Below, one piece after another: positions 1-64,000 of a stretch of 64,000 nt of DNA. This DNA comes from Candidatus Poribacteria bacterium (lineage in GTDB: Bacteria; Poribacteria; WGA-4E; WGA-3G): assembly GCA_028820635.1 (NCBI GenBank), contig JAPPIG010000023.1:50135-114134 (forward strand), given 5' to 3'. The position numbers and the translations under genes are program-made. How positions within the stretch are numbered: the stretch's first letter is position 1; each line of letters opens with the position of its first letter. Below the pieces are notes generated by a model, which ran no database searches, was not told the origin of the DNA, and saw only the letters and a list, made by a program, of their open reading frames with translations.

Positions 1-294
1 ATCGCCCCAAATCTGTTCTGATATAATTCCTTGATGTCGACTATCAATATTATCGCAAACTGCTTGCCCAACGAGATGATTGCTGATTGACCAAACTTTT
101 AATCCGTATTTTGCGAGCAAGTCATGTCTGCCTTGACAGTAACTGTCGTCAGAAAGTGCTTTGTCGGTCTCAAAGTGGTCTCCCCAGCAAGCGAGTTCCA
201 AACCGTCATATCCCCACTCACTGGCTTTTTTCGCTAAATCTTCAAGTGTTAAGTCTGCCCATTGTCCTGTAAACAGAGTCACAGGTCTTGCCAT
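1..294 (-). CDS. sugar phosphate isomerase/epimerase-like TIM barrel, partial
   Basis: The ATG is at 294 on the minus strand and the reading frame runs open off the left edge, giving the first 98 residues. The start [15 protein letters not shown] and the following [15 protein letters not shown] pattern are typical of the xylose-isomerase-like TIM-barrel family (AP endonuclease 2 fold), where beta-strand 1 and the first D/E-rich loop look like this. The substrate cannot be told. A Gfo/Idh/MocA oxidoreductase lies 61 bp upstream on the same strand, a very common pairing in sugar or inositol catabolism. An AGGAG-like site precedes the ATG. The C-terminal two thirds is missing from the window. 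Confidence 0.75.
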
Positions 295-316
295 ATTATG
301 TCTCCTTTGTTCTGTA

Positions 317-337
317 TAGGAGGGTTTTCAAACCCGA
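317..337. repeat. short palindrome, GGAGGG-core-CCCGA type
   Basis: TAGGAGGG, then the palindromic core TTTTCAAA, then CCCGA, lying between the isomerase-like and Gfo/Idh genes. It has the same outer frame as copies at 5356 and 33808 but a different core. Confidence 0.6.
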
Positions 338-355
338 TAATTTATAGTGCTTTTC

Positions 356-1528
356 TTACGCTGGAGGTGTATAACTTGCATCAACCCAGCCGCGCTGTTT
401 GCCACTTTCTACTGCAGTATTAATAAAATGGACCCCGCGAGCACCGTCTTGAACCGTCGGAAAGTCGGTGTCAAATTCACCAGGGGACTCTCCTGCTATC
501 TTCGCTGCCATTGTCCGAGATGCATTGACATAGATGTTTGCAAATGCTTCAATAAATGCCTCTGGATGTCCAAACGGAATACGAGAATTGTGTTGTGTAA
601 TTTCTGCAAGGTAATCATTGCCGCGTTTATAGACCTGTTCAGGTCCGTCAGGAAAACGAACAGAGAGATAATTCGGATTTTCTTGATGCCATTCCAATGA
701 TGCGTCTGTTCCATATACGCGGATGCGTAGATTATTTTCTTCACCTACGGAAATTTGTGAAGCAAACAAGATGCCACGGACACCACTTTCATAATGGACT
801 AATAGGTTGCCATCATCCTCTAACAGACGACCTTCTACGAATGTGGTCATGTCAGCGCAAATCTCTTCCATTTCAAGCCCTGTGATGTAGTGTGCCAGAT
901 TCTCTGCGTGTGAGCCGATGTCTCCGATACACGATGATGCCCCCGCCTGTTTTGGATCTGTTCGCCAAACTGCCTGCTTCGCTCCTTCATTTTCCAAAAA
1001 TGTGGAGAGCCATCCTTGCGGATATTCAACTACAATCTTACGTATCGTACCGAGTTCTCCTTCTTTTATCAGTTCACGTGCCTGTTTCACCATCGGGTAG
1101 CCAGTATAATTGTGGGTCAGCGCGAAGATTACATCATGTGACTTAACAAGACGACAGAGGGATTCGGCATCTTCTACTGTTGTTGTCATCGGTTTATCAC
1201 AGACAACGTGGAATCCGGCTTCTATGAAGGTTTTTGCGACATCAAAATGAACGTGATTGGGCGTGACAATTGAAACAAAATCTATGCGTTCACCTTCAGG
1301 GAGTTGACTCTCTTTTTCTGCCATCTCCTTATACGAACCGTAAACTCGGTTTTCATGAAGAAAAAGTTCTGCTCCTTGCTGACGTGATTTTTCAGGTGAG
1401 GATGAAAATGCGCCAGCAACTAAGTCTATTTCTCCATCAAGTGCAGCAGCTTTACGATGCACAGCCCCAATGAACGCATCTGGTCCACCGCCTACCATTC
1501 CATAACGTATTTTCCTACCAAGTGGCAT
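356..1528 (-). CDS. Gfo/Idh/MocA family NAD(P)-dependent oxidoreductase
   Basis: Predicted 390-residue cytoplasmic dehydrogenase. The N-terminal Rossmann fold starts with IRYGMVGGGPDAFIGAVHR, which carries the glycine-rich nucleotide loop. CDKPMTTTVEDA supplies the family's conserved KP lysine motif, and CIGDIGSHAENL matches the G-D-x-G-x-H stretch holding the catalytic histidine. The length is normal for the family. I chose the ATG at 1528; an upstream in-frame GTG at 1597 would add 23 residues in front of the Rossmann strand and is less likely. The substrate, probably a sugar or inositol, is not resolvable. It probably forms an operon with the TIM-barrel gene downstream. Confidence 0.88.
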   Translation of the reverse strand: MPLGRKIRYGMVGGGPDAFIGAVHRKAAALDGEIDLVAGAFSSSPEKSRQQGAELFLHENRVYGSYKEMAEKESQLPEGERIDFVSIVTPNHVHFDVAKTFIEAGFHVVCDKPMTTTVEDAESLCRLVKSHDVIFALTHNYTGYPMVKQARELIKEGELGTIRKIVVEYPQGWLSTFLENEGAKQAVWRTDPKQAGASSCIGDIGSHAENLAHYITGLEMEEICADMTTFVEGRLLEDDGNLLVHYESGVRGILFASQISVGEENNLRIRVYGTDASLEWHQENPNYLSVRFPDGPEQVYKRGNDYLAEITQHNSRIPFGHPEAFIEAFANIYVNASRTMAAKIAGESPGEFDTDFPTVQDGARGVHFINTAVESGKQRGWVDASYTPPA

Positions 1529-1741
1529 ATTGCGTATCCATTCCTTTATTCGGTGTGCGATGACATCTGCACGCGACAATCTGCGATATATCAACACACG
1601 GGATAAAATAATTTCTTTGTTTAAGAATTATGTCATATTTTTTCATTTTTTTCAAGGTGTTTTTGGTAGAAAACCATTGTAATTCGGTAAACTGGAGAAT
1701 TCTAAAAAGTTGACATTTCATTTCTTGTTGGGTTGATTCTT

Positions 1742-1859
1742 TGTAGGAGCAACCTAATGGTGTGTTTAGTTTAAAATTTAGGTATAAGGAATAGTCGGGA
1801 ATCGGAGTTCCCCCCTACAATACGATATATTTCGGTAGGAGCGATCTCCGAATCGCGAC
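1742..1859. repeat. cluster of short palindromic repeats
   Basis: At 1794-1819 lies GTCGGGAATCGGAGTTCC, with the stem GGGAA/TTCCC. At 1835-1859 lies GTAGGAGCGATCTCCGAATC, with the stem GCGAT/ATCGC. A degenerate copy begins at 1742. The same words recur at 9808-9870, 33808-33868 and 63755-63779. No gene is seen between 1529 and 2350. Confidence 0.7.
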
Positions 1860-1944
1860 TTACAATATAAAGGTGGATACTCCACTAATGGTCGCGACTC
1901 GATCTAAGATATTGAGAAAAACCCGAAGACTGAATATATCAGCC

Positions 1945-2234
1945 AAAATTTTCCAGGATTATTCAGTTTTCAGTTTTTCTGTGCATTTTATTGCAAACGT
2001 TAATATTTTATAGTCGCATTGTAGGTCGGGTAGAGCGAAGCGACACCCGACAATCTTAGTGTGACAGTGCGATCATGTCGGGTTTCGTAAACTCAACCCG
2101 CTGAATCATGTAGAATGCCAAAAAGCGCATTCTACCAAAGGCATTCATAGCGTTGATTTGGACCTACAATATAAACTCACAGTAAAACCTATTAACCGAT
2201 TATATCTTAAAACTGAATAACCCTGAAAATTTTC
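1945..2234. mobile_element. MITE-like element with 17-bp inverted ends and 9-bp target duplication
   Basis: The left end at 1954-1970 reads CAGGATTATTCAGTTTT. The right end at 2209-2225 reads AAAACTGAATAACCCTG, its near-perfect reverse complement. The direct repeat AAAATTTTC flanks both ends (1945-1953 and 2226-2234). The 272-bp interior has no coding capacity and holds a second palindromic element at 2018-2170. The same termini occur at 28906 and 29361, again with a 9-bp duplication. CAGGG ends and 8-10-bp duplications are reminiscent of some DDE insertion-sequence families (ISAs1-like), but the parent transposase is not in the window. Confidence 0.75.
2018..2170. repeat. nested composite palindromic element
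   Basis: It begins ATTGTAGGTC (2018-2027) and ends GACCTACAAT (2161-2170), a 10-bp perfect inverted terminus. Inside are several hairpin words: GTCGGGTAGAGC...ACCCGAC, ATGTCGGGT...ACCCG and GTAGAATGCC...GCATTCTACC. A close relative without the leading AT lies at 60362-60583. Confidence 0.65.
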
Positions 2235-2242
2235 TAAGGGAC

Positions 2243-2271
2243 TTGACGAATCTGATAAAATATGATACAAT
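2243..2271 (+). promoter_or_regulatory. sigma70-type promoter for the LamG genes
   Basis: TTGACG (2243-2248), a 17-bp spacer, then TACAAT (2266-2271), about 80 bp before the first LamG start. The -35 box begins 8 bp after the target duplication of the MITE-like element. Confidence 0.65.
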
Positions 2272-2350
2272 ACTTATGTCATCTCAAACGTAATATAGTA
2301 TAAGGTGTTTATAAGTTTGCTTAGAACAAATTTCAGCTTAGGAGGACAAA

Positions 2351-3148
2351 ATGAAGAATATGCTAAGAATTGCTATCGCTGCATTTGTTGCGATCTGCTG
2401 GATAATTGGCACAAGTAATGCCGCTATAAATCCCGATAACATTACGGGAATGTGGCTATTTAATGAGGGTAATGGAAATACGGCAAAAGATTCTTCAGGT
2501 AACAAGAATGATGGTAAAATCCACGGTGCAAAGTGGGTTGATGGAAAGTTTGGGAAGGCACTTGAGTTCAATGGATCTGATAATTGGGTCGAAGTTCCTC
2601 ATTCAAACACTGTCGGGTTTAAAAAGGGTGTTTCCTTCACAATTACTGTCCATTTTAAAGGCACTAAAGTTGGTGGCTCGCTTGTCGGCAAAAACTATGA
2701 GGATAAATCGCAGGCACTTCCATGGTTTCTGCTTTGGAACGGTGGTGGGGACAACAAAGTAACACTTTATCTGCGAAATTCTGCTTCAGTGAGTTTTCGG
2801 GCAGATAGCACAAGCCAGATTGGTGATGACGAGTGGCACTTTGTTGCTGGTAGAGCCGATGCCAGCACTGGAAAAGCTTCAATATGGATAGATGGTAAGA
2901 AGGAAGCCGAGGTCGATTTTGACAAAAATGATGGATACGGCACAAGTGAAGGGGTACTCCATATCGCGCGGCACTTTGACAGATACACTAACGGAATTAT
3001 TGACGATGTTGCGCTTTTTAATGTCGCATTAAGTGAAGGTGATATGAAAACTCTTATGGATAATGGTGTTGAAGAAGCCGCCGCTGTGGAACCCGTCAAC
3101 AAATATACTACAACGTGGGCAAGAATCAAACGCCAAACTGTTAAATAA
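2351..3148 (+). CDS. secreted LamG/concanavalin-like lectin-domain protein
   Basis: 265 residues. A Sec signal peptide of about 24 residues ends near GTSNA. The rest is one LamG-type jelly roll (Laminin_G_3/ConA-like), shown by NITGMWLFNEGNGNTAKDSS, HGAKWVDGKFGKALEF, the DDEWHFVAGRAD strand and ASIWIDGKKEAE. Such domains bind carbohydrates or proteins outside the cell. GGAGGA stands 5 bases before the ATG. The last 15 residues hold the tail KYTTTWARIK, also found in the next gene and in an unrelated LRR protein at 45505. It forms a two-gene operon with its paralogue 15 bp downstream. The ligand is unknown. Confidence 0.85.
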   Translation: MKNMLRIAIAAFVAICWIIGTSNAAINPDNITGMWLFNEGNGNTAKDSSGNKNDGKIHGAKWVDGKFGKALEFNGSDNWVEVPHSNTVGFKKGVSFTITVHFKGTKVGGSLVGKNYEDKSQALPWFLLWNGGGDNKVTLYLRNSASVSFRADSTSQIGDDEWHFVAGRADASTGKASIWIDGKKEAEVDFDKNDGYGTSEGVLHIARHFDRYTNGIIDDVALFNVALSEGDMKTLMDNGVEEAAAVEPVNKYTTTWARIKRQTVK

Positions 3149-3163
3149 TAAGGAGAAATATTA

Positions 3164-3970
3164 ATGTTAAAAAATAAAAGTGTGGGAATTACGTTTACGA
3201 GTCTAATAACTGCTTTTTTGTTGATTGCGCTGCCTGGCTACGCTGAGTTTGACTTTGAGAATATCACTGCCATGTGGTTATTTGATGAAGGGGAAGGTGC
3301 TGCCGTAACCGACTCGTCAGACCAAGAAAATGAGGGGAAAATTCACGGTGCCAAGTGGGTAGATGGCAAATTCGGAAAAGCACTTGAATTTGATGGTACT
3401 GATGATTGGGTGGAAATTCCACACTCTGACAGTGTTGGGTTTGAAGCAGGAACATCATTCACCTTGACACTTCATTACAAAGGCACAAAAGTGGGTGGTT
3501 CGCTTGCGGGCAAAAACTACGAAGATAAATCGCAAGTTTTACCGTGGTATATGTTTTGGAATGGCGGCGGCGATGGCAAAATCACCTTTTTCCTACGTAA
3601 TGCTGGTGGAACGAGTTATAGACCACAAAGCACATCCAATATCTCAGATGACAAGTGGCATTTCATTGCTGGCATAGCAAACACTGACACAGGCAAGGCG
3701 AGTCTGTGGATAGATGGTAAAAAAGAAGCTGAAATTGATTTTGATACTAAAAGTGGATACGGCAATAGCGAAGGTGTTTTTCACATCGGACGCCACTTTG
3801 ATCGGTATACTGCTGGCATCATTGACGATATAGCGCTCTTTAATGTCGCCTTAGATGAAGCTGATTTACAATCAATTATGGATGATGGTCTTATGACTCT
3901 CACCGCTGTTGAAGCTGCGGGTAAACTCACAACGACGTGGGCAAGTGTTAAACAACGTATTGCCCGATAG
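3164..3970 (+). CDS. secreted LamG/concanavalin-like lectin-domain protein, paralogue
   Basis: 268 residues, clearly a tandem duplicate of the preceding gene: the block HGAKWVDGKFGKALEF is identical and most of the jelly roll is conserved. The signal peptide ends near PGYA. AAGGAGA precedes the ATG. The C-terminus carries the tail KLTTTWASVK, so the tail survived the divergence of the two copies. The function is presumably extracellular glycan or protein binding. No terminator is obvious downstream; about 170 bp separate it from the selenoprotein pair. Confidence 0.85.
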   Translation: MLKNKSVGITFTSLITAFLLIALPGYAEFDFENITAMWLFDEGEGAAVTDSSDQENEGKIHGAKWVDGKFGKALEFDGTDDWVEIPHSDSVGFEAGTSFTLTLHYKGTKVGGSLAGKNYEDKSQVLPWYMFWNGGGDGKITFFLRNAGGTSYRPQSTSNISDDKWHFIAGIANTDTGKASLWIDGKKEAEIDFDTKSGYGNSEGVFHIGRHFDRYTAGIIDDIALFNVALDEADLQSIMDDGLMTLTAVEAAGKLTTTWASVKQRIAR

Positions 3971-4140
3971 ACCTCAAGAATAGATGAGAAACTGACGCGA
4001 ATTAGTGTTTTAGCGAAAAACGAGTTAAATAGGAAGTCTATACCGCTATATTCGCGTCAGTATTCTTATAATAAATGAAGAAAACAAGACATAAAAAGAA
4101 CAAAGTAACATGTATTAAAGATATTGAAAAGGAACTCATG

Positions 4141-5310
4141 ATGAAAAAGATACTGACATTTCCTGCAATAGCATTTTTGCTATTAGCCGCATTGGGATGT
4201 GGAACTTCAGAGGATACGACGGACCCTGTCCCAACTGAAATCATGACAGGCGAATTCCGCGGGAGTATTGAATTACTTGAAGATGCAACTATTCAGGTGC
4301 ACTTGCTCAAAGCAGGAGAACTCTTCGCGCAAATTGAATTCGCAAAAGTAGGTGTATCACAGACAAGCGTTGGGAACGTTCAAGCCGATATCTTCGCGTC
4401 AACTGATTCAGGGGTCGGAAACTTTCGCGTTACCGATGCTGAACTCGGCGATTATACACTACAAATTTCTGCTAAGGGATACCAAGAGACTGAACTTAAC
4501 GTGACTGTCGTAGCGGATCAAGAGGTATCACTGGATAAGGTAGCTCTCGTGGCATTGGCAGAACCTGTATCACATCTGCGTGGGGTTTTAACCGACTCGG
4601 AAACGGGAGAGGTGCTTTCTGATGTGCTTGTCCAACTTACGGATAAGGCAGGTAAAGAGTATGAAGTATTAACAACGAAAGACGGTGTTTTTACCTTTGA
4701 GAATCTCCCCGTAGATCAAGGATTCACCTTGACGGTTATGCATAAAGGTTTTGAAGATAACACAGTTGATGTGGATCCGATTTCTGCTAATGAGACCTTT
4801 GAACTGGATGTAGAACTCACGGCAATACTTGAACCTGTGAAGTTGGATCCCGGTCAAGGATTAAGTATTGGCAGCCAAGCCCCCGAATTTCAGTTGTCTG
4901 ACGGGAATGATAAGGAGCATGCCCTTGCGGACTATGTTGGTAACAAAAAGGTTGCTATCGTCTTTTACCGCGGTGGTTGGTGACCGTTTTGTCGTGGGCA
5001 ACTCGGAGAGTTGCAAGACAATTATAATAAATTTCAAGCTGCAGGTGCTGAACTTATTGCTATTAGTTCTGATAATGTAGCAGCAACAAAACAAACGATT
5101 GAAAAAGAAGGTCTAAAATACGTCGTGCTCGCTGATAACGACAGAGAAGTAATTGAAGCTTACAACGTTGTTGATCCAGCTAACAAGAGAATAGCACGAC
5201 CTGCATCCTATGTTATTAGAAAAGATGGAAAAGTTGCATGGAAATCCCTTGATCCAAAGGTCGGACGTGTTCCAACAGCCAAAATTCTTGAAGAATTGGG
5301 CAAACTTTAA
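4141..5310 (+). CDS. lipoprotein peroxiredoxin-like selenoprotein (in-frame TGA = Sec281)
   Basis: Read through TGA 4981-4983, this is one 389-residue protein. The lipobox is LLAALGC. Two carboxypeptidase-regulatory-like beta domains follow (about residues 35-135 and 140-235), then an AhpC/TSA-type domain beginning GLSIGSQAPEFQLSD. The TGA sits exactly where this family has its catalytic cysteine: FYRGGW-U-PFCRGQL, a UxxC version of the usual GGWCPFCR. Homology continues unbroken after TGA in the same frame to the end (KVAWKSLDPKVGR). A hairpin follows at 4989-5021. The start at 4141 has AAGGA 7 bases upstream; 4138 is also possible. Expected role: thiol or peroxide redox chemistry on the outer face of a membrane. 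Sec insertion is inference; selA/B/C/D are not in the window. Confidence 0.85.
4989..5021 (+). promoter_or_regulatory. candidate SECIS hairpin, first selenoperoxiredoxin
   Basis: Outer stem TTGTC (4989-4993)/GACAA (5017-5021), inner stem GCAACTC (4998-5004)/GAGTTGC (5008-5014), apical loop GGA. It begins 8 bases after the first base of TGA, as expected for a bacterial SECIS placed inside the coding region. Confidence 0.6.
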
Positions 5311-5355
5311 CAATTAACTTGTAGGTGTCAATTTAGAGTATTTTCTTTTTTTGTT

Positions 5356-5375
5356 GGAGGGCTTTGTAAGCCCGA
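5356..5375. repeat. short palindrome, GGAGGG-core-CCCGA type
   Basis: GGAGGG, core CTTTGTAAG, CCCGA (the complete 15-bp hairpin is GGGCTTTGTAAGCCC), between the two selenoprotein genes. Same frame as the copy at 317 with a different core. Confidence 0.6.
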
Positions 5376-5442
5376 TTTTCTGCATGTATGAGCGTGCTCC
5401 AGTTCGCGACCCATTTTTTGAGAAAAGGAGTAATATTTATTC

Positions 5443-6279
5443 ATGAAACAGATACAAAGTCTTTTCGCATTGATAGTTTTGCTGTTTGCTGCATTCGGTT
5501 GTGGTACAGCAGACAATCCCATTGATGACAGAGACAAAATTGAAACATTAACAGGCACACTGCAAGGAGAAGTGCAGTCAATTGATGGAGTAGCAATTCA
5601 TGTGCGCCTATTAAAAGACGGACAACTCGTCGCGCATACCGAAGCACATGGCAGCTACGAACTCAATGATATTGAGGCAGGAGATTACACGCTCCACATT
5701 TCTGCCAATGGATACCAAGAAGTTGAACACAATGTTACTATTGTTGGTGGAGAAACAGTTTCATTGGATAAAGTGTCACTTGTTGAATTAGCAATCCCTG
5801 AACATGATTTGGAACCGGGTGAAGGACTGAACATCGGTAGCCAAGCACCAGATTTTGAGTTACCCGATGGAAATGGTGAGTTACACGCTTTTGCAGACTA
5901 TATCGGAAATGACAAAAAGGTTGTACTCGTCTTTTATAGAACAGGTGGCTGAGGACTTTGCACATCACAACTCGTGGAGTTGCAACAGAATTACGAAAAA
6001 ATCCAAGATACTGGTGCCGAACTTTTTGCTATCAGTTCAGAAAACGTGGCGTTAACACAAAGGACAGCAGAAAACCACGGACTCAAATATCCTGTGCTAT
6101 CTGACAACAAAAAAGAGATGATTATCGCTTACAATGTGCTCGATCCGTATGACACCAGAATAGCACGTCCTGCAGCGTATATTATTACGCCAGACGGAAA
6201 GGTTGCTTGGAAATCACTTGATACTGCGGGGGCCCGTGTGCCGACAGCAACTATCCTAACAGAATTGGATAAACTCTGA
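5443..6279 (+). CDS. lipoprotein peroxiredoxin-like selenoprotein 2 (in-frame TGA = Sec170)
   Basis: A 278-residue paralogue of the previous gene. The lipobox is LLFAAFGC, followed by one carboxypeptidase-regulatory-like domain (about residues 30-115), then the peroxiredoxin-like domain from GLNIGSQAPDFELPD. TGA 5950-5952 again replaces the catalytic cysteine: FYRTGG-U-GLCTSQLVELQ, keeping UxxC but lacking the tryptophan before it. The frame continues with full homology to KVAWKSLDTAGARVPTA. The real stop is TGA 6277-6279, so this gene uses TGA in both ways. The stop overlaps the ATG of the DUF362 gene by one base (TGATG), suggesting translational coupling. AAGGAG lies 12 bases before the start. 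Sec is inferred from the paired occurrence and the conserved hairpin. Confidence 0.83.
5965..5985 (+). promoter_or_regulatory. candidate SECIS hairpin, second selenoperoxiredoxin
   Basis: CAACTC (5968-5973), loop GTG, GAGTTG (5977-5982). The stem starts 18 bases after the first base of TGA, the same offset as the CAACTC stem in the first gene, with a different loop. Confidence 0.55.
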
Positions 6280-7394
6280 TGAAACGTCAAGATAAAGTTA
6301 TAGCAAACATCCTCGCGGACAGTGAAGAGGGGATGCAAAAACGAGATCCGCTCAACCGGCGTCAATTCCTAAGTCGTATCGGTACTATTAGTGGTGCTGC
6401 GCTAAGTACTCTCCCCGCTTTCGCGCAAATCGGTGGTGGGCGTGTGTTGACCCCTCCAACGGAAACAGCAGCACTTCCGCCTGTAGTCGAAGCCCTCGGC
6501 AAACAGGTTTGGGATGAAGACAGACTCAACGAAGATGCTGTTGGTGAAATGATCGATCAGGCAATGATGAAGTTGACTGGTCGAGATTCTGCCAAAGAGG
6601 CGTGGCGTGACTTTGTGCTACCAGACCACATCGTCGGTATTAAAATTAATCCGCTTGCCGGCCCAAAGTTAAGTACACATTCAGCAATAGTCAACAAAAT
6701 TATTGAGGGATTATTCAGTGCTGGCGTACTTAGAAAGCAGATTATTATTTGGGACCGGTTTGAAGCACATCTACTTAACGCTGGGTATCCGATTAAGACA
6801 GATGAAGGGGATGTCCGAACACTTGCCTCTGATATGGATGGCATCGGGTATGACGACAAAGTGTTTTATGAAACAGAAAAAGACAGTATCACCAGACGAG
6901 AAAATGAAAGCACCCGTTCTCAATATTCTCGCATTGTTACAGAACTGGTAGATGTATTAATTAATGTGCCTGTCTTGAAACATCACGATATGGCAGGCGT
7001 AAGCGGTTGTTTGAAAAACATGGCTTTTGGTAGTGTTGACAATACACAACGGTTCCACGGTAAGCCCCTCTACTGCAATCCTGCTATCGGCGAGATTTTT
7101 CAAAACAAAGTTCTGAAAGAAAAGGTCGTCCTCAACATCGTTGACGGGTTGACTGCATCTTTTGACCGAGGTCCTGAATATGACGCAGAGAGTACTTGGA
7201 ACTTTGGTGGCATGTTTGTGGGGGCTGATCCGGTCATCCTTGATGTGCTTATTCTTCAAACTGTGAATCTGAAACGCGAGGAGATGGGATTGAGTTCAAT
7301 GTCTAAATATGCCAACCATATCACTACCGCAAGCAGTCTCGGTTTGGGCAGCAATTCACTGAATCAGGTTAATCTACAGAAAATCGAGGTATAA
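6279..7394 (+). CDS. Tat-exported DUF362 domain protein
   Basis: 371 residues. The N-terminus has NRRQFLSRIG followed by a hydrophobic stretch ending PAFA, a twin-arginine signal, although about 25 residues precede the RR. The body matches DUF362: DHIVGIKINPLAGP, then INVPVLKHHDMAGVSGCLKN, then DGLTASFDRGPE. DUF362 proteins are uncharacterised; many are linked to iron-sulfur or redox contexts, and export by Tat suggests a folded or cofactor-bearing protein. No ferredoxin-type cysteine cluster is visible here. It starts within the stop codon of the second selenoprotein and is followed 4 bp later by a small lipoprotein, so the genes are likely co-transcribed. Confidence 0.8.
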   Translation: MKRQDKVIANILADSEEGMQKRDPLNRRQFLSRIGTISGAALSTLPAFAQIGGGRVLTPPTETAALPPVVEALGKQVWDEDRLNEDAVGEMIDQAMMKLTGRDSAKEAWRDFVLPDHIVGIKINPLAGPKLSTHSAIVNKIIEGLFSAGVLRKQIIIWDRFEAHLLNAGYPIKTDEGDVRTLASDMDGIGYDDKVFYETEKDSITRRENESTRSQYSRIVTELVDVLINVPVLKHHDMAGVSGCLKNMAFGSVDNTQRFHGKPLYCNPAIGEIFQNKVLKEKVVLNIVDGLTASFDRGPEYDAESTWNFGGMFVGADPVILDVLILQTVNLKREEMGLSSMSKYANHITTASSLGLGSNSLNQVNLQKIEV

Positions 7395-7398
7395 TTCC

Positions 7399-7641
7399 AT
7401 GAAAAGCAGATACATTCCTATATTTATTCTACTGAGCGTATTTTTCATAGCTGTTGTATTTTCAGGTTGTACGGTGACCTTCACAGCAAACGACTCGTTA
7501 CAGTTTAACCTTTCAAAACCGACTGACAAAACCGTATCCCTTGTTACTGAATTTGAATCAGGTGAAGAAGATAACGTTTCTGGTGATGTCACACAGAAGG
7601 CTGGCAGTGTCTGTGCTGGCGGAGCATGCATCATTTATTAG
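7399..7641 (+). CDS. small lipoprotein, unknown
   Basis: 80 residues. The hydrophobic N-terminus ends with lipobox VFSGC at about residue 24, so the mature lipoprotein is about 57 residues. It is acidic in the middle (EFESGEEDN) and ends VCAGGACIIY, with a CxxxxC pair that could be disulfide or metal linked. It lies 4 bp after the DUF362 gene with GAGGT just upstream, so it is probably the last gene of the selenoprotein operon. I recognise no family. Confidence 0.65.
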   Translation: MKSRYIPIFILLSVFFIAVVFSGCTVTFTANDSLQFNLSKPTDKTVSLVTEFESGEEDNVSGDVTQKAGSVCAGGACIIY

Positions 7642-7692
7642 ATCTTATCTGACAATCATAATACACTGATAGGTGCTATTTCAACAACCCTA

Positions 7693-9711
7693 TTACTGAA
7701 TTAAAGGTTCACTCCTTATGTTCTGTTTTCTATTTCCAGAGATTTTGTCCCAATCCCATAGTAGGACTGTGCCGTCTGCACTACCGCTGGCAAGAGTTTT
7801 ACCGTCCTGTGAAAATACAAGTTTTTCTATCGGTTCTGTATGTCCAGACAATGTCCCCAAACTTCTACCTGCTTTCACATCCCATAATTTAATTGAGTAA
7901 TTCCACATATCACTTCCAGAACCAATTAGAATAGTGCCATCAGGTGAAAGTATAACTCTACCCCTGAATCCATCTAATTTGCTTGGTAGATAAGTTATAT
8001 TGTTAGGTTTGTCGGCTACTAATTCTATGTGTAAATTCCACAAGTAAATACCGCTTTTGCGGATCATTGCAAGGGTAGAACTATCATGTGAAAATAGTGA
8101 TACCCTAACATTCTCAATATTGGGTGGAGATATGTCACGCTGTGTCGTAATATCCCATACTTTTGGACTATTACTATCACTTATAGCAGCAAGTTTTTTC
8201 CCATCAGGTGAGAACACTAATCTCCGTACGGACAAAGGTTGTTCTGTGTTAAGTTTAAACAATTCCGTTCCTGTCTTTAGGTGCCACGCACGAATTCCTT
8301 GATCATTGCCTACTACAAGTATGTTGTTGTACGGTGAAATTGCGAATACTTTTCTTCTGTCGTGGACTTCCAGCCAAGGTAGAGAAAGTTTCTCACTTGT
8401 GGCAATATTCCAAAATTGACGATCACTAAGATCTCCGCCTTCTCTGCTACTTTGGAATCCGAATCCGACTGGATTGAAGTAAAACATCCCTTCACTGCCG
8501 CGCCAAGCAAAATACTTAGCCTTCGGTGACAAAACGACTGTCCCGGATATATTGCCATGTTCGACAGTTAAGGTCCTCAATTTTTGCCGAGTATTTAGAC
8601 TCCATACATCAACAGTACCGTTATAGGCAGCGCTCGCAAGAGTTACCCCATCTTCGGAAAATGCGACTGCTTTTACCCATTCTGTATATCCATCTGCAAA
8701 AATAGTGAGTTCTTCTCCATTATCTGGATTCCAGAAACGGATTGTGCCATCTGCACTGCCACTGGCAAGACAACTGCCAAAAACGGGTGTTGATTCTGGT
8801 GCGAAGGCTAAAGCGTTGATGGTATTTTTGTGCCCTGTTAGTGTGACACGTTCTTTCTGTGATTCTAAATCCCAGAGTTTGATTGATTCTCTTGCGTCCC
8901 CACTGGCAATGGTTTTGCCGTCCCCTGAAAATGCGATGGCGGTAATCCAAGCATTATGTGCTTTAAGCGTCGCAAGTTCGGTGTGGTTCTGAGTATCCCA
9001 TAATTTTACCGTTTTGTCAGCACTCCCGCTTGCGAGGATTTTTTTATCTTTTGAGAACGCCAGCGACAAAATCTCCAGGTCTCTGCCATCTCCATGTCCC
9101 GTAAGAGTTGCGTATTGACTGTTTGTCGTTGTATCCCATAACTGAATTTTTCCTTCTCGGTTTGCAGCAGCAAGGCTACTACCATCTTGGGAAAATATCA
9201 CCTTATCTCCTGAAACAACGAAACTTGCTTCCGATAAATTGCTTCCGATTTCTATATTCCAGTAGGCAACTTTACGTAACCTGTTTATACCGACAAGTGT
9301 TTTGCCATAAAACGTCAATGCAGATAATGTATTGGGACTCTGAGTTAATGTGAGAGTAGAGTGTTTGCTTTTAGTTTCTACATCCCAAACTTGAAGGATA
9401 GAGTTGTTAAATCCTCCGCTTGCAAGGTATTTTCCATCAGGTGAAAATGCAAGTGCGTTCACATGCCCAGTATGTCCCGTGAATAAAGCTGTCTCTTTTC
9501 CATCAGGCACGGTATATAACCAAACGCCGACATCTGTTCCTACCGCGAGATATGCACCATCCGATGAAAATCGCATGATATTTATCCCACCTTTTCCAAG
9601 CCGTGCGATTGCCCCTTCTGGTAGACCGACCTGTGTGTTATCTTGTGCAAAACCAATTGTGAGTGCCGCAGCTAACAACAAATATGTGGTGAAAAAATGT
9701 TTTGCTTTCAT
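7693..9711 (-). CDS. secreted WD40 protein, 14 repeats (array member 5)
   Basis: 672 residues with a Sec signal peptide ending near GFAQ, followed by the locus-wide leader DNTQVGLPEGAIARLGKGGI. I count 14 WD40-like units (for example NALAFSPDGKYLASGGF, EKLVFSQDGKTLASGSADGT), enough for two seven-bladed propellers. A short tail follows the last blade and there is no sorting domain. It is the last of five paralogues read in the same direction; the gap to the previous gene (221 bp) is filled with palindromic repeats. GGAG lies 9 bases before the ATG. WD40 propellers are binding platforms; export makes this an extracellular or periplasmic one. Partner unknown. Confidence 0.88.
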   Translation of the reverse strand: MKAKHFFTTYLLLAAALTIGFAQDNTQVGLPEGAIARLGKGGINIMRFSSDGAYLAVGTDVGVWLYTVPDGKETALFTGHTGHVNALAFSPDGKYLASGGFNNSILQVWDVETKSKHSTLTLTQSPNTLSALTFYGKTLVGINRLRKVAYWNIEIGSNLSEASFVVSGDKVIFSQDGSSLAAANREGKIQLWDTTTNSQYATLTGHGDGRDLEILSLAFSKDKKILASGSADKTVKLWDTQNHTELATLKAHNAWITAIAFSGDGKTIASGDARESIKLWDLESQKERVTLTGHKNTINALAFAPESTPVFGSCLASGSADGTIRFWNPDNGEELTIFADGYTEWVKAVAFSEDGVTLASAAYNGTVDVWSLNTRQKLRTLTVEHGNISGTVVLSPKAKYFAWRGSEGMFYFNPVGFGFQSSREGGDLSDRQFWNIATSEKLSLPWLEVHDRRKVFAISPYNNILVVGNDQGIRAWHLKTGTELFKLNTEQPLSVRRLVFSPDGKKLAAISDSNSPKVWDITTQRDISPPNIENVRVSLFSHDSSTLAMIRKSGIYLWNLHIELVADKPNNITYLPSKLDGFRGRVILSPDGTILIGSGSDMWNYSIKLWDVKAGRSLGTLSGHTEPIEKLVFSQDGKTLASGSADGTVLLWDWDKISGNRKQNIRSEPLIQ

Positions 9712-9779
9712 CGCTTCTACTCCATTTGGATAATTATGGTAGAGATTAGAATTACCGCTACATTCCTGAACTGTGAATC

Positions 9780-9870
9780 AACGCTGAATGCGCGTATGGC
9801 ATGCAGCGGGAGGGAACTCCGATTCCCGACTGCTCCTAAGTTTCTGTCGCGATTCGGAGATCGCTCCTAC
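9780..9870. repeat. cluster of short palindromic repeats inside the WD40 operon
   Basis: Three words in a row: AACGCTGAATGC...GCATGCAGCG (9780-9808), GGAGGGAACTCCGATTCCC (from 9809) and GTCGCGATTCGGAGATCGCT (9846-9870). They sit in the 221-bp gap between two WD40 genes and could act as RNA hairpins in the transcript. Confidence 0.65.
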
Positions 9871-9932
9871 AGAGGAGATGTAGAATTATTTCTATAGTCC
9901 ACTATAAATTCCCGTGCAATGCAGGGTTAAAG

Positions 9933-12257
9933 TTATTGATTGAGATTTGATGTATCTATTGGCAGGAGGTTGTCATCTTTGTCAAAAGTGAAATCTGCGA
10001 ATCCAACACCTGTGATACTAATCCGAAAGTTCCCCAGCCCATCGGTCATGAGACTAACATCGCCCCTACTCATATATCCTAATACTCTTATCTGTAGGGA
10101 TCCATCACTTTGATACCTATTCCTATTATTTATTTCTCTAAGAATGACATTACCTTTCTCTTTTTTTACTTGATAGTTATTTTGCTTTAGCCAGTTTTGC
10201 ACGACTTCCGAGTCTTTTTTCCAAGGCTTTTTTACGATTTTATCTGGCACTTCTCTAACACCGATTTTGTTCCAATCCCAAAAGAGTACAGTACCATCTT
10301 GGCTGCCACTGGCAAGCATCTTTCCGTCGGGAGAAAAATCCAATGTTTCAATCGGTTTTGTATGTCCGTTCACAGTTCCTAAACCGTTACCTGTTTCTAC
10401 ATCCCATATTTGAACATCATACTCTTTAACCTGCGATCTTGCAGCCAGAAGAGATCTGCTGTTTGGAGAAAACAATATGACATTCGTAACACCCCTAAAA
10501 TCATTTAAAATCATGCTGGATTCTCCAATTCCTGTTGATGTTACTTTTGACAAAATGACACCGTACCGATCTTTCACTGCAAGGGTGGTACCATCGGGTG
10601 AGAATGCCACTACTTCAGATCGATCATTTGCTGTAGCAAAAGGAGTAAGGTCACGCTTCGAATTGATATTCCAGACCTGTGTTGGGACCCGAAGTCCATA
10701 AGTGGCAAGTAAAGAACCGTCAGATGAAAATATCAACTTTCTTTCTCCGAACGGTTCTTTCGTTTTTAGGTGAAACATTTTCAATCGTGTGTTCGTATCC
10801 CACAATTCAATTGTCTGTGAATTGCCGTAAGCCAATGTTTTTTTATCAGGTGAAAATGCCACTGCTGTAGCCTTTCCGCCTACCTCCAACTCGGGAACGG
10901 GAATCTCATTTCCAGTAGCTATCTCCCATAGTTTCATATGTTTGTCAATTTTGAATTCTGAACGCCTAAGTCCAATCATAGCAGTACCACCCCAACTCAT
11001 AAAGCGCATAGCATCAGGTGACAATACAAGTTGACGTGCCATATCGCTCCTGCCAGCAGAAAAGGTAATTAGTTCTTGCTTCGTTTTTAGACTCCAAATC
11101 TCAATAGTTCCGTTATATGATCCGCATGCCAGTGTTGTGCCATCTTCAGAAAACTTAACTGCCTTTACAGATTCGGTATGACCTGATGTAAATGTAGTGA
11201 TTTCTTCTCCTGTGTCTTGATTCCAAAACCGGATTGTGCCATCGTAACTACCACTCGCCAATGTTCTTCCATCAGGGGAAAACGTTAATGCGTTGATTGC
11301 GCTTGCATGTCCTAATAGCGTGGCACGTTCGGCATGTGTCTCTATATCCCATAATTTGATAACCTTATTCGCATCACCACTTGCCAAGATTCTTCCATCT
11401 TTAGAAATAGCTAACGCATTAATCCACCCTTTATGTCCTTCAAGTATCGTAAGTCTTTTCCGTTTATCAGCATCCCATAATGGTACAGTTTTATCTTCAC
11501 CTCCGCTTGCAAGTACTCTTCCATCGGGTGAAAACGCTATAGCAGTAATATTTCGATCTCTTGGGGAATTAACCATACCTTCAACCAATTTTACGGATCC
11601 CAACAAAGTATTATGTCCCCTGAGAGTGGCTCGCTTTTTGCCAGAATTCGAATCCCACAAATATATTTTTCCATCATTATGTCCAGTGGCAAAGATGTTC
11701 TGATCTTCAGCAAAGGATATTGCATGATATGCGTCTAACTTCCACAATTCTGATCCTAAGTTCAACAGCTTTTTGCCGGTGCTTGCGTTCCAATACTCAA
11801 TTTGACCAGTTCTATCCAGACTTATGAGTGTTGTACCACTAAATGTCAACGCCTTAATAAACATTACTCTTTCAGTTAATGTGGGTGTAGAAAGAATGTT
11901 ACCTGTATCTAAATCCCAAACCTGAATAAAAGGGATTTCCACTCCAGCGCTTGCAAGCATTCTGCTATCTGATGAAAACGCAAGGGCGTTCACCTGACCA
12001 ATATGTTCAGTGAATAAAGCGGTCTCTTTTCCATCTGGGACATCGTATAACCACACGCCTACATCCGTTCCTACAGCGAGGTGTGTACCGTCCGGTGAAA
12101 AGCGAATAATATTGATCCCACCTTTGCCAAGACGTGCGATTGCGCCTTCAGGTAAACCGACTTGTGTGTTATCTTGTGCAAAACTGGTTGAAAGTATTGC
12201 TAAAATCAATAGAAAAGTCAGGCAAAATAGGCTTTTGATTTTCATGGCTACATTCAT
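9933..12257 (-). CDS. secreted WD40 protein with extra C-terminal domain (array member 4)
   Basis: 774 residues. The signal peptide ends near STSFAQ, followed by the leader QVGLPEGAIARLGKGGI and about 14 WD40 repeats up to MLASGSQDGTVLFWDWNKI. A C-terminal region of about 110 residues follows, with a predicted helix (EVVQNWLKQNNYQVKKEKG) and a beta-rich end (SITGVGFADFTFDKDDN). The same domain ends array member 3 and is absent from the other three. The ATG at 12257 overlaps the upstream gene's TGA (ATGA), so translation is likely coupled; an internal ATG at codon 5 is an alternative start. Confidence 0.88.
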   Translation of the reverse strand: MNVAMKIKSLFCLTFLLILAILSTSFAQDNTQVGLPEGAIARLGKGGINIIRFSPDGTHLAVGTDVGVWLYDVPDGKETALFTEHIGQVNALAFSSDSRMLASAGVEIPFIQVWDLDTGNILSTPTLTERVMFIKALTFSGTTLISLDRTGQIEYWNASTGKKLLNLGSELWKLDAYHAISFAEDQNIFATGHNDGKIYLWDSNSGKKRATLRGHNTLLGSVKLVEGMVNSPRDRNITAIAFSPDGRVLASGGEDKTVPLWDADKRKRLTILEGHKGWINALAISKDGRILASGDANKVIKLWDIETHAERATLLGHASAINALTFSPDGRTLASGSYDGTIRFWNQDTGEEITTFTSGHTESVKAVKFSEDGTTLACGSYNGTIEIWSLKTKQELITFSAGRSDMARQLVLSPDAMRFMSWGGTAMIGLRRSEFKIDKHMKLWEIATGNEIPVPELEVGGKATAVAFSPDKKTLAYGNSQTIELWDTNTRLKMFHLKTKEPFGERKLIFSSDGSLLATYGLRVPTQVWNINSKRDLTPFATANDRSEVVAFSPDGTTLAVKDRYGVILSKVTSTGIGESSMILNDFRGVTNVILFSPNSRSLLAARSQVKEYDVQIWDVETGNGLGTVNGHTKPIETLDFSPDGKMLASGSQDGTVLFWDWNKIGVREVPDKIVKKPWKKDSEVVQNWLKQNNYQVKKEKGNVILREINNRNRYQSDGSLQIRVLGYMSRGDVSLMTDGLGNFRISITGVGFADFTFDKDDNLLPIDTSNLNQ

Positions 12258-14578
12258 TTATTTGTGTTTTTTCCTTCGTCAAGAGACTTGTGTTTCAGTT
12301 TTCCTTCATCATCAAACATAAACGTGCCTAACCCTACACCAGCCACACGAATTTCAAGAACACCGTTTAAGTCAATCTTAACATTTACCTTGCCACTTCC
12401 TAATCTTCCTCCGCCGCCTCCGGAAATTCTGGCTCTACTACCACCGCGTGTAAGTGTATATCCATTTGAGGTTTTCTTAAGTTGATAACCGTTTTTCTGC
12501 ATCCAGTTTATGATCGCTTCTGCTTCTTCTGCTTTGCTGGCATATTCCGCAGGCTTATCAGGAGGTGTCAAATTGTTGCTAAGGTTTTTTCCTTTAGCAT
12601 CATTTTTCGCTTTGGTAACGATTTTTTCCCAATCCCAAAGAAGGACTGTACCATCTTTGCTTCCACTTGCAAACGTTTTACCGTCTGTTGAAAATTCTAA
12701 GGTTGTAATTTCCTCAGTATGTCCTGATAGAGTTCCAAGACCCCAGCCGTTCTTCACACCCCATAACTGAATAAGATTTTCCCAACCTTTTCTTTTAAAA
12801 GTAATAAGGACATCTCCGTCAGGTGAGAACATTAATTCCTCGTTATATCCACTATTAAGTATTTTACCGCGTTGCTTCATGCCGGTTGGTGTGATATCCC
12901 AAAAAACAATACGATCATGATCCCCAGCGGCAAGGAGTGTACTGTCGTGTGAAAATGCTACTGCTTTGGCACGTTCCATGAATGGAGGCGTAATTTCTTG
13001 CTGCGTCACGACATCCCATATTTGTGCTCGGACATGACCACCACTTGATGCAAGTAGTTTGCCGTTAGGAGAAAACTCAATCTTCATTGAAAAAGGATTC
13101 TCCAAGTTAAAGCGGAGCATCTCTTCACCAGTGTTTATATCCCACGAAAAAATGCCACCTCTACGACCAATTCCAGCGACAAGTATTTTGTTGTCCGGAG
13201 AGATTGCAAGTGCGTTCACTCTTCTATCCATATCCTGCCAAGGTCCAGAGATATTATCACCAGTGGTTATATCCCACAATTGGATATTTTTCTGCATACC
13301 TGCTCCTGAACCTCGAAATCCAAAACCATGGGGTCTGAATGCAAGTGTTGCACCGTTGACACCTTGACTAACAAGATGTGTCGCATCCGGTGAAAATGCT
13401 ATGCCATTGGTACTATCGTTTTGTGCTGCAGTAAAGGTGGTTAGTTCACGTTTCGTCTTTACGCTCCAAACATCAACAGTTCCATCAAAGAATGCACTTG
13501 TGAGTATTGTGCCGTTTTCTGAGAATGCGACTGTCTTAACCCACTCTGTGTGTCCAGCGGTAAAAGTAGAAATTTCTTCTCCAGTATCTTGATTCCAGAA
13601 CCGAATTGTGCCATCGTAACTACCACTCGCCAATGTTTTTCCATCAGGTGAAAACGCTAATGCGCTAACCGCATTTGTATGTCCAATGAGTGTAGCCCGT
13701 TCCTGTTTTGTGTTTACATCCCAAAGTTTAATGACTTTATTTGTATCGCCACTTGCTAAGATACTCCCATCAGCAGAGAAAGCTACAGCAATAATCCAAC
13801 CATTATGACCTTTGAAGGTGGTAAGGTTCTTACGATTTTCAGTATTCCACAATCGGACAGTTTTATCTAAACTTCCACTTGCAAGCACTTTTCCATCGGG
13901 AGAAAACGCCAAAGCCCAAACATCTTTGTCATCTCTATTAAGTAATCTTGCATGTCCCGTTAGGTTTGCTTGTCGTTTCCCCGTTGTTGCATCCCATAAA
14001 CGGATTTTGCCATCTCTATGTCCAGAGGCAAGTATGTTGTTTGCTGGAGAAAATACAACCGCCTCGTGAGATTGCATCCGACTTGAACTGGAAGTTTTAT
14101 TGCCAGTTTCAATATCCCAATGTGTGAATTTCCCAACCATATCCATGCTGACAAGTGTTTTATCGTCTTCAGAGAATACTAATGCCTCAATTGAATCAGT
14201 CGGTCTTGATAATGTGAATTGTGATCGCTTCTTTCCAGTTTCTATATCCCAAAGTTGAATAACGGGGTTGTTAAATCCCCCGCTTGCGAGGATTCTTCCA
14301 TCAGGTGAAAATGCAAGTGCATTAACATGCCCAGTATGTCCCGTGAATAAAGCGGTCTCTTTTCCACTTGGCACATCGTATAGCCACACACCGACATCTG
14401 TTCCTACTGCGAGATGCGTGCCATCAGGTGAAAACTGCATGATATTGATCCCGCCTTTGCCAAGACGTGCGATTGCACCTTCAGGTAGACCAGCTTGCGT
14501 ATTGTCTTGTGCGAAACTGCTTGAGAGCAGTGTAACTGTGAATAGCATAATTGTGAAGGATATGATTTTAGTTTTCAT
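12254..14578 (-). CDS. secreted WD40 protein with extra C-terminal domain (array member 3)
   Basis: 774 residues. The signal peptide ends near SSSFAQ, then QAGLPEGAIARLGKGGI and about 14 WD40 repeats (LAFSPDGKVLASGSLDKT, VAFSADGSILASGDTNK). The C-terminal domain (about residues 675-774) resembles that of member 4: EAEAIINWMQKNGYQLKK, then a glycine-rich stretch and VAGVGLGTFMFDDEGK. AAGGAAA lies before the ATG. Only 2 bp separate it from the frameshifted member 2 upstream and it overlaps member 4 by 4 bp, so it belongs to the same operon. Confidence 0.88.
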   Translation of the reverse strand: MKTKIISFTIMLFTVTLLSSSFAQDNTQAGLPEGAIARLGKGGINIMQFSPDGTHLAVGTDVGVWLYDVPSGKETALFTGHTGHVNALAFSPDGRILASGGFNNPVIQLWDIETGKKRSQFTLSRPTDSIEALVFSEDDKTLVSMDMVGKFTHWDIETGNKTSSSSRMQSHEAVVFSPANNILASGHRDGKIRLWDATTGKRQANLTGHARLLNRDDKDVWALAFSPDGKVLASGSLDKTVRLWNTENRKNLTTFKGHNGWIIAVAFSADGSILASGDTNKVIKLWDVNTKQERATLIGHTNAVSALAFSPDGKTLASGSYDGTIRFWNQDTGEEISTFTAGHTEWVKTVAFSENGTILTSAFFDGTVDVWSVKTKRELTTFTAAQNDSTNGIAFSPDATHLVSQGVNGATLAFRPHGFGFRGSGAGMQKNIQLWDITTGDNISGPWQDMDRRVNALAISPDNKILVAGIGRRGGIFSWDINTGEEMLRFNLENPFSMKIEFSPNGKLLASSGGHVRAQIWDVVTQQEITPPFMERAKAVAFSHDSTLLAAGDHDRIVFWDITPTGMKQRGKILNSGYNEELMFSPDGDVLITFKRKGWENLIQLWGVKNGWGLGTLSGHTEEITTLEFSTDGKTFASGSKDGTVLLWDWEKIVTKAKNDAKGKNLSNNLTPPDKPAEYASKAEEAEAIINWMQKNGYQLKKTSNGYTLTRGGSRARISGGGGGRLGSGKVNVKIDLNGVLEIRVAGVGLGTFMFDDEGKLKHKSLDEGKNTNK

Positions 14579-14580
14579 GT

Positions 14581-16580
14581 TTAATTTCCTTTATTTTTAT
14601 GTGCTTTGGTAATGATTTTTCCCCAGTCCCATAAAAGAACGGTGCCATCATTGCTACCACTTGCCAGTATTTTACCGTCGTGTGAAAACACAAGTGCTTC
14701 TATCGGTTCTGTATGCCCAGACAAGATTCCAAGACTATTACCTGTTTCCACATCCCATAATTTAATTGGATTACCCAACATGTGCATACCTGACCCAACG
14801 AGTATGGCGCCATCAAGAGAAAAAACCAATTCATTTTAAATCCGCCTAAATTTCCTGCGATTAAGATAGGTGACTTTTCCAATTCTATGTCTAATTTCCA
14901 TAAGTAAATGCCTTCATTGCTCACCGTTGCAAGCACAGAACTATCTGGTGAAAATGCCAACGTACTTGTCCTTTTGATATTGGGTGGTGTGATGTCACGC
15001 TGCGTAGAAATATCCCATACTTGTAGGTTGCCAGAACGCCCTGTGACAGCAAGTTTTTTTCCGTCAGGTGAGAACATCAGTTTATCATTGAACGAAGGTT
15101 GTTTTGCGTTAAGTTGGAATAATTCTATTCCAGTGTTCAGGTGCCAGGCACGAATTTCTTGGCGACTGCTTGCAGCAAATATATTGCTATTTGGTGAGAA
15201 TACAGCTGCAGAAGGCAAGATGACAACATCTTGCAAAGGAAAGGGTAATTCCTCGCCTGTCATTATATCCCATAATTGAAGACGCTTTATACCTACATTT
15301 CCATCCCCACCACCATGCAGTCCGAATCCTACCGGATTAAATACAATCCAACCGCCGCTGCCACGACAAGCAAGAAACTTAGCATCCGGTGACAAAACGA
15401 CTGTTTGTGTGTTATTGCTCTGCGCAGTAGTGAAGTTCATCAGTTCCTGTCGAGTCTTTAGACTCCATACATCTACAGTTCCATTAAAGGCGGCACTCGC
15501 GAGGGTTGTTCCATTTTCAGAAAAAGCGATTACTTTTATCCACTCTGTATGTCCAGTCGTAAAAATAGTAAGTTCCGCTCCATTTTCTGGATTCCAGAAA
15601 CGGATTGTTCCATCTGCACTGCCACTCGCAAGACACCCACCGTAACGGGGTGTTCCCACAGGTGCGAAGACTAAAGCATTAATAGTGTTTTTATGTCCCC
15701 TAAGGGTTGTACGTTCTTGCTGTGATTCTAAATCCCAGAGTTTGATAACCTTGTCTGCGTCTCCACTTGCAATGGTTTTTCCGTCACTTGAGAATGCAAC
15801 GGTGGTAACCCAAGCATCATGTCCTTTAAGTTTCTCGAGTTCGGTGTAGTTCTGCGTATCCCACAACATTACCGTTTTGTCTTCACTTCCGCTGGCGAAT
15901 ATACTATTATCAGGCGAAAACGCTAAAGCCCAAATATCCGTATGTCTACCACGGGCATGTCCTTTGAGAACTCCTGACTGGCTGCTTGTGGTTGTGTCCC
16001 ATAGGTGAATTTTTCCGACTTGATCTGAAACTGCAAAATTACTGCCATCTTGAGAAAAGACAGTCCTATCAAACGAATTATCTAAACTGAACCTTAATAA
16101 TTTTTCGCCGGTGTCAACATGCCAATAGGTTATTTCCTTACCTCTATTTATGCTGATTAATGTCCGACCATAGAATGTCAATGAAGATAATACATTGGGA
16201 AACCCCTGAGTTGCTGTGACGGTTGAGTGTTTGTTCTTAGTTTCCATATCCCAAAGTTGAATAACGGGGTTGTTAAATCCCCCGCTTGCGAGAATTCTTC
16301 CATCAGGTGAAAATGCAAGCGCGTTCACATGCCCAGTGTGTCCCGTGAACAAAGCAGTCTCTTTTCCATCAGGCACATCATATAACCAAACGCCCACATC
16401 TGTCCCTACAGCAAGTTGTGTGCCATCGGGTGAAAACCGCATGATATTTATACCACCTTTGCCAAGCCGTGCGATTGCCCCCTCAGGCAGACTAACCTGG
16501 GTACTGTCTCGCGCAAAACTGCTTGAGTCCATCGTAATAATCAACAGCAAAATGATGAAAAATGGATATTTGTTTTTCAT
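14581..16580 (-). pseudogene. secreted WD40 protein with -1 frameshift (array member 2)
   Basis: The first frame encodes 626 residues: signal peptide, leader QVSLPEGAIARLGKGGI and 12 WD40 repeats. It then runs into unrelated sequence ending at 14700. The lost repeats 13-14 continue in the next frame (FSLDGAILVGSG ... ILASGSNDGTVLLWDWGKI) to 14581. The break coincides with a run of six T on the coding strand near 14820-14825. One extra T would restore a 666-residue protein whose spacing matches the paralogue at 7693 exactly. It may be a sequencing or assembly indel, a recent mutation, or slippage at the run; the sequence alone cannot decide. Without correction the second propeller would be incomplete. 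Confidence 0.8.
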
Positions 16581-16583
16581 AGA

Positions 16584-18611
16584 TCAATTTCCTTTGTTTT
16601 CTTTTGCTTTGGAGATGGTTTTTTCCCAGTCCCAGAGGAGGACTGTGCCGTCCGCTGCACCACTTGCAAGAATTTTTCCATCGTGTGAAAACGCCAATGT
16701 CTCAATCCATTTCGCATGTCCAGATACATTCCCCAAATCATTGCCTGTATCCACATCCCAAAACTGGATAAGACTTTTTCGACCATTATATTGTTGTACG
16801 TCAATAATGGTTTTCCCATCGGGAGAAAACATTAAGATGTTACCAAACCCTCGACGACTATTACGGGTGATCTCCCTATATTTTTCAATACTTGTTGGAG
16901 TTACACGCCATAGATCAATCCCCCCACGATATTTGAGAGCAAGTAGAGAACTGTCTGGAGAAAACGCTAATCCATCGGAATTTTGGATGTTCGGTAATGT
17001 AATTTTGCGCTGCTCAACAACATCCCATAGCTGTGTTTGAACAAATGTGCCATGTATTGCGAGAAGTTTCCCGTTAGGTGAGAACACTAATCTTTTTCCA
17101 AACGGTTCCTTCATTTTAATATTAAATAGCTCGGTACCAGAGTTTATGTCAAATAGACTGATACTCTGACGATGAGTGCCTGCAGCGAGAATTTTGTTAT
17201 CAGGTGAGAATGCGAGTGCTGATGTCTCTTGTGGGAAAGATATGAGTTTGTCCCCTGTGGGAAGAATCGACAACCGAATTTCTTTGTGGGATTTCGATCT
17301 GGCAGTTGCGGTAGTCCCTTCTGAACTGATAATAGTATCTACTCCGTTGCAAGCAAAGAGCGTAGCGTCTTGAGAGAATGCTAATGCGTTTATAGCATCG
17401 AAATGTGGAACCGATGGAGAAGGTAATTCTTTTCCTGTCTCAACATGCCATATTTGCACTACGCCATCATATCCTGCACTGCATAACATGGTGTTATTTG
17501 TACTGAACGCAAGGGCTTTCACTGATGCTGTATAGTCTATCGTAAAGATTGATTGTTCTTTTCCGTCATTTGTGTTCCAGAATCGCACAGTGCCGTCAGC
17601 GCTTCCACTCGCAAGTAGTCCTTTTTCTGTGGGAGAGAACATTAGTGCGTTAATGTTATTCTTGTGTCCAGAAAGAGTGGCAAGATGCCGACCTTCTTTG
17701 GCATCCCACAACATAATTATTCTGTCAGCACTACCACTTGCAAGTATTTTACTGTCTGGTGAAAAAGCGACCGTATTAATGATTTCCGTATGTCCTTTAA
17801 GACTGATACGTTCCGTTTTGGTGCTGGTATCCCATAATCGGATCATGTTGTCGTCGTGTGCGCTCGCGATGGTTTTGTTATCGGGTGAAATTGCTAATGT
17901 TTCAACACCTTTTTTGACCTCTTTATTCTTTGGGTTTCCACCAAGTAACTTAGAGACGGTATTTCCTAAGGAGAGATTTGATTTTACCTTAAATACATTA
18001 CCTAAACTACCATCGACTGTATCACCTAAACGGATTTTACATGCGATTGCATCCCCTGTAACAAATGTCTTACCGTCTTTGGCAAATGCAACGACTGACT
18101 TTGAATTATTGAATTGTTTCTTTGATATATCTCTACCTGTTTCAATATCCCACTCTGTAATATGTCCTGATTTGCCGATACTGAAAAGTGTTTTATTGTT
18201 TTCGGAAAATACCAGTGCTGAAACTCCAGAAATCTTTTGGGGTAATGTGAAGGTTGATAACTTATTGCCTGTTTCCAAATCCCACATAAGAATGACGGAA
18301 TTATTATACCCACCACTTGCGAGTTTCTTGCCATCTGGTGAGAATGCGATTACGTTGCTTTCCTCAGTATATCTTGGAAATAAAGCAGTCTCATTTCTGT
18401 CCTCCACATCGTATACCCATACACCAATACTTGTTCCAACTGCAAGATGTTCCCCATTAGGTGAAAACTGCATCACATTTATCCCACCTTTGCCAAGCCG
18501 TGCTATCGCGCCTTCAGGTAATCCGACTTGAGTATTGTCTTGAGCAAAATTGGTTAAAATCGGAACAAAACTGAAAACTAAAATTGAGAAAAACGTATAT
18601 AACCTACTCAT
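16584..18611 (-). CDS. secreted WD40 protein, 14 repeats (array member 1)
   Basis: 675 residues from the ATG at 18611, chosen because GAGAG precedes it and the signal peptide (ending near TNFAQ) begins there; a longer form from 18638 adds nine residues. The leader is QVGLPEGAIARLGKGGI and about 14 WD40 units follow (NTVAFSPDSKILASGSADR, ETLAFSHDGKILASGAADGT). It is the first gene of the five-gene array, with only 3 bp to member 2. The 150-bp region upstream is divergent to the Dabb gene and should hold the array promoter, which I could not place with confidence. Likely an exported double-propeller binding protein. Confidence 0.87.
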   Translation of the reverse strand: MSRLYTFFSILVFSFVPILTNFAQDNTQVGLPEGAIARLGKGGINVMQFSPNGEHLAVGTSIGVWVYDVEDRNETALFPRYTEESNVIAFSPDGKKLASGGYNNSVILMWDLETGNKLSTFTLPQKISGVSALVFSENNKTLFSIGKSGHITEWDIETGRDISKKQFNNSKSVVAFAKDGKTFVTGDAIACKIRLGDTVDGSLGNVFKVKSNLSLGNTVSKLLGGNPKNKEVKKGVETLAISPDNKTIASAHDDNMIRLWDTSTKTERISLKGHTEIINTVAFSPDSKILASGSADRIIMLWDAKEGRHLATLSGHKNNINALMFSPTEKGLLASGSADGTVRFWNTNDGKEQSIFTIDYTASVKALAFSTNNTMLCSAGYDGVVQIWHVETGKELPSPSVPHFDAINALAFSQDATLFACNGVDTIISSEGTTATARSKSHKEIRLSILPTGDKLISFPQETSALAFSPDNKILAAGTHRQSISLFDINSGTELFNIKMKEPFGKRLVFSPNGKLLAIHGTFVQTQLWDVVEQRKITLPNIQNSDGLAFSPDSSLLALKYRGGIDLWRVTPTSIEKYREITRNSRRGFGNILMFSPDGKTIIDVQQYNGRKSLIQFWDVDTGNDLGNVSGHAKWIETLAFSHDGKILASGAADGTVLLWDWEKTISKAKENKGN

Positions 18612-18685
18612 TTGTCTCTCTTTTAAATATGGGAACATGTGTTAAACATTGAATGGGTGAACAAGGTTAGAATCAGACAAAAGAC

Positions 18686-18713
18686 TTGAGATAAAACAAG
18701 ATGTGTGTAATAC
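18686..18713 (+). promoter_or_regulatory. possible promoter for the Dabb gene
   Basis: TTGAGA (18686-18691), 16-bp spacer, TAATAC (18708-18713), about 75 bp before the Dabb start. Moderate match only. Confidence 0.35.
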
Positions 18714-18789
18714 TTATAGTATATACCAAATCTTTCTAACTTTCCACCCCAAAAATTTGAGACGTTCGTAAAAAATTAGGAGAATGTAT

Positions 18790-19089
18790 ATGGTTGAACA
18801 TATTGTTTTACTCAAGTTGAAGTCGGATGTCACCTCAGAACAATTGGATGCCTTGCCTGATGCTTTATTAGAAATGGCTGATGAAATACCTGGCATTGAA
18901 TCTATTACTGCTGGCACTAACAACAGTCCCGAGGGCAAGAGTCAAGGATATGCCTACGGATTTATAGTGCGATTTACAGGTGAAGCAGCGCGAGACGCAT
19001 ATCTGCCGCATCCGTTTCACCAAAAAGTAGCGGGTGAACACATTCGTCCACTTGTTGAGGACGTTCTTGTCTTTGACTATACAGTTTAA
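18790..19089 (+). CDS. Dabb (stress-responsive A/B barrel) domain protein
   Basis: 99 residues, one full Dabb ferredoxin-like barrel: MVEHIVLLKLKSDVTSEQ, PGIESITAGTNNSPEGKS, GFIVRFTGEAARDAYLPHP, HQKVAGEHIRPLVEDVLVFDY. The family forms dimeric barrels; members range from stress proteins to small cyclases and decarboxylases, so the reaction is open. I chose the second ATG (18790), which is 6-7 bases after AGGAGA; the first at 18784 is too close. It stands alone, 73 bp before the sulfatase-like gene on the same strand. Confidence 0.85.
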   Translation: MVEHIVLLKLKSDVTSEQLDALPDALLEMADEIPGIESITAGTNNSPEGKSQGYAYGFIVRFTGEAARDAYLPHPFHQKVAGEHIRPLVEDVLVFDYTV

Positions 19090-19162
19090 CTTTAAATGAT
19101 TCTTTGTTGTATCAATTGCAACTAACTAAAATAGATTTCATAAATTCCTTTGGAGGTAATAT

Positions 19163-20551
19163 ATGAGTTGGAATATTGTCGTCGTTGTTTCAGATACACT
19201 TCGGACAGCATATTTAAGCCCTTATGGTAACGATTGGGTGCACACACCGAATTTGCAGCGTTTTGCCGAAGAGGGTGTGAGATTTACCAATGCGCACCCT
19301 GAATGTTTGCCAACAATTCCGACGCGCCGCACACTACACACAGGTAGGCGTGTCTATCCATTTAGCTCTTACAACCCCGTGCCGTGGGATAATGTCTATA
19401 CCCCCGGTTGGCAGCCGATGTCCTCGGATGAACCTGCAATTGCAGAGTCGCTTGTCCGAAATGGGTATCACACAGGTTTCTTCGCTGATGTGCCACACTA
19501 TTTTGTGCCGGGTATGAATTTTACACGTGGATTCCGACAGTGGCAGTTTGTTAGAGGACAAGCAGAAGACAGATATCGTGGTGGCGCACACGCTGATCCA
19601 AGCCAAGTTGCCAGATACCGTGGTAATCCAGAACGTGTCAAATCTCACATTGTGAATGTTCAACCGGAACGTGAGGAAGAAAACTGGCCCACTGCGCGAT
19701 TGTTCCGTGCTGCAATTGAATTTGTAGAACATAATCATGAAAACACACCTTTTTATTTATATGTAGACGGATTTACGCCACACGAAACATGGGAAGCACC
19801 TATCCACTATTATGACCTCTACGGTAGTAGAGAAGACCGGGAACCGATCTGTCTCAATCTGCCCTACGGTTCGCTCAAAGATGAAGAACTTGAAAATCGT
19901 ATACCAAGTGTAAAAGCAAACTACGCTGGTTTGGTAACCCTTGTGGATACGTGGTTTGGAAGGTTAGTGGATACAATTGATTTGCTCGGACTACGCGATA
20001 ACACACTAATTATTTTCCTAAGTGATCACGGCACAAACTTTGCGGAGAACCCAGATAAAGCCACAGGAAAACCTGCCAACTTCATGTATCCCGGTACAAT
20101 GGATATTCCGCTTCTCGTACGTCATCCATCTGGGGTTAACGCTGGCACAACGTGCGATGAATTTGTGTATACGCTTGATGTTCCTGCAACCGTTATGGCA
20201 GCAAGTGAAGTTGAACCTGCTGGTGAAATTCAGGGACAGAATCTGCTTCCCCTCGTTGAAGGCAAAAGCGGATTTACATCGCGTGAATATCTGACGTGTC
20301 GCTATGTAAATTCTGTTTGGTATAAAGACACGAAGAGTTGGTATTTCTCAAGTGTTGATCTCAATAATGGCAAACGTCTCTTTGACCTTGAGGCGGACCC
20401 AACATGTCAGAATGACATTACAGATCAAGGTGCAGATCGGATTGCCCTTGCACATGAACGCATTTTAGCGGATGCAGGTGGACATTTGCCGCACTACAAA
20501 CGTCAAGGTAGAACGGATGCACTCGGTAGACCACAGTTCGCTGAGGAATAA
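19163..20551 (+). CDS. sulfatase-family hydrolase with Thr at the nucleophile position
   Basis: 462 residues, no signal peptide. The alkaline-phosphatase/sulfatase fold is clear: SDTLRTAYLSPYGND (metal Asp region), HTPNLQRFAEEGVRFTNAH, then LPTIPTRRTLHTGRR, and late in the chain FLSDHGTNFAENPDK (metal D-H). In true type I sulfatases the C/S-x-P-x-R motif carries the Cys or Ser converted to formylglycine; here the aligned residue is Thr51 (T-I-P-T-R). Thr is the nucleophile in related phosphodiesterases and phosphoglycerol transferases, so this may hydrolyse phosphate esters instead. GGAGG precedes the ATG. The length suits the family. Confidence 0.82.
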   Translation: MSWNIVVVVSDTLRTAYLSPYGNDWVHTPNLQRFAEEGVRFTNAHPECLPTIPTRRTLHTGRRVYPFSSYNPVPWDNVYTPGWQPMSSDEPAIAESLVRNGYHTGFFADVPHYFVPGMNFTRGFRQWQFVRGQAEDRYRGGAHADPSQVARYRGNPERVKSHIVNVQPEREEENWPTARLFRAAIEFVEHNHENTPFYLYVDGFTPHETWEAPIHYYDLYGSREDREPICLNLPYGSLKDEELENRIPSVKANYAGLVTLVDTWFGRLVDTIDLLGLRDNTLIIFLSDHGTNFAENPDKATGKPANFMYPGTMDIPLLVRHPSGVNAGTTCDEFVYTLDVPATVMAASEVEPAGEIQGQNLLPLVEGKSGFTSREYLTCRYVNSVWYKDTKSWYFSSVDLNNGKRLFDLEADPTCQNDITDQGADRIALAHERILADAGGHLPHYKRQGRTDALGRPQFAEE

Positions 20552-20565
20552 GATTTAGTCAAAGG

Positions 20566-20852
20566 ATGCATGTTATAAGCAAAAAAACACTGCGCGAATT
20601 TTGGGAAAAATATTCGGACAGTCAATCTCCGCTTAGACGTTGGTTCAAACTCATGAGCAAAATTCGTTCGGAAGTTTTATTGAATTGCGCGCAGTGTTTC
20701 CAAGTGTCGATCTTGTAGATGATTTAATCGTGTTTAACATCAGTGGCAATAAGTATCGTTTGATTGCCTCTATCCATTTCAATCGAGGAAAAGTGTATGT
20801 TCGTAGCATTTTAACACATGATGAATATAACAGAGGAGCATGGAAAAAATGA
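20566..20852 (+). pseudogene. higB: HigB-type toxin, frameshifted
   Basis: The start MHVISKKTLREFWEKY and the end DDLIVFNISGNKYRLIASI ... RSILTHDEYNRGAWKK match the HigB mRNA-interferase family, but they lie in two frames. The switch is a -1 step near 20655-20665, where AGCAAAATTCG would read through as S-K-N-S-F-G if one more A were present. Together they would make about 95 residues, the normal size. As given, the first frame ends soon after the shift and the toxin would be dead. It overlaps the antitoxin start. It could be a true inactivation, tolerated because toxin loss is harmless, or a sequence error. Confidence 0.7.
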
Positions 20853-21247
20853 GCATCATTGCTAAAGATATACAAACACACTGGCGTGTTGTTCAACCTC
20901 TTTTTTCAATTCGTAATGAGAAAGAATACGACAAAGCCGTTACCGTCCTAAACGAGTTGATTGACGAAATAGGGACCAATGAAAAACACCCACTCTATGG
21001 ACTACTTGATACACTTGGTACAGTGATACATGCCTATGAAGATAAACACCATCCAATTCCCGAATGTAGCGGTGTTGAAATGTTACAATTTTTAATGGAG
21101 GAACATCAACTTAAACCATCAGATTTGACTGAACTCGGTACCCCAGATACTGTTCTGGCAATCCTTGAAGGTGAAAGTGATTTAACAGTCAAACACATTC
21201 ATGCTTTAGCAGTAAGGTTTCAGGTTGCCCCAGCGGTGTTTGTATAA
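20849..21247 (+). CDS. higA: HigA-type antitoxin, HTH
   Basis: 132 residues. The C-terminal half has the XRE-like helix-turn-helix of HigA antitoxins: EMLQFLMEEHQLKPSDLTEL, then DTVLAILEGESDLTVKHIHALAVRFQVAP. The N-terminal region (HWRVVQPLFSIRNEKEYDKA ... HPLYGLLDTLG) is typical of the HigA subgroup that follows HigB. It would neutralise the toxin and repress the operon. The start at 20849 lies 10 bases after AGAGGAG and overlaps the toxin stop (ATGA); an ATG at 20840 is possible but only one base from the ribosome site. The antitoxin frame is intact although the toxin is not. Confidence 0.8.
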   Translation: MSIIAKDIQTHWRVVQPLFSIRNEKEYDKAVTVLNELIDEIGTNEKHPLYGLLDTLGTVIHAYEDKHHPIPECSGVEMLQFLMEEHQLKPSDLTELGTPDTVLAILEGESDLTVKHIHALAVRFQVAPAVFV

Positions 21248-21331
21248 TCACCTAAAATCTGTTTGAGAATATACATTAAGTTTCATTACCAATAAGTGTT
21301 AGTCTAAACTTACCTAAAGGAGATTAAGTTT

Positions 21332-22552
21332 ATGAAACGTCTACATTCCAGACAATCTTCAATTACCATGCTTCTTGTCATCCTTGTGCTTACATTTGCA
21401 ATCTCTTGGAATGCCACTGCACAAAAAACCTTATCAAGTATTTCCGGTAAAGTTATAGATGAAAATGGGGAACCGGTTGTGGGTATAAAACTTGCCATAA
21501 AACCTGTTAAGATTGGTTTTCTTCGGGGTGAGATTCCAGCACTCAAACCTTTTTTATCTTGGCGGCGAGTAATAACTGACACTGAAGGACGTTTTTCTTT
21601 TCTTAATATAGACTCTGTTTCATCACAATTTACTATGTTTCCAGAACATGGGTCAGATAATGAACTTATATCCATCACAATCGGCGACCTAACCTTCCAT
21701 TCAATAGCGTTTCGCGGATCAATGCCTACCTCTTTTGGTAAATTGACATTTGCCGTTGAACAAGGTGAACACCTTGAAAATGTTGTTGTGAACGTTACAA
21801 CGCCGCGGACGAGGATTCGTGGACAAATTCTACTACAAGATGGAACGCCACTTATGAATGAAAAGGTATGGCTTGAAGTTAGACGTTATCGTCGTTCTCT
21901 AGGGGGACGTGGAGGGGGTGGAGGCGGTTCTGGCTATGGTGTTTCTACCGATAACCAAGGTTATTTCGTATCGTATAATGCAGGGGCACCAGCAGAGAAC
22001 ACGGTGAAGATGACTTATAAAGGTATGGTCGCACAGTCAGAGACAATCGTCCTAAACGAAGGTGAACGTTACGATGATCTTGTTTTTGTCCTCAAAAACA
22101 TTGATAGAATGGAAGCGCGAGAGGGAATTTGGTTAGTGAATCCTGATAATGGGCACGGATACAAAAAAATTGAGTGTGATAGTTGGGAAGATGCTAAAAC
22201 TAAAGCTGCAGCTGAAAACGCACACCTCGTTACTATTAACGACGAAGCGGAACAGAAATGGTTAGAAGGGCTATTTCCTAAAAAAACGTTTTTTTGGATT
22301 GGGTTGAGCGTTCCTGAAAATGAGGCATCGTGGCAGTGGGATAATGGGCAACCCCTCACCTATATGAACTGGAGAAATTCAGAGAAACCTGATTATATCA
22401 ATGTTAACGAAAGTAAAGACCCTTTTGCTTTGGGTTTCCATTCAAAGAAATGGATGGTAATTGGACCCAATAGTCCATTCTTGCCTTCAGTGAAGTACGC
22501 AATCCTTGAAAAAGAGGGGTTAAACGTGCCTACGCCACAAGCAGAGAAGTAA
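21332..22552 (+). CDS. secreted protein with Ig-like domains and C-type lectin domain
   Basis: 406 residues. The signal peptide (long N-region, then hydrophobic core) ends near NATAQ. Residues 35-250 hold two carboxypeptidase-regulatory-like beta domains (ISGKVIDENGEPVVGIKLA, IRGQILLQDGTPL) with a glycine-rich run GRGGGGGGSGYG between. The C-terminal 140 residues form a C-type lectin-like domain: SWEDAKTKAAAENAHLVTI, FFWIGLSVPENEASWQWDN, YMNWRNSEKPD. Family cysteines are mostly missing, as often in bacterial members. It is probably a surface binder of sugar or protein. AAAGGAGA precedes the ATG. A paralogue follows 57 bp later. Confidence 0.82.
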   Translation: MKRLHSRQSSITMLLVILVLTFAISWNATAQKTLSSISGKVIDENGEPVVGIKLAIKPVKIGFLRGEIPALKPFLSWRRVITDTEGRFSFLNIDSVSSQFTMFPEHGSDNELISITIGDLTFHSIAFRGSMPTSFGKLTFAVEQGEHLENVVVNVTTPRTRIRGQILLQDGTPLMNEKVWLEVRRYRRSLGGRGGGGGGSGYGVSTDNQGYFVSYNAGAPAENTVKMTYKGMVAQSETIVLNEGERYDDLVFVLKNIDRMEAREGIWLVNPDNGHGYKKIECDSWEDAKTKAAAENAHLVTINDEAEQKWLEGLFPKKTFFWIGLSVPENEASWQWDNGQPLTYMNWRNSEKPDYINVNESKDPFALGFHSKKWMVIGPNSPFLPSVKYAILEKEGLNVPTPQAEK

Positions 22553-22609
22553 TGCTGCTCTTACTGCTTAACAACAGTTATTTGTGAAACCTATAAGGAG
22601 AAAATTATC

Positions 22610-24067
22610 ATGACTCTTTTACGCATCAGAAAAAATCCAATTTCAGCGTTAACATTACTTGGTGTGTTTTTTCTTTTACTTACCAACATTACTCTTGCTG
22701 AGGAAAATTTCTCAACGTTATCAGGGCGTGTTATTTCTGCAGATGGTGAGCCCGTTGCTGAGACACCAATTGTGCTTTTTCATGTTAAGATTAGAGACGT
22801 GGGAGGCATAGAAACTATTTACGACAAGACGCTGTATCCTTTTCTCCGGCAGCGACCAGGTCCACCTCCCAATATGCCTGCCCATGTCCGCCAACGTATG
22901 ATGGGAAAAGTCCCCAATGAACAAGACATGCAAACTCGTCCACCTTTTTTAAGAACTGTGACAGATTCAGAAGGACGTTTTACTTTTACAGAGATAGCCT
23001 CTGGATTGGCTCAAATCATGGTTTTGCATGCTAATCCACCGAAAAAGGAACAGCAACCGCCAGGTCGTGAACACCTCAGTTATACGCCGCCACCTGCGAT
23101 AAAATCCATTAACTTCGGCAAATTTACGTTCTATGCGCACGAATTCTCTTTCTCCCCTGAAACTGGTGGCGTAACATTTGCAATCCAACCTGGGGCAAAA
23201 ATCGAAAATGTAGCAGTAATAATGATGGGATCTAATGAGAGAAATCAACTTTTGATTGAGGGCAAAATCATTTTTAAAGATGGCACGCCGCTTGTAGACA
23301 CATCCCTTAATGTTAAAGTTGGTAATCTTACTTTAGGTGAAACAGACGGAGATACATTCAGTCGCTCAATTAGTACTGATACTGATGGTAACTTCCGACT
23401 CTCTGTGTTCGCACCCGGGATTTATTCTTTGTCGATTGAACATCTTGGGCTCTCTGCAATCGCAGATATGTTTGTCCTCAAAGAAGGGGAGCCACATGAA
23501 GGCGTGATTATGGCACTGGACGGTAATTCTGATGAACTTGCTGACCCACCTCCGGAAAACGGCGACTCAGAAATGAATCGTTATCGCTACGAACCCGATG
23601 TTCCCAAGGTCTGGATCGTTAATCCAGAAAACGGACACGCGTATATGGTAATTCGGTGTGAGGATAGGGAGGATGCACAAACGATAGCGGATGCTGAAGA
23701 GGCACATCTCGTTACCATTACCAGTGAGCAAGAACAGTTATGGCTTGACGCGGCTTTTGAAATTGAAGGTTCTTTTGGAAACGAACCTTATTGGATCGGT
23801 CTGAGCTATGCCACCTTTGGGAGCAAATGGCAGTGGGATACTGGCGAACCTCTCGAATATACCAATTGGACTTTGGCAGAGAATGATGACGACTTTTTCA
23901 TGCGCCGTCCACCTGGCTTTCCAGGTATGGACAAAAATTTCGCAATAATGTCCAGCGAAGGAAAGTGGAAAGCTATTGATTTGGAAGGTAGATCTCGAGA
24001 TAGAGTACGAATGGCAGTCATTGAAAAGGACGGTATGCGCGCAAAGAAATTGGATGTTGAGGAATAG
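22610..24067 (+). CDS. secreted protein with Ig-like domains and C-type lectin domain, paralogue
   Basis: 485 residues, same plan as the preceding gene. The signal peptide ends near ITLAEE, then come a regulatory-like beta domain with a long insert rich in proline (PPPNMPAHVRQRM), a second beta domain (IEGKIIFKDGTPLVD), and a C-type lectin-like domain: AQTIADAEEAHLVTITSEQE, PYWIGLSYATFGSKWQWD, LEYTNWTLAEND. AAGGAGA lies before the ATG. The C-terminus has no sorting domain, so the protein may be released or periplasmic. The partner ligand is unknown. The pair is likely one transcription unit. Confidence 0.82.
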   Translation: MTLLRIRKNPISALTLLGVFFLLLTNITLAEENFSTLSGRVISADGEPVAETPIVLFHVKIRDVGGIETIYDKTLYPFLRQRPGPPPNMPAHVRQRMMGKVPNEQDMQTRPPFLRTVTDSEGRFTFTEIASGLAQIMVLHANPPKKEQQPPGREHLSYTPPPAIKSINFGKFTFYAHEFSFSPETGGVTFAIQPGAKIENVAVIMMGSNERNQLLIEGKIIFKDGTPLVDTSLNVKVGNLTLGETDGDTFSRSISTDTDGNFRLSVFAPGIYSLSIEHLGLSAIADMFVLKEGEPHEGVIMALDGNSDELADPPPENGDSEMNRYRYEPDVPKVWIVNPENGHAYMVIRCEDREDAQTIADAEEAHLVTITSEQEQLWLDAAFEIEGSFGNEPYWIGLSYATFGSKWQWDTGEPLEYTNWTLAENDDDFFMRRPPGFPGMDKNFAIMSSEGKWKAIDLEGRSRDRVRMAVIEKDGMRAKKLDVEE

Positions 24068-24104
24068 ACCATTTTTCTTGTTCTCATGATTGAGTTATAC
24101 TCGA

Positions 24105-24190
24105 TTATAGTAAAACTTACAATTAATGGACACTTCTGTAACGCAAACTTTTAATTTGCGTCCTCACAGGCACAATCTAACAGATTGTGC
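24105..24190. repeat. palindromic repeats between lectin and MBL genes
   Basis: A TTATAGTAAAAC half-end (24105-24116, like the end of the element at 33640), then CGCAAACTTTTAATTTGCG (24142-24160) and GCACAATCTAACAGATTGTG (24170-24190). The last two are hairpins with 6- and 9-bp stems. Confidence 0.6.
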
Positions 24191-24237
24191 TACATAGGCG
24201 GCAACTTAGGTTATAAATAGGAAAAATAAGGATTTTT

Positions 24238-26088
24238 ATGCAAACACACTATTCTCAACTTAGCGATCACCTATATGTCCATCACGGACATGTCAATACC
24301 GGCATACTTCGTGATGACAACCGCGCGCTTCTCATTGATCCAAGTGGATTAACTCTCCATACAACACTAACAGAGTTGGGAATTACCCAAGTAGAGCAGA
24401 TTCTATGTACGCACCATCATCGCGATAGCACAGCAGGGTTCCCTATCCCAGAGAATGTTCGTGTCGGCGTTCCAGCGGCTGAGGCACAGTGGTTTTCTGA
24501 GGTTGAAACCTTTTGGAAAGATCCAAAATACAGATGGCATCTTTACAACTGCCACCCGCACAATCTTATGCTCGCCAATTCTATCCATGTGACAGATACC
24601 TACGCCGAAGGCGCGCAATTTGAGTGGGGATCCGCATCAATCAAAGTGATTGAAACGCCCGGACATACTGACGGCAGTGTTACCTATCTCATTGATGTTG
24701 ACGACAAACGTTTCGCGTTCACCGGCGATCTCATCTACGACGACGGTAAGTTGTGGGAACTCTATAGCCTACAGAAGGGACAGCAAACTACCGACTATCA
24801 TGGTTTTCTCGGTGCGCGAGATGAGTTGAAAGAAAGTCTTGAAAAGGTTCGTCAGTCATCGCCAACGGCACTTGTTCCGACACACGGAGTCGTCATGGAA
24901 AATCCTGACACTGCAATCAACAAACTTTTTGAACAATTGGATTATTGTTATGATAAATATGTGTCAATCTCTGCACTCCGCCACTATTTTCCACAATTAT
25001 TTGCCGAATTTGAGGGGCGCGATGACCACATGCCTATCCGAGAAGGCAAGCCTCCTCCTGATTTTTTGCGTCACTTCGGCACGACATGGCTGATTATCTC
25101 TGAAAATGGTGAAGCGTTCGTGATGGATTGTGGTTCACCGAATATCATCAAACAGATTCAGCGGTTGCAAGCAGACGGTGAAATTTCAGAGGTGACGCAG
25201 TTTTGGGTAACGCACTATCACGATGACCATGTGAATGCTATCCCCGAATTTCAGGAAACCTTCCCTTGTGAAACAATAACAGACGCGATTGTTACTAAAG
25301 TTATTGCCAATCCGAAGGCTTTCCGATTACCATGTATTTCTCCTGCAGTAACACGCGTAGATCGTGCCACTCATGATGGCGATTCATGGCAGTGGAATGA
25401 ATTCAAAATGACTGCGTACTATTTTCCCGGACAGACATATTATCATGGAGGATTGCTCGTTGAGGGGCGCGGGGTACGGATGTTTTTTGCTGGTGATTCA
25501 TTCACGATGGCAGGTATTGACGATTACTGTTCTGGTAATCGGAATCTGCTTGGCAAAGATGTCGGCTACGAAAAATGCCTGCGTCTCATTCAGGAACTCA
25601 AGCCTACACATATTTTCAACTGCCATGTTGATCCTGCGTTTGATTTCACTGATAAAGAGATAGACTTTATGTTAGACACCCTCGCTGAACGTGAAAAATG
25701 TTATACCGATCTCTTTCCTTGGGATCACGCAAACTACGGCATGGACGATCAGTGGGTGAGATGTTATCCTTATGAACAGGAAATTGCCCATGGCGAAACG
25801 GTAACATTGCAAGTTGAGATAACCAACCATTCATCTGAGCTGCGCACAGCAACTGCACAACCAATTCTTCCTACGTCGTGGGGTATTATTGAGGTTGATT
25901 CAGCAGAAACAACAATTCCATCGAAAGCGGATGGACACATTCAGTTTTCTATCCCTATTCCACAACGTTCTGAGTTGGAGGGGTATGCAACCCCGATAGG
26001 ACGGATTATAATTCCTATTGAAATGACCTACAACGACACGCCACTGGGGCAATTTCGTGAAGCCATTTTTGTTCTCACGGGAGGTTAA
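24238..26088 (+). CDS. double metallo-beta-lactamase-fold hydrolase
   Basis: 616 residues, no signal peptide. Two MBL domains in tandem. The first (about 1-225) has CTHHHRDSTAGF and TPGHTDGSVTYLID ... FTGDLIYDDG; its motif reads H-H-H-R-D-S, so the usual last His is Ser. The second (about 270-480) keeps an intact HxHxDH, VTHYHDDHVNAIPEF, with FFAGDSFTMAG and HIFNCHVDPAF as later ligands. A C-terminal beta-sandwich of about 110 residues (YPYEQEIAHGETVTLQVEI) resembles NEW3-type domains. Substrate unknown; likely two-metal hydrolysis in the second domain and a weakened first site. AAGGA precedes the ATG. It heads a run of four closely spaced plus-strand genes. Confidence 0.78.
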   Translation: MQTHYSQLSDHLYVHHGHVNTGILRDDNRALLIDPSGLTLHTTLTELGITQVEQILCTHHHRDSTAGFPIPENVRVGVPAAEAQWFSEVETFWKDPKYRWHLYNCHPHNLMLANSIHVTDTYAEGAQFEWGSASIKVIETPGHTDGSVTYLIDVDDKRFAFTGDLIYDDGKLWELYSLQKGQQTTDYHGFLGARDELKESLEKVRQSSPTALVPTHGVVMENPDTAINKLFEQLDYCYDKYVSISALRHYFPQLFAEFEGRDDHMPIREGKPPPDFLRHFGTTWLIISENGEAFVMDCGSPNIIKQIQRLQADGEISEVTQFWVTHYHDDHVNAIPEFQETFPCETITDAIVTKVIANPKAFRLPCISPAVTRVDRATHDGDSWQWNEFKMTAYYFPGQTYYHGGLLVEGRGVRMFFAGDSFTMAGIDDYCSGNRNLLGKDVGYEKCLRLIQELKPTHIFNCHVDPAFDFTDKEIDFMLDTLAEREKCYTDLFPWDHANYGMDDQWVRCYPYEQEIAHGETVTLQVEITNHSSELRTATAQPILPTSWGIIEVDSAETTIPSKADGHIQFSIPIPQRSELEGYATPIGRIIIPIEMTYNDTPLGQFREAIFVLTGG

Positions 26089-26093
26089 AAACA

Positions 26094-26513
26094 GTGCTAA
26101 ACTTATCACATCCTACTGTTGACATCGCAATAACTTGTAGCAACTTTGAGGAGTCATTGGACTTTTATCACAACAAATTGGGTTTTGAGATTGTCTTGGA
26201 CTTGGAGATTCCAGCGGCACTTGCAAGAGATGTTGGACTTGCACCGACAGGCTTTCGGCAGGTACGCCTTAAAGCAGGTAACACACTCATCAAACTGATG
26301 GATATTGAAAAGCCGCCCCCAACACCAACAGACGAATTCTCTGCAGGTGTTCGTTGGCTCACCTTTTTCGTTGCGGACATACAGAAAACTGTTGAGACTT
26401 TAAAACAGAACGGGGTTGAATTTCTTTCCGAATCGATAAGCGCACCTGATGCAGCAGGTGTCGTGTGTGCAAAAGACCCTGATGGCATTCTAATTGAACT
26501 CGTGCAGATATGA
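26094..26513 (+). CDS. VOC-family (glyoxalase-like) protein
   Basis: 139 residues, one vicinal-oxygen-chelate unit: HPTVDIAITCSNFEESLDFY, NKLGFEIVLDLEIP, then LTFFVADIQKTVETLKQNGV and the end VVCAKDPDGILIELVQI with the C-terminal metal Glu. It probably acts as a dimer with a divalent metal; members are lyases, dioxygenases or resistance proteins, so the substrate is open. The start is GTG at 26094, with GGGAGG 7 bases upstream inside the end of the MBL gene. Its stop TGA overlaps a possible ATG of the next gene. Confidence 0.85.
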   Translation: MLNLSHPTVDIAITCSNFEESLDFYHNKLGFEIVLDLEIPAALARDVGLAPTGFRQVRLKAGNTLIKLMDIEKPPPTPTDEFSAGVRWLTFFVADIQKTVETLKQNGVEFLSESISAPDAAGVVCAKDPDGILIELVQI

Positions 26514-26521
26514 GAGGTATT

Positions 26522-27394
26522 ATGAAGGCACTAACTGATTCCCAAATTCATGACTTTAACGAAAACGGGTATCTTCTTATTGAAGACGCACTCGCTTCCG
26601 AAGATTTGAACCCGTTAATATCAGAGTTTGAAGAAATTGTAGACGCGGGGGCATCGCAACTCTATGCAGAAGGTGAAATTGACTCTGAATTCAAAACAGA
26701 AGGTTTTGATACGCGCTTAGCAAAAATCACGGAACAGTCTCCTACAGTTTTTCAAAAGGTTTTTAGTGGTGCACACACCGGTCCGGCACTCTTTGATCTT
26801 CTGGTTAATCCGAAACTGCTTGACATTGCAGAGGCACTTGTCGGACCGGAGATTATGTGTCATCCTGCCTACCGTGTACGTCCAAAACTGCCAGAGCATG
26901 ACCGAACCCTTGTCCCGTGGCATCAAGATGCAGGTTATATGGAGCCGAGATGTGATTCTGTTTTACAACTTACCATCTGGATTCCTCTGATAGATGCCAC
27001 CATTGAAAACGGCTGCCTTGAAGTTATTCCGCATGCACACCGTGATGGTGTATTCTTACATCGTCCCTCCGAACTTTTCTATCTTGAAATACCAGATGAC
27101 GCATTGCCAGATGTAGAACCTGTAGTCGTTCCTATGAAATCTGGCAGTGTCTTGTTGTTCACCAATCTAACTCCGCACCGCTCCATTCCGAATGTTAGCC
27201 ATCAAGTACGATGGAGTATTGATTCACGTTATCAGGACGCTGCGAAACCGACCGGCTATCAACCGGAAGCAGGTTTTCTGGCAAGAAGCAAACTAAATTC
27301 TGATGATGTTGTTAAAACACCAGAAGAATTCAAACGGATTCGCGATGAACATCAACCCGGTCCAGGTCCAAATCGGTGGGCGAAAAAGGAGTAA
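26522..27394 (+). CDS. phytanoyl-CoA dioxygenase (PhyH) family protein
   Basis: 290 residues, Fe(II)/2-oxoglutarate oxygenase of the PhyH family. The iron triad is visible: VPWHQDAGY (H-x-D) and LTPHRSIPN (distal His). QVRWSIDSRYQ carries the Arg that binds 2-oxoglutarate. ENGCLEVIPHAHRDG matches the family's G-x-L-x-V-x-P-G-S-H region. I prefer the ATG at 26522, 5 bases after AGAGG; an ATG at 26510 overlapping the VOC stop would add four residues. Substrate unknown. Neighbouring VOC and MBL genes suggest a small catabolic or detoxification set. Confidence 0.85.
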   Translation: MKALTDSQIHDFNENGYLLIEDALASEDLNPLISEFEEIVDAGASQLYAEGEIDSEFKTEGFDTRLAKITEQSPTVFQKVFSGAHTGPALFDLLVNPKLLDIAEALVGPEIMCHPAYRVRPKLPEHDRTLVPWHQDAGYMEPRCDSVLQLTIWIPLIDATIENGCLEVIPHAHRDGVFLHRPSELFYLEIPDDALPDVEPVVVPMKSGSVLLFTNLTPHRSIPNVSHQVRWSIDSRYQDAAKPTGYQPEAGFLARSKLNSDDVVKTPEEFKRIRDEHQPGPGPNRWAKKE

Positions 27395-27395
27395 A

Positions 27396-27890
27396 ATGAT
27401 ACACAATTCCAAATTCTACTCTCCAATTTTTATTGTTCTAATCCTACTGCTGAGCGGTGCAAAACCGACAACCGAAGTGCCAAAACCGAAAGACGTTGAA
27501 CTCCACGGCAAAACCCTTTGTTTAGCGGAAGAGATGCATACGCACTATAAAGTTGAACTCTCTGGAGAACATGAACATCTATACGGTATCAAGACCAAGG
27601 ATGGTAAATATTACACGCTTCTGCGTACATCGTTATCCGAAGCACTGTTTGTAGACAAACGATTACATGAAAAAGACTTGATTATCAACGGTCGTGTTTT
27701 TCCAAAAACACAATTGCTGGAGGTAATTCGCATTAGATCCATCCACGATGGAGTTGTCCATGAACTTTACTACTACTGCGATACATGCTACATCCGCGCT
27801 GTTGCACCGGGGAATTGTGATTGTTGCCAGGCACCAGTAGTTTTGATAGAAAAACCGCTAAATGTTGATTCCTTAATACCTTCCCCCTAA
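27396..27890 (+). CDS. small exported protein with C-terminal cysteine cluster, unknown
   Basis: 164 residues. An N-terminal hydrophobic stretch (YSPIFIVLILLLSGA) acts as signal or anchor. The middle resembles a small beta barrel: YGIKTKDGKYYTLLRTSLSE, LIINGRVFPKTQLLEVIRI. The end holds six cysteines in YYYCDTCYIRAVAPGNCDCC (CxxC ... CxCC), likely a metal site or disulfides. AAAGGAG lies before the ATG, within the end of the PhyH gene, so it is co-transcribed with it. Not recognised as a named family. Confidence 0.65.
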   Translation: MIHNSKFYSPIFIVLILLLSGAKPTTEVPKPKDVELHGKTLCLAEEMHTHYKVELSGEHEHLYGIKTKDGKYYTLLRTSLSEALFVDKRLHEKDLIINGRVFPKTQLLEVIRIRSIHDGVVHELYYYCDTCYIRAVAPGNCDCCQAPVVLIEKPLNVDSLIPSP

Positions 27891-27895
27891 TTCAT

Positions 27896-27941
27896 TTGCA
27901 CCTCGCCAAAAGTGCATGTTATAATAGCCATGTGTTATAAT
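27896..27941 (+). promoter_or_regulatory. candidate promoters upstream of the STAS gene
   Basis: TTGCAC (27896-27901), 18-bp spacer, TATAAT (27920-27925). A second TATAAT lies at 27936-27941. The leader to the STAS start is about 300 bp long and contains the small hairpin GTGGCACCCCGCCAC (27957-27971); otherwise I see nothing recognisable in 27972-28243. Confidence 0.45.
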
Positions 27942-28243
27942 ATAGCGTTTTAAGTCGTGGCACCCCGCCACCCACAGTGCTATCCATGACAGTTATAGCA
28001 GGAAAACAGTTAACGGATGTAACCCGAAAAAACTAAGTGCAGGACGATAGTTCCTTTTCTCTCAGACAGCGGTCTACATCACGGCTTGTTAGAACTGCAT
28101 TACAGAAAATGAAACCGAGTCAATTATAGATTCGTAAAATTAATCGAACCTTTTCTGACTTAATCCGTCAAATATAACAAAATCAAAATAATATAAAAAA
28201 TAAATACACACAAAAACAAATAAATTAAAATAGGAGAAAAATC

Positions 28244-28585
28244 ATGAAAACTCAAGTCCACGAGAAAAATGGCATCACGATTTTGAAACCTAATGGTAAA
28301 ATAATGGGAAACTCGGTATCAGAATTCAAGAAAACTATCTCGCCACAGATAGAGGCTTCTAATAAACCTCGCATCCTCATCAATTTGGAGGGCGTTGACA
28401 AGATGGACAGTTCAGGGCTCGGTGTCCTTATCGGTGCTTATGTTGCTGCAACACAGAAGCAAGGTCGTATAGGGATCATCCATGTTGGAAAAAACATCAA
28501 AAATCTGATTGTTATTAGCCGACTTGTGAGGCTCTTTGAACATTTCGACACTGAGGAAGCTGCTCTTTCTGCTCTGGCAGCTTGA
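28244..28585 (+). CDS. STAS-domain anti-sigma factor antagonist-like protein
   Basis: 113 residues, a single STAS domain: NGITILKPNGKIMGNSVSEF, ILINLEGVDKMDSSGLGVLI, then VISRLVRLFEHFDTEEAA. The DSSGLG motif carries the serine that partner anti-sigma kinases phosphorylate in the SpoIIAA/RsbV family. It would act in a partner-switching circuit; no kinase or phosphatase gene lies nearby, so the partner is elsewhere. AGGAGAAAA precedes the ATG. It is a single-gene unit closed by a strong terminator. Confidence 0.85.
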   Translation: MKTQVHEKNGITILKPNGKIMGNSVSEFKKTISPQIEASNKPRILINLEGVDKMDSSGLGVLIGAYVAATQKQGRIGIIHVGKNIKNLIVISRLVRLFEHFDTEEAALSALAA

Positions 28586-28599
28586 TAGCCCCATCCCTA

Positions 28600-28637
28600 T
28601 TTGGAGCGTCCATAGTTTTGCTATGTGACGCTCCAAA
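28600..28637 (+). terminator. Rho-independent terminator after the STAS gene
   Basis: TTTGGAGCGTC-CATAG (28600-28615), loop TTTTG, CTATG-TGACGCTCCAAA (28621-28637), then CTTTTTGG. A long stem with a T run. Confidence 0.8.
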
Positions 28638-28815
28638 CTTTTTGGACACAATAGATTTTTATTTGTATGTATCGCTACCCCACACAACTATTCTACCTTT
28701 CCTCTTCTTCAAAAAACATCTCCCCTGTCCTCTCATAAATTGTAAAGCATGTCTCTTTCAAAGAATCTAAATTCATCGTAAGGCCGAATCAACACGAAAT
28801 GCGGTTTTAGCATTT

Positions 28816-28846
28816 GTCGGGTTCGCTACCGCTCTACCCGACCTAC
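28816..28846. repeat. palindrome of the GTCGGGTAGAGC family
   Basis: TGTCGGGTTCGC...GCTCTACCCGACCTAC, the reverse orientation of the word seen at 2021, 60365 and 63977. The rest of 28638-28896 holds nothing recognisable. Confidence 0.6.
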
Positions 28847-28982
28847 GAAGAAATACTACCATATAATCTTAACAAGAGCTTGATGTATACATCTTCTGGT
28901 TTTAGCAGGGTTATTCAGTTTTCAATATTTTTGGTGGTTTTTTGCTATGACGTTAATTTTATGTGTTGTTATCTTGTCCGTA

Positions 28983-29066
28983 TCTTTAGTCCCGTATGAA
29001 GTTTAAATAAATATTTCGGTAATTTCTTTAGTCCCGTATGAAGTTTAAATAAATATTTCGGTAGGG
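28983..29066. repeat. 42-bp tandem duplication
   Basis: The unit starting TCTTTAGTCCCGTATGAAGT occurs at 28983 and again at 29025, directly abutting, inside the MITE-like element. Confidence 0.8.
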
Positions 29067-29120
29067 GGCGAGGTTAGGAAACCTCGCCAAATTACCCAAT
29101 TTATTTTTTTATCTTCATTA

Positions 29121-29290
29121 GGGACGATATGTTTATAGAAAAATGTTACCCACCACCTCTTGAGTTCCGTAGGAACGGCATAGAAGACTTAACATATCGT
29201 CCCTACCAAATCAACGCTATGAATGCGCGTAGGCATTCAGCGGAACTAAAGAACTGGAGGGGTACTCGTTTTCTATAAACATATCGTCCC
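29121..29290. mobile_element. nested 170-bp element with perfect 22-bp inverted ends
   Basis: The left end GGGACGATATGTTTATAG + AAAA (29121-29142) is the exact reverse complement of 29269-29290. TA flanks both sides, compatible with a TA target duplication. The interior includes the CAACGCTATGAATGC word (reverse orientation). Confidence 0.7.
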
Positions 29291-29484
29291 TACGGGACTA
29301 AAAACAATGTTCATGTTTCTGGGTATTAACTTTCAGTAAATCTCAATACCAGAAACTCTTAAAACTGAAAAACCCTGTGGTTTTAGAAATATGACAAAAG
29401 ATTCTGGATAATGTGATATAATGTGTTTGGTGAGTTTTGACAGTTATCATGTTTATCGGGTTTGCTGAAGTTTAAGGAGGAAGC

Positions 29485-30678
29485 ATGGAAAAACGCCCAA
29501 AAATTGCTGCAATTGCGACAATATACCACAAATACTCACACGCACAACACTTCGTTGATCGGTTTTTGGAAGGTTACGGATGGAATAGCAGACACCATTA
29601 CCCACCGATGGACCTTGTCTCACTATACGTTGAACAGGTCAAGGACAACGATCTTAGCCATGACCGATTAGAACGTTTCCCTACGATGAAGGGATATCCA
29701 ACAATCGCTGAAGCGCTCACCCTCGGAGGTGAGGAATTAGCTGTTGATGGTGTACTACTCATCGGGGAACACGGGGAATATCCGTCTAATGAAAAAGGGC
29801 AACGTCTCTATCCACGCTATGAACACTTCACGCAGATGGTTGAGGTGTTTGCACGGAGTAGACGTGGTGTGCCGATATTCAACGATAAACACCTTTCATG
29901 GAATTGGGAGTGGGCACGTGAGATGTATGACATTTCCCAAGATATGGACTTCGCCTTTATGGCGGGGTCTTCACTGCCTGTCACGTGGCGCACGCCTTCA
30001 ATTGACATGCCGCTCGGAACTTCTGTGTCAGAAGCAGTATGTGTTGCTTACGGTGGTGTGGATAGTTACGATTTCCACGCGTTAGAAACGTTGCAGTGTA
30101 TGGTAGAACGGCGCGAAGGTGGTGAAAGCGGCGTGAAATGGCTACAGGCATATAGGGGTGATGCGTTCTGGCAAGCACATCATTCTGAACTATGGTCAAG
30201 AGAACTCTTTGAATCCGCGCTCTGTCGCAGTCATACCCTTACACCATCACGACCAGGGTTTAACAATCCATTTCCCACACTGGATGAAATGAAGGAGATT
30301 GTGAAAGACCCAATTGCGTATCAGTATGAACACCAAGACGGGCTTAAATCTACGATGATTCTGATGAACGGATTGGTGCAGGATTTCAACTTCGCAGCTT
30401 ATATTGGATCTGAGAACGAAATTCTTTCAACACAGATGTACCTGCCGATGCCCCCTGCACGGACAACTTTAGCAAACTTCTTTTCGCCACTTGTTAACAA
30501 TATTGAGAAAATGTTTTTGACTGGTGAAGCAACCTATCCTGTTGAACGCACATTGTTGACGACAGGTCTTGTTGCAGCAGGCGTGAACAGTCTGTTCGCT
30601 GATAGTACGAAACAAGAGACATCGCATTTAGACATCGCCTATCAAGCCACTGAAGAATCAACCTTCTGGAGGACATAA
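29485..30678 (+). CDS. conserved protein of unknown function (paralogue A)
   Basis: 397 residues, cytoplasmic by appearance. I do not recognise a named domain. Conserved blocks shared with the next gene: IAAIATIYHKYSHAQHF, ALTLGGEELAVDGVLLIGEH, GVPIFNDKHLSWNW, MAGSSLPVTWRTP, DFHALETLQCMVERREGGES. The pattern (Rossmann-like first strand, GEHG, DKHLS, repeated His/Glu) suggests an enzyme or sugar-binding fold related to oxidoreductase contexts, but this is inference. AAGGAGG stands 6 bases before the ATG. It starts about 100 bp after the MITE-like element, and a TATAAT at 29417 may be its -10 box. It is the first of four plus-strand genes. Confidence 0.75.
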   Translation: MEKRPKIAAIATIYHKYSHAQHFVDRFLEGYGWNSRHHYPPMDLVSLYVEQVKDNDLSHDRLERFPTMKGYPTIAEALTLGGEELAVDGVLLIGEHGEYPSNEKGQRLYPRYEHFTQMVEVFARSRRGVPIFNDKHLSWNWEWAREMYDISQDMDFAFMAGSSLPVTWRTPSIDMPLGTSVSEAVCVAYGGVDSYDFHALETLQCMVERREGGESGVKWLQAYRGDAFWQAHHSELWSRELFESALCRSHTLTPSRPGFNNPFPTLDEMKEIVKDPIAYQYEHQDGLKSTMILMNGLVQDFNFAAYIGSENEILSTQMYLPMPPARTTLANFFSPLVNNIEKMFLTGEATYPVERTLLTTGLVAAGVNSLFADSTKQETSHLDIAYQATEESTFWRT

Positions 30679-30682
30679 AGTT

Positions 30683-31858
30683 ATGAAACGAATTGCTGTC
30701 ATTACGACTATCTACCGTTATCTATCACATGCACAACATTTTGCAGACCGTTTTCTTGTCGGTTATCCGAAAGAGGGCAGATGGCACCGTCCAAATATGA
30801 AAGTCGTATCACTCTATGTTGACCAGAAACCAGAAGGTGAACAAAGCGAAGACCGTGCCAAAGAATTCGGATTTTCTGTCCATCCTACCATTGCTGAAGC
30901 ACTTCGCTGTGGTGGCGATAAACTTGCAGTGGATGCAGTACTTCTGATCGGTGAACATGGCAACTATCCTAACAATGAAAAAAGCCAAGTGTTGTATCCA
31001 CGTTATGATTTTTTCAAGGAGTGCGTCAAGGTTTTTGAAAAAGATGGAAGGGCAGTGCCTATTTTTAACGACAAACACCTCTCCTACAGTTTTGAAAAAG
31101 CGCAGGAGATGGTAGATGATGGACACCGACTCGGTTTTGGGGTGCTTGCGGGGTCATCATTACCTGTTACGTGGCGATTGCCCGATGTGGAATTGCCGTT
31201 GGAGTGTGAGATAGAAGAGGCTTTGATGGTAGGCGTTGGCGGTTCAGACCCGATGGATTATCACGCGTTAGAAGCGATGCAATGTATGGTGGAACGCAGA
31301 GAAGGCGGCGAAACAGGGGTTGCTGCTGTGCAATTAATTGACGGAGAGGAAGTTTGGAAAGCGGGTGAAGATGGACGTTGGTCTCTGGAATTGCTGGAAG
31401 CGGCATTTTCAAGAAGTGACACACCGTGCGGTTTAACAGATGAAGATGGTAGAACGCAAGATATAATTGGTAATGGAGAACTAAAAAGACTCGTCCAAAA
31501 TCCTTCTGCCTATTTCATTGAATATAACAATGGATTGAAAGCAACACTTCTGATGCTCAACGGTGCTGTACGGGACTACTGCTTTGCTGCAAAACTTAAG
31601 GACGAACCTATTCCAGTTTCAACGCAGTTTTTCTTAACACCGACCCCAAATGTTACTTATTCGGCATGTCTCATCGCCAAGATTGAGGAACTTTTTGAGA
31701 CAGGTGTTGCACCGTATCCTGCAGAACGTACCTTGTTGGTGAGTGGGACATTGGAGAGTTGTTTGACTTCACGCCATCAAGGACATATACGATTAGCAAC
31801 ACCACATCTTAATGTTGAATACCGCGCACCTGCGGAATCGCAATATGCACGGCGTTAA
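30683..31858 (+). CDS. conserved protein of unknown function (paralogue B)
   Basis: 391 residues, same family as the gene 4 bp upstream and clearly a tandem duplicate that has diverged: RIAVITTIYRYLSHAQHFAD, DAVLLIGEHGNYPNNEKSQ, AVPIFNDKHLSYSF, LAGSSLPVTWRLPD, DYHALEAMQCMVERREGGET. The strict conservation of DKHLS, GSSLPVTWR and H-x-LE-x-x-Q-C-M-V-E-R-R between copies points to a working active site in both. GGAGG lies inside the end of the previous gene. The downstream genes are a PEP-hydrolase-family TIM barrel and a PhyH protein. Confidence 0.75.
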   Translation: MKRIAVITTIYRYLSHAQHFADRFLVGYPKEGRWHRPNMKVVSLYVDQKPEGEQSEDRAKEFGFSVHPTIAEALRCGGDKLAVDAVLLIGEHGNYPNNEKSQVLYPRYDFFKECVKVFEKDGRAVPIFNDKHLSYSFEKAQEMVDDGHRLGFGVLAGSSLPVTWRLPDVELPLECEIEEALMVGVGGSDPMDYHALEAMQCMVERREGGETGVAAVQLIDGEEVWKAGEDGRWSLELLEAAFSRSDTPCGLTDEDGRTQDIIGNGELKRLVQNPSAYFIEYNNGLKATLLMLNGAVRDYCFAAKLKDEPIPVSTQFFLTPTPNVTYSACLIAKIEELFETGVAPYPAERTLLVSGTLESCLTSRHQGHIRLATPHLNVEYRAPAESQYARR

Positions 31859-31921
31859 TCTACCGCCTCAGAACTAACCAATTTTGTCAACTCAAGTTTA
31901 TCTCAGAAAGGAATTGGGACA

Positions 31922-32749
31922 ATGAAATTCAAACGCGAAGAAATTTTAGAAGAATTGCGAAACAATATTGACGCTGGCAAACCTATCATTGGGGCAGGTG
32001 CTGGCACAGGCATCTCAGCAAAATGTGAAGAGGCAGGCGGCATTGACTTGATAATCATATACAATTCGGGTAGATTTCGCATGGCAGGCAGAGGTTCGCT
32101 TGCGGGCATGATGCCTTACGGGGACGCAAACCAGATTGTTGTTGAAATGGCAAGTGAAGTGTTGCCTGTTATCAAAAATACGCCTGTTCTTGCAGGTGTT
32201 TGCGGAACTGATCCGTTTCGCTTGATGGATATATTTTTAGGTCAAATAGACGCTATAGGATTTTCAGGAGTGCAGAACTTTCCAACAGTAGGACTAATTG
32301 ACGGCACTTTCCGTCAACTGCTTGAAGAAACCGATATGGGATATGGTCCCGAAGTAGAGATGATTCGGACAGCACATCAGATGGGGCTGCTTACTACACC
32401 GTATGCATTCAACGAAACCGAGGCAGAACAGATGGCAGATGCGGGAGCGGATATTCTCGTTGCTCACATGGGATTGACAACGAAAGGCTCTATCGGCGCA
32501 AAAACTGCTTTTACGCTTGAAGATGCTGCAAAACGTGTTCAGGCAATTCATGACGCTGCAAAAGGTGTTAATCCTGAAATTCTCGTAATCTGTCACGGAG
32601 GCCCCATCGCTGAACCAGAAGATGCCACTTATGTCTTGGAAAATACCAATGGTGTTGTCGGATTCTACGGTGCCTCAAGTGCTGAACGGTTGCCGACAGA
32701 ACGCGCTATTACAGCACAAATTGAGGCTTTTAAGAAAATACGGTTATAG
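31922..32749 (+). CDS. phosphoenolpyruvate hydrolase-family TIM-barrel protein
   Basis: 275 residues. It matches the PEP_hydrolase family (PF09370-type TIM barrel): [104 protein letters not shown]. Family members are annotated as PEP-cleaving or signal-transduction-like TIM barrels; the true reaction here is uncertain. AAAGGA precedes the ATG. It lies 63 bp after paralogue B and likely shares its transcript. Confidence 0.82.
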
Positions 32750-32820
32750 AATTATCCTAAAAATGTTGTTTCAAAGATATAGGATTTTCCTGAATATCTT
32801 AGCAAAGGAGATTGTAAACT

Positions 32821-33624
32821 ATGACTGACGAAGAAAAATTTAGATTTGACTTAACAGGATTTCTTGTGCGTCCAGCTATTCTGAGCAAAGACGAAGTGGA
32901 TGCAATCGTTGATCAACTTGATCGAATTCGCCATAATCCAGAATCTTTACCACCTGAACACCGCGCAGTTCCAGGTGGTGCCTCGAATGTTCTCATTGAT
33001 CATCCGAAAGTGATTGAAGTGTTGCACCAAATCATCGGTCCCGATGTCCGAATGGAGAGCACCTTTTTTGTGTGGCGCGAAAAAGGACAAGAACACGGTG
33101 GACTCCACGGAGGAGGTCCGCGGCAAGCAGACCCTATTTTTGGGTATCGTGTAAATAATGGTAGGATTCATGCCGGTATGGTGCGCGTCGTTTTTGAACT
33201 CACGGATATTTCTAAAGGCGATGGTGCTACCCATTTCATCGTTGGTAGTCATAAATCAAACTTCCCAATGCATTCAGATCACATGTCGTTAGAGGAAAAA
33301 AAGAAAAGTCCTTTTCTAATGACCTATGAATGTCCCGCTGGTAGTGCCATATTCTTTACGGAAAACCTCTGCCATGCTGGCCCCGTATGGCAACGTGAAA
33401 CCCCACGTATCGCGATTCTAAATGCTTATGCACATCTCGCAACGCACTGGCATCGTCTTCGCATTCCGCCAGAGGTGCTGAATGGACTCCCACGAGAAAA
33501 ACAGGCATACTTTCGTGAACCGTGGATTGCCGATTTTCGGACAAGTCCCGCTACGCATAATACAATAGATCGTTTTATTGAAAAGGACGACGAACCTCCT
33601 ATTAACACGAACCATAGTCCGTGA
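32821..33624 (+). CDS. PhyH-family protein with H-x-G in place of H-x-D
   Basis: 267 residues. The fold is recognisable as PhyH: FDLTGFLVRPAILSKDEVDA, FELTDISKGDGATHFIVGSH, a distal iron His in ENLCHAGPVW and a 2-oxoglutarate Arg in ETPRIAILNAYAH. At the first iron site the sequence reads EHGGLHGGGPRQ, so the expected H-x-D appears as H-x-G. In iron halogenases such a change frees a site for chloride, but many poorly studied PhyH relatives also vary here. AAAGGAGA lies before the ATG. It is the last gene of the plus-strand set and is followed by two MITE-like elements. Confidence 0.75.
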   Translation: MTDEEKFRFDLTGFLVRPAILSKDEVDAIVDQLDRIRHNPESLPPEHRAVPGGASNVLIDHPKVIEVLHQIIGPDVRMESTFFVWREKGQEHGGLHGGGPRQADPIFGYRVNNGRIHAGMVRVVFELTDISKGDGATHFIVGSHKSNFPMHSDHMSLEEKKKSPFLMTYECPAGSAIFFTENLCHAGPVWQRETPRIAILNAYAHLATHWHRLRIPPEVLNGLPREKQAYFREPWIADFRTSPATHNTIDRFIEKDDEPPINTNHSP

Positions 33625-33639
33625 AATGCGTTCTTTGTT

Positions 33640-33754
33640 TATAGTAAAATCCGAAAATATGTTCACATTTCAATGAACAACAAACCCTACACCATAACCG
33701 CTGGCGAGGTTTCCTAACCTCGCTAATGTAAAGGTAATTATGGATTTTACTATA
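33640..33754. mobile_element. 115-bp MITE-like element, ends TATAGTAAAATCC
   Basis: TATAGTAAAATCC (33640-33652) and its exact reverse complement GGATTTTACTATA (33742-33754). Inside is the hairpin GGCGAGGTTTCCTAACCTCG. Half-ends of the same type occur at 24105. Confidence 0.65.
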
Positions 33755-33929
33755 AGCTGAATCCCAGAGCCATTCAATTGTCGATTTTTCCCATTTAATT
33801 GCATTGTAGGAGGGAACTCCGATTCCCGACCATCATTGTGTTTGTCGCGATTCGGAGATCGCTCCTACAAGAAGAAACCTATGTCGGATGTGCAATTACT
33901 GGAAATTTGAATGGCTCTGAGCTGAATCC
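33755..33929. mobile_element. 155-bp MITE-like element with 10-bp target duplication
   Basis: The direct repeat AGCTGAATCC stands at 33755-33764 and 33920-33929. Between them, CAGAGCCATTCAA (33765-33777) and TTGAATGGCTCTG (33907-33919) form the inverted ends, with weaker pairing continuing inward. The centre carries two palindrome words, GGAGGGAACTCCGATTCCC (from 33810) and GTCGCGATTCGGAGATCGCT (from 33844). It abuts the preceding element. Confidence 0.75.
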
Positions 33930-34050
33930 CTTTTCAATTCTCCTAATTTGTGGTAAACTACCATCGCGTGTGTAAAATATAATTGGGTTCAAGAAAACTC
34001 ATGCATTCCAGAGGTCAATTGGGAAACAGAAGTGTGATTCTGGGTAGATA

Positions 34051-35169
34051 ATGGCACATATTAAACTACAAAATATAATAAAACGATTCGGCGATGTTGT
34101 CGCAGTAAAAGATTTTAATTTGGAAGTTGAAGATAAGGAGTTTGTGGTTTTCTTAGGTCCATCAGGTTGTGGAAAAACGACAACGCTGCGATTGATCGCT
34201 GGGCTGGAACATCCTGACGAAGGCGAAATTCTAATTGATGGACATCTCGTCAACGGTTTGTCTCCAGCGGACCGGGACATCGCATTCGTGTTTCAATTTT
34301 ATGCACTATATCCGCATCTGAGTGTGTATGATAATATCGCGTTTCCACTAAAAGCGGTGAAGGTTGAAAAACCAGAAATTGAAGAGCGAGTAAAAAAGGT
34401 TGCAGAAATTTTGCAGCTCACTGACATTTTAAATCGAAAACCGAGCGTGTTGAGCGGCGGTGAGATGCAACGCGTTGCACTTGGCCGTGCGATGGTCCGC
34501 CAACCAAAAGTCTACCTGCTTGATGAACCGATGGCGAATTTAGATGCGAAACTCCGAATTGATACGCGAGCAGAAATTAAACGTCTCCAACATGAAATCG
34601 GAGCGACCACTATTTTTGTGACACATGACCAGGTCGAAGCGATGTCTCTCGCTGACCGCATAGCAGTAATTCATCAAGGTGTACTTCAGCAAATCGGCAC
34701 ACCCCATGAGGTTTATAACAAACCGAAAAGCCTTTTTGTTGCTGGATTTATGGGTATGCCAGCCATGAATCTACTTGATGTTGAACTAACCTCTCATGAA
34801 GGCAAGCCAGCATTGCACCTAAGTCATACTGATGTGCAGTTAGAACTTTCTCCTTGGCAGCAATCTAACCTAAACGCAAATAGTCAGCATAACGATTGTG
34901 TCTTAGGCATCCGACCTGAGCATATTACTGCTTCAAGAGAACCAGTTGGACGCAAAATTGCTGCGGATGTTCATCTGATTGAACCCCTTGGTTCTGTCAA
35001 TATCCTTGACTTAATGCTCGGAACACATCAGGAGACACAAGAACCTATTCTCCTCCGAGTGAGGACACATCCTACATTTAATGCTGATATTGGAGAGACT
35101 ATCTGGTTGGATTTTGATGACGATCAAATGCACCTATTTGACAGTGGAACAGAGCAAGCAATTTGGTAA
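34051..35169 (+). CDS. ABC transporter ATP-binding protein, sugar (MalK/UgpC) type
   Basis: 372 residues. Walker A GPSGCGKTT near residue 35, signature LSGGEMQRVALGRAMVR, Walker B VYLLDEPMANLDAK, switch His in IFVTHDQVEAMS. The C-terminal 130 residues form an OB/TOBE domain (VLGIRPEHITASREPVGRK), as in the CUT1 family MalK/UgpC/MsmK that powers sugar or glycerol-3-phosphate import. No permease or binding protein is adjacent, so it may be a shared ATPase serving several importers. The Q-loop reads FVFQFYALYPHLSV; F replaces the usual S/N after Q. It is followed 31 bp later by a HAD phosphatase. Confidence 0.88.
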   Translation: MAHIKLQNIIKRFGDVVAVKDFNLEVEDKEFVVFLGPSGCGKTTTLRLIAGLEHPDEGEILIDGHLVNGLSPADRDIAFVFQFYALYPHLSVYDNIAFPLKAVKVEKPEIEERVKKVAEILQLTDILNRKPSVLSGGEMQRVALGRAMVRQPKVYLLDEPMANLDAKLRIDTRAEIKRLQHEIGATTIFVTHDQVEAMSLADRIAVIHQGVLQQIGTPHEVYNKPKSLFVAGFMGMPAMNLLDVELTSHEGKPALHLSHTDVQLELSPWQQSNLNANSQHNDCVLGIRPEHITASREPVGRKIAADVHLIEPLGSVNILDLMLGTHQETQEPILLRVRTHPTFNADIGETIWLDFDDDQMHLFDSGTEQAIW

Positions 35170-35200
35170 AATCCTTGATTTTTGATGGGAAAAAACAGAT

Positions 35201-36001
35201 ATGAAAATACCGTGTCGTTTGGCAGCTTTCGATTTAGACGGAACACTACTGAATAGTGATCACAAGTTATCATCTCAAAACTGTGAAGCACTTCAACAAC
35301 TTGCAAAAAATGAAATCTTGGTAGTCTTAGTTTCAGGAAGAATGCATCAATCTATTAAACCCATAAGCGATCAGATTGGATTGGAAAATCCAATTATTTC
35401 GTATAATGGAGCGATGGTAAAGCATGCAACTACTGATGAGATTTATCATCATACGCCAGTTCCAGCAGACATTGCAATGGCTATAGTTAACGATTGCATG
35501 GAGCAAGATTTGCATCTCAATTTCTGCTTGAACGATGAACTGTTTGTTGCAGAAAAGAATAAGTGGAGTGAACTTTATGAATCTCGAACGGGTGTTCCTG
35601 CTACCCCTGTAGGTAATCTTCGGCAGTTAGCAGGCAAAACGCCAACAAAATTGCTTATCATTCATCCGCCAGAAAAATTACCACCACTTTTGAACAGTTT
35701 CAAAACACAATATGATGGTAAATTATATGTAACGCAGACACAACCTGAGTATATCGAATTTATGAATCCAGATGTTACCAAAGGTCGTGCGCTGACAGCA
35801 CTTGCGAAACGTTGCGAGATTCCAATAGAATCCGTTGTCGCTTTTGGTGATAGTTACAACGACGAAAGTTTGCTCAAAACGGCAGGATTTGGCATAGCGA
35901 TGGAGAACGCAGTCACTCCGATTAAAGCTTGTGCGGACCACATTACTGCGACCAACGATGAAAACGGTGTCGCTAAAGCAATCTGGAAGTTAATTCTTTA
36001 A
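35201..36001 (+). CDS. Cof-type HAD-superfamily phosphatase
   Basis: 266 residues. HAD motif I AAFDLDGTLLNSDHKL with nucleophile and acid Asp, motif II VVLVSGRMHQS, motif III lysine in VTKGRALTALAKR, motif IV VVAFGDSYNDESLLKTAG. The inserted C2-type cap and length are normal for the Cof/YidA group, which dephosphorylates sugar phosphates and related metabolites in the cytoplasm. It probably shares a transcript with the sugar ABC ATPase. It converges on minE with 40 bp between; the spacer is AT rich but has no clear terminator. Confidence 0.88.
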   Translation: MKIPCRLAAFDLDGTLLNSDHKLSSQNCEALQQLAKNEILVVLVSGRMHQSIKPISDQIGLENPIISYNGAMVKHATTDEIYHHTPVPADIAMAIVNDCMEQDLHLNFCLNDELFVAEKNKWSELYESRTGVPATPVGNLRQLAGKTPTKLLIIHPPEKLPPLLNSFKTQYDGKLYVTQTQPEYIEFMNPDVTKGRALTALAKRCEIPIESVVAFGDSYNDESLLKTAGFGIAMENAVTPIKACADHITATNDENGVAKAIWKLIL

Positions 36002-36041
36002 CAAGAGAAAAGGATTACAATTTTAAAAAACAACTACGAAG

Positions 36042-36299
36042 TTAACGATTTTTTTTAGATTGATTAAACGGAAAATCTGCCATCAGCACGTAGGAATTAC
36101 CTTCACGTTTTAAGGACATCTTGACAGAGTTCATCGTAAATTCAAAGTATTTCGCCAACACTTCAGTTAATTCAAACTGTAGTTTTTTCATCGAATCCTC
36201 ACCGACCTCAAACCGATCTTGTGTGAGAATGAGTTGTAAACGCTGCGTAGCAATTTCGCTCGATTTAGATTTGCGAGTAAATAAACTTCTGAAATCCAT
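36042..36299 (-). CDS. minE: cell division topological specificity factor MinE
   Basis: 85 residues. The N-terminal membrane-targeting and anti-MinCD segment MDFRSLFTRKSKSSEIATQR with RLQLILTQDR is followed by the dimer domain LQFELTEVLAKYFEFTMNSV. It stimulates MinD ATPase and drives MinCD oscillation or gradients so that the septum forms mid-cell. The gene order minC-minD-minE on the minus strand and the 8-bp gap to minD support the call. The length is standard. Confidence 0.9.
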   Translation of the reverse strand: MDFRSLFTRKSKSSEIATQRLQLILTQDRFEVGEDSMKKLQFELTEVLAKYFEFTMNSVKMSLKREGNSYVLMADFPFNQSKKNR

Positions 36300-36307
36300 A
36301 ATAACCC

Positions 36308-37108
36308 CTATTTATTTCTTGAAAACCAGTTTGCTACATGAGAGAAAAAGTTTTCTTCTCGCATTTCAGGAATTGGAACTCGTTGCCCAGTCATGCGTCG
36401 TGCTATTCGCATATATGCCTCTGCTCCTTGAGAGCCTGCGTTATGCACAAGTGGAATGCCACGGTTTGTAGAGGCAATTACCCCGGTATCCTCAGGGACA
36501 ACACCGAGTAGATCTATGTTCAAAAAGTCTAATACGTCATTCTTACTGATCATATTCCCTTTTTTCACAAGTGCTGGCGACAATCTATTCAATACCAAAT
36601 TAATAGGTTGAATTTCTTGATTTTGCAAAAGCCCAATGATACGGTCGGCATCTCGGATAGCTGATAAGTCAGGGGTAGTGATGATGATAGCTTCATCAGC
36701 ACCTGCAGCCGCGTTGCGGAAACCTTGTTCTATCCCTGCAGGAGAGTCAACAAGAACAAAGTCATATTCTTGTTTTAGTTTTTCACAAACTTCCTGCATC
36801 TGCTCAGGCTTAATATCATCTTTTCTGTTCCGTTGTGAAGCAGCAAGAAGCATCAAATCTTCAACGCGTCGGTCTTTTACAAGGGCTTTATATAACTCAC
36901 AACGTTTTTCAAAAACGTCCATAGAAGTATAAACCACTCTGCTTTCTAATCCCATGACGACATCAAGATTTCGTAATCCGACATCAGCGTCAACCATAAC
37001 CACTGTTTTGCCTATCATCGCTAATGCAGTGCCGAGGTTGGCTGTTGATGTCGTTTTACCGACTCCCCCCTTTCCAGAAGTAATCACGATTACTTTACCC
37101 ATTGTCAA
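36308..37108 (-). CDS. minD: septum site-determining ATPase MinD
   Basis: 266 residues. Deviant Walker A VITSGKGGVGKTTSTANLG at the N-terminus, switch I VVMVDADVGLRNLDVVMGLE, and FVLVDSPAGIEQGFRNA as Walker B. The last residues ENFFSHVANWFSRNK form the amphipathic helix that binds membrane when ATP is bound. It recruits MinC and is released by MinE. It lies 12 bp downstream of minC. Length and motifs are fully typical. Confidence 0.95.
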   Translation of the reverse strand: MTMGKVIVITSGKGGVGKTTSTANLGTALAMIGKTVVMVDADVGLRNLDVVMGLESRVVYTSMDVFEKRCELYKALVKDRRVEDLMLLAASQRNRKDDIKPEQMQEVCEKLKQEYDFVLVDSPAGIEQGFRNAAAGADEAIIITTPDLSAIRDADRIIGLLQNQEIQPINLVLNRLSPALVKKGNMISKNDVLDFLNIDLLGVVPEDTGVIASTNRGIPLVHNAGSQGAEAYMRIARRMTGQRVPIPEMREENFFSHVANWFSRNK

Positions 37109-37120
37109 ACCTTCCTTCTT

Positions 37121-37798
37121 TTAGAATTTAATAAATTCCTCTACGATGATAATATCTTCGGCACCAACGCGAGCAATTTCAGGATATCCCCTCGGTTTTT
37201 CCCCTATCGGAGGACGATTCACATACGAGCCGATTTGAAGTTGTAAAGGTATCAACTCCATCGCTATAATAACCGAGGTGAGTCTTCCGTTTATACCGGC
37301 ATGTGCACTTCCACGTAACGCACCGAGCACTATTATATCACCAGCAGCAACAACTTCACCCCCAGGATTAACATCTCCATATACAATAACACTTCCTGTT
37401 AAACAAGATGTAGTTTGTCCTGAACGAATCATTTGACGGACGATATGTGCATGTTCAAAATCCGGATGGTTGTCGGCAGCCAAACTCTGTGAAATACTAT
37501 GAGTGGCTGGGGCTGCCAAGATTGGAGATTCGTTCTCTTCATCAAATACGTTAACACCGCTGACAACAAGATTATATTTTTCTGTCAGGTGTGTTTCTAA
37601 ATTATTCAGATCTTCGGATGTAAATATAGGCGGCCTCATATCAATATGAATAGAAGTACCCGCTAACGGTTGATTCATTTCACCCAGTAACTCTTGAATC
37701 GCCGTTTCAATTTCAGGAAGCGAGACCTTCGGATTGATAATCAGATGCAAACCATCTTTATATCCTCTGAGTTTTACGATTGAATTTTCCATATTCAC
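37121..37798 (-). CDS. minC: septum site-determining protein MinC
   Basis: 225 residues. The N-terminal domain (about 1-110: VKLRGYKDGLHLIINPKVS, IQELLGEMNQPLAGTS) would block FtsZ assembly. The C-terminal beta-helix (about 125-215: GSVIVYGDVNPGGEVVAAGD, VLGALRGSAHAG) binds MinD and dimerises. It is the first gene of minCDE. The second ATG at codon 3 is an alternative start. A LarA-family gene lies 72 bp upstream on the same strand. Confidence 0.92.
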   Translation of the reverse strand: MNMENSIVKLRGYKDGLHLIINPKVSLPEIETAIQELLGEMNQPLAGTSIHIDMRPPIFTSEDLNNLETHLTEKYNLVVSGVNVFDEENESPILAAPATHSISQSLAADNHPDFEHAHIVRQMIRSGQTTSCLTGSVIVYGDVNPGGEVVAAGDIIVLGALRGSAHAGINGRLTSVIIAMELIPLQLQIGSYVNRPPIGEKPRGYPEIARVGAEDIIIVEEFIKF

Positions 37799-37870
37799 TA
37801 CACACGAACTATCTTAATTTACGAGGCATTGTCTCATGGTGGAATTAAAAGTGAAAATTTTGACAATGTA

Positions 37871-39154
37871 TTATGAAACAGCACGTTCAACTTTAGCTAA
37901 GACGTACGGTCCTTCAGGGATCGCTGCTATCTGGACATCCTCTCCATAACGTATTAATAATTCTTCAATTCCTTCTTGCGGATTCTTTAACGGATGTACA
38001 AACAGTTTTGATCTTTGTTGATACGGGATACCGTCTGTATAAAAATAGATATCGGCTTTACGAGCGACCTTAGCCAATTCTTCCAATTGCCACTGATCAA
38101 TAACGAAATTAGCTGGGTTATAAAGTCCTTGAACAAAGGCAGTCAGGTCATCAGTTTTGAATAGCAGATCGGTGAAAGGTTTACTACCAATTCCCTCACT
38201 ACACGCAGCTACAAGGAGAATACTACCACCCTGTTTAACGATTTCTACCGCAGTGAGTAAACCCTTTATCGCTTGGTAGAATGTAGTGTCCAAAGGATAC
38301 CCAGCACTGGAAACTACAACCGCATCAACAGGCTCTGATAGTGTAACCTTAGCGTTTTTCTCTACAAATTTTGCACCGGTGAGATGAGACTCAACAAGGT
38401 CTCCAGCAAAAATACCGGTAATCTGTTTCTGTTTGTCAATTGCAACATTAAGGCTAAAGTCAACACCGGCCATCAGCGCGATCTCAGTTGCTTCCATGTG
38501 AAACGGATTTCCATCCAAGATACCGACTGCAGATTTAGGGTGTTCCATTAGTTCAGGACCATGCATCACTTTCATCGTTTCAATAGACGCAAGCCCTGGG
38601 CAGATTGCTTTCCTACCACCAGAATATCCTGCCATCAAGTGGGGTTCAATCAACCCTGTTATAATCTTCAGGTCTGCCGCGAGATAGGTCTTATCAATGT
38701 AAACTGGTGTGCCTTTGCGCGTCTCACCTAAATGTGTGTGCGTCTCCGGATTTTGAGAAAAATGGTTGACGATACGGTACGAGTCCATAATCGAACGACC
38801 GACCATTTCCTCAAGTTCCTTGCCTTCATTGGGACGGTGAATCCCTGTTGCGATGAGGATTGTTATCTCATCACGCGATATTCCTGCCTGTTCAAGCGTT
38901 TCAAGTATTGGAGGTAAAATCACTTGATTAGGCACAGGACGGGTTATATCGGAAATTACAATACACGCTGAGCCTCGCCCCTTAGCAACTTCTGCTAAGG
39001 ACAGTGAAGCAGTAGGCTGTGAAATCGCTTGCCAAACCGCTTTGTCAGCATCAGCTAATGGAACACTTGCTGCAGTTTCCAAAACTCCTGCCAAATTTTT
39101 GTCAGGAATCTCTACTGCAACTGTGCCATGTCCGTATCTCATCTGGACTCGCAT
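37871..39154 (-). CDS. LarA-family (nickel-dependent racemase-like) protein
   Basis: 427 residues, the length of lactate racemase LarA. Recognisable blocks: IVISDITRPVPNQVILPPIL, ILIATGIHRPNEGKELEEM, GLIEPHLMAGYSGGRKAICP, VVSSAGYPLDTTFYQAIKGL. In LarA the lysine of the S-G-G-R-K segment bonds the nickel-pincer cofactor and nearby histidines act as acid and base. Substrates across the family vary (lactate, malate, other 2-hydroxy acids), so the reaction is not assigned. No larB/C/E cofactor genes are nearby. GAGG lies 11 bases before the ATG; a strong promoter is at 39261-39289. Confidence 0.82.
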   Translation of the reverse strand: MRVQMRYGHGTVAVEIPDKNLAGVLETAASVPLADADKAVWQAISQPTASLSLAEVAKGRGSACIVISDITRPVPNQVILPPILETLEQAGISRDEITILIATGIHRPNEGKELEEMVGRSIMDSYRIVNHFSQNPETHTHLGETRKGTPVYIDKTYLAADLKIITGLIEPHLMAGYSGGRKAICPGLASIETMKVMHGPELMEHPKSAVGILDGNPFHMEATEIALMAGVDFSLNVAIDKQKQITGIFAGDLVESHLTGAKFVEKNAKVTLSEPVDAVVVSSAGYPLDTTFYQAIKGLLTAVEIVKQGGSILLVAACSEGIGSKPFTDLLFKTDDLTAFVQGLYNPANFVIDQWQLEELAKVARKADIYFYTDGIPYQQRSKLFVHPLKNPQEGIEELLIRYGEDVQIAAIPEGPYVLAKVERAVS

Positions 39155-39260
39155 GATTGATTTTTCCTCAAATTAGTGACTGGTTAAATTGAAATAAATA
39201 TGATGCCGTGTTTAAATATGTCGTGAAACTGCAAAAATTGAATTGTGATTACAAATTTAG

Positions 39261-39289
39261 AGTGTAACACACCTGACATTAGATGTCAA
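39261..39289 (-). promoter_or_regulatory. sigma70-type promoter for the LarA-like gene
   Basis: On the minus strand TTGACA (39289-39284), 17-bp spacer, TACACT (39266-39261), about 107 bp before the start codon at 39154. Confidence 0.65.
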
Positions 39290-39319
39290 CTTTTTCCATT
39301 CAAACTTATTTGATACTGC

Positions 39320-39348
39320 TTGAATTTTTTTACATTGCATGTTAGAAT
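39320..39348 (+). promoter_or_regulatory. sigma70-type promoter for the 39418 gene
   Basis: TTGAAT (39320-39325), 17-bp spacer, TAGAAT (39343-39348), about 70 bp before the ATG. It is divergent from the LarA-like promoter. Confidence 0.55.
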
Positions 39349-39417
39349 TTACATGTTTCCAACAGAATCTACGAACTCTTGAGAGATATCTAAACCTGAA
39401 CGGAGAATCAAACGGAC

Positions 39418-39804
39418 ATGCAACGCATAGAAGTTACTACAAAACCTAACGGCGCTGGTCGCAATTGGCTTGAGGTCGGTTCTTTTGAAGTTGATTCACT
39501 CGGTCGTAAACAGTGGGTCAAGAAAAATGTGCCACATCAAGAATCAAAACTAACTGTGGATAGACAGTATTCTGAACGTGGCGAAACGATTGATTGGATT
39601 GTACTTATCCCAGAAAACTACCCACTAACGCTTATCAAAGTAACGTACGACCGTTTGAATCCAATGGACCTTGAAGTGCTTTGGGAACCAGGGACATCTA
39701 ACCAAACAGAGGATTCCCGTGAAATTAAAAAGAAACGTGCTTTTGAACTTGCTGCTGGAAACGAAGAACTTATATCTCTATTGAAGGAACTCCTTGCAGA
39801 TTAA
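39418..39804 (+). CDS. conserved small cytoplasmic protein, unknown
   Basis: 128 residues. No signal peptide and no family recognised. The N-terminal 90 residues look like a small all-beta domain (NWLEVGSFEVDSLGRKQWVK, DWIVLIPENYPLTLIKVTY) and the end is a charged helix (EIKKKRAFELAAGNEELISL). Codon use matches its neighbours, and there is a good promoter. It stands alone between two minus-strand transcription units and converges on the nucleotidyltransferase gene with 37 bp between. Confidence 0.65.
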   Translation: MQRIEVTTKPNGAGRNWLEVGSFEVDSLGRKQWVKKNVPHQESKLTVDRQYSERGETIDWIVLIPENYPLTLIKVTYDRLNPMDLEVLWEPGTSNQTEDSREIKKKRAFELAAGNEELISLLKELLAD

Positions 39805-39841
39805 CATTTGCAGAATGTAAAAGTGCAACAGAACTCTATTC

Positions 39842-41212
39842 TCACCACCCATAACGATCTGGTCCCCACGGTTTTGTTATCAATTCCTGTTTTGCCATCA
39901 CCATCGTTTTGCTTGGGACATCTTCGTATAAAATAACCCCTGGTCCAACAACGCTATAAGAACCGATTCGTCTTCCCGGCATTATTATCGCATTGACTCC
40001 TGTGCGGCAATAATCTCCCATGTAAGTGGCGTTAGCACCGTAAGCTGGTATTTCGTAGCGTCCTTCTACTTGAATTGGTGTATCACGGTCATCAAACCGT
40101 AGTGTGCCACACACTGTAGCAGCCCCAATATCTGTCGCGCATCCAAATACACCGGACATTTCACAGTAATGATACAGATAAACTTTGTCAAACATGACAC
40201 CGGACATCTCCGCGCCGTGTCCTACGATGCACCGATTTCCGATGGCACTGCTCTCAATATCGCAATAATCGCTAATACGACAATGATCTCCGATGTATAG
40301 GTTTCCATGTAAAATCGCGCCGTTTGTGATGTTATTATTTGCACCGGCTATAAGTGTCCCATTCACAACGACACGCGGACCAATAACTGTGTTTTCTCCT
40401 AATACGACGTGCCCATTAATTTCGGCTGCATCGGAAATTTCAGCACCTGCTGCTATGTGGTTCTCATCAACCTGTTTTGTGAGGTAATCAACTAATCTGC
40501 GGTTTGCTTCTAAAACATGCCAAGGTTTATCAACGTCAACAAAAAAGTCTGTTGTTTCGACTGTTAACACCTCTATTCCGTCATCAATCATGATTTGGAG
40601 AGATTGTGCAACTTCAGACTCAGGCGGTGGCATTCCGCCGACAGGGACTTGAGTGACGATTCCGGGATTCCTTAACAAATAAGGTTTTGCTGTTGCTTTA
40701 AAAGCATAGATTCCACATAGACGATGCGAACCCCCTCTCGGATGTCCATCAATACCTGATAAACACCCGTTATGGGTTTTAGCACAGAGCCAGTTACTCG
40801 CGTCCTCATCGCTAAGTGGTTGAATTAACGCAGCTGCTTCCGCATTTTGACTTTCAAACGCTTTAATAAGGTTACGATAATTTTCAGAAGTGGTTACAGT
40901 ATCACCATAAATTATGAGAAAATTTTCATCATTTAACATTTTTAACGTAGTTAAAGCTGCATCTGCAGTGCCATCAAGAGGATGCTGTGTTAAAAATTTA
41001 ACGTTTGGAAAATCTGCAATTGCACCACGGACCTGTTGCGCATAATGTCCGACCACAACAATAATTTGGTCTATTCCGATTTCAATGAGATTCTCTACTA
41101 TTCGACGAATTATCGGTTTATTTGCGACAGGGATTGTACACTTCTGGCGAAATTCTCCATAAGGCCAGACTTTGCGTCCTAAACCTGCAGCTAAAACAAT
41201 AGCGTTTTTCAT
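39842..41212 (-). CDS. sugar-phosphate nucleotidylyltransferase with left-handed beta-helix (GlmU-like)
   Basis: 456 residues. The N-terminal nucleotidyltransferase domain (about 1-240) has MKNAIVLAAGLGRKVWPYGE and KCTIPVANKPIIRRIVENL, with a variant of the G-x-G-x-R loop (LGRKVWP) and YGDTV as the metal Asp region. The C-terminal half is a hexapeptide-repeat left-handed beta-helix (AAEINGHVVLGENTVIGPRV, IGDHCRISDYCDIESSAIG, MPGRRIGSYSVVGPGV). This layout is that of GlmU and related glucose-1-phosphate or GlcNAc-1-phosphate enzymes; whether an acetyltransferase is active is unclear. It lies 3 bp after bioD and is likely co-transcribed. Confidence 0.83.
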   Translation of the reverse strand: MKNAIVLAAGLGRKVWPYGEFRQKCTIPVANKPIIRRIVENLIEIGIDQIIVVVGHYAQQVRGAIADFPNVKFLTQHPLDGTADAALTTLKMLNDENFLIIYGDTVTTSENYRNLIKAFESQNAEAAALIQPLSDEDASNWLCAKTHNGCLSGIDGHPRGGSHRLCGIYAFKATAKPYLLRNPGIVTQVPVGGMPPPESEVAQSLQIMIDDGIEVLTVETTDFFVDVDKPWHVLEANRRLVDYLTKQVDENHIAAGAEISDAAEINGHVVLGENTVIGPRVVVNGTLIAGANNNITNGAILHGNLYIGDHCRISDYCDIESSAIGNRCIVGHGAEMSGVMFDKVYLYHYCEMSGVFGCATDIGAATVCGTLRFDDRDTPIQVEGRYEIPAYGANATYMGDYCRTGVNAIIMPGRRIGSYSVVGPGVILYEDVPSKTMVMAKQELITKPWGPDRYGW

Positions 41213-41215
41213 AAT

Positions 41216-41950
<735 letters not shown>

Positions 41951-42047
41951 TTATCCGCAAATATTGTTAGTAATAAATCTTTGGTGTGTTAACAAAAGCC
42001 TTAGATTGACGTTTAATGTTTGAAAGGTGTAACATTCTGTATTTTAC

Positions 42048-42076
42048 ATTTTAATTTAAAACTTTGACTGTGTCAA
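42048..42076 (-). promoter_or_regulatory. sigma70-type promoter for bioD, with palindromic -35
   Basis: On the minus strand TTGACA (42076-42071), 17-bp spacer, TAAAAT (42053-42048), about 105 bp before bioD. The -35 is part of the palindrome TTGAC-TGT-GTCAA (42064-42076), whose other arm gives a plus-strand TTGACT with TAGATT 16 bp later. Confidence 0.6.
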
Positions 42077-42186
42077 AATTATTTTTAGATTAAAAATGAA
42101 CAAAACATCTATTAACGTGAGTTTGATAATAAAATGTGAGTTTGCTCTAAACACTTTTCATGCCTAAAAAAAGCAGTATCTTTGTA

Positions 42187-42207
42187 GCATAACCTGTTAG
42201 GTTGTGC
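42187..42207. repeat. short palindrome GCATAACCT-GTT-AGGTTGTGC
   Basis: A 9-bp stem with one mismatch in the 391-bp gap between bioD and the 42336 gene. It belongs to the same loose class as GCACAATCT-AAC-AGATTGTGC at 24170. Nothing else recognisable in 42208-42320 apart from AAGGGGA before the next ATG. Confidence 0.5.
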
Positions 42208-42335
42208 CGTTTTTTGCAAAAAATAACACAGAACGCTGCGGGTGAAAGTTCTTTTAAACTCACGTTCTATTAGGTTGTTTTTTTAACTTGAATATGGGAA
42301 AATAGAAATTAAGAATTTCTTAAGGGGAAGTAATC

Positions 42336-42842
42336 ATGAATTCAGAGAATCTGCGCTTAGCTTTATCAAAATCTAAGGATATTACACTTAATTTTCTTGG
42401 TCGTATTCTATCAAATACACGGATGGAACCGATTCGTGATGAGGAAGGCGTTAAAGGCGTTAAGGCTTCTTGGGTAGGTGAGCAAGGTGAAAGCAGTGTT
42501 GCGATAGATACTGGCGAATGGAATGCTAACGTTAAAATGGAGGCAGACGAACCGCCAACCGTAGAATATACGCAACATGGCGATACACGAAGTGTTGAAA
42601 TAAAAAATATCAACAATATATCTTGTTCGGTAGATCGTGAGACATTAGACCAATTTGCTACTCCGAGGGGTGCTGCGATTGCTGTTTGTGCTGGGGCGGC
42701 CGCCGGTTTGGTCGGTTGGTTTGTTGTTTCTGTCATGCGGGCACTCGCAGTACCAAATAGAGAAGACCAAGAACCTGCTGTAGCCGCGCTTTCTTCTGAG
42801 AATGTTGAAGCCGCCACGGAAAATCCATCCGCTGAAGCATGA
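42336..42842 (+). CDS. small membrane-anchored protein, unknown
   Basis: 168 residues. No family recognised. The first 110 residues are soluble and beta-rich (SWVGEQGESSVAIDTGEW, VEYTQHGDTRSVEIKNI). One transmembrane helix follows (AAIAVCAGAAAGLVGWFVVS), then a short acidic tail rich in Ala/Glu. AAGGGGAAG lies before the ATG. Its TGA overlaps the ATG of the enolase-superfamily gene (ATGA), so the two are likely translationally coupled despite different natures. Confidence 0.65.
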   Translation: MNSENLRLALSKSKDITLNFLGRILSNTRMEPIRDEEGVKGVKASWVGEQGESSVAIDTGEWNANVKMEADEPPTVEYTQHGDTRSVEIKNINNISCSVDRETLDQFATPRGAAIAVCAGAAAGLVGWFVVSVMRALAVPNREDQEPAVAALSSENVEAATENPSAEA

Positions 42843-44032
42843 AAATAATAGCCGTAGATCCTTTTTACTTACGGATGCCAGAGATCACTGATGCAGCGGA
42901 TGGCACACAAGATACGCTCTTAGTCCGAGTCCGGACTGATGCGGGAATTGAAGGATGGGGAGAGTGTGATGCTTCGCCGTTGGTTAGTATTGCTGCATAT
43001 TGCTGCCCGATGTCACACGGCAATATCATCAATATCCGCAATTCGCTAATAGGTGAGACGCTTGATAGTCCAGAGGATGTACTGCGCTTGAGTGGAAAGG
43101 TGTTGCGGAATGGGTTAGACATTCAGCAGATACAGCACGCTTATAGCGGCACAGAGATAGCACTATGGGATATTATCGGCAAGAAGTTAGAAAAACCTGT
43201 TTATCTTTTTCTCGCGGAGATGTCTGGCACATCTGACATTGCACACCCGAAACTCCCTTATGCTTCCGTGCTATTTGGCGATACCCCTGAAGACACCTAT
43301 CAAATCGCAGTAGGATTACGCGAGCAAGGGTATCGTGCTGCAAAGTTTGGTTGGGGACCGATGGGAAAATTCGGTGCGAAAAACGACATTGCACTTGTGC
43401 ATGCGGCACGCGAAGGTATGGGTACTGATGCGCAGATTATGATTTATGCGGGTGTTGTCTGGGGAACAGATTACGAGACCGCTTACAACCGCGCAGAAGC
43501 GTTTGCAGAATTTTCTCCCACGTGGTTGGAAGAACCACTTGCCCCGGATGCTATTGATGCTTACGGTTCGCTAACCAAAAAGAATCCTCGTGTTCCTATT
43601 GCAGCTGGTGAGGGTTCAAATACCTATCGCATGGCGGAAGATATGATCGTTCATGGCGGTGTCCAGTTTGTGCAGATTGACACAGGACGCATCGGTGGGA
43701 TTATGCCCTCTTTTCAGGTACGCCAACTTGCTGAACAACGCGGTGTTCAATACGTCAATCACACCTTTAAAAGCCATCTCAGCCTTGCCGCTGCACTACA
43801 TGTTTTCGCCACGAATCCAGATTTTAACCTATTGGAATATCCTGCTGCAGGTTCTGAACTATCGCAACGAATAGTTAAAAACCCATTTAAAGTTGATCCT
43901 GATGGAATGGTTCGCGTTAATGATTTGCCCGGACTTGGTGTACAAGTGGATACGGATGCCATCCGTCCATATTTAGTTCCAGTAAATATCCACGTTGGTA
44001 CTGAAACGGTTTTCCAAAATGCATTTCTTTAG
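42839..44032 (+). CDS. enolase-superfamily (mandelate racemase-like) protein with altered active site
   Basis: 397 residues. The N-terminal capping domain is typical (DTLLVRVRTDAGIEGWGECD, IALWDIIGKKLEKPVYLFL), as is the barrel (WLEEPLAPDAIDAYGSL, AAGEGSNTYRMAEDMI, QIDTGRIGGIMPSF, VNHTFKSHLSLAAALH). Two metal glutamates (in WLEEP and AGEG) and the late His are visible. The first metal ligand, normally D in V-D-A-N, aligns with Tyr in QIMIYAGVVWGTD, and the K-x-K pair reads K-F-G. So the usual chemistry may be changed or the metal site incomplete. Substrate unknown, probably an acid sugar lineage. Confidence 0.8.
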   Translation: MKIIAVDPFYLRMPEITDAADGTQDTLLVRVRTDAGIEGWGECDASPLVSIAAYCCPMSHGNIINIRNSLIGETLDSPEDVLRLSGKVLRNGLDIQQIQHAYSGTEIALWDIIGKKLEKPVYLFLAEMSGTSDIAHPKLPYASVLFGDTPEDTYQIAVGLREQGYRAAKFGWGPMGKFGAKNDIALVHAAREGMGTDAQIMIYAGVVWGTDYETAYNRAEAFAEFSPTWLEEPLAPDAIDAYGSLTKKNPRVPIAAGEGSNTYRMAEDMIVHGGVQFVQIDTGRIGGIMPSFQVRQLAEQRGVQYVNHTFKSHLSLAAALHVFATNPDFNLLEYPAAGSELSQRIVKNPFKVDPDGMVRVNDLPGLGVQVDTDAIRPYLVPVNIHVGTETVFQNAFL

Positions 44033-44045
44033 TCTGGACTCTTAC

Positions 44046-45404
44046 TTATTCTAACCCATTCACATTCACTATATTTCTAACCAGTTTATGCAATTCTGTA
44101 CTTCTGAATTCATACGATATTATATTACCGTCTTTGTCAATTAACCACTTAGATGGCATACCGCTAACACGGTACAGTTTTTTTAGAGGTCCTTCCTTTC
44201 CATCAAAAATCTGCCGCCAAGGTAAGCTACACACATTTAGGTATTCGGACATATCTGCTTCTTCCGTATCCCGGTTAATACCGATAACGTCAAAACCGAA
44301 ATCTCTATTAGCATCATATACTTTTTTCACAATTGGCATATTACCAGTACAAGGCCCACACCAAGTTGCCCAAAAATAGAGTAACACCACTTTTCCTCTA
44401 TAGTCTTTAAGCGAAATTGAGTTACCATCAATATCTATCAATGAGAAGTCAGGTGCTGGCTTTCCAATCATCTCTAACTTTGAATCCGCCTTCAGAAAAT
44501 ACGCTCTTGCCAGTTCAATGTTTCCTTTTTCTTCATGAATCATGGCGATTTCACGATAGATGCTTCGGATAAAAGGGTTCTTCTGCTCAGTTTTTTCAAG
44601 GTGTTGTAAAAGTTGAAATGCCTCTTCATGTTTCTCGACCACTTTAAGCATGTCAACAAGCGTCCAATAGTCTCGAAACCGCATGATGTCCTCACCATGT
44701 GGTTTCATGACGGATTTGAAACTTTCAATGAGGTTTTCCGCATCTTTTTCTTGCTCAGCTTTTACATAGAGACGAATAAGTTCAGAATAGAGATTGAAGA
44801 AATTTGGATCTTCAGGTACGCGGTGAAGTGCTTTTTCGTACCCAGCGATTGCTGCTTTAAGGTTTCCGTACATTCCTATCGGATCCTTTCTCCAATCACC
44901 TTCAGATAAGTAGATAGTATTGGAAAAGCTTAAGTTTAAATATAAATTTGACAATAATGTAGAATCTGAATAGGGATTGGCGTGGTGTGGACATTGGACA
45001 ATCGGATTGGCACCATTGTAGACATGTCGTTCCTCTTTTAACCACTGCTGATAATACTCTGGGGTGCAATCATAGTTGTAACTCACAGGTAGATTCGGGT
45101 CTGTGTCATAGGGCAAAATTGGCACACCTTGCTCTTCATCTGCAGGGCAAATTAAGTGACTTTCACCGGTCAAATACTGGGGATGTAGTTCTGAAAGCCA
45201 TTCTGGAAAATCACCATGTTCTTTTTCATAGGTTCTTAATGCTTCACCAATTGAAGCCAAGTTTTGCGTACATGTTTTAAGGTTTTTGGATTCCTGTTCG
45301 GTTATGAGGGATTCATCCTCAAAGTCTATACGGGTTTTGGATTTGTCAGATTCGTTGAAGTTCACAGCAGATATTGCAGAAGTAAACAATAAACTTAATG
45401 TCAT
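44046..45404 (-). CDS. thioredoxin-like protein with TPR region
   Basis: 452 residues from the ATG at 45404, chosen because GGAGG stands 5 bases upstream; a longer frame from 45476 lacks a ribosome site. A short hydrophobic start (MTLSLLFTSAISA) may be a signal peptide. Residues 25-130 resemble the soluble part of pilin-like proteins (SIGEALRTYEKEHGDFPEWL, LICPAD). Residues 150-300 look like TPR helices. The last 150 residues form a TlpA-type thioredoxin fold: APDFSLIDIDGNSISLKDY, LYFWATWCGPCTGNMPIV with Cys349/Cys352. Likely thiol-disulfide exchange outside the cytoplasm. It converges with the enolase-superfamily gene, 13 bp apart. Confidence 0.82.
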   Translation of the reverse strand: MTLSLLFTSAISAVNFNESDKSKTRIDFEDESLITEQESKNLKTCTQNLASIGEALRTYEKEHGDFPEWLSELHPQYLTGESHLICPADEEQGVPILPYDTDPNLPVSYNYDCTPEYYQQWLKEERHVYNGANPIVQCPHHANPYSDSTLLSNLYLNLSFSNTIYLSEGDWRKDPIGMYGNLKAAIAGYEKALHRVPEDPNFFNLYSELIRLYVKAEQEKDAENLIESFKSVMKPHGEDIMRFRDYWTLVDMLKVVEKHEEAFQLLQHLEKTEQKNPFIRSIYREIAMIHEEKGNIELARAYFLKADSKLEMIGKPAPDFSLIDIDGNSISLKDYRGKVVLLYFWATWCGPCTGNMPIVKKVYDANRDFGFDVIGINRDTEEADMSEYLNVCSLPWRQIFDGKEGPLKKLYRVSGMPSKWLIDKDGNIISYEFRSTELHKLVRNIVNVNGLE

Positions 45405-45504
45405 TAATTCCTCCATTATGTGATGTTTAGGTTGAGAAAAGTAAACGTTCTTATTGTTACACATCAATGGATGCACTTTAGAAACATGGAGGAATTGCTG
45501 GAAA

Positions 45505-48162
45505 TTAGTTATTGACTTTCAAATCTGCCCAACTGGTGGTAAATTTTCCTGTTGCAGATACAAGTCCCCTCAGACGAACAGTTGCAAACTGCTTGCGAAC
45601 GCCCGCATGCGACACATCCTCTATCCGATAATAGTAGACGGTATTCGGTTGGGCAGTGGAATCTGTCCATGTATATTCGCTGCGTTCGCCTGTAGTGCCA
45701 GCTCCTTGTATCATGGTGGGGTTGACAACCTTGAATTTACCATCCTTTGTTTCACTTCGGTAGATGTAGAAGCCAGCGTTGTCTACTTCTGATTCCGTTG
45801 TCCAGTTGATAACAGCGCCGTTAGCCGTGCGCTCAGCTTTGAAACGGGACAACGTAACAGGAAGCGGTTCGCCGCCTCTCTGGTGATAGATTTTTATTTC
45901 CCGATTGCGCCGCAAGAGCGTGAGTAGCGGTTCTCGGTCCGTAATCGGATTTCCCCAAATCCAGAGTTCTTTTAGCCTTACCAACCCCATAAGTGGACGC
46001 ACATCGCTGATCTGATTGTTAACCAAAGCAAGTCTCTCCAACTTTGTTAATCGTGACAGTGGCCTGATGTCTATAACCTGATTGTTAGTCAAACCAAGCT
46101 CATATAATTCTGTCATGTTCGCAAGGGGCATGATGTCTACAATCTGATTGTTAAACAAGGCAAGTGCCCTTAATCCCGTCAAGTTTGCGAGGGGTGAAAT
46201 ATCGCGTAATTGATTATTCCTAATATCTAATTCGACTAACTGCGTCAATCGTGACAGTGGTGAGATGTCAGTGATCATAGGGCTTGGGAGTTGCAACAAT
46301 CTCAATTGTGTCAAATCTTTGAGTGCCGAAATATCGTCTATCCGGTCATTGCCATCAAGATATAACCGCTTTAATCGGACTAACCCCTTGAGTGCGGAAA
46401 TATCACGAATCTCGTTGTGCTGAACTACTAAATTTTCTAAATTGATTAGATTTTTGAGAGGTGTAACATCACGGATTTGATTAAAACCGAGTTCTAAATC
46501 CTTCAACTGTGTCAAGTTTGCCATGGGCGTAATGTCTTGGAGGACGTAATTTCCTATGATCAATAACTGTTTGAGCTGCGTTAAGTTTGCCAAGGGCGTA
46601 ATGTCCCTGATTTCATTGTAACCGCGTGCAGGTATGATATCCTCATTGATGGGGTCGAATTCAAGATGACCACTACTAAGTTCTAACGCAGTGAGCTGCC
46701 TCAAGTTTGCCAAGGATGTAATATTACGGATCTGATTTCCAGCAAGAACTAACACTTCAAGCTGCCTCAAGTTTGCCAAGGCAGTAATATCTCGGATCTG
46801 ATTACTACCGATTCTTAACTCTGTGAGTTGCGTCAACTTGGACACCTGCGTTAGGTCTCCGATAGCGTTATCATTGAGCAATAACTTGCGGAGGAGTGGC
46901 AACGCTGATATCGGTGTAATGTCTTGAATTTGATTACCACTAAGGTCTAAAAAATCTAATCGCGCAGCATGTTCAAGTCCTGTGAGGTCTGTTATCCCAC
47001 GGTTGGTAGCCGTTAGAGATGTGAGTCTGGCTATATCAAACGTAGTGATCCGTTGTGCAGGTAGCATCTTCAATTCTTCCCGTATTGCTGAAGCTAAATA
47101 TGAATCGGGTATAAAGGCGGCATCGGCATCGGGGGTCGGCACTGTTGAGTCAACTTCAAAGAATCTTCTTGTATAGTTGCCTTCTTTGTCTATCACCTGA
47201 ATCATGATAAAATCCGAAATTCGCGTTGTGGCAAATTCAGCAATTCCGCTCACGCCGCTTAACGCTTGACAGCCTATAAACTCTGGTTCACTGCTATCAT
47301 TTAATGCCGCGCTTTTGGATACAATAAGTTGTGCTTGATGAAGTCCATCCGGGTCATTTAATTCAAAACGGAGCCTGAATGCATGGGGCGGTTTCACATC
47401 ATATCCGGCTGATAATGGATGTATGTTTGTATTTAGATTTCGAGTGATGATTTTGTCCGGGTTGAAATAAGGATGAACACTCAACCATTCGGCATTACAG
47501 AAAGACAATTCCTTTGAAGACAAATCCTCGCGAACTGCTCCATAAGACATAATATCAGCAGAATTGAAAAAGTAGTGCTGTAATCCAAATGCATGTCCGA
47601 GTTCGTGTGGGATAAGGGCAACATTATCACGACAACCTCCTGATGCAGGGACTAAAACATGACCACCATTTTTATTGTCTCCACCAATACCACACACAGT
47701 CTCGTTAAAAGCACGATTGCTGATCTCAACGGCGATGACATAGATATTGTTGGCAAAATCAAATTGTCCTTCCAGTTCGTCAATGATTTTAGTGATTGGG
47801 TCAGTCTGATAATATGTGTCATTGTGTTTCCCGTTTACATGATGAACAATCGCATTGCCGTTTTCGTCCGTTTCAAATCTAAAAGCTTTTCTACCAAAAC
47901 CGTGCCGTGCCATCTCATCGGCGTAGAACTTCTGTGTCCTTTTTAGTGAAGCATCTAATGTTGTGTCAATGTCCGGTTGAGCCTCACGGTCGTTTGGTAG
48001 TAAATAGATAAGCCTCACCACATAATCCGATGTGTTCACCATAAAATCTTGCTGCGGAACCTCTTCAACAACAGTTACATCGTCTTGGGCAAAACCTGTT
48101 GGCACAAACGTAAGCGTTACAAAAGTGAGTAATGTAAATGTGAAATATAGTGTCGTTTTCAT
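45505..48162 (-). CDS. secreted metzincin protease fused to leucine-rich repeats
   Basis: 885 residues from the ATG at 48162 (AAGGTGA upstream). The signal peptide ends near TGFAQ. The protease domain (to about residue 240) has HELGHAFGLQH at about 186, the full HExxHxxGxxH zinc motif, and Met-turn DIMSYG. Next come about 16 internalin-like 22-residue LRRs (LTELRIGSNQIRDITALANL and similar), then a fibronectin-III-like module (LSRFKAERTANGAVINWTT ... YYYRIEDVSHAG). The end KFTTSWADLKVNN carries the TTxWA tail seen in both LamG proteins. Probably an extracellular protease whose LRR arm binds a target. It has no dockerin or NPFNPETW domain, unlike its upstream neighbours. Confidence 0.87.
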   Translation of the reverse strand: MKTTLYFTFTLLTFVTLTFVPTGFAQDDVTVVEEVPQQDFMVNTSDYVVRLIYLLPNDREAQPDIDTTLDASLKRTQKFYADEMARHGFGRKAFRFETDENGNAIVHHVNGKHNDTYYQTDPITKIIDELEGQFDFANNIYVIAVEISNRAFNETVCGIGGDNKNGGHVLVPASGGCRDNVALIPHELGHAFGLQHYFFNSADIMSYGAVREDLSSKELSFCNAEWLSVHPYFNPDKIITRNLNTNIHPLSAGYDVKPPHAFRLRFELNDPDGLHQAQLIVSKSAALNDSSEPEFIGCQALSGVSGIAEFATTRISDFIMIQVIDKEGNYTRRFFEVDSTVPTPDADAAFIPDSYLASAIREELKMLPAQRITTFDIARLTSLTATNRGITDLTGLEHAARLDFLDLSGNQIQDITPISALPLLRKLLLNDNAIGDLTQVSKLTQLTELRIGSNQIRDITALANLRQLEVLVLAGNQIRNITSLANLRQLTALELSSGHLEFDPINEDIIPARGYNEIRDITPLANLTQLKQLLIIGNYVLQDITPMANLTQLKDLELGFNQIRDVTPLKNLINLENLVVQHNEIRDISALKGLVRLKRLYLDGNDRIDDISALKDLTQLRLLQLPSPMITDISPLSRLTQLVELDIRNNQLRDISPLANLTGLRALALFNNQIVDIMPLANMTELYELGLTNNQVIDIRPLSRLTKLERLALVNNQISDVRPLMGLVRLKELWIWGNPITDREPLLTLLRRNREIKIYHQRGGEPLPVTLSRFKAERTANGAVINWTTESEVDNAGFYIYRSETKDGKFKVVNPTMIQGAGTTGERSEYTWTDSTAQPNTVYYYRIEDVSHAGVRKQFATVRLRGLVSATGKFTTSWADLKVNN

Positions 48163-48242
48163 AAGTTCATTCACCTTATTGTGAGAGGGTGGTCTCTGTG
48201 ATTGTGTGAGTAACACAGAAAACCACCTGAGTTTGGAAAAAT

Positions 48243-50873
48243 TTATTTCCGTATCAACATCTTGCGCGTAGCAGAAAAATCGCCCGCAGTAAGCGTATAG
48301 AAATAGACACCGCTCGCAACAGGTTCACCAAACACGTTTTTCCCATCCCAGTACGCAGCGCGAGAACGGTTCTGATACATCCCCGCAGCTTGATGTCCAA
48401 GCGTCAACGTCCGCACCAAGGTGCCGTTCATCGCATAGATATGCAGTGTAACATCTGCCTCCTTTGCTAAGTGATACGGTATCCATGTCTCTGGATTGAA
48501 TGGGTTCGGATAGTTTGGTAAGAGTGCTGTCTTTTTGGGTGTCAACGCTACAAGGAGTTGTTGTAGGAATAGAATACCGCGCTGTGACATTGCATTTGTA
48601 ATACCCAATTGTTGCGCAGCGGAAAGCCACTGTTTAACATCTGTTGCCGTGAGCATTTCCAAAGCTTGAGAATTCAGTGAAGGAGCGGCGGCACTTGTGC
48701 CTAATGCACCAGCAACGAGCACAAGGTCTTGTATGTTGACAATACCATCGCCGTTAACATCCGCACTATTTGTGCCTGTTTGTCCCAACCTCCCTGCCAC
48801 TAACACTAAGTCCTGAATGTTTACAATGCCATCACCGTTGATGTCTTCTTTGAGTTGAGTCGTTTCGGTTATTTGGGCATTTTCAATTGTTGGCACAAAA
48901 GCTTTACCAGCACTATTAGTAAGCAGCACATCAGATAATGTCAAAGTGGATGCCTTCACCGCAATCACCTCAAAAGTGAGTGTGGCGAGAGTGCCGTCTC
49001 CGTTGCTTTCTCCAGCGAGAGATGCAGCGTTGAGTTTGACAAGATTGCCCTCCACTTTCGGTTCCACAAAGAACGCACCAGCGGGCAGGTAATCACCATT
49101 TGCGCCTGAGACATATCGGAGCGCGGTTGTGTCAAATTGCACGGTTGCTTGGTAGCCTGCCACGTTTTCACCTTCGGCGATGTTCAAGGAGAGTGTTAGT
49201 TGTTGTCCGACAGCAGGGGATGCCACTGAAGCGGGGGAGATGCTCACCTTGACACCGGTGGTTGCAGGTGTTGACTCCGGTTGTTGAGTTGAGGTATCGT
49301 TAGTATCTGGTACTTCACTTGTTGTTTCCTCAGCTGGTGCTTCACTTGTTGTTCCTTCAGCAATCGAAGACCACTTATCAGAAAACTCACCATGATCATA
49401 GAAAGTACAACTCAAACCCTGACTCCTATATTGCACTTGGTATGTCGTATTCGGGGTAAGGTTACTTATGATGACTGAACCTTTCCCACGTATCGCTCCT
49501 CTCTTCATCTCTATACATGCTTCGTGCCAAAGTCCTTGTGGCTCTTTTTGCCGCCATCGGAACACAAAACCTGGAGAACTAAAAAAACCGATGTCGCCAT
49601 GATTGATATGAACCACAAGTGATGTATTATCACCAGGTAGAACGTTAAACCCTACGAGAGTTGTGGTTTCATGGGTTTGTTGAATATCAGGCACCTGCTG
49701 TGTAGCTTCAGGTGTCGTGTCAATATCAGGGACCTGCTGTGTGCCTGCTTCAGGTGTGACTTCTACAGTTGTGATTTCCCACTTGCGCATATTACCATCT
49801 TCGCTCGTGCTGTAAACCGTGGCACCATCAGGACTGAAGGCGACGTTTCTGACAGGTGATTCATGCCCGAGTTTGGCGATGACTTTCTCCATACCTAAAT
49901 GCCACAAACGCACCGCACCATCTGAACTTCCACTGGCAAGTATTTCCCTATCAGGACTAAAGGCAATACTCAAGACAGGCGATTTATGGTCAAACAACGC
50001 TGTCTCTTGCGCTGTCTGCGGGTTCCACAAACGGACGGTGTTGTCTGTGCTGGCACTGGCGAGTAGTAATCCATCCGGACTGAAGGCAACACTCAAAACA
50101 CTGTTTGTATGTCCCCTAAGCGTGCCTTCAGGAGTATGTAGCTGCGGGTTCCACATGCGGACGGTGTTATCTGCGCTCGCACTGGCGAGTAGTGATCCGT
50201 CAGGACTGAAGGCAACACGCGTAACGCTGTCTGTATGTCCCCTGAGTGTGTCTTCAAGAGTATGTAGCTGCGGGTTCCACAAACGGACGGTGTTATCTTC
50301 GCTGGCACTGGCGAGTAATGTCCCATCAGGACTGAAGGCAACACTCAAGACCTTGTCTACATGTCCTTGAAGAACTTTTTGAAGTTTCTCGGTGTTAGGG
50401 TTCCACAATTGAATGTTGCCGTCCTCACTTGCACTCGCCAGTAGCCCACCATCTGGACTAACAGCGATGCTTTTGATATCCGCGTCATGTGTGAGTGTAG
50501 CTGTAGTCTGCTCCGTAGACGGATCCCACAAGTGGATAAGGTTTGAAACTACGACCCCAATTATGCCACCGTTCGGAAAGAGTTCAATACTATTTAGACT
50601 GTCTGTATGCCAGAAGATAACACCGACAGCCCTGATGGTGATCCCGATGGCTTCGGCAGCCGCCGCGACAGCTTCTCCTGCAGCCGCAAAAGCAGCACCA
50701 ACACCCTCAGCAACAGCACCAACGGCATCTCCGACAGCTCCGGCAACATCACCTATAGCATCAATGATACCCCCGATGAAACCATGACTCATTCCTTGTA
50801 TTCCAAAAACCAAGGAAACAGTTAGTAGTATTAACACGATTAGATTTCGATTCACAATTAGCGTTTTCATCAT
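48243..50873 (-). CDS. surface protein: WD40 propeller, FN3-like, cohesin, dockerin, T9SS-type sorting domain
   Basis: 876 residues. Signal peptide, then an Ala/Gly-rich zipper-like stretch (about 30-60), then seven WD40 repeats (LSVAFSPDGTLLASASEDNT), one propeller. About 405-520 is an FN3-like domain. About 545-680 matches a cohesin fold (VKVSISPASVASPAVGQQLT, NVAGYQATVQFDTTALRYVS, GDGTLATLTFEV). Then a type I dockerin pair of calcium loops (DINGDGIVNIQDLVLVAGRL and DVNGDGIVNIQDLVLVAGAL). The last 90 residues are the sorting domain (NYPNPFNPETWIPYHLAKEA ... ASGVYFYTLTAGDFSATRKM). Having cohesin and dockerin together suggests self- or hetero-assembly on the surface. ATG at 50870 is an alternative start. 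Confidence 0.85.
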   Translation of the reverse strand: MMKTLIVNRNLIVLILLTVSLVFGIQGMSHGFIGGIIDAIGDVAGAVGDAVGAVAEGVGAAFAAAGEAVAAAAEAIGITIRAVGVIFWHTDSLNSIELFPNGGIIGVVVSNLIHLWDPSTEQTTATLTHDADIKSIAVSPDGGLLASASEDGNIQLWNPNTEKLQKVLQGHVDKVLSVAFSPDGTLLASASEDNTVRLWNPQLHTLEDTLRGHTDSVTRVAFSPDGSLLASASADNTVRMWNPQLHTPEGTLRGHTNSVLSVAFSPDGLLLASASTDNTVRLWNPQTAQETALFDHKSPVLSIAFSPDREILASGSSDGAVRLWHLGMEKVIAKLGHESPVRNVAFSPDGATVYSTSEDGNMRKWEITTVEVTPEAGTQQVPDIDTTPEATQQVPDIQQTHETTTLVGFNVLPGDNTSLVVHINHGDIGFFSSPGFVFRWRQKEPQGLWHEACIEMKRGAIRGKGSVIISNLTPNTTYQVQYRSQGLSCTFYDHGEFSDKWSSIAEGTTSEAPAEETTSEVPDTNDTSTQQPESTPATTGVKVSISPASVASPAVGQQLTLSLNIAEGENVAGYQATVQFDTTALRYVSGANGDYLPAGAFFVEPKVEGNLVKLNAASLAGESNGDGTLATLTFEVIAVKASTLTLSDVLLTNSAGKAFVPTIENAQITETTQLKEDINGDGIVNIQDLVLVAGRLGQTGTNSADVNGDGIVNIQDLVLVAGALGTSAAAPSLNSQALEMLTATDVKQWLSAAQQLGITNAMSQRGILFLQQLLVALTPKKTALLPNYPNPFNPETWIPYHLAKEADVTLHIYAMNGTLVRTLTLGHQAAGMYQNRSRAAYWDGKNVFGEPVASGVYFYTLTAGDFSATRKMLIRK

Positions 50874-50889
50874 ATACTCCTTTTATATT

Positions 50890-51000
50890 GGTTGTCAGTT
50901 ATCAGTTACCAGTTTTCAGTTAAAAGAGGTATTGTGGCAGCGAAAAACAAAGCAATTTCCACAAAGTGTTAACTGATAACCGACAACTGACAACTGATAA
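50890..51000. repeat. inverted repeat element of CAGTTATCAGTT units
   Basis: The left arm from 50890 (GGTTGTCAGTTATCAGTTAC) and the right arm 50971-51000 (AACTGATAACCGACAACTGA, then CAACTGATAA) are built from the same short unit in opposite orientation around a 50-bp centre. The right arm abuts the stop codon of the 51001 gene. Confidence 0.6.
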
Positions 51001-54000
51001 TTATTTTCGTATCAACATCTTCCGCGTAGCAGAAAAATCGCCAGAGGTAAGCGTATAGAAATACACGCCACTTGCAACAGGTTCACCAAATTCGTTTTTA
51101 CCATCCCAGTGCGCCGCACGACTACGACTCTGATATCGTCCCGCAGCCTGATGTCCAAGCATCAACGACCGTACCAATGTGCCGTTTACAGCATAGATAT
51201 GCAGTGTGACATCCGCATCTTTTGATAAATGGTACGGTATCCACGTCTCAGGGTTGAACGGGTTTGGGAAGTTCGGTAGAAGTGCTGTCTTTTTGGGTGT
51301 CAGTGCCTTATGGAGTTGTTCCAGCACTGTAATACCGCGCAGGTATGCAGGATCAGTAAGCGATAATTGCCGTGCTTGTGTTAGCCAATCCTTCACATCC
51401 GTGGCGGTGAGCAGCTCCAATATCTGGGAGTTCAACGGTGGCGCAGCAGCATCTGCACCAAGTTCGTTTGCCACGAGCACAAGATCAGCAATATCAACAA
51501 TACCATCGCTGTTGATATCAGCACGATTTTCGCCGCGCAGACCAAAACGCCAACTCACAAGCACCAAATCTCGGATGTTCACGACACCATCACGGTTAAT
51601 ATCTCCAACGATGTCGTGTGCTGGTTCCGTCACCTCAGCGCCTTCAATCTCGACTTCCCAACGCACCCCTTCACGGTCAACAATGTAGACGTCGGACAAG
51701 GTCATCTTGGAATCCACAACATCATACACCTCAAAGGTAAGGGTGGCGAGTGTACCGTTACCGTTGCTAACATCATCAAGAGCGGTTGCAGCGATTGGCA
51801 CACGGTGATACGGATAAAACTCGTCATCTGGAACAGTTGGCGCTACAAAGAACGCGTCCGCTGGCAGATAGTTGCCTTTGGCACTCTCACGATAATCAAG
51901 TGAATTATCATCAAACGTGACAATGGCTTGAAACCCAGCAACATTCTCACCACCTGCGATTTTTAGGCTGACAGTCAACAGTTCAAAAAGTGGCGGAGAC
52001 ACGATTGGGTTTGGCGAGATGCTTATTGTCGCGCCCGATTGCTTTATGGCAGTAACTGGTATTTGTGCGGTTAATGCTTTTCCGTAACCAGAAATTGCCC
52101 CTGCACCGACGGTAAAGGTGAGTGTGCTATCGGTGTCAAAATCTGTTCCGTCATAACTCAATTCAACAGCGACCTCATTGTGACTCACACGGTCTACATC
52201 AAAGAAATCATCAAAACTGACACCTTCAATACCGGTAATTGATACTTCATCGTTGATGTCAAAGAATGACGACGCATAAGAACGACCGTTCAGTTTCAAT
52301 ATAACCTCAGTTCCGTTAAGCGTTGCCTCTGTCAAGTCAAACTTGGATGATATATCCAATGACTCCTCCACCGCCGTAACAGGTATTTGTGCGGTAAATG
52401 CTTCGTTGTAGCCTGCAATGGCACCCGCTCCAACCTCAATGGTAAGTGTAGCATTTGTGTCTATGTTGCCATCAAAGGCAAGCGGAATTATCACTTCATC
52501 CAGCTCTTCATCCTCAACATAATATTCGCCGATAGTAAGACCTTCTACGCCGGTTAATGTTACAGCATCTTCAATTTCCCATCGCCACCACGTGAATTGC
52601 CGTCCGATGAGTTTGAGTGTGATTACACCACCATTTAGCATTGCTTCTGTCAACGGAGATTCTGTTGAGATTTCCAACCTTTCCTCAACCGCAGTGACGG
52701 GAAATTCAAAGGTGAATACTTCATTGTAACTGGATATCGCATCCGCGCCAACCTCCAAATTAAGTATACCATTTGTGTCTATGTTACCAGCGAATAATAA
52801 GGTAACCTTTACTTCTGTGTTACTTACACGTTCTACACTGTCCCTGCTAACAAAAACACCTTCAATACCAGTAAAGGACAATGCATCTCTGATGTCCCAT
52901 TCGTCTGTAAAATGCCTCCCGCTGAGTGTGAGTGTTACAACGCTGCCAGTAAGGGACGCTTCTGTTAAAGGGGTCTCTGTTGTTGCGATAAGCGACTCCT
53001 CAACAGCAGTCACAGGGAATTCAAAGGAAAATCCTTGATTGTAGCCTAAGATTGCATCCGCACCGACGGTGATTGTAAGCACGCCATCCGTGTCAAAGTC
53101 TACGGAAGAAATAAGTGTAACCTTTACTTCTGTGTTACTTACCCGATCAACGCCCCACCGACTGACAAAAACACCTTCAATACCAGTAACCGTCAAAGCA
53201 TCTGTGATGTCCGATTCTCTGGCGAAGTTACGCCCGCTGAGCTTAAGCGCCACCACGCTTCCACTCAGTGTTACCTCTGTCAGAGGGGTCTCTGTTGTTG
53301 CGACAAGCGACTCCTCAACAGCAGTCACAGGCAGTTGGAGAGTGAACCCTTGATTGTAGCCAACTATAGCATTCGCATTAACCGTGATGGTAAGTGTAGC
53401 ATCCGTGTCAATATTCCCGGAGAAGGTCAGTTCAACCGTCATTTTTGTAGTGCTCACACGTTTTATTCCATATCTGGCGATATTCACACCCTCAATACCA
53501 GATATTGCGATTATCGGATCTCTACTATATTCTACGAAAGAACGCCCACTGAGGGTGAGTGTTACAACGCTGCCGCTCAGTGTCGCCTCTGTCAAGGGGG
53601 CTACCGTTGATGCAACCAATGACTCCTCTACTGCTGTGACGGGGAGTTGGACAGTGAACCCTTGATTGTAACCTATGATTACATCTGCGTCAACGGTGAT
53701 AGTGAGCGTTGCATCTGTGTCTATGTTGCCGGAGAATATCAGTGGAACTGTCACTTTTGTGTTATTGACACGATCCACATCATACTGATCAACAGCGACA
53801 CCTTCAATACCAGATATTGTCAAAGCCCTTTCAATGTCATATTCAGACCCTACGAAAGAACGCCCACTGAGGGTGAGTGTCACCACACTACCGCTCAATG
53901 TTGCCTCTGTCAAGGGAGACTCTGTTGTTGCGACCAATGACTCCTCTACAGTCGTGACAGGCAGCTGGAGAGTGAACCCTTTATTGTAGCCGGCTATAGC

Positions 54001-54996
54001 ATTCGCATTAACCGTGATGGTCAATGTAGCATCGGCGTCAATATCCCCGGAGAATGTTAGTGTAACCGCCAATTTAGTTGCACTCACACGTTTTATTCCA
54101 AACCTGGCAATATTCGCACCTTCAATCCCAGATATGGCTATGATAGGATCTCTACTATATTCTACGAAAGAACGCCCACTGAGGGTGAGTGTCACCACAC
54201 TACCGCTCAATGTTGCCTCTGTCAAGGGAGACTCTGTTGTTGCGACCAATGACTCCTCTACCGCTGTGACAGATAGTTGGACAGTGAACCCTTGATTGTA
54301 ACCAACTATAGCATCCGCACCCACGGTGAGTGTGAGTGTGGCATCAGCATCAATGTTCCCAGAGAAGGTCAATGGCACAGTCACCTTCGTGCCGCTTATA
54401 CGTTCTACATCAAACTTGTCAAACGATGCGCCTTCAATGCCAGAGACCGTCAGGGCATTATAGACATTCCATTCATCGTTGAAATTACGCCCGCTGAGTG
54501 TAAGTGTCACAATACTTCCGCTCAGCGTTGCCTCTGTCAAGGGAGACTCTGTTGTTGCGACAAGTGTCTCTGCTAAAGCAGTTACAGGGACTTGTGCAGT
54601 AAGTGCAGCACCATCATAGTCTGCTATTCCCCCTGCTCCCACTGTAAAAACGAGGTTTGTATCTGTATCTATATTTCCAGAAAATGTCAGTTCCACGGTT
54701 ACCTTTGAATCACTAACCCGATCCACATCCCATGAATCAAAAGTGACACCCCCAATACCGGAGACCGTTAACGCACGCGAAATAGTAAATTCAGATCGTG
54801 TATAAACACTCCCACTGAGCGTAAGCGTCACAACATTCCCATGCAAGTTTGCCTCTGTCAACGGTTCTTCAACGGATGCAGTTATTGTCGGGTTTCCTTC
54901 CTGTGCGTAACTGATATTTAGCGTTCCAAAGGTAACCATCAAAATGGTCCCAAAAATAAATACAAAACCTTTTTGTCTAAAAAATTGCGTTTTCAT
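51001..54996 (-). CDS. large surface protein: nine beta repeats, cohesin, dockerin, T9SS-type sorting domain
   Basis: 1331 residues from the ATG at 54996, which has AAGGAA upstream and begins the signal peptide (ending near NISYAQ); the frame is open 48 codons further but without support. Residues about 30-1040 are nine tandem repeats of about 110 residues, each running SPLTEATLSGSVVTLTLSGR ... ISGIEG ... LTFSGNIDTDATLTITV ... QLPVTAVEE. Then cohesin-like (ISISPNPIVSPPLFELLTVS, NVAGFQAIVTFDDNSLDY), a dockerin pair (DINRDGVVNIRDLVLVSWRF, DINSDGIVDIADLVLVANEL), a helical linker and the NFPNPFNPETWIPYHLSK sorting domain ending KMLIRK. Likely a fibre-like exposed protein. Same C-terminal architecture as the 48243 gene. 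Confidence 0.85.
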   Translation of the reverse strand: MKTQFFRQKGFVFIFGTILMVTFGTLNISYAQEGNPTITASVEEPLTEANLHGNVVTLTLSGSVYTRSEFTISRALTVSGIGGVTFDSWDVDRVSDSKVTVELTFSGNIDTDTNLVFTVGAGGIADYDGAALTAQVPVTALAETLVATTESPLTEATLSGSIVTLTLSGRNFNDEWNVYNALTVSGIEGASFDKFDVERISGTKVTVPLTFSGNIDADATLTLTVGADAIVGYNQGFTVQLSVTAVEESLVATTESPLTEATLSGSVVTLTLSGRSFVEYSRDPIIAISGIEGANIARFGIKRVSATKLAVTLTFSGDIDADATLTITVNANAIAGYNKGFTLQLPVTTVEESLVATTESPLTEATLSGSVVTLTLSGRSFVGSEYDIERALTISGIEGVAVDQYDVDRVNNTKVTVPLIFSGNIDTDATLTITVDADVIIGYNQGFTVQLPVTAVEESLVASTVAPLTEATLSGSVVTLTLSGRSFVEYSRDPIIAISGIEGVNIARYGIKRVSTTKMTVELTFSGNIDTDATLTITVNANAIVGYNQGFTLQLPVTAVEESLVATTETPLTEVTLSGSVVALKLSGRNFARESDITDALTVTGIEGVFVSRWGVDRVSNTEVKVTLISSVDFDTDGVLTITVGADAILGYNQGFSFEFPVTAVEESLIATTETPLTEASLTGSVVTLTLSGRHFTDEWDIRDALSFTGIEGVFVSRDSVERVSNTEVKVTLLFAGNIDTNGILNLEVGADAISSYNEVFTFEFPVTAVEERLEISTESPLTEAMLNGGVITLKLIGRQFTWWRWEIEDAVTLTGVEGLTIGEYYVEDEELDEVIIPLAFDGNIDTNATLTIEVGAGAIAGYNEAFTAQIPVTAVEESLDISSKFDLTEATLNGTEVILKLNGRSYASSFFDINDEVSITGIEGVSFDDFFDVDRVSHNEVAVELSYDGTDFDTDSTLTFTVGAGAISGYGKALTAQIPVTAIKQSGATISISPNPIVSPPLFELLTVSLKIAGGENVAGFQAIVTFDDNSLDYRESAKGNYLPADAFFVAPTVPDDEFYPYHRVPIAATALDDVSNGNGTLATLTFEVYDVVDSKMTLSDVYIVDREGVRWEVEIEGAEVTEPAHDIVGDINRDGVVNIRDLVLVSWRFGLRGENRADINSDGIVDIADLVLVANELGADAAAPPLNSQILELLTATDVKDWLTQARQLSLTDPAYLRGITVLEQLHKALTPKKTALLPNFPNPFNPETWIPYHLSKDADVTLHIYAVNGTLVRSLMLGHQAAGRYQSRSRAAHWDGKNEFGEPVASGVYFYTLTSGDFSATRKMLIRK

Positions 54997-55240
54997 AATA
55001 AATTCCTTCTTGTTACATAAGTTGCCATCTAAGCGAAAATTCCTATTAACCACTGAAACAGTTATATTAAGCCAAGACATTTTAATCATATTTTGTTTGC
55101 CTTGATGTCTTATACGGTATTCTACCACGTCTTGACTCATTAAATCAATAAAGTTTTTTAGGAACTCATGTAAAATGAAAGGACAATTAGCTCAATAAGG
55201 CGGGATCAAACAATATCTTTTATAGGAGGGAAGTTGGGAC

Positions 55241-55266
55241 TGTATAGGTTTCGATTGAAACCTACA
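55241..55266. repeat. short palindrome TGTATAGGTTTC-GATT-GAAACCTACA
   Basis: A hairpin with a 6-bp perfect core stem (GGTTTC/GAAACC) and flanking TGTA/TACA, downstream of the 55342 gene. A GGAGGG half-frame lies just before it at 55224. Confidence 0.5.
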
Positions 55267-55289
55267 ATCAGATTATTGGGCAAAAGTAA

Positions 55290-55323
55290 GGAAGAATGGA
55301 AGGTTAATAACTTCCATTCTTCC
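55290..55323 (-). terminator. Rho-independent terminator after the 55342 WD40 gene
   Basis: On the minus strand GGAAGAATGGAAG (55323-55311), loop of 8, CTTCCATTCTTCC (55302-55290), then TTACTTTTG. A perfect 13-bp stem 19 bases after the stop codon. Confidence 0.75.
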
Positions 55324-55341
55324 GGGTTGTTGTGGTAAATA

Positions 55342-57921
55342 TTATTTCAGTATTAACATTTTCCGCGTGGCAGAAAAATTACCTGCAGTGAGTGTGTAAA
55401 AATACAGACCACTTGCCACAGATTCACCAAGAGCATTTTTACCATCCCAATACGCCGCATGGCTGCGACTTTGATAGGTACCCGCGGGAAGATGTCCTAA
55501 CGTAAGTGTCCGAACTAATCCACCATCTGCAGCATGGATAGAGATGCTAACATCGGCAGAGGCTGCCAATTGATACGGTATCCACGTTTCGGGATTGAAC
55601 GGATTCGGATAGTTAGCAAGGAGTGCTGTTTCTTTTGGCATCAAATTTTGCAAAATTTGTTCCAACACTTGAATTCCTCGTTGATACGAAAACATATCCA
55701 ACTCTGAAGTCAGTGTAATTTGTGATGAATCTTGCTTCGCAAGTCTCAGCCACTCCTGCACCTGCGCTGCAGTCAGTTGTTCTCTTGAAAGTGACTGCAT
55801 AGAAGGTGCTGATTCGATATTTTCCAATGCGTTTGCAACTAAATAAAGGTCCAGTAAATTGACTTCACCATCATTGTTGATATCTGCGGGCGTGTCACCA
55901 GATTCACCGAAACTTGATGCAATCAACACGACATCAAGTATATTCAAAGTACCGTCGTTGTTCACATCTGCGAACACCGTGAGAACTTGTTCTATACTCA
56001 TCGGGAGTGGGTATGCCCACAGAATAACAGTTCCGTCAAAACTACCGCTCGCAATTGTAGCACCATCTGGACTGACTGCTACACTTGTGATAGAATATGT
56101 ATGCCCTTCAAGGGTATAAAGTTGTTCTCCCGTGGTAGTGTCCCACAAGCGGATGGTTCTGTCGTAACTTCCACTGATAAGAACTCTACCATCCGGACTA
56201 AAAACAATACTTGTCGCATTCGCGGGTAGATCTGTAGGTAAGTCGCCTGTTGACTCTTCTGGCGCGCCGACTGGTATTTCGCGATCAAGCGGTCTACGGA
56301 ATGTCTGTAGTATCTCCGCTGTAGCGACATCCCATAGAGATACTTTGTCACCACCACCGCTTGCGAGTTTCGTTCCGTCCGGACTAAATGCAACTGCCCA
56401 GACATCGTCCTCATGTTCACTGATTGTGTGGATGGCGTCTCGTGTTTCGAGATCCCATATTATAATTTTATCGTCACGGCTACCACTGGCAAGCATGGTG
56501 CCATCTGGACTGAATGCAAGTGTCTCAACACCTGCTTCATGCTCCCACAATCCTCCGATGTATCGTCCTGTGGATACATTCCATAAACGTATACTGTCGT
56601 CTTCGCTACCACTTGCTAAGATACTTCCATCCGGACTGAATGCAAGGCTAATCAGATAGGACCAATGCCCTCTGAGCGTCTTTATATGGTCGCCCGTAAT
56701 AGCATCCCATAACCGGACGGTGTTATCTTGGCTACCACTGGCAAGCGTTCTCCCATCCGGACTAAACACAACAATGTCGACATCATCTTGGTGTCCAATG
56801 AGTGTATGGCGAAGTTGCCCTGTATCAGCATCCCATAGGCGAATGGTTTTGTCCCAACTCCGAGTGGCAAGGATTCTGCCATCAGCACTATAGGTGACAC
56901 TCGCAACAGCATCAGTATGTCCCGTAATTGTTTTGAGGTGTTTTCCCGTGACAGGATCCCATGAACGTATTGAAGCGTCCCACGCCCCACTGGTAAGCAC
57001 CGAGCCATCTGGCGTGAAAGCAAGTCCAAAGACATCAGCTGTATGTTCAGTGATTGTGTGTAAAGGTTCACCTGTGGCTGCATCCCACACCCGGACGGTG
57101 TCATCTTCACCCGCACTCGCGAGAATACTCCCGTCCGGACTATATGTCATGTGATAGATATGAGACGTATGCCCGATAAGGGTATCCTTTATCGTCCATG
57201 TAGCAGTATCCCATAGATGGATAATGGCGTTCAAATCTCCACTGGCAAGCGTTTTACCATCTGGACTAACCACAACACTTGTAACATTATCTCGATGTTC
57301 TTCCAGCGTTTGCACCTCTTCTCCTGATGCAATATCCCATATTCTGATAGTATCGTCTCGACTACCACTGATGATGGTGCCGCCATCTCCACTGAAGGCA
57401 ACACTGTCAACACCATCCGTATGTCCTCTAAGTGTATGCGCAAGTTCGCCTGTTTCAGGATTCCACAAACGGACGGTCCTATCCCTACTACCGCTTGCGA
57501 GTATGGACCCGTCATCGTTAAATACGAGGCTACGTACACTTCGCCAATGTTGGTCAAGAGTGTGCAGTATTTCACCTGTATCCGTATCATACAGACGGAT
57601 GTCTCCGTTTGTACTTCCAGCGGCGAGTGTTTTTCCGTCAGGGGAATAGGTCAGTGCCGAAACGCCCCATCCAAACCCATTCAATAACGTAATTTCTTTA
57701 TCTGTTGCTGTGTCATAAATCCAAACACCAAGAGTGCCGCAAGCAGCAAGCCGTGTGCCATCTGGTGAATATTGAATTTCATATAGCCAACCTTTACCAA
57801 GACGCGTCGTAGCACCTTCAGGTAGATTCCATTGCGGCGAGTCTTGAGCGAAAATGTTTGGTTGATAAAACATTAAAGCACAAAACAGTGTTAAGAATAT
57901 GTGAATTTGTTTTTTCTTCAT
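55342..57921 (-). CDS. surface WD40 double propeller with dockerin and T9SS-type sorting domain
   Basis: 859 residues. The signal peptide ends near NIFAQ, followed by leader WNLPEGATTRLGKGWL, related to that of the five-gene WD40 array. Fourteen WD40 repeats can be counted (for example VAFSPDGTKLASGGGDKV), fitting two seven-bladed propellers. Then a dockerin pair (DVNNDGTLNILDVVLIASSF, DINNDGEVNLLDLYLVANAL), a helical linker (TAAQVQEWLRLAKQDSSQ) and the sorting domain NYPNPFNPETWIPYQLAASA ... TRKMLILK. It has no cohesin of its own, so it is a candidate dockerin partner for the cohesins at 48243 and 51001. Closed by a strong terminator. Confidence 0.87.
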   Translation of the reverse strand: MKKKQIHIFLTLFCALMFYQPNIFAQDSPQWNLPEGATTRLGKGWLYEIQYSPDGTRLAACGTLGVWIYDTATDKEITLLNGFGWGVSALTYSPDGKTLAAGSTNGDIRLYDTDTGEILHTLDQHWRSVRSLVFNDDGSILASGSRDRTVRLWNPETGELAHTLRGHTDGVDSVAFSGDGGTIISGSRDDTIRIWDIASGEEVQTLEEHRDNVTSVVVSPDGKTLASGDLNAIIHLWDTATWTIKDTLIGHTSHIYHMTYSPDGSILASAGEDDTVRVWDAATGEPLHTITEHTADVFGLAFTPDGSVLTSGAWDASIRSWDPVTGKHLKTITGHTDAVASVTYSADGRILATRSWDKTIRLWDADTGQLRHTLIGHQDDVDIVVFSPDGRTLASGSQDNTVRLWDAITGDHIKTLRGHWSYLISLAFSPDGSILASGSEDDSIRLWNVSTGRYIGGLWEHEAGVETLAFSPDGTMLASGSRDDKIIIWDLETRDAIHTISEHEDDVWAVAFSPDGTKLASGGGDKVSLWDVATAEILQTFRRPLDREIPVGAPEESTGDLPTDLPANATSIVFSPDGRVLISGSYDRTIRLWDTTTGEQLYTLEGHTYSITSVAVSPDGATIASGSFDGTVILWAYPLPMSIEQVLTVFADVNNDGTLNILDVVLIASSFGESGDTPADINNDGEVNLLDLYLVANALENIESAPSMQSLSREQLTAAQVQEWLRLAKQDSSQITLTSELDMFSYQRGIQVLEQILQNLMPKETALLANYPNPFNPETWIPYQLAASADVSISIHAADGGLVRTLTLGHLPAGTYQSRSHAAYWDGKNALGESVASGLYFYTLTAGNFSATRKMLILK

Positions 57922-58139
57922 AATTTAATCTCCCCTTTCTTAGTTGAGAAAATTGTCATACTGGACAAAATAAAAGAATTAAAATTAGAACCGAAATCTT
58001 TGCCTAATATGGTTATTATATCTTATATTAGGCGTATAAGTCAAACTGAAAGAAATCCGTGTGTGTAAATATATTATCACATAGGTCCAATTCCGAAAAT
58101 CCTTTGCGTTTTCAACTATTGGGTTCCTGCATTTCTTTT

Positions 58140-60323
58140 TTATTCTTGTATAGCATTTGCGATTTGAACGAGATCTAAAATATTGATTACACCATCATTG
58201 TTAACATCGGCATCAGGATTATATTCGTCGCCAAAACTTTGTGCTACAAGCACTAAATCTTGAATATTAACGACCCCGTCAGCATTTACGTCTTCTGGGA
58301 GGCGTTCGGGTTCAAGTGTGCCGGCATCTACGTTCCACAAAAGCACCGTGCCATCCCATCCGCTGCTTGCAAGTATATGTCCCTCAGGACTAAATGCTAA
58401 CCCTGTGACATGCCCGCCTTTGTGTGCTTCTCTGTATGTGTGCAGCTGTGTGCCAGTATTCATATCCCACAAATGAATCGAACCATCACTATCGCCAGAA
58501 ACAATTGTTTTTCCATCCGGACTAAATGCGAGGCTCTTTGGACCCCAAATACGCGTCGTCCTGAGTAGTTTTCCAGTATCCACATCCCATAAATAGAATC
58601 CATCATCCACAGGAGGAGGCCAGCCGTCTATAGCTCTATCCCATTCACCCCAATCATTCTCAAATGTGCCTGCGATTATCTTTCCATCAGGGCTAAAGGC
58701 AATACTATCACCACCAAAAAAGAAATCCCCATTTTTGAGACTGTGTAGTAGTGTACCAGTGTTCGTGTCCCATAGATAAACAGCATCGCTGCTGCTTGCG
58801 AGGGTTTGTCCGACAGGGCTGAATACAACGCTTTTAACAAGTCTATTACCTTCCGCGAGTGTGTGCAGATATTCACCAGTCTCTGCATTCCATAAAGACA
58901 TGGTTTTATCATGGCTTGCACTTGCAAGTCTCTTTCCATCCTGGCTCACAGCAATCCTGCTGATAACCTGCGTATGCATATCTCCTGTTTCTATTATACG
59001 TAACACACTCGTGCCACTACTCCTCAAAAGTGCATTGTAATCCCAGAATACAACCTCTCCGTCTATACCTGCACTCACAAGTATAGGTTCAGTTAAGTTG
59101 AAAAAGGTAACGCTTCTGACGTTCCTTTTATGCCCCGTCAATATGGACTTAAATTCACCTGTGGCTGCATCCCAAAAACGAATGTATGAATCGGCATGTC
59201 CGCTTGCGATTATTTTCCCATCAGGACTAAATGCGACACTATGAACAATATCTGTATGCCCGTAGATATATTGTTGCTTCAAGAGGCTAAATGTGTTTAC
59301 GTCCCACAGTTCAATGTTTCCCCCACCACCATTTGCAAGTGCAAGTGTTTGCCCATCAGGTGTGAACGCCCAGGCTGTCGATCCATGTAACTTTAACGTG
59401 GGTGCTTTTACTCCTAACACACGCCCTCCTAAACCAGCAGAGATAGGTGTTACATACGTGCCAGTATTTACATCCCAAATGTGAAGAGGACTACCTTGTG
59501 CAATTTGAAGTAGAAATTGACCATTTGGACTAAATGTTATCTGACTGTATTCTAAAGGGGTTTCCATTGTGTGTTTGATTGCACCTGTGTTTGTGTTCCA
59601 TAGATAGATTCGTTTCGCTGTCGTGCCCGCGAGTGTTTGCCCATCTGGACTGAGGGCTATCATGTTTATACGTTCATTCGGCACAGTAAGTGTCCTAACT
59701 GGATTATAAGTCGCTATATCCCAAAAAATAATTTTATCTATACTTTGGCTTATCAGTATTTGTCCATTTGGGCTAAATGCAAGGGCCCGCGCTGATGGTT
59801 CTCCTGATGCGTTATGGTGGATAGATCGTATCAGTGTGCCAGCCTTTGGATCCCATAAGTTTATGGTGTTGTCCAGACTGCCGCAACTCGCGAGCATTTG
59901 TCCGACAGGACTGAACACAATACTATTGATAGCATTCCAAGTTTTGACGTGTGCCAATGTGTGCAGGCGCGTTCTTGTGTTTACATCCCATAGGTAGATG
60001 TTGTTATCACCGTTGCCATGACTTGCGAGTATTTGCCCATCTGGGCTAAACTCAACACCCATAACCCATGCTTTTTGTCCTGTGAGCAGATCAAGTTCTT
60101 TAGTAGTCTGTGCGTCATAAATCCAAACACCGATAGAACTTGCGACTGCAAGTTGTGTTCCGTCTGGTGAATAGGCTATGCCATTCATGTTTCCTTTACC
60201 GAGACGGGCTTTCGCGCCTTCAGGCAGTGCCCACTGGGTATAATCTTGGGCAAAACTGGTCGATAAATATAAATTAAAAACAAAAAGTAGTGTAAAAAAT
60301 ATAGTAAATTGTGTTTTTTTCAT
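58140..60323 (-). CDS. secreted WD40 double propeller with C-terminal dockerin
   Basis: 727 residues. The signal peptide ends near TSFAQ, then leader WALPEGAKARLGKGNM. Fourteen WD40 repeats (HSVAFSPDGKIIASGHADSY, TGLAFSPEGHILASSGWDGT) are followed directly by a dockerin pair at the very end (DVNADGVVNIQDLVLVAQSF, DVNNDGVINILDLVQIANAI). It lacks the sorting domain, so surface retention would depend on dockerin binding. Its ATG and upstream region are duplicated at 60652-60691, which implies that before an insertion the gene followed the PorV-like gene by about 20 bp. Confidence 0.86.
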   Translation of the reverse strand: MKKTQFTIFFTLLFVFNLYLSTSFAQDYTQWALPEGAKARLGKGNMNGIAYSPDGTQLAVASSIGVWIYDAQTTKELDLLTGQKAWVMGVEFSPDGQILASHGNGDNNIYLWDVNTRTRLHTLAHVKTWNAINSIVFSPVGQMLASCGSLDNTINLWDPKAGTLIRSIHHNASGEPSARALAFSPNGQILISQSIDKIIFWDIATYNPVRTLTVPNERINMIALSPDGQTLAGTTAKRIYLWNTNTGAIKHTMETPLEYSQITFSPNGQFLLQIAQGSPLHIWDVNTGTYVTPISAGLGGRVLGVKAPTLKLHGSTAWAFTPDGQTLALANGGGGNIELWDVNTFSLLKQQYIYGHTDIVHSVAFSPDGKIIASGHADSYIRFWDAATGEFKSILTGHKRNVRSVTFFNLTEPILVSAGIDGEVVFWDYNALLRSSGTSVLRIIETGDMHTQVISRIAVSQDGKRLASASHDKTMSLWNAETGEYLHTLAEGNRLVKSVVFSPVGQTLASSSDAVYLWDTNTGTLLHSLKNGDFFFGGDSIAFSPDGKIIAGTFENDWGEWDRAIDGWPPPVDDGFYLWDVDTGKLLRTTRIWGPKSLAFSPDGKTIVSGDSDGSIHLWDMNTGTQLHTYREAHKGGHVTGLAFSPEGHILASSGWDGTVLLWNVDAGTLEPERLPEDVNADGVVNIQDLVLVAQSFGDEYNPDADVNNDGVINILDLVQIANAIQE

Positions 60324-60691
60324 TGTGTTCTTGGAAAATGACTAAAATTGTCCAGAAACAGTTCGTAGGTCGGGTAGAGCGAAGCGACACCCGACAATAT
60401 CAGGGTTTCAGAGATAATATATCAGATTTAGAAATCGCTAAAAAGGTAACTTCCTCCATCTGATAACTCCACATTCAGAACTAACATGTCGGGTGTCGCT
60501 GCGCTCTACCCGCTGAATCATGCAGAATGCCATACGCGCATTCTGCTAAAGGCATTCATAGCGTTGATTTGGACCTACAATCCATTAGCGTTTAGACTAT
60601 ATTTCGGTCTTAGTATTGTCAGATACTTACGATTAAATCATTATAATGTCTATTGTGTTCTTGGAAAATGACTAAAATTGCCCAGAAACAG
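60322..60691. repeat. 40-bp direct repeat flanking a palindrome-rich insert
   Basis: The 40-bp sequence starting ATTGTGTTCTTGGAAAATGA occurs at 60322-60361 and 60652-60691 with a single difference (T/C). Between them are 290 bp without genes, holding the composite palindromic element that starts GTAGGTCGGGTAGAGC (60365) and ends GGACCTACAAT (60573-60583). The right copy includes the end of the PorV-like gene; the left copy includes the ATG of the WD40 gene. Confidence 0.8.
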
Positions 60692-61730
60692 AGATACGTT
60701 GCGAACCACCGAGTGTATGTGCATTGAATGCATAGTCAACAAAAAACGTCATCGTGCTAACGCTCAACTGGAGTCCAGTTCCAGCAGAAAAACCATGTCC
60801 GTTCCAACCGCAGCGCAAAGCAAGTGTCCTGAAAAGCCAATATTCCGCGCCTGTGCGAAAGAGAAGTCCACCGCCAGAATCAGTGCCTTCTTCTAAATCC
60901 GCTTGATCGGTTTCAAAGTCTGCACTGATAGCACCTTCACCGAAGCTTGGAAAGGTAAATTGATATGCACCACCAAACCGCAACCTCCGTCCACGAGTAA
61001 AAATCGGCTTATCTGCGGTATCCCACCTGATTTGCGTGCCAGTAGCATCAAGCAACATTGTACCGAGCCGTAAACCTTTGTAAGGAGCGAGAATAAGACC
61101 GATGTCAATGCCGAAGCCTCTTCCACTGTTCTCAAAAATAGATTGACTTAGGAGTTTGAGGTTTCCACCGACAGCAGCAATTGAGTGGATTTGACGTGCA
61201 TAAGAGACGAGCAAAGCGTTATCAGTATTACTAAAATATTCTGCAACTGTAGGTCTGTCAATGTAGGGTTCACCTTCATCTTTAATACCGTTTCCGTTGA
61301 TGTCCTGATAATCACCGAGAAAACCGTTGTTATCAACATCAATGAAAGTAGTACGTGGTATGTCATCAATGCCGAGGCGAATCCAACTTAGACCAAGACT
61401 CCCAATTCCTTCAATTTGATGCACGTAATTGACAAAATTGTAGTTGACTAAGCCTTTACTAAAAAAACTTCCGTCCCCAGTGCTAAAGGTATCGGAATAC
61501 ATTGCTGAAAAACTATGTTTTTTGACATTCGTCAAACCAGCAGGATTCCAATAAGTAGCAGTAGCATCGTCTGCGATTGCAACGAATGCGCTTCCCATTC
61601 CGAGCGCGCGTGCGCCAACGCCATGGCTGAGAAACTCGGCTGCATGTGCGCCTTCATCGGCAGCAAAAGCGATTAAAGGTAAGATGAAACCAATTAAAAG
61701 TACAATGAGAGAAATTTTTATTGTATTCAT
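60672..61730 (-). CDS. PorV/PorQ-like outer-membrane protein (type IX secretion related)
   Basis: 352 residues. The signal peptide ends near IAFAADEG. The family hallmark is plain: AEFLSHGVGARALGMGSAFV, AIADDATATYWNPAGLTNV, followed by beta-barrel strands and a C-terminal aromatic, SQRISVSGQF. PorV-like proteins (UPF0164/FadL-like barrels) serve in type IX secretion as shuttles that take cargo with C-terminal sorting domains to the surface. An unusual EF-hand-like insert (TFIDVDNNGFLGDYQDINGN) is present around residue 135. It is followed by proteins carrying such sorting domains, which supports the role. It lies 6 bp after the membrane-protein gene. Confidence 0.8.
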   Translation of the reverse strand: MNTIKISLIVLLIGFILPLIAFAADEGAHAAEFLSHGVGARALGMGSAFVAIADDATATYWNPAGLTNVKKHSFSAMYSDTFSTGDGSFFSKGLVNYNFVNYVHQIEGIGSLGLSWIRLGIDDIPRTTFIDVDNNGFLGDYQDINGNGIKDEGEPYIDRPTVAEYFSNTDNALLVSYARQIHSIAAVGGNLKLLSQSIFENSGRGFGIDIGLILAPYKGLRLGTMLLDATGTQIRWDTADKPIFTRGRRLRFGGAYQFTFPSFGEGAISADFETDQADLEEGTDSGGGLLFRTGAEYWLFRTLALRCGWNGHGFSAGTGLQLSVSTMTFFVDYAFNAHTLGGSQRISVSGQF

Positions 61731-61736
61731 GATAAT

Positions 61737-63710
61737 TTACCCCGGTGCAAAGTCGTAGATAGGTTCTCGGATTATGACGCTCAGGACACTCCAGAAAGCG
61801 CCTACGCAGTATTCACCGAGAATAACTCCAAAGAAGAAGAAAATCATCCTCCTATATGTGGTAGGACCTCCAAATCGTAGTGCCATCCACTTAAGAAATG
61901 TACTGATAACAAGACAACTCCAAAAATAACCAACACCAAACGTCATAGAGATTGGATACCCCGCAGGATGTAGGGGCCACCAAATAAAACGCATACGCAT
62001 GAACATCAATAAAAACGTGAATCCCATACCGCCAGCCATAAAAGTCATCGCAGGCACGTTGGGATCGCGCGGGAAAGCGAAAAGACCCGCAAGCCATCCA
62101 AATTGACCGATATGACCGACAGACGGACCGATGCCACCACCCGCACCTGTAACAGCCCCACCGAGACGATACAGTTCACTCAGCGTCGCCCAGAATGCTG
62201 AGAGTGAACCAAGCACAACAGCAATAATCATTGCCAATACCAGCTTTTTCGTGTTCATATTGGCACGCTCTGCCATCTTGAAGGATTCAAGTTGATGTGG
62301 CATGATGTGTTCACGATAGCCGCGCCCACTGAAAAACCAAAAATATGGAAAAACTGTTAGGTTGTTAGGTCCGATGCGTCGCGTGCCCAAAATATTCACT
62401 AAAAATTGCTGCGCGTTACACATTCCTGCCATCTCATGTGCGGGAGGACCCAATTCAGCACGAACACGTGTGATAGCGATTGAAATAGCATAGAAAAATC
62501 CAAAGAAGGGCAGAATAATTGGAAGCGTCATCCCCGCCTTTAGACAAAACCAGATAATATAAAGACTCGCAAGAACTATTAAGAGAAATGCAGTGCGATA
62601 TCGGATCGGTTCCTGTGCATCGTCAATACCACCCTGCATACCTAAGATAGTTCGGGCAACCTTTACAATGTGTCTACGCGTTACCAGCAACGCGATGATA
62701 AAGATTGCCATCCAACCTCCTATGGATTGCTCACTACCATACGGAAAAGGTGCAGGGATTCCAACAGCACTCCCGAAAACGCGTTGCATTTTCTCAAAAA
62801 GATAGAAAAACCATAGCGAGAAAGATAGGTCAAGCGGCAAAAGAAAACCTAAACCGATTACAAAAGGATATAGCGGAACAGGGATATTCCCAACAGCGTT
62901 CCACGGCTTTTCAGTGAAAAATGTCCCCCAATTTCTTGCGTTGTGTCGGACGCTGAAATCTGGAAGTATTGGGAAAAAGTGTGCTAATCCGTGCCAGACA
63001 TTCAGTATAGCGGCAGCGATGAAACCATACCACAAAAGTCGGTTTCGGAAAAGTTGCGCTCTACCGCCGCCTTCTGTAATTGCCATAGGAAGTTGAATGA
63101 TAGGATATGCAAGTTTTTCATGCTCAGTCCACTGTTTACGGATTAGGACATTTAGGCAGATCATGATCGCACCGAGTGCGAGGATAAAGGATGTCCACCA
63201 CAAGGTTGGCATTATCCATGCACCGCCAATCTGGGCGTTGTAAAACGGTGTGTCGCCTTCGTAGAATCCACGGATAATCTCTTTATCTGACACAACGAGG
63301 TGTTGAGGTATATAACTGTGGAATGTCCCAGCCCAATCATTCTCTATCGTAGCGAACCAGAACGCATGTGGCAGCGCAGGAATTGTTAATGCCAACATAT
63401 CGTGTCCGGCTAAACCAGAGGCGATAGAGAGCATCGCGTAAATCGTAATCAACTCACCCTGTGTTAATGCTGCTCTTGGTGCTACTCTCTTTATGAAGAG
63501 GTTAATGAGGATTAGGAAAAAGATGTTGAGAACAACATTCCAAAACAGGGAAATAGTGGTTGGATGTCCAGAGTGCCACACACACTCAACTTCAATGATC
63601 CAAAATACATTGGGTGGAATTAAGAAAATCGCAATGAGTATCGCACGCCATGTGACACCAAAATCACGATTTTTGTTCAGTTTGCTGAGGTTTTGTTCTG
63701 ATGATTCCAT
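61737..63710 (-). CDS. polytopic membrane protein (DUF6785/DUF6784-like)
   Basis: 657 residues with about 12-14 hydrophobic segments (ILIAIFLIPPNVFWIIEVEC, VVLNIFFLILINLFIKRVAP, FLLIVLASLYIIWFCLKAGM, LVISTFLKWMALRF). It resembles the uncharacterised large membrane family annotated DUF6785/DUF6784 in Planctomycetes and relatives, distantly like oligopeptide transporters. Transport is likely but the substrate is unknown. The N-terminus is cytoplasmic and polar (ESSEQNLSKLNKNRDFG). It is the first gene of a minus-strand unit with the PorV-like gene. Confidence 0.65.
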   Translation of the reverse strand: MESSEQNLSKLNKNRDFGVTWRAILIAIFLIPPNVFWIIEVECVWHSGHPTTISLFWNVVLNIFFLILINLFIKRVAPRAALTQGELITIYAMLSIASGLAGHDMLALTIPALPHAFWFATIENDWAGTFHSYIPQHLVVSDKEIIRGFYEGDTPFYNAQIGGAWIMPTLWWTSFILALGAIMICLNVLIRKQWTEHEKLAYPIIQLPMAITEGGGRAQLFRNRLLWYGFIAAAILNVWHGLAHFFPILPDFSVRHNARNWGTFFTEKPWNAVGNIPVPLYPFVIGLGFLLPLDLSFSLWFFYLFEKMQRVFGSAVGIPAPFPYGSEQSIGGWMAIFIIALLVTRRHIVKVARTILGMQGGIDDAQEPIRYRTAFLLIVLASLYIIWFCLKAGMTLPIILPFFGFFYAISIAITRVRAELGPPAHEMAGMCNAQQFLVNILGTRRIGPNNLTVFPYFWFFSGRGYREHIMPHQLESFKMAERANMNTKKLVLAMIIAVVLGSLSAFWATLSELYRLGGAVTGAGGGIGPSVGHIGQFGWLAGLFAFPRDPNVPAMTFMAGGMGFTFLLMFMRMRFIWWPLHPAGYPISMTFGVGYFWSCLVISTFLKWMALRFGGPTTYRRMIFFFFGVILGEYCVGAFWSVLSVIIREPIYDFAPG

Positions 63711-63754
63711 ATTTTCAGATTTGGCAACAGTACTTTGTCAACACAATAATGTCG

Positions 63755-63850
63755 GTCGCGATTCGGAGATCGCTCCTACCGATGGACTATTTATGGTAGG
63801 AGGGTACTCCGGGGAATGCCAAAAAGGTATTCATACCGTTGATTTCTTGA
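63755..63850. repeat. palindromic repeat cluster at right end
   Basis: GTCGCGATTCGGAGATCGCT (63755-63779), then a GGTAGGAGGGTACTCCG variant (from 63795) and a degenerate AATGCC...GGTATTCATACCGTTGAT word. Starting at 63977 the word CGTAGGTCGGGTAGAGCGCA runs off the window. No gene is seen in 63711-64000. Confidence 0.6.
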
Positions 63851-64000
63851 TTTGGATTCCCGACTACTTTCAATACCCATCAATTAGCACTTAACGAAGC
63901 AATAGTATCCCCAAGTTAAACAGGACTATTTAGTTTAAAGTATCATCAGTTGATGAGTGTTACAGAGAGTTTACATCGTAGGTCGGGTAGAGCGCAGCGA

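Follow-up and report, generated by a model that had tools for sequence, protein, structure and literature searches.

The window analysed here, a stretch of 64,000 nucleotides from a genome of Candidatus Poribacteria, contains an open reading frame for a predicted peroxiredoxin-like (Prx-like) lipoprotein which is interrupted at 4981 by an in-frame TGA codon. The locus raises the question whether this TGA ends the protein or is translated as selenocysteine (Sec, U), and, if Sec is inserted, what the residue would do and whether its decoding affects the genes that follow. The original prediction was that TGA replaces the catalytic Cys of the family, giving a selenoprotein with a UxxC motif.

In-frame TGA codons of PrxU1, PrxU2 and their relatives

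The frame, hereafter called PrxU1, was identified from the list of open reading frames and from Pfam matches, and is followed by a second gene of the same family, PrxU2. The relevant features are:

4138..5310, + strand, PrxU1, 390 amino acids with the TGA at 4981 read as Sec
4981..4983, + strand, in-frame TGA of PrxU1, predicted Sec codon (U-P-F-C motif)
4998..5014, + strand, SECIS-like hairpin of PrxU1, GCAACTC-GGA-GAGTTGC
5443..6279, + strand, PrxU2, second predicted lipoprotein of the PrxU1 family, 278 amino acids with the TGA at 5950 read as Sec
5950..5952, + strand, in-frame TGA of PrxU2, predicted Sec codon (U-G-L-C motif)
5968..5982, + strand, SECIS-like hairpin of PrxU2, CAACTC-GTG-GAGTTG

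PrxU1 is a single frame, broken only by the TGA at 4981–4983. A lipoprotein-type signal is followed by two carboxypeptidase-regulatory-like beta domains (PF13620 and PF13715, two stretches each in Pfam), as had been predicted, and by a C-terminal AhpC/TSA domain (PF00578, residues 244–368, E 9.6e-35), which spans the TGA and so bears out the expectation of homology on both sides of the codon. The motif around the TGA is FYRGGW-U-PFCRGQL. PrxU2 has one beta domain and an AhpC/TSA domain (Pfam, E 1.6e-30) that is 65 % identical to that of PrxU1, with its TGA in the same alignment column, in the motif FYRTGG-U-GLCTSQL. The terminal stop codon of PrxU2 is also TGA. The signals end in LAALGC (PrxU1) and FAAFGC (PrxU2), which are lipobox-like by eye only, and similar endings recur in the relatives. 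The lipoprotein form had been thought unusual; the beta domains and the lipobox-like AALGC agree with the form described, but the protein is not a single oddity, since the form recurs across the phylum. A repeat resembling VQLA(N/S)RKLAI, in at least one copy, is found in the signal-peptide region of the Sec lipoproteins of loci L048, L050–L053, L055, L056, L058 and L061 and of database protein P0050, and it looks like a short in-frame repeat that is spreading.

Relatives of PrxU1 were found in 80 of the 84 genomes of the phylum with a four-member profile (A2, E ≤ 1e-15), and every match listed from this search contained exactly one internal TGA. When the loci from this search, from a search of the window's own genome and from a wider search for relatives were pooled and duplicate sequences removed, 52 distinct poribacterial copies scored above 150 bits, lower-scoring family members being outside this count, and all 52 have TGA at the Sec column. 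These counts are unweighted, and the species, being related, are not independent of one another. Chance would not account for the TGA at 4981, since the adjoining gene and 52 of 52 poribacterial copies have TGA at the matching column.

The best 80 of 394 relatives, comprising 29 poribacterial loci and 51 loci from other phyla, were also compared. Within this set, the 33 copies at the poribacterial loci all have TGA at the Sec column, and the best copy of each locus from the other phyla has a Cys codon (26 TGC and 25 TGT, 51 of 51). The named records of the family are from Candidatus Poribacteria. The Cys proteins (Bacteroidetes, Paenibacillus, Myxococcota and others) are 27–42 % identical and share the motif with Cys in place of Sec, as GGWCPFC, GGWCPYC and similar sequences, so the prediction that family members carry Cys here proved right for those outside the phylum. 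One of the two patterns used to search for relatives ends in Cys and thus favours Cys forms, so the lack of poribacterial Cys forms should not be an artefact of that pattern. When all 57 aligned rows from other phyla were considered, one falls outside the motif and one has TGA. The latter lies in a Planctomycetaceae metagenome-assembled genome (L107:2456), as a further copy distinct from the Cys one; its TGA occupies the matching column and is followed by the stem CAACT-CGGGC-AGTTG.

Judged from the substitution pattern, the region after the TGA is under protein-type selection. The median dN/dS was 0.18 downstream of the TGA (540 of 1,326 pairs with dS 0.1–1.5) and 0.11 upstream of it (296 of 1,326 pairs with dS in the same range). 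The proteins in public databases are shorter: 72 of the 81 that match the Prx part of PrxU1 cover just 29–30 % of the query. Among six of these that were inspected, four (P0001, P0003, P0042 and P0050) stop at GGW, two of them named in the source as redoxin domain-containing proteins of Candidatus Poribacteria, and the remaining two have GGWCPFC and so belong to the Cys forms. Public gene calls thus shorten the family protein because the Sec codon is taken as a stop, and a family present in nearly the whole phylum is cut short in them.

Decoding of the TGA

The genome which contains the window (5.97 Mb in 136 contigs, 93.7 % complete) has the genes needed for Sec insertion. SelA (611.8 bits, cut-off 267.9), SelB (348.7 bits, cut-off 242.25) and SelD (370.1 bits, cut-off 125) were identified, as was a tRNA-Sec (78.1 bits, gathering score 47) with the anticodon TCA, read by eye, encoded 3′ of selB on the same strand. 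The search for these four genes, proposed with the original prediction as a check, thus found all of them above their cut-offs and left the Sec reading standing. The selD frame itself has an in-frame TGA.

With the Prx domain as query, the same genome yielded 20 matches, 12 without and 8 with an in-frame TGA. The eight are PrxU1, PrxU2, their close relatives L023 and L024, L026, two domains of the protein at L027/L030, and L036. The protein at L026:1396–2028 (− strand) is Sec-Prx-like with the motif U-P-N-S, without the second Cys; a UxxS Prx-like family appears in the table of a review (PMC13188914). The L027/L030 protein (L030:946–1962, G000 C118) has two AhpC/TSA domains, and in both of them an in-frame TGA occupies the peroxidatic position (TGGU in one, GRGU in the other); it matches the model for thioredoxin-dependent thiol peroxidase with 181.9 bits (cut-off 140). 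The nearest NCBIfam model for L036 is WAxxUGC_long, at 144.1 bits, under the cut-off of 300.

tRNA-Sec was called in 73 of the 84 genomes of the phylum, and the family is present in 9 of the 11 genomes in which it was not called. Among these nine, selA was above the cut-off in G035, G048, G077 and G024, and selB in G035, G048, G060 and G077. In G029, G032, G010 and G059 (completeness 81, 73, 61 and 83 %, respectively), which have the family but no called tRNA-Sec, selA and selB were both below their cut-offs, with fragments of selA found in G059; missing contigs would be the simplest reading of these gaps. Neither the family nor tRNA-Sec, selA or selB was found in G004 (95 % complete) at the limits used. 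The other genomes without the family do have Sec genes, G001 selA and selB, and G003 and G006 (76 and 64 % complete) tRNA-Sec, so Sec genes and the family are not paired without exception.

In bacteria, the SECIS hairpin that directs Sec insertion lies just 3′ of the UGA. The pattern CA(A/G)CTC-NNN-GAG(T/C)TG starts 15 bases after the TGA in the 52 poribacterial copies and forms a 6-bp stem. A G occurs within the first two triloop positions in all 52, and the distance from TGA to loop is 21 nucleotides. The codons that make up the stem are near-invariant (CTC 52/52, GAG 52/52, TTG 51/52 and CAA 49/52), whereas in the rest of the same domains GAG accounts for 22.5 % and GAA for 77.5 % of Glu codons, all six Leu codons are in use and the codons at other conserved Leu columns vary. 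Bacterial SECIS elements have been described as having a guanosine in a small apical loop (PMC1088965), and the hairpins of PrxU1 and PrxU2, having these properties, are predicted to be such elements.

In PrxU1 the free fold of the 50-nucleotide stretch yields the hairpin (z −3.0). In PrxU2, assigned from the shared pattern, the free fold of the 50-nucleotide stretch prefers another pairing and is no better than shuffled sequences (z −0.7). When the first 11 bases were held open, as by a ribosome at the UGA, the hairpin was the best fold in PrxU1, PrxU2, L023 and L024. The sites of L026, L036 and SelD and both sites of L027 are without the shared stem and have other hairpins, some of them weak (SelD −4.2 kcal/mol). 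Covariation in the hairpin was weak: five of the seven pairs are invariant, the only double change, at L098, preserves its pair, two other copies have G-U, and 40 of 500 shuffles reached the observed score. With so little variation, covariation was dropped as proof of the hairpin and the freezing of synonymous codons was used instead.

If the TGA were an ordinary stop, PrxU1 would be a truncated beta-domain lipoprotein followed by a decayed 3′ part or a separate Prx piece, as implied by the public gene callers that terminate the protein at GGW. This is very improbable, given the low dN/dS downstream, the TGA in all 52 distinct copies and the hairpin with its frozen synonymous codons, and the whole motif would then be lost from an otherwise intact domain. 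It is just as improbable that TGA is read as Cys or Trp without selenium, through a reassigned or ambiguous code, which would agree with the Cys at this column in homologues outside the phylum. TGA is still used for termination, as the terminal stop of 27 of the 52 distinct copies, by which reassignment of the stop codon was rejected; the hairpin pattern follows the internal TGA but was found within 60 bases after none of the 27 terminal TGAs, and the Sec genes are present. The chance that an error turned TGC or TGT into TGA is close to nil, even in a window from an assembly of 136 contigs: the same TGA is found in paralogues and in assemblies whose record prefixes and isolate names differ, its recurrence across the phylum refuting an error in practice.

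The Sec genes, the TGA throughout the phylum against Cys elsewhere, and the hairpin with its frozen codons make Sec, as a prediction, near certain. The TGA at 4981 is very probably read as Sec by SelA, SelB, SelD and tRNA-Sec, SelB binding the hairpin, as may be supposed, when the ribosome arrives at the TGA, and the product would be a likely exported, lipid-anchored redox enzyme of the thioredoxin fold, with U-P-F-C as its predicted active site.

Active site and related selenoproteins

In an alignment with the PrxQ/BCP-type chains 2ywn and 2cx3, the Cys of UxxC falls on the peroxidatic Cys and Sec on Thr or Ser; UPFC and UGLC occupy profile columns 43 (Sec) and 46 (Cys). The L027 protein aligns likewise: its Thr falls in the column of Sec and its TGA in that of Cys. 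The motif is consequently of the Prx-like UxxC type and not that of the Sec-peroxiredoxins (TxxU). The original prediction was correct in giving a UxxC motif but not in placing the TGA at the catalytic Cys in the classical, peroxidatic sense, as Sec lies on the Thr/Ser of TxxC.

The AlphaFold model of the mature part had a mean pLDDT of 87.2 (in the Prx part, one block was at 81 and all others reached at least 92) and placed Sec directly before the active-site helix. Foldseek matches of the predicted fold were Bcp4, AhpE and ResA. The PF00578 UxxC type is named thiol:disulfide oxidoreductase in a 2026 review (PMC13188914). Of the candidate functions, disulfide reduction in the envelope appears somewhat the more probable one, and a role as a bulk peroxidase is tentative and less likely. 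The Sec, at the start of the active-site helix, would act as the attacking selenolate and reduce a disulfide or peroxide outside the cytoplasm, with a selenenylsulfide to the Cys three positions further along as the intermediate.

The assignment of Sec could be correct and the protein nevertheless a genuine peroxiredoxin, with the UxxC Cys attacking the peroxide and Sec serving only to resolve it. The alignment of that Cys with the peroxidatic Cys of BCP/Prx proteins, and of Sec with a conserved Thr/Ser, is what such an enzyme would have. The classical peroxiredoxin signature is PxxxTxxC. R-G-G-W-U-P-F-C retains its Cys column but has Arg for Pro and Sec for Thr, and this, together with the name given to the UxxC type in the review, makes the peroxiredoxin reading unlikely, though well short of negligible. 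With Sec as the attacking residue, the preferred reading, a candidate partner or reductant would be the small dithiol lipoprotein encoded in the same operon (below).

UxxC Prx-like selenoproteins are already known as a class. As the original prediction stated, they occur in marine bacteria: the Sargasso Sea survey describes a Prx-like UxxC type that differs from the TXXU peroxiredoxins (PMC1088965). The PF00578 UxxC selenoproteins ('Prx-like 1' in the GOS survey) resemble PrxU1 in the AhpC/TSA domain, the UxxC motif, a SECIS-like hairpin and the existence of Cys homologues, according to the parts of the sources consulted (PMC1088965, PMC2398784, PMC13188914). The poribacterial family adds a lipoprotein-type signal, the beta domains, tandem copies and an operon with LamG and DUF362 genes, and no Cys form was found among its 52 distinct copies. 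The GOS survey mentions other Prx-like fusions and neighbouring selenoprotein genes (PMC2398784), so neither fusion nor adjacency is in itself a novelty. The Sec-peroxiredoxin PrxU (TxxU, NF040737) is similar in the Prx fold and in having Sec in the active-site loop, but its Sec is at the opposite end of the motif, and PrxU1 scores 40.6 bits against a cut-off of 270. The match to the SelL-related redox proteins (NF040769), a family that takes its name from a selenoprotein, was weak, 49.6 bits against a cut-off of 120. The multi-selenoprotein operons Tso and SAO, as outlined in the review (PMC13188914), are alike in having neighbouring selenoprotein genes and are otherwise other systems. What is new here is the predicted lipoprotein form, which extends across the phylum and had TGA in every poribacterial copy seen, the tandem genes and the conserved DUF362 operon.

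Poribacteria are sponge symbionts, and SelA and SelB are reported to co-occur in most sponge symbiont bins (PMC5649159). In the open-licence library searched, Poribacteria together with selenocysteine led to that source and one other, and no paper was found on Poribacteria together with selenoproteins. If the Sec reading is true, an uncultured phylum would be committed to selenium for redox chemistry of its envelope.

Gene order and the overlap with DUF362

The neighbouring genes of the putative operon are:

2351..3148, + strand, LamG-like protein (PF13385), conserved upstream neighbour
3164..3970, + strand, second LamG-like protein (PF13385)
6279..7394, + strand, DUF362 (PF04015) protein, Tat-like RR motif, start codon ATG sharing one base with the PrxU2 stop (TGATG)
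7399..7641, + strand, predicted lipoprotein of 80 amino acids with a conserved dithiol tail, CAGGACIIY

The order LamG, one or two Sec-Prx genes, DUF362 and the 80-amino-acid lipoprotein was found at 21 of 21 loci (L070–L090), these being 21 of the 29 poribacterial loci; no DUF362 match was found at the other eight (L091–L098). The DUF362 protein has RR at positions 27–28, by eye a Tat-like motif, in no fewer than 95 % of the 22 sequences compared, and when used as a query gave one match in its own genome. No relatives in the PDB were found by sequence at E ≤ 1. DUF362 and the LarA family belong to a common Pfam clan, as stated in one source (PMC11770544), which is too little to name the DUF362 reaction.

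The small lipoprotein had no Pfam match at E ≤ 0.01. It has 210 homologues, and those with a named organism among the 120 matches listed are from Poribacteria. Of its Cys residues, C24 is kept in all 22 sequences, and C72 and C77, close to the C-terminus, in all but L074 (21 of 22), whose sequence is cut at the end of its stretch; the tail across the relatives is CxGGAC(I/L)IY.

Where the start of DUF362 meets the stop of the last Sec-Prx gene, be it TGA or TAA, the two genes share one base at 20 of the 21 loci and four bases at the remaining one. The Shine-Dalgarno pairing of DUF362 was the weakest in the operon, with a median of −3.8 (21 starts); the medians for Prx, the small lipoprotein and LamG were −6.0 (15), −7.0 (16) and −9.3 (24), respectively. 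The Prx value is from 15 of the 21 loci, with the first in-frame ATG picked by hand, and the start at L086 is probably wrong.

The start of DUF362 on a selenoprotein stop, together with its weak ribosome site, suggests a selenium gate on the operon, in which DUF362 would be translated mainly by ribosomes that had decoded the UGA as Sec. This is a possibility, though a rather doubtful one. When selenium is short, ribosomes would halt approximately 330 bases before the DUF362 start, and the redox lipoprotein and the DUF362 enzyme exported by Tat would come under the control of a single recoding event. No literature linking DUF362 with selenium or selenoproteins was found, and among the papers listed none, judged by title and the start of the abstract, dealt with a downstream gene coupled to selenium. 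One source (PMC8124441) discusses how the translation of selB is coupled to that of the ORF after it, an idea that is related but not the same. With its stop-start overlap, the operon lends itself to a clean test of whether Sec decoding serves bacteria as a switch by which selenium controls a following gene. Another pair of genes in the window, 9933–12257 and 12254–14578, overlaps by four bases.

On the − strand, from 7693 to 18638, are five adjacent large, repeat-rich ORFs (WD40-like by eye) with starts like AQDNTQVGLPEGAIARLGKGGIN, forming a local array of paralogues.
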